Source: a bacterium (lineage in GTDB: Bacteria; SM23-31; JAUVVT01). Taken from it: a stretch of 28,777 nt of DNA. The first letter of the stretch is position 1; each line of letters begins with the position of its first letter. Below the pieces are notes generated by a model. It did not search any database. It was not told the origin of the DNA and saw only the letters and a list, made by a program, of their open reading frames with translations. Where the stretch lies: assembly GCA_030616165.1 (NCBI GenBank), contig JAUWXV010000019.1:1-28777 (forward strand). The letters are read 5' to 3'. Positions 1 to 28,777 of this stretch are shown one piece after another. The translations under genes and the position numbers were made by a program.

Positions 1-371
1 TGTAATTGAATATATTGTAGGGACAGGACATTGTCCTGTCCTTCTGTTCTAAAGTAAAAGTTGATTTTATTTCGTTTATTACTTTTCCATTTTAAAAAAT
101 GTCAGGAAAATATATGTCATTTATTATTTAACATGGCACTATCAATTCATTGGAGAGGTGTTCTTAGGTATAAATACGGTATGGAAGTTTCAAATTAGCG
201 TGGCTTTGTTGTTTTGGTTTCTGTTTGGCTTTTTGAATTTTTTTTTCGGGGTGGTAAGCATAACCAGCTTTAAGTTGAGAATTAATTTATTAAGTAAGAT
301 GATGTCTCAATTGTGTTTTTATAATACACAAAGTTAAAAAAATTTTCCTCTATGTCAATACTTATTATTGA
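1..371. other. Noncoding AT-rich stretch
   Basis: No convincing ORF is seen here. It lies downstream of the minus-strand ribokinase and holds one clear palindrome at 21-41; the rest is low-complexity AT-rich sequence. No good intrinsic terminator for the ribokinase transcript is visible. Confidence 0.6.
21..41. repeat. Palindrome, ACAGGACA type
   Basis: Ten-base arms GGACAGGACA / TGTCCTGTCC surround a single T. A related palindrome with nearly the same left flank (ATTGTA then GGGACAGG or AGGACAGA) occurs at 20659-20679, so this is a dispersed repeat and not a chance hairpin. Confidence 0.75.
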
Positions 372-1298
372 TTAAACTTTGTCTCTTAAAAAAGCTTCGA
401 TTTCTTTATGATAAGGAGCGGAAGTCTGCGCACCTAATTTTGTAACTGAGAGGGCTGCAGCAGCATTTGCAAATTTGACCGTATCACAAACAGATTTATT
501 TTCCGATAACGAAACTGCCAGCACTCCGTTGAACACATCACCGGCGGCTGTCGTATCCACTGCCTTAACACTAAATCCCGGTATGATACCACTAAAATCT
601 GACTCAGCTACATATACCCCACGTGAGCCAAGAGTAATTAAGACTGTATCAATTCCTTTCGCTAAAAGTAAATTTGCTGCATCTGCAGCTCCCTTTTCAT
701 CCTCAACTTTGATACCAGTGAGTAGCTCAGCTTCAGATTCATTTGGAGTAAGAATAGAAATATGCTTGAGAATGTCATCTCCAAGTGATTGAGCTGGCGC
801 CGGATTTAAAATAATTTTTACTCCATAATCTGCAGCAATTTCAGCCGCCGTCTTTACCGTCTCGATAGGTATTTCCAGCTGCATTAGTAAAATAGATGCT
901 GATGCAATTACATCTTTGGCAGCTCTTATGTCAGCTGGCGATACATAAGCATTAGCTCCAGACGCAACCGCAATGCTGTTCTCTCCTTTCTCATCAACAA
1001 ATATTAATGCAATCCCGGAAGGAGCATTCTTATCCCGAATAATGTTGTCAACATTTATTCCATCCTTAATAAATCCCTTAACAGATTGTTCACCAAACAT
1101 ATCCTCACCTACACGGGCAATAAAAACAACCTTTCCGCCAGCACGTGCCGCAGCAACAGCTTGATTAGCACCCTTCCCTCCCGCAACCATTGAAAATTCA
1201 CCACCAAGAACAGTCTCACCGGGTTTTGGAATACGGGCAACTTTAATAATCATATCGGTATTCGAACTACCGATAACAACTATGTTTTTTCCCATCAT
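372..1298 (-). CDS. rbsK: Ribokinase, PfkB family
   Basis: Cytoplasmic ATP-dependent kinase converting ribose to ribose-5-phosphate. At 308 aa it has the usual ribokinase length. Visible signatures are the N-terminal NTD substrate motif (residues 13-15), the GGKGANQA motif (40-47), the NPAP segment (165-168), TPNESEAE (184-191), and the C-terminal DTTAAGDVFNG with catalytic Asp254 in the anion hole. This last motif is almost identical to that of classical RbsK. AAGGA sits about 7 nt before the first of two adjacent ATG codons; either could be used. It is the last gene of the minus-strand group with a sugar transporter, nucleoside hydrolase and ADP-ribosylglycohydrolase, which fits phosphorylation of ribose released from nucleosides. 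A related PfkB sugar kinase is possible but less likely given the motifs and neighbours. Confidence 0.93.
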   Translation of the reverse strand: MMGKNIVVIGSSNTDMIIKVARIPKPGETVLGGEFSMVAGGKGANQAVAAARAGGKVVFIARVGEDMFGEQSVKGFIKDGINVDNIIRDKNAPSGIALIFVDEKGENSIAVASGANAYVSPADIRAAKDVIASASILLMQLEIPIETVKTAAEIAADYGVKIILNPAPAQSLGDDILKHISILTPNESEAELLTGIKVEDEKGAADAANLLLAKGIDTVLITLGSRGVYVAESDFSGIIPGFSVKAVDTTAAGDVFNGVLAVSLSENKSVCDTVKFANAAAALSVTKLGAQTSAPYHKEIEAFLRDKV

Positions 1299-1382
1299 TC
1301 GTTATCCTTATCCATTAATAGATTATAATTTTATATATACAAAGTTTTTCCCGCTCAAGCAAATCTGATGTGGCGGATAGGA

Positions 1383-1404
1383 CACCTTTTTTTCAAAAAA
1401 GGTG
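1383..1404. repeat. A/T-rich hairpin, GCGGA-CTT..AAG family
   Basis: Arms CACCTTTTTT / AAAAAAGGTG flank a 2-nt centre, 5 nt beyond the transporter stop codon. GTGGCGGA lies just upstream on the plus strand. The same layout (GCGGA, then a short gap, then a CTT..AAG hairpin) recurs near 17367-17392, 17509-17534 and 25984-26005. On the minus strand it could slow or attenuate transcription between the transporter and ribokinase, but no long U-tract follows. Confidence 0.6.
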
Positions 1405-1409
1405 CCTCA

Positions 1410-2414
1410 TCAGACAATTCGTGCAATAATGATTAATCCAAGACCGATTGCATACGAAACGAACATTAACGCAAGTAGTTTACTTGTTCCAGTTGGAGCT
1501 TCTTTAAATTCTTTCCAGATGAATATACCCCAGAACGCAGCTATCATTGTTGCACCTTGCCCTAAACCATAGGAAATTGCAAATCCAGCAACACCTGAAG
1601 CAACGATGCTGAATGACATTCCTAAACTCCAGATTACACCGCCAAGAATACCTATCATATGCAGTTTTAGATTACCCTTTCTGAAATAATCACCAAAAGG
1701 AACAGGCGCGCCAACAAAGGGCTTTACCATAACTATACTGTTCCACACGAAGTTAGAAAGCAAAAGACCTACAGAAAAAATTACCACAGCAGAATATGGG
1801 CTCAGTTTTCCTGCTTCAGGATTAATAAAATCAGTGGACATTGAAGCCGCAACGAAACGATAAAAAAACCCCATAAGTATGCCCGCTAAAATAGATATAA
1901 AAATACCTTTAACAGGAGTTTTCTCACCTTGAGAAGGAAGTTTTTTATAGGCAAGAGCATCAACTATTATAGCAAGTACAACTCCAGCGACTCCCAGAAA
2001 TAAAAACAAAGGATTGCCCAGAGGCGTGGCTATATAATTAATGATAACTCCAAGAGCAAGAGCCAAACCTATTCCTATAGGAAATGCCACAGCCATTCCG
2101 GCAATATCTATAGCTGCAACAAGCAGAATGTTTGCCAGGTTGAAAATAACCCCACCCAACAATGCAGACAACACTGCACTACCACTCGCCTGAGTCAGGT
2201 CTTCGAAAAAAGAGCGTCCCACTGAACCAACGCTGCCCATAGTTAGAGCTAAAATCAATGAAAGTAAAAAAACACCTATAGCATAATCCCAATAGAAAAG
2301 CTGAAAACGCCACTCTTTAGTGGCTAATTTCTGTGTATTTGCCCAAGACCCCCAGCAAAGCATGGTAATAAAACACATAATAACTGCAACGGTATATGAC
2401 TGCACTACGACCAT
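1410..2414 (-). CDS. GRP/DMT-superfamily sugar (probably ribose) transporter
   Basis: Integral inner-membrane protein of 334 aa with about ten hydrophobic segments spread over its length, in the style of the glucose/ribose porter (GRP) and RhaT-like branch of the drug/metabolite transporter superfamily. The N-terminal CFITMLCWGSWANTQK (residues 14-29) is typical of this group. A strong CAGGAGG lies about 5 nt before the ATG. It sits between an exported nucleoside hydrolase and ribokinase, 92 nt from the former and 111 nt from the latter. Ribose import is therefore the best guess, inferred from context because specificity cannot be read from the sequence. Bacteroides ribose loci carry a transporter in the same position, which supports the guess. 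Confidence 0.85.
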   Translation of the reverse strand: MVVVQSYTVAVIMCFITMLCWGSWANTQKLATKEWRFQLFYWDYAIGVFLLSLILALTMGSVGSVGRSFFEDLTQASGSAVLSALLGGVIFNLANILLVAAIDIAGMAVAFPIGIGLALALGVIINYIATPLGNPLFLFLGVAGVVLAIIVDALAYKKLPSQGEKTPVKGIFISILAGILMGFFYRFVAASMSTDFINPEAGKLSPYSAVVIFSVGLLLSNFVWNSIVMVKPFVGAPVPFGDYFRKGNLKLHMIGILGGVIWSLGMSFSIVASGVAGFAISYGLGQGATMIAAFWGIFIWKEFKEAPTGTSKLLALMFVSYAIGLGLIIIARIV

Positions 2415-2506
2415 TTTAACCTCCTGATTAAAAATGAAACGGGTGTATTAATAATTGTAAAATAAGTTTTTTATTAGGAACAAAATCAAAGATGCATTGG
2501 ATCATT

Positions 2507-3484
2507 TCAGCGCATCAGGTTTTGTTTCAACAATCTTTGAGTAAGCCACTCTAATAAATCTTCTTTTTCCACATTTATGCCGATTCGACAGTTGGGCGGA
2601 AGGCTTTCATCGATTACAGTGTAGCCCTCATCGGTCACGCGGACACTGGCACGGCGGGTGCTGACAAACCTATCCGTTATTGCCATAGCCACAGCAACGG
2701 GGTCATACAGCGTTGGGTCTCTGCCCGGTTGATTAATTGACCAAAGCGTGTACAGCCCGCAGATGGCGTCAGTCAGTGGCGAACAGCGCATCGACAGTCT
2801 GAGCCTTCTCTCCGGTCCGAACTTGACTATTGTGGTCACATCAAGTCCTGCCAGAGTAATCGGAACCCCAGAATTAATAAACTTCTTTGCACTTTCCACA
2901 TCGGCTCGGACGTTCCATTCGGCACTGGGAACCGGACCCCCGTTATATCCCATGTAGAACGAGCCGAACATCGAGTAAACATTTTTCACCATTTTCCAGG
3001 CTTGGGGATCTTTATCGATTACATCTCCGAGGTTTGTCACCGGACCCACGCTTATGATGGTTATCTGGTTAGGATATTTCCTTAAATTCTGGATAATGAA
3101 GTCAGCGGCAGACTGTTTGATCGGATTGAGTTTGTCGAAATCTTCTCCCCAGATTAATTGTGGCGGGAGTCTGCTTCCCTGTCTGGTCGGTCTTCCCACA
3201 GCCACCGGAATATGTTCCTGTCCACATAGATAAAGCAGACGGCAGCTTACCCGCGCCCTGAGGTCTGTGGGACCATCGGCAATAGTGATGCCGAGCACCT
3301 CGAATTCCGGACTGATTTGGACAAGGGCATGTGCGAACGCATCATCAATGTCCCCGGCAAGGTCCGTATCAAATATGATTTTCATTTTCTCTTCACCATG
3401 CGCCGTATCAAAAATGAAAAGAATTAAGAGAATGACAGCAAGGTATAGAGAATTTTTCAGAACACTTAAGGTATGAAAATTCAT
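2507..3484 (-). CDS. Exported nucleoside hydrolase (IUNH family)
   Basis: Calcium-dependent N-ribohydrolase that cleaves nucleosides to free base and ribose. The 325-aa protein has the N-terminal Asp cluster in the DTDxxxDxDDA form (Asp39, Asp41, Asp45, Asp47, Asp48), a GPVTNLGD segment around residue 150, the EWNVRADVESA motif, and a late YDPVAVAMA motif supplying the distal metal Asp. Unlike cytoplasmic relatives it begins with a hydrophobic signal peptide (about residues 11-26) ending near AHG, so it probably acts in the periplasm or outside the cell. AGGAGGGAGG precedes the start. An internal Met34 would give a cytoplasmic form, but the Shine-Dalgarno favours the long one. It lies 90 nt after the lipoprotein gene and before the transporter, supplying ribose to that route. 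Confidence 0.9.
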   Translation of the reverse strand: MNFHTLSVLKNSLYLAVILLILFIFDTAHGEEKMKIIFDTDLAGDIDDAFAHALVQISPEFEVLGITIADGPTDLRARVSCRLLYLCGQEHIPVAVGRPTRQGSRLPPQLIWGEDFDKLNPIKQSAADFIIQNLRKYPNQITIISVGPVTNLGDVIDKDPQAWKMVKNVYSMFGSFYMGYNGGPVPSAEWNVRADVESAKKFINSGVPITLAGLDVTTIVKFGPERRLRLSMRCSPLTDAICGLYTLWSINQPGRDPTLYDPVAVAMAITDRFVSTRRASVRVTDEGYTVIDESLPPNCRIGINVEKEDLLEWLTQRLLKQNLMR

Positions 3485-3574
3485 CCTGAATCCTCCCTCC
3501 TGTTTAAATATATTAAGTTATGAAAATATTCTGCAATGAAGATTTCTTGGTTTTACTACTTTAATAAAAAGTAA

Positions 3575-5191
3575 TCATTTTTCAAATGACAATTTAACCT
3601 CTTCATTTTTTTTCATGCCTGTGCTAAATACTGTGGCTCCTTTCAGATATATTCCAGACCCCGTTGCCTCTACTTTCTTTTTACCTGTTACAACCAGCCT
3701 CACTGTATGTTTTCCAGACGCTAAATTCAATACATGCCACAAAAACGCATCTCTTTTCTCTTCACCTGCCCACCAATAATATGTATCAATAGTTCGGTGC
3801 AACTTACCATCAACATAGACATCAGCTTTACCTCCATCCTTCTTCCAGTCTCCTGTTATAACAGCGCCGGTACCGTTAAATGTAAAGTTTACCTCTGCAC
3901 CCGCCTCATCAGAATACCGAACATAGGGCACAACTTTTTCAATCCCTCTCTCTTTCCTATTTAGAACTGCCCAATTACCTTTCCAACTCCAACCGTCATC
4001 TTCAAATACACTAACTTTATAATCGGGTACAACATTGGGAAACGATACTTCCAAGGGTGGTGCCAAAGGTTCTTGAACCTTGATTTTTACTTCGTCTTCG
4101 GTAATAATCCCCCCATTCTGTTGGATCAATTGCTTAACATACTTGAGCGTATTTTCAACCGCGGAGTTAAAAGAATAGTTTGTAAAGATAAAAAGAGAAT
4201 CCGCAATCGGTTCAATACCACCCTTCCATTTATCTGGAATACCGCTGTATCCCCTAATAACACCAATAACTGCCGCTGCATTTGAGGGATTGCAGTCCGA
4301 ATCCTGTCCACATCGAATAGAAACTTCCATCGTCTTCTCAAAATCTCCTCCGCCATACAGCAGCCCCATAACGATATATGCGCCGTTAAGCTTTGCATCG
4401 ATGTTAAATGGTTCTAACGCTCCGCATATATCAACATCTCCCCATTTGCTCTCCAACTCTTTCCATGAAGTTCGCCAGTCGTTCGGATATTTAGCATGCA
4501 ATGCAACGACGTCGTTAATACACTTTGCATAATCACTTTCTGCCGGAATAGAAAGAAGTGCGCGATTAGTGATTTTGTTAATATCTGTCTCAAAAAATGC
4601 CTCAGCATAGAGAGCAGCCACGAACATACCACCATATACACCATCACCATAATTCATAATATGACCGACCTTATCGGCAATTTTGTTTGAAGTTTGCGGC
4701 ATTCCAGGACACATAAACCCTATATAGTCTGCCTCAATTTGAAAATCAATATCATCGGCATGCAAGCTATATTCAGGACTGCCGGATGCGGGCGGCATAA
4801 TACCATCAAAAAAATTCTTTCGTGCTTGCACGTTCGCATGCCATAATCGATAGCCTGCAGTCGCAAACGATTCCGCAAATTTTTCGGCAGGTGCATCAAT
4901 GCCATACTTATCCATAGCCATCATAAAACTCAACTGAACATAGATATCATCCTGACGAAGAGACCCCGTAACAAAAGCAGGTTCCCACTTGAGTTCTTTC
5001 TCGTATGTTTCTCCCTGTGCTCTAAATTCAGTCGGTGCACCGTACGCAACTCCTATCATCTTACCAGCCCACCCGCCAGCAATCTTATCGCGCAATTGGT
5101 CAATGCTAAGTGTTTTCATATCCCGCCCACTGCAGGACGTTAAAGCAATTGCAAAAGCCACCAAAAACAAAATAATAAATTGTTTTTTCAT
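3575..5191 (-). CDS. ADP-ribosylglycohydrolase-family lipoprotein
   Basis: A 538-aa exported lipoprotein. The signal peptide ends in a lipobox, LTSC, with Cys20 as the lipidated residue. The all-helical ADP-ribosylglycohydrolase (DraG/ARH) fold occupies about residues 28-350. It has the metal-binding pair in RQDD (Asp81, Asp82), matching the family TDDT position, and the distal CGQDSD motif (Asp297, Asp299) followed by NPSNAAAVIG. The remainder (about 380-538) is beta-rich and resembles an added carbohydrate-binding-like module; I do not recognise it with certainty. GGAGAG lies about 5 nt before the start. It is the first gene of the ribose-salvage group. The likely role is removal of ribose or ADP-ribose from ribosylated compounds outside the cytoplasm; the exact substrate is unknown. 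Confidence 0.85.
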   Translation of the reverse strand: MKKQFIILFLVAFAIALTSCSGRDMKTLSIDQLRDKIAGGWAGKMIGVAYGAPTEFRAQGETYEKELKWEPAFVTGSLRQDDIYVQLSFMMAMDKYGIDAPAEKFAESFATAGYRLWHANVQARKNFFDGIMPPASGSPEYSLHADDIDFQIEADYIGFMCPGMPQTSNKIADKVGHIMNYGDGVYGGMFVAALYAEAFFETDINKITNRALLSIPAESDYAKCINDVVALHAKYPNDWRTSWKELESKWGDVDICGALEPFNIDAKLNGAYIVMGLLYGGGDFEKTMEVSIRCGQDSDCNPSNAAAVIGVIRGYSGIPDKWKGGIEPIADSLFIFTNYSFNSAVENTLKYVKQLIQQNGGIITEDEVKIKVQEPLAPPLEVSFPNVVPDYKVSVFEDDGWSWKGNWAVLNRKERGIEKVVPYVRYSDEAGAEVNFTFNGTGAVITGDWKKDGGKADVYVDGKLHRTIDTYYWWAGEEKRDAFLWHVLNLASGKHTVRLVVTGKKKVEATGSGIYLKGATVFSTGMKKNEEVKLSFEK

Positions 5192-5270
5192 TTTTCTCTC
5201 CTATTATACTATTTATGTAATGCAAGAAATAAATTTTTTGATTTTAACTATTTTTGTACATATTTCTATG

Positions 5271-5297
5271 ACATTCCCACGCAGGCGGGAATCCACT
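5271..5297. repeat. Dispersed TTCCC..CGGGAA repeat
   Basis: TTCCCACGC followed by AGGCGGGAA, next to ATGACA, matches the widespread bacterial intergenic repeat of the form GTCATTCCCGCGcaggCGGGAATCC. It is imperfectly palindromic. One copy is seen here; the ftsA-ftsZ repeat at 27360-27390 shares the AATGAC edge. Confidence 0.5.
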
Positions 5298-5754
5298 CCT
5301 TAATAGTCGAGATTTTACACTTTTTCTCATGTATGTGCAATTCAATCATATTATTTATGAAACACAACACTAAAATATATCAGGATAAAAAGCGGAATCA
5401 TTAAAAAACAATCTAATTTAGAACGTGAGAAATAAAAGGTAAAAAAGACATCCACCGAAAACAAAGTATCCTAGTCATATTAAAAGAATGAATGTCTTCC
5501 ATATTGGCTGTTTGAAAGGTATCGGGCGTATCTTCCAATCCATCGGAAACGATATATTCTCATCACATTACTGGGTAAAATTCTATATTGATTAAACAGG
5601 GTAATCTGCTTGCTATTTTCTTGTGTATGTATATAACAACGGTTGAGATATTCCTATCAAAAATCAGTGCTAACAAAAAAATGGTTAGGAGTTCTCCACA
5701 TTTATCTATTACAAAATAAAAATGTTGCTTGATTTTTTATAAATGCGTAAACAC

Positions 5755-5820
5755 CTTGACAAAATAATAAAAATTATTTTTTAAAATATAAAACCTTGAA
5801 AATTTATTGTCAAGTATAAT
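5755..5820. promoter_or_regulatory. Inverted CTTGACAA pair next to TATAAT
   Basis: CTTGACAA at 5755-5762 and its exact complement TTGTCAAG at 5807-5814 are 44 nt apart. A perfect TATAAT (5815-5820) directly follows the second. No -35 box sits at the normal distance from that TATAAT, and the nearest plus-strand gene is 750 nt away. It could be an operator or promoter, or chance in AT-rich DNA. Confidence 0.2.
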
Positions 5821-6479
5821 CTCTGTAAAATTGAAGAATGGTCATACAGCGATTTTTTCCAATATAAATTCATTTTCTTTTTAGTTATATAAAATCTGAT
5901 GTTTCCTGAAAAATCAGAATAACAATTATTCATTCTATACCTGCTTCATTTTTTATCTACAGGATTTCGCCAAATTAATGATGTGTAAAATATTAAAAAT
6001 ATGATTTGGGATTTTTTAACCTTAGAAACGGTGTGCTAACAAAATAAAAAAACCTACCGCTAAAATAGATTTAACAATTGGTTATATTTTCAATGATACC
6101 CGGGTGATTCTCCCATAAAAACTTTCTTAGTGATGTTTTTTTATATGAAAAAAGAATTTTTTAAAAGAACTTGCTTTTTGGTCATTTTTTAGTTATTTAT
6201 TATTGTTATTAGGTTTTTCAGGTTAAAAGGAACAAAATCAAATTTTAAAGTTGCTTATAAAACCTATTTTTAATATATTTAAATATATATTTTACGTTCT
6301 AAAGGATAATCATTCGAGTCCGGTTATTCCCCATCCATATCGACAGCATTTCGCGATGAATAATTATATTTCTATTAGGTAAAGATTAATAGAATAACTT
6401 AACACTTGTAAATTCTGAAATTAATATAAATCGCTCCAAGATATAATTCTTGAGATTAAAATACATTATTTATTTCAGA

Positions 6480-6552
6480 GTAGGGGCGAAGCATTTGAAG
6501 GAAGAGTTTTCAAAGGATTTAAGCAATAAACAAAAGAATGCTTCGCCCCTAC
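6480..6552. repeat. 73-bp palindromic element, copy 1
   Basis: Perfect 16-bp inverted arms GTAGGGGCGAAGCATT (6480-6495) and its complement (6537-6552) enclose a 41-bp core. An almost identical copy in the same orientation lies at 9267-9339, so the pair brackets the kinase gene. The arms resemble other palindromes in this window that end in CCCCTAC (15569-15594, 20571-20592). It looks like a small non-autonomous (MITE-like) or REP-like element; no transposase is near. Confidence 0.85.
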
Positions 6553-6574
6553 ACGAAAAATTAAAGGATTAATC

Positions 6575-9199
6575 ATGAACATCCAAATTGGGGAAGTAAT
6601 ATCACATTATCGGATTATCGAAAAACTCGGTGAAGGAGGAATGGGTGTAGTTTACAAGGCAGAGGATACAAAACTCAAGCGCACCGTTGCCCTCAAGTTC
6701 CTGCCGCCAGAGTTGACACGTGACGAAGAGGCAAAGGAACGATTCATCCGTGAGGCACAGGCTGCCTCTGCACTGGATCATCCCAACATCTGCACCATCT
6801 ATGAAATTAATGAGACTGAGGATGGACAGATGTTTATTGCAATGGCATTTTACAAAGGCGAGACCCTGAAGATTAAAATTGCGCGTGGACCTCTACCGGT
6901 TGAGGAGGCAGTTGACATTGCAATTCAAACTTCCCGGGGTCTGGCGAAGGCGCACGAGGAAGGGATTGTCCATCGGGACATCAAGCCAGCAAATATCATG
7001 GTGACGGATGAGGGCGTGGTGAAGATACTCGATTTTGGTCTTGCAAAGATAGCAGCGTCAATGCTGACAAAAGAAGGGACGACTTTAGGCACCGTTGCCT
7101 ACATGTCCCCTGAACAGGCACGCGGAGAAACCGTAGACCACAGGACGGATATCTGGTCGCTGGGAGCTGTAATGTACGAGTTGCTCACAGGTCAGCGATC
7201 CTCCAGAGGCGAGTATGAGCAGGCGGTAATGTATTCGATTATGAATGTAGACCCGGAACCCATCACAAACCTGCAGTCAGACGTACCAGCGGAATTGGAG
7301 CTGGTTGTCTTTAAGTCGCTGAAAAAAGAACCCGCTGAACGCTATCAGCATATTAAAGACATACTTCAAGAATTGAATGCAATCCGAGGAACAGAAGCCC
7401 CATCAAGTTCAGCTCAGCAGAAGATGCCTCCACAGAAAGCCCCATCGAAAAGACGAAGGATAACAATCGCCGCCCTGTTTGTGCTGGTACTTGTGGTTGG
7501 AACGGCTGTTCTCTACTTTAGGAATGGAGAGCCGGTTGCTCCTTCAGAGAGAAAGATGCTGGCGGTACTGCCGTTTGAGAATTTAGGGTCTCCCGATGAT
7601 GAGTATTTCGCCGACGGCATCACGGATGAGATTACGGCTCGGCTCGCGGGTATCGAGGAACTGGGTGTCATCGCTCGCACCAGTGCGATTCAGTACAAGA
7701 ACACCGATAAATCAATCCAGCAGGTCGGCGAAGAACTCGGTGTCGAGTATATCTTAGAGGGCACCGTCCGCTGGCAGCGCCTTTCCGAGGGACAAAGTCA
7801 GGTGCGTGTAACGCCCCAGCTTATCAGGGTCTCTGACGCTACGCACGTATGGGCGAACATCTACGATAAAGACATTGCCGACATCTTTCAGGTTCAATCC
7901 GACATTGCAGAACAGGTAGCAAAAGGATTAGGCATTGCCCTTCTTGAGCCGGAGCGCAGTGCACTGAAAGACAAGCCAACAGCCAATCTCGAGGCGTATG
8001 ACTACTACCTTCGCGGCAACGAATATGCTAGGAGAGGTGGCGAAAAGAACAAGAGGATTGCATTACAGATGTATCAAAAGGCTGTTGAGTTGGACCCCGA
8101 TTTCGCTCTGGCTTACGCTAGGTTATCAGGTACTCACACAGGTCTATATTGGAACCACTGGGACCGGACAGAGCAACGCCTATCAAAAGCAAAGGAAGCA
8201 GTTGACAGAGCGTTACAACTTAATCCTGATTTGCCCGAAGGGCATCTTGCATTAGGGAGATATCACTACCAAGGACGCCTGGATTATGACCGTGCCCTGA
8301 AGCAGTTCGATATTGTCCGGAAAAACAAGCCCAATAACGCCGAAATGTTAGCGTTTATTGGTTATGTTAAAAGGAGACAGGGTAAATTTGAGCAGGCATT
8401 AGAAAATATAAAGAAAGCTTCAGAACTTGATCCACTATCTGGATTCTTCTCCCAAGAACTTGGAAACACTTATCATCGAATACGCAACTATCCGGATGCG
8501 GAGCGCTACTATGACCGGGCTATCTCCCTGACTCCCGATTCACCCCTCCCCTATGCCTATAAGGCTCAAAACTATCTGAGATGGGAAGGCAGCACAGCAA
8601 AGGCACGTGCAGTTCTGGAGGAGGCTTCTCAGAAGGTCAGTTCAGCAGATGGCCCCTTTATTGTCTTCACCTGGGTCCTTCTTGATGTATTCGATGGGAA
8701 TTATCAAGAGGCGTTGGACAGACTATCTTCGGTATCGTCGGAAGTTTTTGAAATACAATTCTACTTTGTCCCCAAGGCACAACTATATGCCCAGATTTAT
8801 GGACTAATGGGAAACCAGAATCTCGAATATGCATATTACGACTCCGCAAGAAGCATTCTCGAGACTAAAGTCAAGGAAAGTCCGGAAGATGCGAGGTTCC
8901 ATAGTTCACTCGGCATCGCCTATGCAGGACTGGGCCGCAAGGAAGATGCAATCAGGGAGGGGAAGTTAGCGGTAGAATTGCTTCCTGTCAGCAAGGAGGC
9001 TATGCGAGGCGCCTATCGGGTTGAGGATTTAGCAGCGATTTATGCCATGGTCGGTGAACACGATGCCGCTGTCGAACAGTTGGCGCACCTGCTTTCTATT
9101 CCATCTCATATCTCAGTTCCTTTACTGCGGCTTGACCCTAAATGGGATGTCCTGCGCGACAATTCAAGATTCCAGAGGCTTTTAAAGAGAAGGAAATAG
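6575..9199 (+). CDS. Ser/Thr protein kinase with TM segment and TPR repeats
   Basis: An 874-aa Hanks-type kinase. The kinase domain (about residues 12-268) is intact: glycine loop GEGGMG (19-24), ATP-anchoring Lys41, HRDIKPAN with catalytic Asp135 and Asn140, DFG at 153-155, and SPE at 178-180. A basic linker and one membrane segment (about 297-315) follow. Next comes a domain beginning LAVLPFENLGSPDDEYFADG (about 329-455), as found in adenylate-cyclase/kinase-TPR fusions. Several TPR motifs (about 470-870) end the protein, probably outside the cytoplasmic membrane. It likely senses a signal through the TPR part and phosphorylates cytoplasmic targets that I cannot name. AAAGGA lies 9 nt before the ATG, just beyond the copy-1 repeat. 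Its base composition is visibly more GC-rich than the surrounding DNA, and it is bracketed by direct repeats. Confidence 0.93.
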   Translation: MNIQIGEVISHYRIIEKLGEGGMGVVYKAEDTKLKRTVALKFLPPELTRDEEAKERFIREAQAASALDHPNICTIYEINETEDGQMFIAMAFYKGETLKIKIARGPLPVEEAVDIAIQTSRGLAKAHEEGIVHRDIKPANIMVTDEGVVKILDFGLAKIAASMLTKEGTTLGTVAYMSPEQARGETVDHRTDIWSLGAVMYELLTGQRSSRGEYEQAVMYSIMNVDPEPITNLQSDVPAELELVVFKSLKKEPAERYQHIKDILQELNAIRGTEAPSSSAQQKMPPQKAPSKRRRITIAALFVLVLVVGTAVLYFRNGEPVAPSERKMLAVLPFENLGSPDDEYFADGITDEITARLAGIEELGVIARTSAIQYKNTDKSIQQVGEELGVEYILEGTVRWQRLSEGQSQVRVTPQLIRVSDATHVWANIYDKDIADIFQVQSDIAEQVAKGLGIALLEPERSALKDKPTANLEAYDYYLRGNEYARRGGEKNKRIALQMYQKAVELDPDFALAYARLSGTHTGLYWNHWDRTEQRLSKAKEAVDRALQLNPDLPEGHLALGRYHYQGRLDYDRALKQFDIVRKNKPNNAEMLAFIGYVKRRQGKFEQALENIKKASELDPLSGFFSQELGNTYHRIRNYPDAERYYDRAISLTPDSPLPYAYKAQNYLRWEGSTAKARAVLEEASQKVSSADGPFIVFTWVLLDVFDGNYQEALDRLSSVSSEVFEIQFYFVPKAQLYAQIYGLMGNQNLEYAYYDSARSILETKVKESPEDARFHSSLGIAYAGLGRKEDAIREGKLAVELLPVSKEAMRGAYRVEDLAAIYAMVGEHDAAVEQLAHLLSIPSHISVPLLRLDPKWDVLRDNSRFQRLLKRRK

Positions 9200-9200
9200 A

Positions 9201-9266
9201 TTGGATATGATTGAAAAAACAATATCACATTATCCGCTTAAGGCGGATTCACCACCGGCGGATAAT
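9201..9266 (+). pseudogene. Relic of a second Ser/Thr kinase start
   Basis: Just after the kinase stop, ATG at 9207 opens MIEKTISHY, which parallels the kinase opening (GEVISHY) and the usual family start. The stretch ATATCACATTATC is identical to the start of the kinase gene. The frame then runs into a CCGCTTAAGGCGG...GGCGGATA palindromic patch and the 73-bp element, so the kinase domain is lost. A 63-aa ORF runs through the patch and repeat to 9392, but it is largely translated repeat. I read this as a truncated paralogue rather than a gene. Confidence 0.55.
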
Positions 9267-9339
9267 GTAGGGGCGAAGCATTTGAAGGAAGAGTTTTCAA
9301 AGGATTTAAGCAATAAACAAAAGAATGCTTCGCCCTTAC
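9267..9339. repeat. 73-bp palindromic element, copy 2
   Basis: Same orientation as the copy at 6480-6552 and near-identical. The right arm differs by one base (CGCCCTTAC for CGCCCCTAC), breaking the perfect 16-bp pairing. It follows a CCGC..GCGG patch (9234-9264) that is another small palindromic repeat, giving a nested arrangement inside a truncated kinase start. Confidence 0.85.
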
Positions 9340-9408
9340 TCAAAAACCATTGTGCACTCAATGGCAGAGATTTGACCCATAATATTATCTAATTAAACGG
9401 AGCAAAAA

Positions 9409-10167
9409 ATGTACATGCGGCTTGTGAATTTAAAAATTAAACCCGAGACATTGCCGAAATTTCGGCAACATTATGATGAAAAAATTATCCCCCGGCTAAA
9501 AAAAATGCCCGGCTGCCTGTACGCAGGTTTGATGCAAAGCGAACATCACCAGGATGAATGCATTTCAATGACGCTGTGGGACTCCCAAAAACATGTGGAA
9601 GATTATGAAAAAAGTGGTTTATATGAAGAACTTTTACAAGGAGTGCAGCCTTATCTTTCCGATTCGTTATTGGGGAAAATTCAACTATCAAAGGAATTGA
9701 AATTGGAGTATCAACCTGTACAAGAGGAACCCGTTGTGAAATCTTACGCCTTTCTTGCAAAAAAAGATGCGAAGATTCTTGCCCAGGAGAAAACTCATTT
9801 GATGTATCTGCGAATCGTCTCGGTAAAAATTAAACCGGGGAAAATGAAAGAGTTCATGCAAATCTACAAAGAAGAAATTATTCCTACATTACGTTCCGTA
9901 AAAGGCTGTCGATGTGCCTATTTAACTGAGAATATTGAGGATAAAAACGAGGCTATTTCGGTAACTATTTGGGACAGCAAAGAGGATGCGGATGACTATG
10001 AAAGAAGTGGGCTCTTTGACGAACTTACAGAAAAACTCAAGCATACATTTGCAGAGTTGTATCAGTGGAAGATGGCACTCGAAAAGGAGGGCGTTAGACA
10101 GGCAGTAACGAGCGAAGACCTCGCCGTGAAATACTACAGTATTGTAACAGGAAAGAGTTTTCAGTAA
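9409..10167 (+). CDS. Tandem ABM-like (dimeric alpha/beta barrel) protein
   Basis: A 252-aa protein built from two copies of an antibiotic-biosynthesis-monooxygenase-like ferredoxin fold. The first (about 1-90) starts MYMRLVNLKIKPETLPKF and the second (about 132-225) LMYLRIVSVKIKPGKMKEF. Each has the I-P-x-L...GC turn, a central S-x-T-x-WDS strand and a DYE-x-SGL(F/Y)-x-EL helix. Such domains act as oxygenases, haem-degrading enzymes or ligand sensors; no catalytic role can be assigned. There is no signal peptide, so it is probably cytoplasmic. GGAG lies about 7 nt before the ATG. It sits between the kinase and a SpoIIE phosphatase on the same strand and could be part of a signalling module, though this is inference from order alone. 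Confidence 0.8.
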   Translation: MYMRLVNLKIKPETLPKFRQHYDEKIIPRLKKMPGCLYAGLMQSEHHQDECISMTLWDSQKHVEDYEKSGLYEELLQGVQPYLSDSLLGKIQLSKELKLEYQPVQEEPVVKSYAFLAKKDAKILAQEKTHLMYLRIVSVKIKPGKMKEFMQIYKEEIIPTLRSVKGCRCAYLTENIEDKNEAISVTIWDSKEDADDYERSGLFDELTEKLKHTFAELYQWKMALEKEGVRQAVTSEDLAVKYYSIVTGKSFQ

Positions 10168-10269
10168 GTTCACTTTGGGATTCGCATAATTCTATGCTCA
10201 GGCGTATTCCCAGATATAAAAATCTTTTAAAAGAAATGAAATTGAACAAATAAAACAAAAAGGATTTTC

Positions 10270-11544
10270 ATGGATATAACTGCATTACAAAAAGAGAATC
10301 AATATTTAAAACATGCGGTTGATGAACTCTCTTTTCTAAACGAACTTTCGCGTGCAATAGGCTCTATGTTTAATTCAGAAGAGATTATGCAGACAATCAT
10401 TAAAAAGTCGATTCGCGCAATAAAGGCTGAACAGGGAGTTGTTATCCTCGTGGTTAGTGAAGGTGATATAGAAATGAAGACTCTGGTTCGGTCAATGGTA
10501 AGTTATGGAAGTCATAAACCCTACAGTCTCGACCAGAGTCTTCTCGGCTGGATGCATCTCAATAAAAAACCGATAAGTATAAATGACCCGAAAAATGATA
10601 CAAGATTCTCCGGCTTTCAATTGGATAAATCAATAAAATCGGTTGCCTGTGTACCCTTACTTGTAAAATCTGAATTAACGGGTATTCTTTCGGTTTTTAA
10701 CAAAAAAGGTGGGATGGCTTTTACCGATGATGATTTGAGATTGTTGTACATAATTGCTTCTCACTCGGCTCAGATTGTTGAGAATGCGCGTCTTTATGAA
10801 GAAGAACAGGCTCATTTGAAATTAAAAGAAGAAACACGATTGGCACGTGAAATCCAGATAAATCTCCTCCCCGAATCTAATCCCGCTGTCGGTGGTTATG
10901 ACATTGCAGGTAAAAGTATTCCCGCTTTAAGTGTTGGCGGCGATTATTACGATTTCATACCGATAGATGATGATAATATTGCTGTCTGTCTTGGTGACAT
11001 ATCCGGTAAAGGAATGCCTTCCGCATTATTAATGTCGAACCTTCAGGCGACAGTGAGGGGCCAAACATTAATAAGCGGTTCGCCAAAAGATTGTATTGAT
11101 CGTTCAAACAGGTTGCTCTTCCGGAGCACCGACACAGACAAATTCGCTACATTATTCTATGGAATACTAAATCTGGGAAAAAACGAGTTTTATTATACTA
11201 ATGCGGGGCATAATCCACCTATGCTTTTTAAGGATAAATCTAATCCTATGCTGCTAAAAGAAGGTGGTCCAATTTTAGGATTCATTGATAATATCGAATA
11301 CGAGTGTAATACTATCTCTTTTGAAACGGGAGATTTGTGTGTTATATATTCTGATGGAATAACCGAAGCTATTAACACATCTGGAAATGAATTTGGTGAA
11401 GAAAAGCTTAAGGTACTCATAAAGGAAAACTGGAATCTTTCATCAGATGAAATAATAGAAAAGATTTTTAAAGCCGTTAAAGAACATTCCAGAGGTGTTC
11501 CTCAGTCAGATGACATCACGATGGTTGTATTAAAAAGAAAATAA
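10270..11544 (+). CDS. GAF-SpoIIE/PP2C-type Ser phosphatase (RsbU-like)
   Basis: A 424-aa cytoplasmic protein. It opens with a short coiled coil (about 1-25), then a GAF sensor domain (about 25-178), a linker helix (178-198) and a SpoIIE-type PP2C phosphatase domain (about 200-424). Metal-binding motifs are present: GGDYYD with Asp225, GDISGKG with Asp243, SDGITEA with Asp362, and QSDDIT with Asp414 and Asp415. Such proteins usually dephosphorylate anti-sigma-factor antagonists in partner-switching pathways. No anti-sigma or STAS partner is encoded in this window. AAGGA precedes the start by 7 nt. It follows the ABM protein after a 102-nt gap and may oppose or complement the upstream Ser/Thr kinase; this link is only positional. 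Confidence 0.92.
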   Translation: MDITALQKENQYLKHAVDELSFLNELSRAIGSMFNSEEIMQTIIKKSIRAIKAEQGVVILVVSEGDIEMKTLVRSMVSYGSHKPYSLDQSLLGWMHLNKKPISINDPKNDTRFSGFQLDKSIKSVACVPLLVKSELTGILSVFNKKGGMAFTDDDLRLLYIIASHSAQIVENARLYEEEQAHLKLKEETRLAREIQINLLPESNPAVGGYDIAGKSIPALSVGGDYYDFIPIDDDNIAVCLGDISGKGMPSALLMSNLQATVRGQTLISGSPKDCIDRSNRLLFRSTDTDKFATLFYGILNLGKNEFYYTNAGHNPPMLFKDKSNPMLLKEGGPILGFIDNIEYECNTISFETGDLCVIYSDGITEAINTSGNEFGEEKLKVLIKENWNLSSDEIIEKIFKAVKEHSRGVPQSDDITMVVLKRK

Positions 11545-11624
11545 TTAATTTTTACTTTCGAAAAAGTTTAATTTCCACTATGCTTAAATCAGTGCTATTT
11601 CACTGAGTTAAGCGAAAGACACAA

Positions 11625-12956
11625 CTACATAACACCGTAGGAAATCATTGCATCAGCCACTTTGACAAAACCCGCGATGTTGGCACCTTTTACATAGTTT
11701 ACATAATCTTTTTCCTGACCATACTCGACACACTGTTCGTGAATCCGTTTCATAATATTTTGCAATCGCAAATCCACCTCCTCATGGGACCAGTTCAAAC
11801 GCATGGCGTTCTGTGTCATTTCCAGGCCGGAGATTGCAACCCCTCCTGCATTTGCGGCTTTACCTGGTGCATACAAAATCTTTGATTCCTCGAAAAGTTT
11901 TGCTCCTTCATATGTGGTGGGCATATTGGCTCCCTCACTTACAACACTACATTCATGCCCCAGCAACGTACGGGCGTTATCTTCGTCGAGTTCGTTCTGG
12001 GTTGCACATGGAAAGGCTATGTCGCAGGTCACTTTCCAGGGCTTTTCATCCGGATGGTAGTCGCAGCGAAATTCCTTGGCATATTCAGAAAGTTTTGCAC
12101 GTTTGTTCGTCTTCAAGTCGATAACAAAAGCCAACTTTTCATCTGTCAGTCCATCAGGGTCATAAATAAAGCCGGACCTATCGGAAAGGGTGATGACCCT
12201 GGCACCAAATTCAATAAGCTTTTGGGCTGTGTACTGGGCAACATTACCAGAGCCTGAAATGACGCACACCTTATTCTCCAGTCCGTCTTTTTGTTTAGAT
12301 AGCATCTCCCGAGCAAAGTACACACAGCCGTATCCAGTTGATTCTTTGCGCACTGGACTGCCTCCAAAAGCAAGACCCTTACCCGTCATTGCTCCGGTAA
12401 ACTCGCCGCTCATGCGCTTGTATTGCCCGAACAGATAACCAATCTCGCGCGCCCCGACTCCGATATCCCCAGCAGGTACATCCAAGTTACTACCAATATA
12501 ACGAAAAAGTTCACTCATAAAAGATTGACAGAAACGCATGACCTCAGCGTCGGATTTACCCTTTGGATTAAAATCGGAGCCACCCTTAGCACCGCCCATC
12601 GGTAATGTGGTCAGACTGTTTTTAAACGTCTGCTCGAAGCCCAAGAACTTCAGGATACTAAGATTTACGGATTTATCAAAGCGCAAACCACCTTTATAGG
12701 GTCCAATAGCATTGTTGAACTGTACTCGGTATGCCCGGTTCATCTGCACGTTACCTTCATCATCCTCCCAGCAAACTCGAAAGGTAATAATTCGGTCCGG
12801 CTCTGTCATACGTTCCAGAATACGTGCCTTTTCGTACTTGGGTTCAGTGTTAATGAATGGGATAACCTTCTCCGCGACTTCGCGGACAGCCTGATGAAAC
12901 TCCGGCTGACTTGGATTGCGACGAGTAAGGTCTAACATAAATTGATCGAATTCCAT
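11625..12956 (-). CDS. gdhA: Glutamate dehydrogenase, NADP-type hexameric
   Basis: Cytoplasmic enzyme joining ammonium to 2-oxoglutarate to give glutamate. With the start chosen at 12956 it has 443 aa, the usual length for the hexameric GdhA group. Visible are PYKGGLRF (87-93), GGAKGGSDF with catalytic Lys124, PAGDIGVG with catalytic Asp164, and the Rossmann fingerprint GSGNVA (235-240). The SDRSG at the end of the second beta strand fits NADP preference as in E. coli GdhA. An upstream in-frame ATG at 12986 would add 10 residues, but GGAGG stands 7 nt before the internal ATG, so the shorter form is preferred. Transcription runs toward, and converges with, the plus-strand phosphatase, 80 nt apart. 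Confidence 0.95.
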   Translation of the reverse strand: MEFDQFMLDLTRRNPSQPEFHQAVREVAEKVIPFINTEPKYEKARILERMTEPDRIITFRVCWEDDEGNVQMNRAYRVQFNNAIGPYKGGLRFDKSVNLSILKFLGFEQTFKNSLTTLPMGGAKGGSDFNPKGKSDAEVMRFCQSFMSELFRYIGSNLDVPAGDIGVGAREIGYLFGQYKRMSGEFTGAMTGKGLAFGGSPVRKESTGYGCVYFAREMLSKQKDGLENKVCVISGSGNVAQYTAQKLIEFGARVITLSDRSGFIYDPDGLTDEKLAFVIDLKTNKRAKLSEYAKEFRCDYHPDEKPWKVTCDIAFPCATQNELDEDNARTLLGHECSVVSEGANMPTTYEGAKLFEESKILYAPGKAANAGGVAISGLEMTQNAMRLNWSHEEVDLRLQNIMKRIHEQCVEYGQEKDYVNYVKGANIAGFVKVADAMISYGVM

Positions 12957-13694
12957 TGCAATTCCTCCATTTGTTATACTGTACATTCAGAGATAATTAG
13001 TCAAAAGATTACCGAGTTATTGATTACATGAACAACAATCAAACTGCTTTATGGTATTTTCTTAAACTTCTCTCCATGGAGATAGTTGTATGTTATATTA
13101 TTGAATATGTATCAAAAATGACAAAAAATATAAGTTTTTTATCGGTAAAATTATGATAAACTTTTATAAGCATATTTTTACGAATGACGATAGTATAAAC
13201 TCCTAATCAACTGCAATATAATAAAATTTTAAGGAAAAATAAAATAAAAAAAATCCCGCAGAATTTTATTTAAATTTTTGTAGGGATTCACAAAAATAAT
13301 TTTTTCAGCCTACCAAAAAATTTGGCACAAAATTAGAAAAAATAGCAAACTTATGACACAGATTTTCAAGTATTTTTTTTATTTAGCCTGATTTATTCAT
13401 AGAATATGTCGTAAATAATTTACTAAGCCAAAAAAATACCAATTACTTTTGTCATGCTGAATTTATTTCAGCATCCATAATAAATCAGATTCCGAAACAA
13501 GGTCTGAACGACATAATATTGCTTGTTGAACTGAATCAACACATGTTACAAATCATATTATTTAAGGAACGAAACACTAATATATCTTCACACACAGGTT
13601 AAGGGATCAAAATAAAAGTGCCCTGTAAGAATATCTCATGGCATCGTGCTCCTAAACTCCTCCACACTCACCGCAAGACAAGACGAAAATGCAT
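12957..13694. other. Noncoding region with dispersed repeat
   Basis: About 740 bp between gdhA and the downstream end of the enolase-superfamily gene. It is strongly AT-rich from 13090 to 13440. It contains the GTCATGCTGAA-type repeat at 13451-13514. No supported gene or clear gdhA promoter is seen. Confidence 0.5.
13451..13514. repeat. GTCATGCTGAA..TTCAGCATC dispersed repeat
   Basis: TGCTGAA (13455-13461) pairs with TTCAGCA (13467-13473), followed by AGATTCCGAAA and CTGAACGACA. A longer relative in the opposite orientation lies at 20960-21082 and shares GTCATGCTGAA, TATTTCAGCATC and AGATTCCGAAA. Confidence 0.65.
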
Positions 13695-14864
13695 TCACTC
13701 CACCCGGTATTTCTCAACTGCCTCAGGATTCAATTCAATTCCCAGCCCAGGTTTTTTCGGTAGTGGGATTTTGCCATCCACAAACTGCAATTCATCTATG
13801 ACCAGTTCACGACGCAGAACCGAGTCGCACATCTCCGCGGGAAGAAATTCGATATAGGGGCAGTTTGGAACCGCCGCCGCCATATGGGCTGAGGCTGCAA
13901 TGCCGATGCCAGTCTTCCAGCAGTGTGGGACAATGAGCCGTCCCCGGTCCTGAGCCATATGGCAGACACGCATAGCTTCAGTGAGCCCGCCAACACGTCC
14001 GATATCCGGCTGAGCGACGTCTAATAATCCCTTATCCAAGAGGTCGAGAAACTCAAATCGTGTATTCTGCCACTCCCCGGCAGCTATGCGCATTGGCGAT
14101 TCTCTTGCCAGTGTGGCGTACCCCTCCAAATTATCAATCTGCAATGGCGTTTCCAGAAAGTACAGGTCCAGATGCTCCCAGTGACGAATCGTACGTAAGG
14201 CACTTTTAGCGTCGCTCCAGAGATACTGAACATCTACCATTAACGTAAAGTCTGTTCCAACTGCTTCACGGCAGGCAGTGATAATCTCGGTCATCTGTTC
14301 ATCAGTGCCCTCAAGTCCACTGTGTTTGTAAGGTCCCCCGAGGGTACACTCCAACTTAGCTGCGGTATAGCCATACTCCTTAGCCCGATGGACCCAATCT
14401 ACCAGAGAATCCCGATATTCATCAACCGTTGAACCGTAAGGCTGAAGTGAAGCATAAGGAACGATATATTCCTTGTGCGCTCCGCCTAAAAGTTTGTAAC
14501 ATGGGAGCCCCAGTGCTTTGCCCTTTATATCCCAGAGCGCCATGTCGATTGCACCAATTGCGCAGATGACAGCACCCCGACGCCCGCTCATGCAGGTATA
14601 TGTGTACATTTTTTCCCAGAGAGTCGAAGTGTCAAAGGGGTCCTGTCCGATAAGGAGGTCTTTCATCCCTAATGCCATCGTATGACTGCTCGGGGATTCA
14701 ATGGCGGCTTTAGCGAGCCATGGACCCGTATCGGTTTCCCCTATGCCTGTAATGCCCTCATCCGTGTGAACGAGTACTACTATATCATCTTGTGATGAGG
14801 AGGTTGCATCCTTGCGAAGGTCAGGTGCCACCAATACAAAACACTCAATATCAGTAATTTTCAT
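13695..14864 (-). CDS. Enolase-superfamily (mandelate racemase subgroup) sugar-acid dehydratase-like
   Basis: A 389-aa cytoplasmic enzyme of the mandelate racemase/muconate lactonizing family, most of whose sugar-acid members dehydrate aldonic or aldaric acids. The N-terminal capping domain covers about residues 1-125 and the barrel follows. Metal ligands are Asp211 (VDVQ), Glu238 (LETP) and Glu264 (GEW). The general base dyad is His314 (PHCWKTG) with Asp287 (QPDIGR), the pattern of the MR subgroup. On the second barrel strand Lys170 is followed by x-Glu172 instead of the common K-x-K or K-x-H. The substrate is not predictable from this; galactonate- or related dehydratase activity is the general possibility. 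GAGG lies about 6 nt before the ATG. The gene stands alone, with no aldolase or kinase of the same pathway adjacent. Confidence 0.88.
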   Translation of the reverse strand: MKITDIECFVLVAPDLRKDATSSSQDDIVVLVHTDEGITGIGETDTGPWLAKAAIESPSSHTMALGMKDLLIGQDPFDTSTLWEKMYTYTCMSGRRGAVICAIGAIDMALWDIKGKALGLPCYKLLGGAHKEYIVPYASLQPYGSTVDEYRDSLVDWVHRAKEYGYTAAKLECTLGGPYKHSGLEGTDEQMTEIITACREAVGTDFTLMVDVQYLWSDAKSALRTIRHWEHLDLYFLETPLQIDNLEGYATLARESPMRIAAGEWQNTRFEFLDLLDKGLLDVAQPDIGRVGGLTEAMRVCHMAQDRGRLIVPHCWKTGIGIAASAHMAAAVPNCPYIEFLPAEMCDSVLRRELVIDELQFVDGKIPLPKKPGLGIELNPEAVEKYRVE

Positions 14865-15122
14865 TTGTACCTCACTATATAATTTTTTATGTTCTTTTTA
14901 TTAGTTAATAGCATAATATAGTAAAAAAAGCCCAGATATTGAATATGCTCGTTTAATTATTATAAGAAAATGCTTTCATTTTTAATATTTTACAGTTTCC
15001 TTAATATTATATAGTAAACATAATCAAAAATCAAGTGATTTTAGAAAAATCCTTTTTTTATATATAAAAATATATTATTAAGCAAGTTTTGATAAGTGTG
15101 ACACTCGTGGAGCAAATTGTGT

Positions 15123-15151
15123 AAACTGGTTTTAAAAACCGGGTTTTTTTG
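15123..15151 (+). terminator. Possible intrinsic terminator
   Basis: The short stem CTGGTTT / AAACCGG (one G-U pair) is followed by seven T residues on the plus strand. No plus-strand gene ends here, so it may be part of a repeat, an attenuator, or chance. Confidence 0.25.
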
Positions 15152-15165
15152 AGAATTTGTCTCAG

Positions 15166-15196
15166 TTTTGTATCAATTTGTATCAATTTGTATCAT
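15166..15196. repeat. Three helically phased decamers
   Basis: TTTGTATCAA occurs three times with a period of exactly 10 bp (first and last copies differ by one base). It is surrounded by TTGTCTCA at 15157, TGAGACAA at 15217 and TTGTCTCA at 15259. The spacing of one helical turn and the inverted neighbours suggest a protein-binding array, but no regulator gene is nearby. Confidence 0.55.
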
Positions 15197-15500
15197 TTTT
15201 TGGAATGATTTTGAGACGATGAGACAATTAAGTTTTTAATTATCAAGAGATTACATTATTTGTCTCACTTTTTTTATTTAATGCGATGAATTTTCGTTTT
15301 TTTGCTGATATTTTTTTGTGTTTCATAATTATGTTATGTTATATTAGTAATATATTATTCATTGTTCGTGTATTTAATAACAAATATAATATAATATATT
15401 TTTCGAGGGAAGTCAAGGGAAATTTTGTGTGATTATAAATTAATTTAGAGTTGTGATTGATTTTTTGATAATTTCCAAACCGGATAGTGTTTACTATTTT

Positions 15501-15514
15501 GGGGCAGAAGCCCC
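15501..15514. repeat. GGGGC hairpin
   Basis: GGGGC-AGAA-GCCCC, a 5-bp stem with a tetraloop, sits 7 nt before the first CGCCCTG repeat unit. Confidence 0.45.
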
Positions 15515-15521
15515 ATGATGT

Positions 15522-15556
15522 TACGCCCTGTGTAATGAAACCCAGGGCGATCGATT
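15522..15556. repeat. CGCCCTGGGT hairpin repeat, copy 1
   Basis: TACGCCCTGTGTAATGAA then ACCCAGGGCGATCGATT. Arms of 10 bp (one mismatch in the left arm) flank the loop AATGAA. Further copies are at 15654-15688 and, as a right half, 15693-15721. Confidence 0.75.
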
Positions 15557-15568
15557 GGAAAACAAAGA

Positions 15569-15594
15569 GGGCGAACACATAGGTTCGCCCCTAC
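15569..15594. repeat. GGGCGAAC palindrome ending CCCCTAC
   Basis: GGGCGAAC (15569-15576) and GTTCGCCC (15583-15590) flank ACATAG, and CTAC follows. It belongs to the same loose family as the arms of the 73-bp element and the palindrome at 20571. Confidence 0.65.
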
Positions 15595-15653
15595 ATTTGG
15601 TTGAAAGAGATTATTTAGGACATTTTGTGGGAACACCTTCGCCAACAGAAATT

Positions 15654-15721
15654 TACGCCCTGGGTAATGAAACCCAGGGCGATCGATTAATTATGGGTAA
15701 TGAAACCCAGGGCGATCGATT
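15654..15721. repeat. CGCCCTGGGT hairpin repeat, copies 2 and 3
   Basis: Copy 2 (15654-15688) is perfect: CGCCCTGGGT, AATGAA, ACCCAGGGCG, then ATCGATT. Copy 3 (15693-15721) keeps GGGTAATGAA and the right arm with ATCGATT but lacks most of the left arm, as if produced by partial duplication. Confidence 0.75.
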
Positions 15722-15916
15722 TTTTTAATGGTTAGTAATGATATTTGGTTCTTCTCCAAATTAGTTGCAATAAAAAGATAAAAAATAATTAGTCGTCCCT
15801 GAAAAACATAGTTTTAAACTTCAAGACAGGGAAATAATTATGCAGTATTAACATTTCTTCGAAAATTGATGAAAACTGATAAAACGGTTTGACTTTTAAA
15901 GGGAAGCTTCTTTTTT

Positions 15917-15992
15917 CCCCTAACTAAAGTTAGGGGTTAATGATCCCCTAACTAAAGTTAGGAGTTAATGATCCCCTAACTAAAGTTAGGGG
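15917..15992. repeat. Three tandem 28-bp palindromic units
   Basis: Units begin at 15917, 15945 and 15973. Each contains CCCCTAACTAAAGTTAGGGG, a palindrome with 9-bp arms (last arm base altered once in unit 2), separated by the 8-bp spacer TTAATGAT. Each could fold as a hairpin on either strand. Confidence 0.85.
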
Positions 15993-16034
15993 TTAATAAG
16001 CCATAGGCTTATTAATAAGCCTGAGGCTTATTAA
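15993..16034. repeat. Two adjoining TTAATAAGCC hairpins
   Basis: TTAATAAGCC-ATA-GGCTTATTAA (15993-16015) and TTAATAAGCC-TGA-GGCTTATTAA (16012-16034) have perfect 10-bp arms and share four bases. They directly follow the 28-bp array. Confidence 0.8.
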
Positions 16035-16138
16035 TGAAATTTATACCAATTAACAAAATAATTATAAAAAGATTGTAAAATTATCTAATTTAAATTGTGG
16101 TTGATTTTTTTCTAAAAGTTTAATAAATTTCAACAATT

Positions 16139-17343
16139 ATGAAAACAAAAAATATTTCTTCAAGAGAACGGATGCTGTCGGTTTTAAATTTTCAGGAACC
16201 CGATTATATCCCCTGCTGTTTTATGATATTTACTGCTTTGAGAAATCGGTGTAAGAATGAATATGATTTTATTGAGCGGCAGTTGGGACTTGGTCTTGAT
16301 GTGAGGGTAAATCTTCCCGAGTTTACACCCCGCTTTCATCGGGATGTATCGTTCAGAGAGTGGAAACACCATCCATCAGGAGAAAGATACCCGCTCATTA
16401 ATCGCGAGTATCTGACGCCAGAGGGGGTTCTTTCTGCGGCTGTAAGGAAGGTTGAAGATTGGCCCCACGGTGACCATCTTCCACTGTTTGATGATTATGT
16501 CACTCCGCGGTCTGAGAAATTTCTGATCACAGAAAAATCCGATTTGATAAAGTTAAAATATCTGCTTTTACAACCATCAAATAAAGAGATACGCACATTT
16601 CGAAAAGAATCAAAAATGATAAAAGAATTTGCTTCTGATAAAGGTCTTCTTGTCTGCGGCGGCTGGAACTCATGGGCAAAGAGAAAAGACGATGAAATTT
16701 ATGGACTGATTACGGGACTATGGGAATAGATGCGCTGATGTGGCTCTGCGGGGCTGTGAAACCTCTTTACTGGGCTTATGATGAATCCGATTTTCTCGAA
16801 GAATTAATTGAAATGATTGCCGTCTGGAATAGAAAGAGAATGGAGATATATCTCGATGAAGGCGTTGATTTATTAATAAAAAGAGCATGGTATGAAAGCA
16901 CGGATTTCTGGTCACCTGCACTGTATGAGCGTTTTATAGCACCAGTATTGAAAAAAGATGTCGAATTGACACACCAGGCAGGAGCGAAGTTCGGATATAT
17001 TATAACCAGCGGGATGATGCCGCTTATGGAGAATTTTATCGATATTGGTATAGATGTTATAATTGGAGTTGACCCGGTTCAGGGCAGGGGAACCAACCTT
17101 AGTATTTTAAAGGAAAAAGCAAATGGTAAGGTCTGCCTCTGGGGAGGGATAAACGGATTTTTAACAGTAGAGAAGGGAACGGAGGACGAGGTTAGATATG
17201 CCGTTGAAAATGCTTTAAAGATTCTTTCAAAAAAGAGCGGATTTATACTCTCGCCTGTGGATAACGTAACAGAAGATGCAGAAATCACGTGGAGAAATGT
17301 GGATGTACTTATCAAAACATGGAAAGGTTTTAGAGGTGGATAA
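16139..17343 (+). pseudogene. Uroporphyrinogen decarboxylase (URO-D)-like protein, frameshifted
   Basis: Two overlapping ORFs (16139-16729, 196 aa; 16720-17343, 207 aa) together cover one URO-D-family protein of about 400 aa. The first half has the usual N-terminal RERMLSVLNFQEPDYIP. The second holds the barrel core with IKRAWYESTDFWSPALYERFIAPVLK, AGAKFGYIITSG, GVDPVQGRGTNLSILKE, CLWGGING and a C-terminal GFILSPVDNVT. The second ORF is in the -1 frame, and the join falls at ATGGGAATAG, with the stop inside the overlap. One missing base near 16720 would restore the gene. No slippery sequence is visible there, so an inactivating indel or sequencing error is more likely than programmed recoding. 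This family includes many non-haem members (methyltransferase-like) found near sugar genes; the true substrate is unknown. No Shine-Dalgarno precedes the first ATG. Confidence 0.8.
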
Positions 17344-17366
17344 GTTGATTGGAATAATGGTTTTTA

Positions 17367-17392
17367 CTTACTTCTTTTGAAAAAGAAGTAAG
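17367..17392 (+). terminator. CTTACTTCTTTT hairpin after URO-D
   Basis: Twelve-base arms CTTACTTCTTTT / AAAAGAAGTAAG surround GA, 23 nt after the stop at 17343. It could terminate the transcript but lacks a GC-rich stem and a T-run. GGATTGC and GGCGGGTCC on the other strand show it is a reversed copy of the repeat family at 1383, 17509 and 25984. Confidence 0.4.
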
Positions 17393-17433
17393 CAATCCGA
17401 AGGACCCGCCTATGGCGGGGAAAACTTTAAATT

Positions 17434-17473
17434 ATATCTTATTCATCCCGAATATTCGGGATGAATAAGATAT
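17434..17473. repeat. Perfect 40-bp palindrome
   Basis: Left half ATATCTTATTCATCCCGAAT and right half ATTCGGGATGAATAAGATAT are exact complements with no spacer. The core ATCCCGAATATTCGGGAT recurs at 25919-25936, so this is an extended member of that repeat. Confidence 0.9.
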
Positions 17474-17508
17474 TGTTATAATGATACTTTTTTACCATAA
17501 GCGGAGCT

Positions 17509-17534
17509 TACTTTCTTTTCTGAAGAAAAGTGTT
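17509..17534. repeat. CTT..AAG hairpin after GCGGA
   Basis: GCGGAGCTT is followed by ACTTTCTTTTC-TGA-AGAAAAGTGT, an imperfect hairpin. Same layout as 1370-1404 and 25974-26005. Confidence 0.5.
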
Positions 17535-17767
17535 TACTTTTCGTGTTTTACATTTACTTCTTGAAACCAACTTATTTAATGTCTTTTTACAGGTTTTCCT
17601 CTATTCAGGAAAAAGCTCTCAAGTTTATCGGTATATTGTGAATATGCGGTTTCCTCTCCAACAGGAACAAGAATTAAAGGGGATTTAATATTTGTATATT
17701 TTGAATTTAGGTAAAAGTGCGTTTCTGGTATAATGAATTTTTCATTTACAAATTCGTAATTATATAC

Positions 17768-17796
17768 TTGACAAACTTAAAAGGAACTTTTATTAA
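17768..17796 (+). promoter_or_regulatory. Sigma-70-like promoter, upstream
   Basis: TTGACA (17768-17773), a 17-bp spacer and TATTAA (17791-17796). It shares the flank ATACTTGACAAA with the second promoter 72 bp downstream, so the pair may be duplicated. Confidence 0.45.
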
Positions 17797-17839
17797 ATAA
17801 GATTAGTTTAAGAAAATGTAAAAAGATTTAAAAAAATAC

Positions 17840-17868
17840 TTGACAAATTAATAATTTTTACCGATATT
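17840..17868 (+). promoter_or_regulatory. Sigma-70-like promoter for candidate RNA
   Basis: TTGACA (17840-17845), 17-bp spacer, GATATT (17863-17868); a TATTAT lies 2 bp further on. Predicted start is near 17875, a few bases before the first hairpin. Confidence 0.45.
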
Positions 17869-17874
17869 ATATAT

Positions 17875-17960
17875 GAAAAAAATAGACCCAACCTCGAAAG
17901 AGAAAAAAGGGTCTAAAAAAATACAGGCCCAACCCCGAAAGGGAAAATAGGGCCTTTTTA
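17875..17960 (+). ncRNA. Candidate small RNA: two tandem covarying GAAA hairpins
   Basis: Two 31-nt hairpins (17884-17914 and 17925-17955) share one architecture: outer stem, AAC internal loop, inner 3-bp stem capped by a CGAAAG-type loop, then an A-rich internal loop. Outer stems are AGACCC/GGGTCT and AGGCCC/GGGCCT; inner stems CTC/GAG and CCC/GGG. Every change between the units keeps base pairing, which indicates selected RNA structure or duplication with conserved folding. The second hairpin is followed by TTTTTA and can act as a terminator. A promoter lies just upstream. On the minus strand the same DNA could terminate the NYN cassette. It matches no RNA family I recognise. Confidence 0.5.
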
Positions 17961-18512
17961 TTTATCTTTTTTCAGTCTTACTTCATTAGCAATATCATCA
18001 ATTATCAAAAGTCTATCACAATTATTTTTAAGGTCCGGAGAAAGAGAACTCCTAAACGCTACAATCTCTATTCTTTTACCTAAATCCATAACTGTTTTTA
18101 CTGCTTCCACATAATCACCATCACCACTTATAATTACACCCAGTTCAAAAGCATTTTGATAAGCCATTTTTAATAGCATTGTTGCAAGGGAAACATCGAC
18201 ACCTTTCTCTTTTGGTTTTCCTTTATCGTAATGTAATTCTTTGGTTATGACTACTATTCCAAAATGTTTAAGTTTATCATAAAATTTAATTTGTGCTTCA
18301 GAAGGTCTTTTAGGGATTGAACCAAAATAATAAGCTCTAATTACATTTCTTTCAGAACTAATTATTGTAATAAGAGAATATATATCTATTTGCCATTCCT
18401 CTTTAATTATTTTCTCTGAATAAAATTTACTTGAATGAAATAAATTGCTTCCATCGATAAAAATCATAGTATTTGGTTTAGATATTACACCAAAACTTTG
18501 AAATATTCCCAT
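17958..18512 (-). CDS. NYN-domain (LabA/DUF88-like) putative RNase
   Basis: A 184-aa protein with the PIN-like NYN fold. Acidic metal-site motifs are in place: FIDGSN with Asp20 and Asn23, KGVDVSLA with Asp106, and SGDGDY with Asp131 and Asp133. The family is thought to cleave RNA; the target is unknown. It has no signal peptide or membrane segment and so is cytoplasmic. AAGGAG lies 7 nt before the ATG. It is the last gene of a minus-strand cassette after two very small ORFs and two membrane-associated proteins, and ends 2 nt from the tandem hairpins. Met16 is a possible shorter start (MIFIDGSN is the usual opening), but the Shine-Dalgarno supports the longer form. Confidence 0.85.
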   Translation of the reverse strand: MGIFQSFGVISKPNTMIFIDGSNLFHSSKFYSEKIIKEEWQIDIYSLITIISSERNVIRAYYFGSIPKRPSEAQIKFYDKLKHFGIVVITKELHYDKGKPKEKGVDVSLATMLLKMAYQNAFELGVIISGDGDYVEAVKTVMDLGKRIEIVAFRSSLSPDLKNNCDRLLIIDDIANEVRLKKDK

Positions 18513-18544
18513 AAATTATCTCCTTAAAAAATTTAAAAAGTATT

Positions 18545-18690
18545 TTACTTTTTCTTTTTATCCTCTTTTGGTGGTTTAATTTTTAATAACTCTTTAATAA
18601 CTTCTATTGGTTTAAGGGGATAAAGAGAAAGTGGTTTATCTTTTCTTTTCTTATTTTTTTTATTAATAATAATTTTTTGTTAAAAATCAT
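18545..18690 (-). CDS. Small lysine-rich ORF with possible -1 frameshift
   Basis: A strong GGAGG lies 7 nt before ATG at 18690. In frame 0 it encodes only 28 aa (stop at 18604-18606). A run of eight A residues (18661 down to 18654 on the minus strand), read as A AAA AAA in frame, offers a textbook -1 slippery site. A -1 slip would give a 48-aa product ending PLSLYPLKPIEVIKELLKIK plus a KEDKKKK-type tail at 18545, which looks more protein-like than the 28-aa ending. An assembly indel or transcriptional slippage in the A-run would have the same effect. Not recognised. It sits 10 nt after the 36-aa ORF and 32 nt before the NYN gene. Confidence 0.4.
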
Positions 18691-18700
18691 TTAAATCCTC

Positions 18701-18811
18701 CTAATACAAATCATCCGTTACTTCTAATATAACAATCCACTTTTTAGGCATTCCTTTGGTTAGGTTATGCAGGATTTGTTGTATTTGTTTTTCGGTTAGT
18801 GGTTTTTTCAT
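18701..18811 (-). CDS. Small hypothetical protein, 36 aa
   Basis: Encodes MKKPLTEKQIQQILHNLTKG followed by a MPKKWIVILEVTDDLY end. Its ATG is 2 nt after the stop of the preceding 166-aa gene, which suggests translational coupling, and it ends 10 nt before the next small ORF. It has a predicted helix then a short strand, with no membrane segment. Not recognised; supported by tight packing in the cassette and a plausible amino-acid make-up. Confidence 0.45.
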   Translation of the reverse strand: MKKPLTEKQIQQILHNLTKGMPKKWIVILEVTDDLY

Positions 18812-18813
18812 TT

Positions 18814-19314
18814 TTAATCTTCTAATATATCCTCAAATTTGACTTTTTTACTTTTAAATTTTTTCCCTGAATTATCTTCTTTAAATCTAAATCGGATTTT
18901 TTTACCAGAACCTATTTTCTTCCATTCATTTTTATCAGTAATTTTTTTACCTTTAATTTTAAAGACAAAAGATATAACTTCTCGTTGTTTAGGTTGTAAT
19001 TTAATGTCTTCTGGACGAACAATTAACCACTTGTTATATGATTTAACTAATTCTACATCATCAAATTCCACATCATAATCACGAACTGTTATAAGCATCA
19101 GACCTTTATTATTAAAATGAACTATCAATTTCAATAGTATTTCATTAATATCCTTAAATTCATTTGGTTCAGGCAATCTGAGTTTTTTAATGGATAATTT
19201 TACAGAATACCTACCTCTGAAATAAGTTATAATAAAAGTCAAAATAACAATAAAAAGAGTAATAACAGATATGATTAATCGCCAATCTATTTTTAAAAGC
19301 AAGTTATAATCCAT
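18814..19314 (-). CDS. Membrane-anchored hypothetical protein
   Basis: A 166-aa protein with one N-terminal hydrophobic segment (about residues 12-32) followed by a soluble, basic region. The soluble part is rich in alternating hydrophobic strands (for example IVHFNNKGLMLITVRDYDVEF and VISFVFKIKGK), suggesting a beta-sandwich-like domain; no family is recognised. There is no clear Shine-Dalgarno before the ATG. It lies 51 nt after the 316-aa membrane protein and 2 nt before a 36-aa ORF. The lysine-rich C-terminal end (GKKFKSKKVKF) could contact nucleic acid or lipids, but this is a guess. Confidence 0.6.
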   Translation of the reverse strand: MDYNLLLKIDWRLIISVITLFIVILTFIITYFRGRYSVKLSIKKLRLPEPNEFKDINEILLKLIVHFNNKGLMLITVRDYDVEFDDVELVKSYNKWLIVRPEDIKLQPKQREVISFVFKIKGKKITDKNEWKKIGSGKKIRFRFKEDNSGKKFKSKKVKFEDILED

Positions 19315-19365
19315 TTTTTTACTATTATTATATTTTATCTGATTTCGCTTTAAAATATCTGCTTA

Positions 19366-20316
19366 TTAATTAGATATATCTAATTTCTCATATCCAGTCG
19401 ATTTGTTAAGAAAATAAGAAGCTGTTTGGAAAGGATAGCTCCTTGCAGCTTCCTTGAAATTTCTCGGAGAATGATTTTTGTCACCATAGAATCTTATATT
19501 CATAGCTCTAAGGCCTTTATACTTATTTTTGTATATTGCAACTATTTCATTAAGCTTATCTTTTTCTTTGTATGGAGTATAAACAAAAAAAGAAATATAG
19601 TTATTTCCAACCTGTTTTCCTATTTCTTCATATTCTAAGGTGCTTCCTGTTATTCTTTTTCTTTCAGCTGCAAGTCTTTCTTTTTTCATTTTATCTGCTA
19701 ATTTTTTCGAATAATAGTTAAATTTAGTCTTATATTTAGGATTATCAGGATAAAGTGAAAGTAATTCTTGATATAGTATTTTATTTTCTTCTAATTTACT
19801 TGCTGGTATAGTCTTAAGTTCCTTTAGAATTTCTTGAGACCTTTCTTTCTTTCTAATTTCTTCCAGCTTGGTTTTTGCGAGCTTATTAAATTCTGATAAT
19901 TCATGGTCATCGCTTACGAGGTCGAGGTATTTATTTGTTTCGGAAATAACTTGTTGATAATTATTATTATCGTATGCTAACTGAATTTCTTCTAATATAA
20001 TAGATTTATTGGCTTTAAAACGAGTAATTTGTTCCTGAAGTTTTTTTTCAGCGAGTAGTTTTTCTTTTTCATGATGACTAATGCCTGTAAGCACACTAAA
20101 TAATACTAATAACACTAATATTGAAATGAGTCGTGCTTTCACTGATAAAGATTTTCCTGTTTTTTCGGATACATATTCTCTAACTGGAGGGAGTAGAAAA
20201 AGGGATATAGCTATTAAGGGTATGGCTGGAACTGGATCAATGAAAAGAGATATAACACCTGCCAAACTAAAAAGCACGCCAAATACCCAATTTAATGTTA
20301 GAAATAAATACTTCAT
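19366..20316 (-). CDS. Hypothetical membrane protein with coiled coil/TPR-like region
   Basis: A 316-aa protein. Two hydrophobic segments at the N terminus (about 5-45, likely a hairpin, with proline-rich DPVPAIPL between) and a third at about 62-80 are followed by a charged coiled-coil-like stretch (about 82-110). A helical-repeat region (SIILEEIQLAYDNNNYQQVI..., then LYQELLSLYPDNPKYKTKF) covers about 110-215, and a C-terminal domain of about 90 residues contains FVYTPYKEKDKLNEI and IRFYGDKNHSPRNF. I have seen the helical-repeat pattern in unrelated uncharacterised proteins but cannot name a family. GAAGG lies about 9 nt before the ATG. It is the first gene of the minus-strand cassette that ends with the NYN nuclease. 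Confidence 0.7.
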   Translation of the reverse strand: MKYLFLTLNWVFGVLFSLAGVISLFIDPVPAIPLIAISLFLLPPVREYVSEKTGKSLSVKARLISILVLLVLFSVLTGISHHEKEKLLAEKKLQEQITRFKANKSIILEEIQLAYDNNNYQQVISETNKYLDLVSDDHELSEFNKLAKTKLEEIRKKERSQEILKELKTIPASKLEENKILYQELLSLYPDNPKYKTKFNYYSKKLADKMKKERLAAERKRITGSTLEYEEIGKQVGNNYISFFVYTPYKEKDKLNEIVAIYKNKYKGLRAMNIRFYGDKNHSPRNFKEAARSYPFQTASYFLNKSTGYEKLDISN

Positions 20317-20570
20317 TGTAATTTACCTTCTTTAAATCTCATTCATACAAATATTTTTCACTTCTTCACAGTCAAATATTTTTTTATTTTTTCTTTTTTA
20401 AAATATAACCACTAAATTAATTTTAATCAATATATTTATCAAATTAAATATATTTAAATCGAATCCTGAATGGGAATTGAACCTGAGCAAAGTACACACG
20501 AATATTTGGGGACATAATAACTTATTTGTTTTTATTTTTTAGTTTTCTTACCCGTTTTTTTAGTAGAAAA

Positions 20571-20592
20571 GGGCGGGTAAACCCGCCCCTAC
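20571..20592. repeat. GGGCGGGT palindrome ending CCCCTAC
   Basis: GGGCGGGT-AA-ACCCGCCC is a perfect 8-bp-arm palindrome, followed by CTAC. It shares the CCCCTAC edge with the 73-bp element and with 15569-15594. Confidence 0.7.
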
Positions 20593-20658
20593 GCTCTGTT
20601 GGTGACAACACCAAGATAATGGACACGCCCAAAGGACAAGCACATAGTTTAATTGTAA

Positions 20659-20679
20659 GGACAGAACACTGTTCTGTCC
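20659..20679. repeat. ACAGAAC palindrome
   Basis: GGACAGAAC-ACT-GTTCTGTCC, perfect 9-bp arms, preceded by ATTGTAA and followed by CTAC. Same family as 21-41. Confidence 0.75.
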
Positions 20680-20745
20680 CTACATCTAATCTCTTTAATC
20701 TGTGTAATTCGTGGTTCTATTTTCGAGATAAACAACGTATGGATT

Positions 20746-20766
20746 CCTCCCGCATACTGCGGGAGG
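20746..20766. repeat. CCTCCCGCA hairpin
   Basis: CCTCCCGCA-TAC-TGCGGGAGG, perfect 9-bp arms. GC-rich stem without a T-tract on either side, so it is unlikely to be a simple terminator. Confidence 0.7.
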
Positions 20767-20774
20767 ACTGACAA

Positions 20775-20810
20775 GGGAGACGGGAATGACAGGGGAGACA
20801 GGAATGACAG
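20775..20810. repeat. Two tandem 18-bp units
   Basis: GGGAGACGGGAATGACAG and GGGAGACAGGAATGACAG differ at one base. GGACTGACAA just before may be a worn third unit. Confidence 0.7.
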
Positions 20811-20959
20811 TTTTTAAATGATATTTCTGATTATTTTTTAAAAAGTATTTTTGTGAAACTCTATTATTTACAGAAATTTTGTAAATTTTTATAAAATTGA
20901 AATAATTTATACACTCTATAATTGAGTGGTTAATTTATTGTAAGAATATATAAACAAAG

Positions 20960-21082
20960 ATCCTGAAACAATACTGAATAAACTTCAGCACAGGGTGCAG
21001 GATTTTCGGAATCTATTATTTGCTATGTTTTAGATGCTGAAATAATACTGAATCAAGTTCAGCACAGGATTCAGCATGACAG
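20960..21082. repeat. Duplicated CTGAAAC..CAGCACAGG repeat
   Basis: Two similar units of about 41 bp begin near 20963 and 21038, each reading CTGAAA(C/T)AATACTGAAT and ending TTCAGCACAGG. The outer end GCATGAC matches the repeat at 13451-13514 in opposite orientation. Confidence 0.65.
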
Positions 21083-21251
21083 ATAGTCTGACCGTTTAAT
21101 TAAAGTGGCAATCTCACGCAAATTTGCTAAATCTTTAAAGTTTAATATATTTTTTGTCCTAAAAAAATAAATTTTGCTTGCATAAGAAATAAAAAAAGTT
21201 AATTTTAAAAAAATAAATATAAAAATTCATAACAGTGGATATTGTTCTTCT

Positions 21252-22739
21252 ATGAATGAGACTATATTAAAAATGGAACGAATCTGTAAAAGGTTCCCCG
21301 GTGTGAATGCGCTTGAGGATGTTTCATTGGAGGTAAAGCGGGGTGAGGTTCACGTTCTTCTTGGAGAAAATGGTGCCGGGAAATCTACATTGATGAAGAT
21401 TCTCACCGGGGCATACAGCAAAGATAGCGGAAAAGTTTATTTTAAGGGGAAAGAGATTTCCATAAGGAATCCAAGAGAAACACTCGATATAGGAATAAGT
21501 ATGGTTTACCAGGAGTTGAATCTTGCTTCCTCCCTTACAGTGGCAGAGAATATATTTCTTGGGAACGAGCCACTGCGGAATAAGTTTATCGGAGTAATAA
21601 ACAGGTCAGAAATTAAAGAAAGATGCGAAAAAATTTTAGTTGAACTTCACATATCCCTTGCACCACAGAAAAAACTACAGGAACTTGGAGTAGCACAACT
21701 TCAAATGGTCAGTATAGCAAAGGCATTTTCGTCAAAAGCAGAAATTATGATTCTTGATGAACCTACCGCTTCTCTCCAGGAAGAGGAGATTGATGAACTT
21801 TTCAGTTTGATAAATAAACTTAAAAAGAGCGGGGTATCTTTTATATATATTTCACATCGTATGGAGGAAATCCCTTTAATAGGTGACAGGATAACGGTCT
21901 TAAGGGATGGTAAAAAGGTAGAAACAGTTGACTCAAATACACCTGTTGAGGTTTTGATAAGGATGATGGTGGGAAGAGAACTCAAAGAACTTTTTCCAAA
22001 AGAGACCGTGGATATCAGCGAAGAGGTTTTGAGAGTAAAAAATTTAAATAGAAAAAATAGTTTGTTTAATATAAATTTTTCATTAAGACGCGGAGAGATT
22101 CTCGGGCTTGCCGGGCTTGTGGGTGCGGGAAGAACAGAATTAGCACGTGCGATTTTTGGAGCGGAGCCGGTGGATTCGAAAGAGATATATATTGACGGTA
22201 AATATGTCGAAATAAACAGCCCAACTGATGCGATATCTTCCGGGATTGCATATCTCAGCGAAAACAGAAAATTGTTCAGTTTAGCACTATCGATGTCTAT
22301 TTTCTCAAATATAACTATGCCCAGTCTCAAGGAGTTTTGCATAGGTCCGGTTTTAAGGTTAAGGAAAGAAAGAGAGGTTTCCAAAAAATTTATGGGTAAA
22401 CTTTTTATCCGTGCTACGAGTGTAAAGCAGAAGGTCAAGTTTTTGAGCGGTGGCAATCAGCAGAAAGTTGTTCTCGCGAAATGGCTGTGCAGTAAAGCAA
22501 AGATTTTCATATTTGATGAGCCCACCATAGGAATCGACGTCGGGACTAAAACCGAGATATACAAACTTATCAATTTACTTGCAAAAGAAGGGGCAGGAAT
22601 TGTTATGATTTCTTCTTATCTTCCTGAACTACTTGCAATTTCTGACAGCATTATCGTTTTGAATAAGGGCAGAATTAAAAAAGAATTCAAAAGAGAAGAA
22701 GCAACTCAAGAAAATATTTTATATTATGCAACGGTTTAA
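21252..22739 (+). CDS. Sugar ABC transporter ATPase (RbsA/MglA type)
   Basis: A 495-aa duplicated ABC ATPase of the monosaccharide (CUT2) family that powers sugar import on the inner face of the membrane. The first half has Walker A GENGAGKST (38-46), Q-loop Gln87, a weak signature VAQLQM (147-152) and Walker B ILDEP (167-171). The second half has the usual degenerate P-loop GLVGAGRTE (288-296), signature LSGGNQQ (398-404) and DEPTIGID (422-429). This pattern of an intact first and altered second site is normal for the family. The permease begins 12 nt later. The substrate is unknown: the binding protein is not next to it. No good Shine-Dalgarno stands before this ATG; the start was chosen because it matches the usual N-terminal length. 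Confidence 0.94.
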   Translation: MNETILKMERICKRFPGVNALEDVSLEVKRGEVHVLLGENGAGKSTLMKILTGAYSKDSGKVYFKGKEISIRNPRETLDIGISMVYQELNLASSLTVAENIFLGNEPLRNKFIGVINRSEIKERCEKILVELHISLAPQKKLQELGVAQLQMVSIAKAFSSKAEIMILDEPTASLQEEEIDELFSLINKLKKSGVSFIYISHRMEEIPLIGDRITVLRDGKKVETVDSNTPVEVLIRMMVGRELKELFPKETVDISEEVLRVKNLNRKNSLFNINFSLRRGEILGLAGLVGAGRTELARAIFGAEPVDSKEIYIDGKYVEINSPTDAISSGIAYLSENRKLFSLALSMSIFSNITMPSLKEFCIGPVLRLRKEREVSKKFMGKLFIRATSVKQKVKFLSGGNQQKVVLAKWLCSKAKIFIFDEPTIGIDVGTKTEIYKLINLLAKEGAGIVMISSYLPELLAISDSIIVLNKGRIKKEFKREEATQENILYYATV

Positions 22740-22751
22740 TTTTAAAGGGAA

Positions 22752-23729
22752 ATGAAAATTAGCATAAAAAACACAGAGGGTTTGAAAAGAGCGAGAGAGA
22801 TAATCCAGAAACTCGCATCTCTTTTAAGTTTAATAATAATGGCTGTTATTCTTTCTGCTCTTTCACCTTATTTTTTAACCGTCGATAATATTTTTAATAT
22901 TGGGCTTCAGATGGCAGTGATAGCGATTATGGCGATAGGTGAAATGATGGTAATAATTTCGGCGGGTATCGACCTTTCTGTAGGCTCTGTTCTTGCGCTG
23001 TCGGGCGTAACTTCCACTCTTATGCTTGTTAATGGGATGGGGATTTTTCTATCTGTTTTGGTTGGTGTTCTGACCGGTACACTGTGCGGATTTATAAACG
23101 GCGTATTGATTTCTTTTGGAAGGATTCCCCCATTTATTGCGACTCTGGGAATGATGGGAATAGCAAGGGGGCTTGCTCTTATTATTACTGGTGGAATCCC
23201 TATTTTTGGTCTGCCGGATTCTTTTTCATTTTTAGGAGGAGGGCGAATTCTAAATGTTATTCCTTTTCCGGTCGTTATAGTTGTAATACTCGCTCTTATC
23301 GGGCATTTTATTCTCGCATACACCAGATTTGGAAGATATACTTATGCTGTTGGCAACAATGTTGAGGCGGCGAGGCTTTCTGGCGTGAACATAAAAAGAT
23401 ATCTGACTATGATTTATACATTCGGAGGGATACTTTGTGGATTTGCGGGCGTTATTCTGGCTTCGCGCTTGAGCACCGGACAGCCAACTGCAGGTACAGG
23501 ATGGGAACTTGATGTTATAGCGGCTTGTGTTATTGGTGGTGCAAGTTTTTCGGGGGGTGAGGGGAATGTTGGCGGGGCTATGCTCGGGGCAATGATTATG
23601 GGAGTTTTAAGGAATGGATGTAATTTACTAAATATTTCAAATTTCTGGCAGCAGGTCTTCATTGGAAGTATCATAATTTTTGCAGTTTTTATTGACCAAT
23701 ACAGAAAACATAAAATGGGGGAAGGTTAA
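22752..23729 (+). CDS. Sugar ABC transporter permease (RbsC type)
   Basis: A 325-aa inner-membrane channel subunit of the CUT2 family with eight or more hydrophobic segments. It contains the AGIDLSVGSVLALSGV motif (about 73-88), PPFIATLGMMGIARGLA, RFGRYTYAVGNNVEAARLSG, and the C-terminal GGASFSGGEGNVGGAMLGA, all typical of RbsC-like permeases. AAAGGG lies about 5 nt before the ATG and 12 nt separate it from the ATPase stop, so the two are co-expressed. No periplasmic binding-protein gene follows: the next gene begins 164 nt on and is unrelated. Either the binding protein is elsewhere or another system's is shared. Confidence 0.93.
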   Translation: MKISIKNTEGLKRAREIIQKLASLLSLIIMAVILSALSPYFLTVDNIFNIGLQMAVIAIMAIGEMMVIISAGIDLSVGSVLALSGVTSTLMLVNGMGIFLSVLVGVLTGTLCGFINGVLISFGRIPPFIATLGMMGIARGLALIITGGIPIFGLPDSFSFLGGGRILNVIPFPVVIVVILALIGHFILAYTRFGRYTYAVGNNVEAARLSGVNIKRYLTMIYTFGGILCGFAGVILASRLSTGQPTAGTGWELDVIAACVIGGASFSGGEGNVGGAMLGAMIMGVLRNGCNLLNISNFWQQVFIGSIIIFAVFIDQYRKHKMGEG

Positions 23730-23820
23730 CGCAGGATAAATTTCATATGATAAAATTTTGTGCATTCCCCATCGATGATTTGTCATATATATTAATATAT
23801 TTATAAAAATTAAATTTTCC

Positions 23821-23849
23821 TTGAAAATTCGGATATTCAGAGTTATATT
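23821..23849 (+). promoter_or_regulatory. Sigma-70-like promoter before channel operon
   Basis: TTGAAA (23821-23826), a 17-bp spacer and TATATT (23844-23849), placing the start about 40 nt before the coiled-coil gene. It is one of the best promoter matches in the window and well placed. Confidence 0.45.
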
Positions 23850-23893
23850 TTCATATAAAATTCATAATTCAAAAACTTAAAAATTGAGTATTA

Positions 23894-24136
23894 ATGATGG
23901 ATAAGGAAAAGATTGCTGAAAGAATCAAAGAGTTAATCAAGGAGTATAAATTAAAAAAGGAATCATTGGAAAACTATAAGAAGGAGTTTGAGAAGTTGGG
24001 AAAAAGTCGAAAAGTCAGAAAGTATATAGAATTGGCGGAAAACATAAATAATTCTAATAAGGATTTAAACAGTATAATACTGGAGATTTCTGAACTTGAG
24101 AAGAAATTTAAAGAATCTGAAGATTCCATCAACTGA
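23894..24136 (+). CDS. Small coiled-coil protein
   Basis: An 80-aa protein, almost entirely helical and highly charged, with heptad-like Leu/Ile spacing over residues 5-75. It is rich in Lys and Glu and has no membrane segment or known motif. Not recognised. GAG about 7 nt before two adjacent ATG codons gives a weak ribosome site. It ends 23 nt before the potassium-channel gene and follows a good promoter, so the two are likely co-transcribed. It may be an accessory to the channel, or may be unrelated. Confidence 0.55.
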   Translation: MMDKEKIAERIKELIKEYKLKKESLENYKKEFEKLGKSRKVRKYIELAENINNSNKDLNSIILEISELEKKFKESEDSIN

Positions 24137-24159
24137 AAGTTATAATAAAATTAAAATGT

Positions 24160-25176
24160 ATGAACGGATTAGTAGAAATAGATATATTTAGAAAGATATT
24201 GTCAATTTTACTTCTGCTTTTAATAATTATAATTTTAGGCATTCTTGGATATACATTTATAGAAAAATACACTTTTGTAGAATCGTTATGGCAGACAGTT
24301 ATCACTATATCCACAGTTGGTTTTGGAGAAGTCAGAACGATGTCAACGATAGGCAGACTTTTTTCTATATTTTTAATAATAGTAGGATTTGCGGCATTTG
24401 GATATAGTCTCACCTCTTTAACAAGAATTATAGTAGAGGGGGAAATAAAAAATGTATTTAGGAATAGAAAAATGGAAAAAAATATCAATAATTTAAAAGA
24501 CCATGTAATAATATGCGGATATGGCCGCCTCGGCAAACAGGCAGCATCTGAACTGGAAAAATGGAAAAAGCCTTATGTAATTGTAGAGGCAGATGAAAAT
24601 ATAAGTGTTCACTTACAGGATTTTTCTAAATTGGTTGTTATCGGAGATGCTACTGAAGATGAAACATTAATAAAGGCAGGGATAAAAAATGCAATGGGAT
24701 TAATTGCTGCATTAACAGATGATGTTAAAAATTTGTTTGTTACCCTGACTGCAAGGAAATTGAATCCAATTTTAACTATCGTGACCAAGGCGGAAGAAGA
24801 TAGTTCAGAAGCAAAACTATTGAGTGCCGGGGCAAATAAAGTTATATCTCCTGCACGAATAGGCGGCAAAAGAATGGCTTCAATTTTGATTAATCCGGAG
24901 ATTTGTAATTTCCTGGATGTAGTGATTCATGAGAAGGAGATGGACCTTTCAATGCAGGAAATGAAGATTTATAAAAATTCAATCATTGAGGGATTAGCAA
25001 TTAAAGATGCTAATATCCCAAGAGAAATAAAGGTCATTGGATTGAAAAAGGAAGACGAGAGGATGATAATAAATCCCCCTTCAAACGCTGTGCTGAATGC
25101 CAATAATATATTGATAGTGCTTGGAGAAAATATTTATATTGAAAAATTGTTCGAAATGGCGAAAAGAAAAGTATGA
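24160..25176 (+). CDS. Two-TM potassium channel with RCK (TrkA-N/TrkA-C) domains
   Basis: A 338-aa membrane protein. Two membrane helices (about 12-33 and 65-88) flank a pore with the selectivity filter TVGFGE (52-57); most bacterial channels of this class have TVGYGD or TVGFGD, so Phe is a tolerated variant. The cytoplasmic part begins with the Rossmann fingerprint GYGRLG (120-125) of the RCK N domain, which binds NAD or ADP-type ligands, followed by an RCK C domain (about 253-335). This is the MthK/Kch type gated K+ channel fold, active as a tetramer gated by the RCK ring. It converges with the minus-strand exported protein, 26 nt apart. Confidence 0.92.
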   Translation: MNGLVEIDIFRKILSILLLLLIIIILGILGYTFIEKYTFVESLWQTVITISTVGFGEVRTMSTIGRLFSIFLIIVGFAAFGYSLTSLTRIIVEGEIKNVFRNRKMEKNINNLKDHVIICGYGRLGKQAASELEKWKKPYVIVEADENISVHLQDFSKLVVIGDATEDETLIKAGIKNAMGLIAALTDDVKNLFVTLTARKLNPILTIVTKAEEDSSEAKLLSAGANKVISPARIGGKRMASILINPEICNFLDVVIHEKEMDLSMQEMKIYKNSIIEGLAIKDANIPREIKVIGLKKEDERMIINPPSNAVLNANNILIVLGENIYIEKLFEMAKRKV

Positions 25177-25202
25177 TAGGCGCTCAGATAATCTATTTGT
25201 AA

Positions 25203-25892
25203 TTATGAAATTTTAACACCTACAATAACGACTATAGTTTTGTCAGTATTTTTATATTTTGATGCACTCAGAATTGTTTGAGTCCCGTCAGGGATTTTTG
25301 ATGAGGTCTCAAAGATTTTTCTCTCAATTCTTCCCATTATGTCTTTATCTATCTCAGTAAGAATAAAATTCCTGAACTTCACCACTTTTTCATCTTCTTC
25401 GATGTAATCAAGTGTAAAAGATAAAGAATATTTTTCACCAGCAAAGACAAATGATGTAGTACTGTTTTCCTGAGATGTGATAAGGCATCTGTCTATTTTT
25501 TCAAATGTATTAAAGTCGTAAAATCCTTCTGTGAGTTTTCTGATATCTGAAAATTCGGGGGGAATGGGATTGTTGTTTACTTTTGAACATAAGAAGATCT
25601 GGACTGTAACGATAACCTGTTTAAGTGAGCGATCGTTTTTTAAAATCAGGCTGTCTATTTGTGTAATGTTGGCAGGAAAGTCCTTTACAATAATCATATT
25701 CATCTCTTTTGATTCCTGAATACTTCCCTTTTTGCTGAGGAGAGCCTTAATAAGGGGAATGAAATCTTCTGTGTGCCTGTATTTCAGTTTATAACTCTTT
25801 GAAATGACCTGCTGAATCTGAGGATATGATGTGTAATTGATGAAAATCGCAAATAATGAGACTAAAATAAATGTTTTTATTATTCTTAGCAT
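25203..25892 (-). CDS. Exported protein with secretin N-like domain
   Basis: A 229-aa protein with a signal peptide (hydrophobic region about residues 6-22). Residues 30-85 (SKSYKLKYRHTEDFIPLIKALL..., then KEMNMIIVKDFPANITQIDSLI) resemble the short N-terminal ring-building domain of secretins. The following VTVQIFLCSK strand also fits the usual secretin continuation. The large C-terminal secretin pore domain is absent and replaced by about 120 residues with a beta-rich appearance, so this is not itself an outer-membrane pore. It may be a periplasmic partner of a pilus or secretion apparatus. No such genes are near it. Confidence 0.65.
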   Translation of the reverse strand: MLRIIKTFILVSLFAIFINYTSYPQIQQVISKSYKLKYRHTEDFIPLIKALLSKKGSIQESKEMNMIIVKDFPANITQIDSLILKNDRSLKQVIVTVQIFLCSKVNNNPIPPEFSDIRKLTEGFYDFNTFEKIDRCLITSQENSTTSFVFAGEKYSLSFTLDYIEEDEKVVKFRNFILTEIDKDIMGRIERKIFETSSKIPDGTQTILSASKYKNTDKTIVVIVGVKIS

Positions 25893-25918
25893 AATTTTTG
25901 TTAAGAAAAGATTTAAGA

Positions 25919-25936
25919 ATCCCGAATATTCGGGAT
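25919..25936. repeat. ATCCCGAATATTCGGGAT palindrome
   Basis: Perfect 18-bp palindrome; the same core is the centre of the 40-bp palindrome at 17434-17473. Confidence 0.85.
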
Positions 25937-25950
25937 GATTTATAGTTTTT

Positions 25951-26005
25951 TTCCGCCTAAGTTGGATTCGCTGTGGCGGAGTTTACTTTTTTTCAAAAGA
26001 AAGTA
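25951..26005. repeat. CCGCC..GGCGGA then CTT..AAG hairpin
   Basis: CCGCC (25953) pairs with GGCGG (25975), followed by GTTTACTTT...AAAGTA with an imperfect hairpin to 26005. It lies 81 nt beyond the ftsZ stop and could end that transcript, but the layout matches repeats at 1370-1404 and 17500-17534. Confidence 0.55.
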
Positions 26006-26086
26006 GATATTATAATAAAACATTACCAAAGTTCAATTAATTAAAATTTAATAAAAATAATATAAATTATAAAGGAAAAAATTAAA

Positions 26087-27241
26087 TCAATCCATCTGTT
26101 TTCTTAAGAAAGCAGGAATATCAAGGTCTTCGGTATTAAAGGGATTAAAGTTTTCATTTTCCATAGTAACGGTTTCGAGTTTCCCTTTATTGATTCTCTG
26201 GAAAGTTGGTTTTTCTCTTTCCTTGATGGAGGAATTGATGTAACTAAAGTATTTTTCTTCGATTTTTTCAATAGGTTTTGATTTTTTGTTAAATCCTGCT
26301 GCGATAACAGTTACTCTGATTTCATCATTCATTTTTTCATCGATGACCGCCCCGAATATAATATTTGCATCATGTCCAGCGGCATCGAATATAATTGAAG
26401 TAGCATCGTTTACTTCAAAGAGTGACAGGTCTTTTCCGCCCGATATATTAACCAGGACTCCCTGTGAACCTTCAATTGAGATTTCTTCAAGCAGAGGGCT
26501 TGAAATTGCCTGGTTTGCTGCTTCTACCGCTCTATTTTCTCCAGATGCCACTCCCGTGCCCATTATAGCATCACCCATACCGCTCATTACTGCTCTGACA
26601 TCAGCGAAATCAAGGTTTATTAGACCAGTTACCGATATCAAATCTGATATTCCCTTAGTTGCCTGATATAAAACATCATCAGCCAGTTTGAATGCAGCGC
26701 TTAAGGTAGTTTCTTTAGAACATATAGAGAGTAGTCTCTGGTTAGGAATAACAATTAGAGTGTCAACTTTTTCCTTCAGTTTCTGCAGCCCTTCATCTGC
26801 AATTTTTATTCTTTTTGGTCCTTCAAAAACGAAGGGTCTGGTAACAATAGCTACAGTCAGGATTCCCATTTCTTTTGCTATTTCGGAAATTGTTGGGCAA
26901 GCACCTGTCCCTGTTCCTCCTCCTAATCCGGAAGTAAGGAAAACCATATCAGCATTTGTTAAAGCAGAAACTACCAAGTCTCTGTCTTCTTCCATTGCTT
27001 TATATCCGATTTCTGGATTAGAGCCTGCTCCGAGCCCCTTGGTAAGATTTTTTCCAATTTGGATTTTTACCGGGGCTTTACTGGATTCAAGAGCCTGTAG
27101 GTCTGTATTTATAGCAACGAACTCAAGTCCTTGAAGGTCTGCATTTATCATTCCATTCACTGCATTTCCTCCTGCTCCCCCAACACCGAGCACCTTCATT
27201 TTTGCTCCCTTTTCAAATGATTCTTCTAATTCAAACCTCAT
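26087..27241 (-). CDS. ftsZ: Cell division GTPase FtsZ
   Basis: Tubulin-like GTPase that polymerises into the division ring at midcell. The 384-aa protein has the nucleotide-binding [10 protein letters not shown] near residue 20, the tubulin signature GGGTGTG (107-113), and the catalytic T7 loop with Asn209, Asp211 and Asp214 (NLDFADV). A variable linker leads to the C-terminal tail [11 protein letters not shown] that binds FtsA and other partners. GGAGG precedes the ATG by about 5 nt. It lies 237 nt downstream of ftsA, an unusually large gap for this pair, and the gap holds a palindromic repeat. The N terminus is usual in length. Confidence 0.98.
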
Positions 27242-27359
27242 AGTTCCTCCTTTTTAGAATATTTATTTTAAACTTATTTTTCTTTTTTACTAAAATTTAA
27301 TGAATTACCTTCCCTGGCGTATTTACTTTGTTTAATGAGCAAATTTTTATTAGATTGCC

Positions 27360-27390
27360 ACGTCGTCCCGAGTACTCGGGGGAATGACAT
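27360..27390. repeat. CCCGAGTACTCGGG repeat between ftsA and ftsZ
   Basis: Perfect 14-bp palindrome CCCGAGTACTCGGG (27367-27380), flanked by CACGTCGT on the left and GGAATGACA on the right, as in common dispersed intergenic repeats. Confidence 0.7.
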
Positions 27391-27478
27391 GTTTTGTGTT
27401 TTTTATGTCTTATAACTTAATTTTTTTTTAACCAAATGGCATTTATTTATGTTATTATTTATGTGTCACTGCATAATG

Positions 27479-28717
27479 CTAAAAGAATTCAGTTATCCAT
27501 TTTTTCATTCTGTTTAAGATATTATGAAATAATTTTGTATCATCTTCGTGATATTCAATGTTAGAGTCATATTTTTTTTTCAGTCCGTAAATAGTTAATC
27601 CGACGCCAGTGGCAAATATAGGGCTTTTAGCAACTTCGACAAGCCCTCCGAAACCGATTGGGTCACCGATTTTAACCGGCATATCAAAAATCTGTTCAGC
27701 GAGTTCAACAGTTCCATCAAGAAGTGCACACCCACCCGTTACAACAACGCCAGCAGTAAGCAAATCCATATAATCACTCTTTTTTATTTCTCGAAGCGCT
27801 AAATAGAAAATTTCCTCCATTCTTGGCTGGACGATGCTTGAAATAACGGAGTTTGAGACTTCTCTTGGCTGTCTTCCACCAATCCCCGGCACTTGAACAA
27901 ATTCATCCTTAGGAACCTTTTTTGTAAAAGCACACCCGTAATTTAGTTTAATCTTTTCAGCCTGGTCAATGGGAGTTCTAAGTCCCAGAGCAATATCATT
28001 TGTAACATTTTTACCACCCAATCCGATAACAGCGGTGTGTCTTATGCTTCCTTCAAAGAAAATAGCAACATCAGTAGTACCACCACCAACGTCAATAAGT
28101 CCAACCCCGAGTTCTCTTTCATCATCTCCCAAAGCAGCATAACTTGAGGCAAGTGGCTGAAGTACAAGGTCGTTGATTTTAAATCCGGCTCTATGAACAG
28201 ATTTATAAATATTTTGAGCAGATGTAACTGCGCCTGTTACAATGTGTGCATCCACCTCAAGTCTTATACCAGACATCCCAATTGGGTCTTTAATTCCATC
28301 CTGGTCGTCAACTATATATTCCTGAGGGATAATGTGGATTATTTCTCTGTCCATTGGCAGTGATAAAGCCTTTGCTGCGTCGATTGCTCTATCGATATCC
28401 TCATTTAAAATTTCGTTTCCATTTCTTGAGACTGCAACTACACCTCTGCTGTTGAGGCTTCTGATGTGATCTCCGCATATTCCGGCATAAACAGATTCAA
28501 TCTCTATACCCGCCATAAGTTCTGCGGATTTCGCTGCTTTCTGGATTGAACGAACAGTTTTGTCAAGGTTTATCACCACACCCCTTCTTAACCCATCTGA
28601 TGGATGTGTTCCAACACCAATAATATTTAAATTCTTGTTGGCGCTTACTTCTGCTATTACAACCGCTATTTTGGTTGTCCCGATGTCAAGCCCAACGATA
28701 AAATCATTATCTGACAT
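27479..28717 (-). CDS. ftsA: Cell division protein FtsA
   Basis: Actin-like ATPase tethering FtsZ polymers to the membrane. The 412-aa protein starts MSDNDFIVGLDIGTTKIAVV with the phosphate-binding GLDIGTTK motif (9-16). It has the adjoining SHS2-type 1C domain (about 80-165), the second phosphate loop DVGGGTTD, and GGCALLDG near the adenosine site. It ends in a short amphipathic segment, LNRMKKWITEFF, fit for membrane binding. AAGGGTGA precedes the ATG by about 5 nt. It is the first of the two division genes read leftward; genes upstream (usually ftsQ) lie outside the window. It is complete. Confidence 0.97.
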   Translation of the reverse strand: MSDNDFIVGLDIGTTKIAVVIAEVSANKNLNIIGVGTHPSDGLRRGVVINLDKTVRSIQKAAKSAELMAGIEIESVYAGICGDHIRSLNSRGVVAVSRNGNEILNEDIDRAIDAAKALSLPMDREIIHIIPQEYIVDDQDGIKDPIGMSGIRLEVDAHIVTGAVTSAQNIYKSVHRAGFKINDLVLQPLASSYAALGDDERELGVGLIDVGGGTTDVAIFFEGSIRHTAVIGLGGKNVTNDIALGLRTPIDQAEKIKLNYGCAFTKKVPKDEFVQVPGIGGRQPREVSNSVISSIVQPRMEEIFYLALREIKKSDYMDLLTAGVVVTGGCALLDGTVELAEQIFDMPVKIGDPIGFGGLVEVAKSPIFATGVGLTIYGLKKKYDSNIEYHEDDTKLFHNILNRMKKWITEFF

Positions 28718-28777
28718 TTTTTCACCCTTTTTTATTTTTGTCTGTATAATAAAAAATTATTTAAATAAAGAAGAATG

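Follow-up and report, generated by a model that had tools for sequence, protein, structure and literature searches.

A probable structured small RNA gene convergent with, and most likely paired with, a gene for a predicted NYN-domain ribonuclease

Results

Layout of the locus

The window, meaning the whole 28,777-nt stretch of bacterial DNA that was analysed, was studied around a segment for which a preliminary description had proposed a small RNA made of two tandem hairpins. The features of this segment and of the adjoining gene are listed below.

17836-17873, plus strand: predicted promoter of the small RNA (sRNA), TACTTGACA (-35), 17-nt spacer, CCGATATTATA (-10 region)
17884-17914, plus strand: hairpin 1, AGACCC AAC CTC GAAA GAG AAAAAA GGGTCT
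17925-17955, plus strand: hairpin 2, AGGCCC AAC CCC GAAA GGG AAAATA GGGCCT
17955-17966, plus strand: T-rich tail of the sRNA terminator, read from the sequence and overlapping the NYN stop codon
17958-18512, minus strand: gene for a NYN-domain (LabA/DUF88-like) predicted RNase of 184 aa (PF01936, E 1e-26), convergent with the sRNA

The promoter boxes are TTGACA at 17840-17845 and GATATT at 17863-17868 on the plus strand, separated by 17 nt. The element TTGACA-N17-GATATT (17840-17868) is sigma-70-like, with matches at 10 of 12 positions, and was the best promoter-like site on the plus strand near the hairpins; across the whole region, the count of promoter-like sites was no higher than in shuffled sequences. 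Transcription of the sRNA is predicted to start at approximately 17874-17876. Between the promoter and the terminator lie the hairpins alone. Hairpin 2 is followed by the T-rich tail TTTTTATTTAT, and a 3' end within this tail would give a transcript of ∼85-90 nt. Both the promoter upstream of the hairpins and the T-run after them, as originally described, were therefore found in place.

In the protein encoded on the opposite strand, Asp20, Asn23, Asp106, Asp131 and Asp133 were invariant in 10 homologues. The NYN profile matched PDB entry 2qip with an E value of 7e-31, and the protein also matched two models of the PADLOC defence library, NYN and HEC-09. The fold and the conserved acidic active site identify the neighbour of the sRNA in the window as a NYN-domain protein with predicted ribonuclease activity.

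Structure and folding of the hairpins

Both hairpins contain a 6-bp outer stem, an asymmetric internal loop of 3 nt (AAC) against 6 A-rich nt, a 3-bp inner stem and a GAAA cap, which is an ordinary GNRA tetraloop. Together they form a direct repeat with units 41 nt apart. The elements reported to be common to the two 31-nt units (stem, AAC loop, GNRA-type cap and A-rich loop) were all confirmed, as were the stem bases reported to change in pairs, which are A-T to G-C at 17886/17912 versus 17927/17953 and T-A to C-G at 17894/17901 versus 17935/17942.

Hairpin 1 folded with an energy of -11.9 kcal/mol (z -4.3; 0 of 200 shuffles as good), hairpin 2 with -14.6 kcal/mol (z -2.2; 6 of 200 shuffles as good) and the pair with -26.5 kcal/mol (z -5.0; 0 of 200 shuffles as good). 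The energy of the region ranked ∼270 among the 11,478 85-mers of the window, where stronger palindromes abound. Since the fold energy is unexceptional in this setting, the weight rests on comparative evidence. The two units, being copies within a direct repeat, give no independent proof of covariation, which is supplied by a third copy in genome G004. In the window, hairpin 2 is likely to double as the intrinsic terminator of the sRNA.

A third copy beside a NYN orthologue

A covariance model was built from the two window units only and searched in 6 genomes of the phylum. This search, which the preliminary description had suggested, gave one clear further match at G004:C169:64668-64702 (minus strand, E 2.6e-4); all other matches had E values of at least 1. 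The G004 hairpin begins 20 nt past the stop codon of a NYN orthologue at G004:C169:64120-64632 (plus strand), the only close one in that genome, and the two are convergent as in the window. The orthologue had been placed by a NYN protein search, run separately, before the hairpin match. By a rough estimate, the chance of the hairpin match landing beside the NYN gene in this 5.3-Mb genome is of the order of 1 in 10,000.

The 15-nt core CAACCTCGAAAGAGA is identical in hairpin 1 and the G004 hairpin. The TACTTGA and CCGATATTATA boxes are also identical in G004 and equally spaced, the spacer between them having diverged, so that both boxes of the promoter are kept in the second genome. Smith-Waterman comparison of the intergenic regions gave a modest similarity, with 5 of 1000 shuffles scoring as high. 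When the three hairpins were aligned, standard pairs occupied 27 of 27 pair cells and two-sided changes were present in 3 of the 9 pairs, including a new change from C-G to U-A in the third sequence; sliding the partners by 1-3 columns as a control left 0 pairs with two-sided changes. In G004, G4 and U32 form a G-U pair when read on the sRNA strand, whereas the opposite strand would have C facing A there, a mismatch. As the G-U pair works only on the sRNA strand, this is likelier to be the functional one.

At the position of hairpin 2, G004 has an unrelated terminator hairpin followed by T8 on the sRNA strand, leaving one motif hairpin in G004 versus two in the window. The conserved plan thus appears to be promoter, motif hairpin and terminator, with the motif present twice in the window.

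Structure, promoter and NYN linkage are conserved in the second genome despite an identity between the NYN proteins of 48% over the matched part and 46% in the alignment. A functional RNA had been proposed from conserved shape with changed sequence, and the homologous structure beside an orthologous NYN gene in a second genome lends support to that proposal. In two genomes the locus combines a predicted promoter, a compensated structure, a terminator and the lack of a conserved ORF, as would a structured sRNA gene. Judged on these sequence features, 17840-17966 (plus strand) is very probably a real gene, encoding a structured, non-coding sRNA of ∼85-90 nt.

Neighbouring ORFs and repeats

Upstream of NYN and on its strand, ORFs of 166 and 316 aa occupy 18814-20316 (minus strand); neither had a match in Pfam, NCBIfam, PHROGs or PADLOC. 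The C-terminal half of URO-D (PF01208) is matched by just one of two overlapping ORFs at 16139-17343, the second, which suggests that the URO-D gene is split or frame-shifted. On the G004 side, an ORF of 203 aa and unknown family (L038 1452-2063) stops 12 nt short of the listed start of NYN and has no homology to the window genes upstream of NYN.

Several repeats were observed elsewhere in the window. A perfect 40-nt palindrome of two 20-nt arms lies at 17434-17473, and its core ATCCCGAATATTCGGGAT recurs at 25919-25938; it is possibly a dispersed repeat or a terminator element. Copies of an 80-nt element, 96% identical, flank an 874-aa ORF (6575-9199) at 6480-6559 and 9267-9346. The element has inverted-repeat ends, GTAGGGGCGAAGCATTT...AATGCTTCGCCCCTAC, and looks like a MITE-type repeat. 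Three tandem palindromic units of TCCCCTAACTAAAGTTAGGGG with 28-nt spacing at 15916-16002 form the strongest-folding region of the window, and TTACGCCCTGGGTAATGAAACCCAGGGCGATCGATT is repeated in three copies at 15521-15721.

Distribution of the RNA and the NYN subfamily

G000 and G004 have both the RNA and this NYN subfamily, and G001, G002, G003 and G005 have neither, the latter four assemblies being 63-83% complete. A profile of the two NYN proteins, used at E ≤ 1e-25, matched only G000 and G004 among 386 genomes. The unit pattern found no locus in its own genome besides the 17840-17966 region. RNA model R2 found no credible copy outside the phylum in 386 diverse genomes; its four matches had E values of 0.002-0.04, at chance level or below, and the best of them falls within the coding sequence of an rsmI-like gene. 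R2 gave four weak matches among 111 genomes from another phylum, the one with the next-nearest NYN proteins; none adjoins a NYN gene, and the two of these loci that were examined are both in coding sequence. The check suggested at the outset, for copies next to other NYN genes, was positive at the G004 orthologue, while R2 had no match at the flanks of ∼40 other NYN genes.

DNA patterns searched in viral_contigs and genome_contigs gave chance matches only, the G004 contig excepted. The NYN protein was not found in the phage collection. Plasmids contained distant NYN proteins only (≤33% identity among the matches listed), and no sRNA-NYN DNA was found in them.

The flanks of the pair differ between the two genomes, with a superoxide dismutase-like gene (read from its translation) in G004 versus URO-D in the window, and the genes upstream of NYN are unrelated. 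With unrelated genes around them in the two genomes, sRNA and NYN behave like a single unit. The main rival explanation is that the sRNA is real, trans-acting or housekeeping, and has nothing to do with NYN, the adjacency being a product of joint inheritance. Consistent with this, the sRNA comes with a promoter and terminator of its own, a convergent layout needs no co-regulation, and the linkage is backed by two genomes only. The pair nevertheless stays together while all other flanking genes differ, and each of the 6 genomes has either both RNA and NYN or neither. Independence of the two genes is accordingly considered rather unlikely and a functional link between them probable. The sRNA and the convergent gene for the predicted NYN RNase most likely form a two-gene module.

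Antisense, terminator and peptide alternatives

A convergent antisense regulator resembling those of type I toxin-antitoxin (TA) systems would bind the NYN mRNA at its 3' end by base pairing and regulate the stability or translation of that message. In both genomes the NYN stop codon falls within the 3' end of the sRNA, and read-through transcripts of NYN would be fully complementary to the sRNA. The overlap in the window, however, amounts to only a few nt, and loops kept constant, stems with compensated changes and the G-U pair would not be needed for antisense pairing alone. The type I systems TxpA/RatA and BsrG/SR4 share with the locus a convergent sRNA that overlaps the 3' end of the neighbouring gene; their toxins are small hydrophobic peptides and their antisense overlap is long. 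Antisense control of this kind is regarded as improbable.

A low probability is likewise given to a mere (bidirectional, tandem) transcription terminator between convergent genes. In the window, T7 follows both hairpins on the NYN strand and T5 follows hairpin 2 on the plus strand, as such a terminator would predict. Were this arrangement conserved, T-runs would be seen on both strands of G004 as well, whereas its NYN strand is without a T-run after either hairpin and the conserved hairpin 1 is without one on either strand; only on the sRNA strand at hairpin 2 are T-runs found in both genomes. Identity of the loops, conservation of the promoter and the G-U pair would also be left unexplained. 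That the pair might prove to be only a bidirectional terminator had been raised at the outset, and the G004 NYN strand argues against it.

A gene for a small peptide read from a leaderless message (MKKIDPTSKEKKGSKKIQAQPRKGK, 25 codons from the ATG at 17873) is highly improbable. The window does have an open frame whose ATG lies at the predicted start. However, the repeat units are spaced 41 nt apart, a distance not divisible by three, so that the second is read in another frame; in G004 this frame lacks an ATG, GTG or TTG after the promoter, and the tail it encodes is unrelated; and the changes follow base pairing, not codons.

Comparison with known RNAs and systems

Rfam 15 gave no match in the window at the gathering threshold. 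At E values up to 5 there were sub-threshold chance matches only (for example rimP, AaHKsRNA20 and LhrC), and RF03085 was absent, so that the original statement that no known family matches stands at gathering and relaxed thresholds alike.

The closest described arrangement is that of AbiF and its antitoxin RCd22, a ncRNA of ∼100 nt that has its own sigma-70-type promoter and terminator, neutralises the neighbouring protein and carries two copies of a hairpin motif at positions 9-41 and 61-95 (PMC12373285). The window locus resembles it in that the putative ncRNA is served by a separate promoter and terminator, a small hairpin motif occurs twice (at ∼9-40 and 50-81 of the predicted transcript) and a gene for a predicted RNase stands directly alongside, as the toxin gene does for RCd22. 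It differs in that the nuclease is NYN, not Abi_2, and the AbiF family RF03085 is unmatched. RCd22 is also upstream and co-oriented, whereas the window RNA is downstream of NYN and convergent.

Type III TA systems (ToxIN, CptIN, TenpIN) similarly have a repeat-bearing RNA gene adjoining an endoribonuclease gene. Their antitoxin repeats are pseudoknots that lie upstream of, and co-oriented with, the gene for a ToxN-fold toxin (ToxN, CptN or TenpN). The window and G004 instead have one or two nested hairpins and a convergent NYN-fold gene, assigned to NYN by Pfam.

In Bacteroides fragilis, a Cmr NYN RNase acts on crRNA, a structured small RNA of its own locus (PMC11346440); the window is alike in having a predicted NYN RNase gene and a putative structured small RNA at one locus. 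No CRISPR array or cas gene was seen in the neighbourhood examined, and the two hairpins, spaced 41 nt, do not constitute such an array.

Discussion

Nucleases of the NYN/LabA-like type are very common among bacteria and, to our knowledge, little is understood of what keeps most of them in check. One NYN protein associated with CRISPR cuts ssRNA internally, in a Mn2+-dependent manner and without sequence specificity (PMC11346440), and a nonspecific ssRNA endonuclease of the NYN type needs restraint. Within the proposed two-gene module, the NYN RNase would bind the sRNA as its partner, by way of the conserved faces of the AAC, GAAA and A-rich loops. The sRNA may act as an RNA inhibitor, either as an antitoxin or as a decoy, holding the nuclease inactive, and the nuclease would be freed when the RNA is lost or consumed, as with RCd22 for AbiF and ToxI for ToxN.

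The inhibitor mechanism is drawn by analogy and is tentative, though it is the favoured guess at the function of the RNA. The whole reading, comprising the sRNA gene, the module with NYN and the inhibitor role, is seen as possible, with a likelihood a little short of even. Against an inhibitor, the RNA gene is not upstream and co-oriented, unlike those of type III TA systems and AbiF; NYN homologues in other phyla occur without the RNA, so that most NYN proteins manage without it; and convergent genes could stay side by side although there is no functional interaction between them. A literature search found no pair of a NYN domain with an RNA antitoxin. It is more doubtful that the hairpin repeats constitute a new RNA family devoted to inhibiting a NYN-fold ribonuclease encoded convergently, or to acting as its antitoxin, in an RNA-protein TA or defence module of a kind absent from the literature searched.

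If the inhibitor reading is true, RNA-controlled nucleases would extend beyond ToxN, CptN, TenpN and AbiF to the NYN fold. The RNA would be a new family from a phylum represented here by six genomes, and an RNA gene conserved beside NYN would give a testable handle on how the nuclease is restrained.
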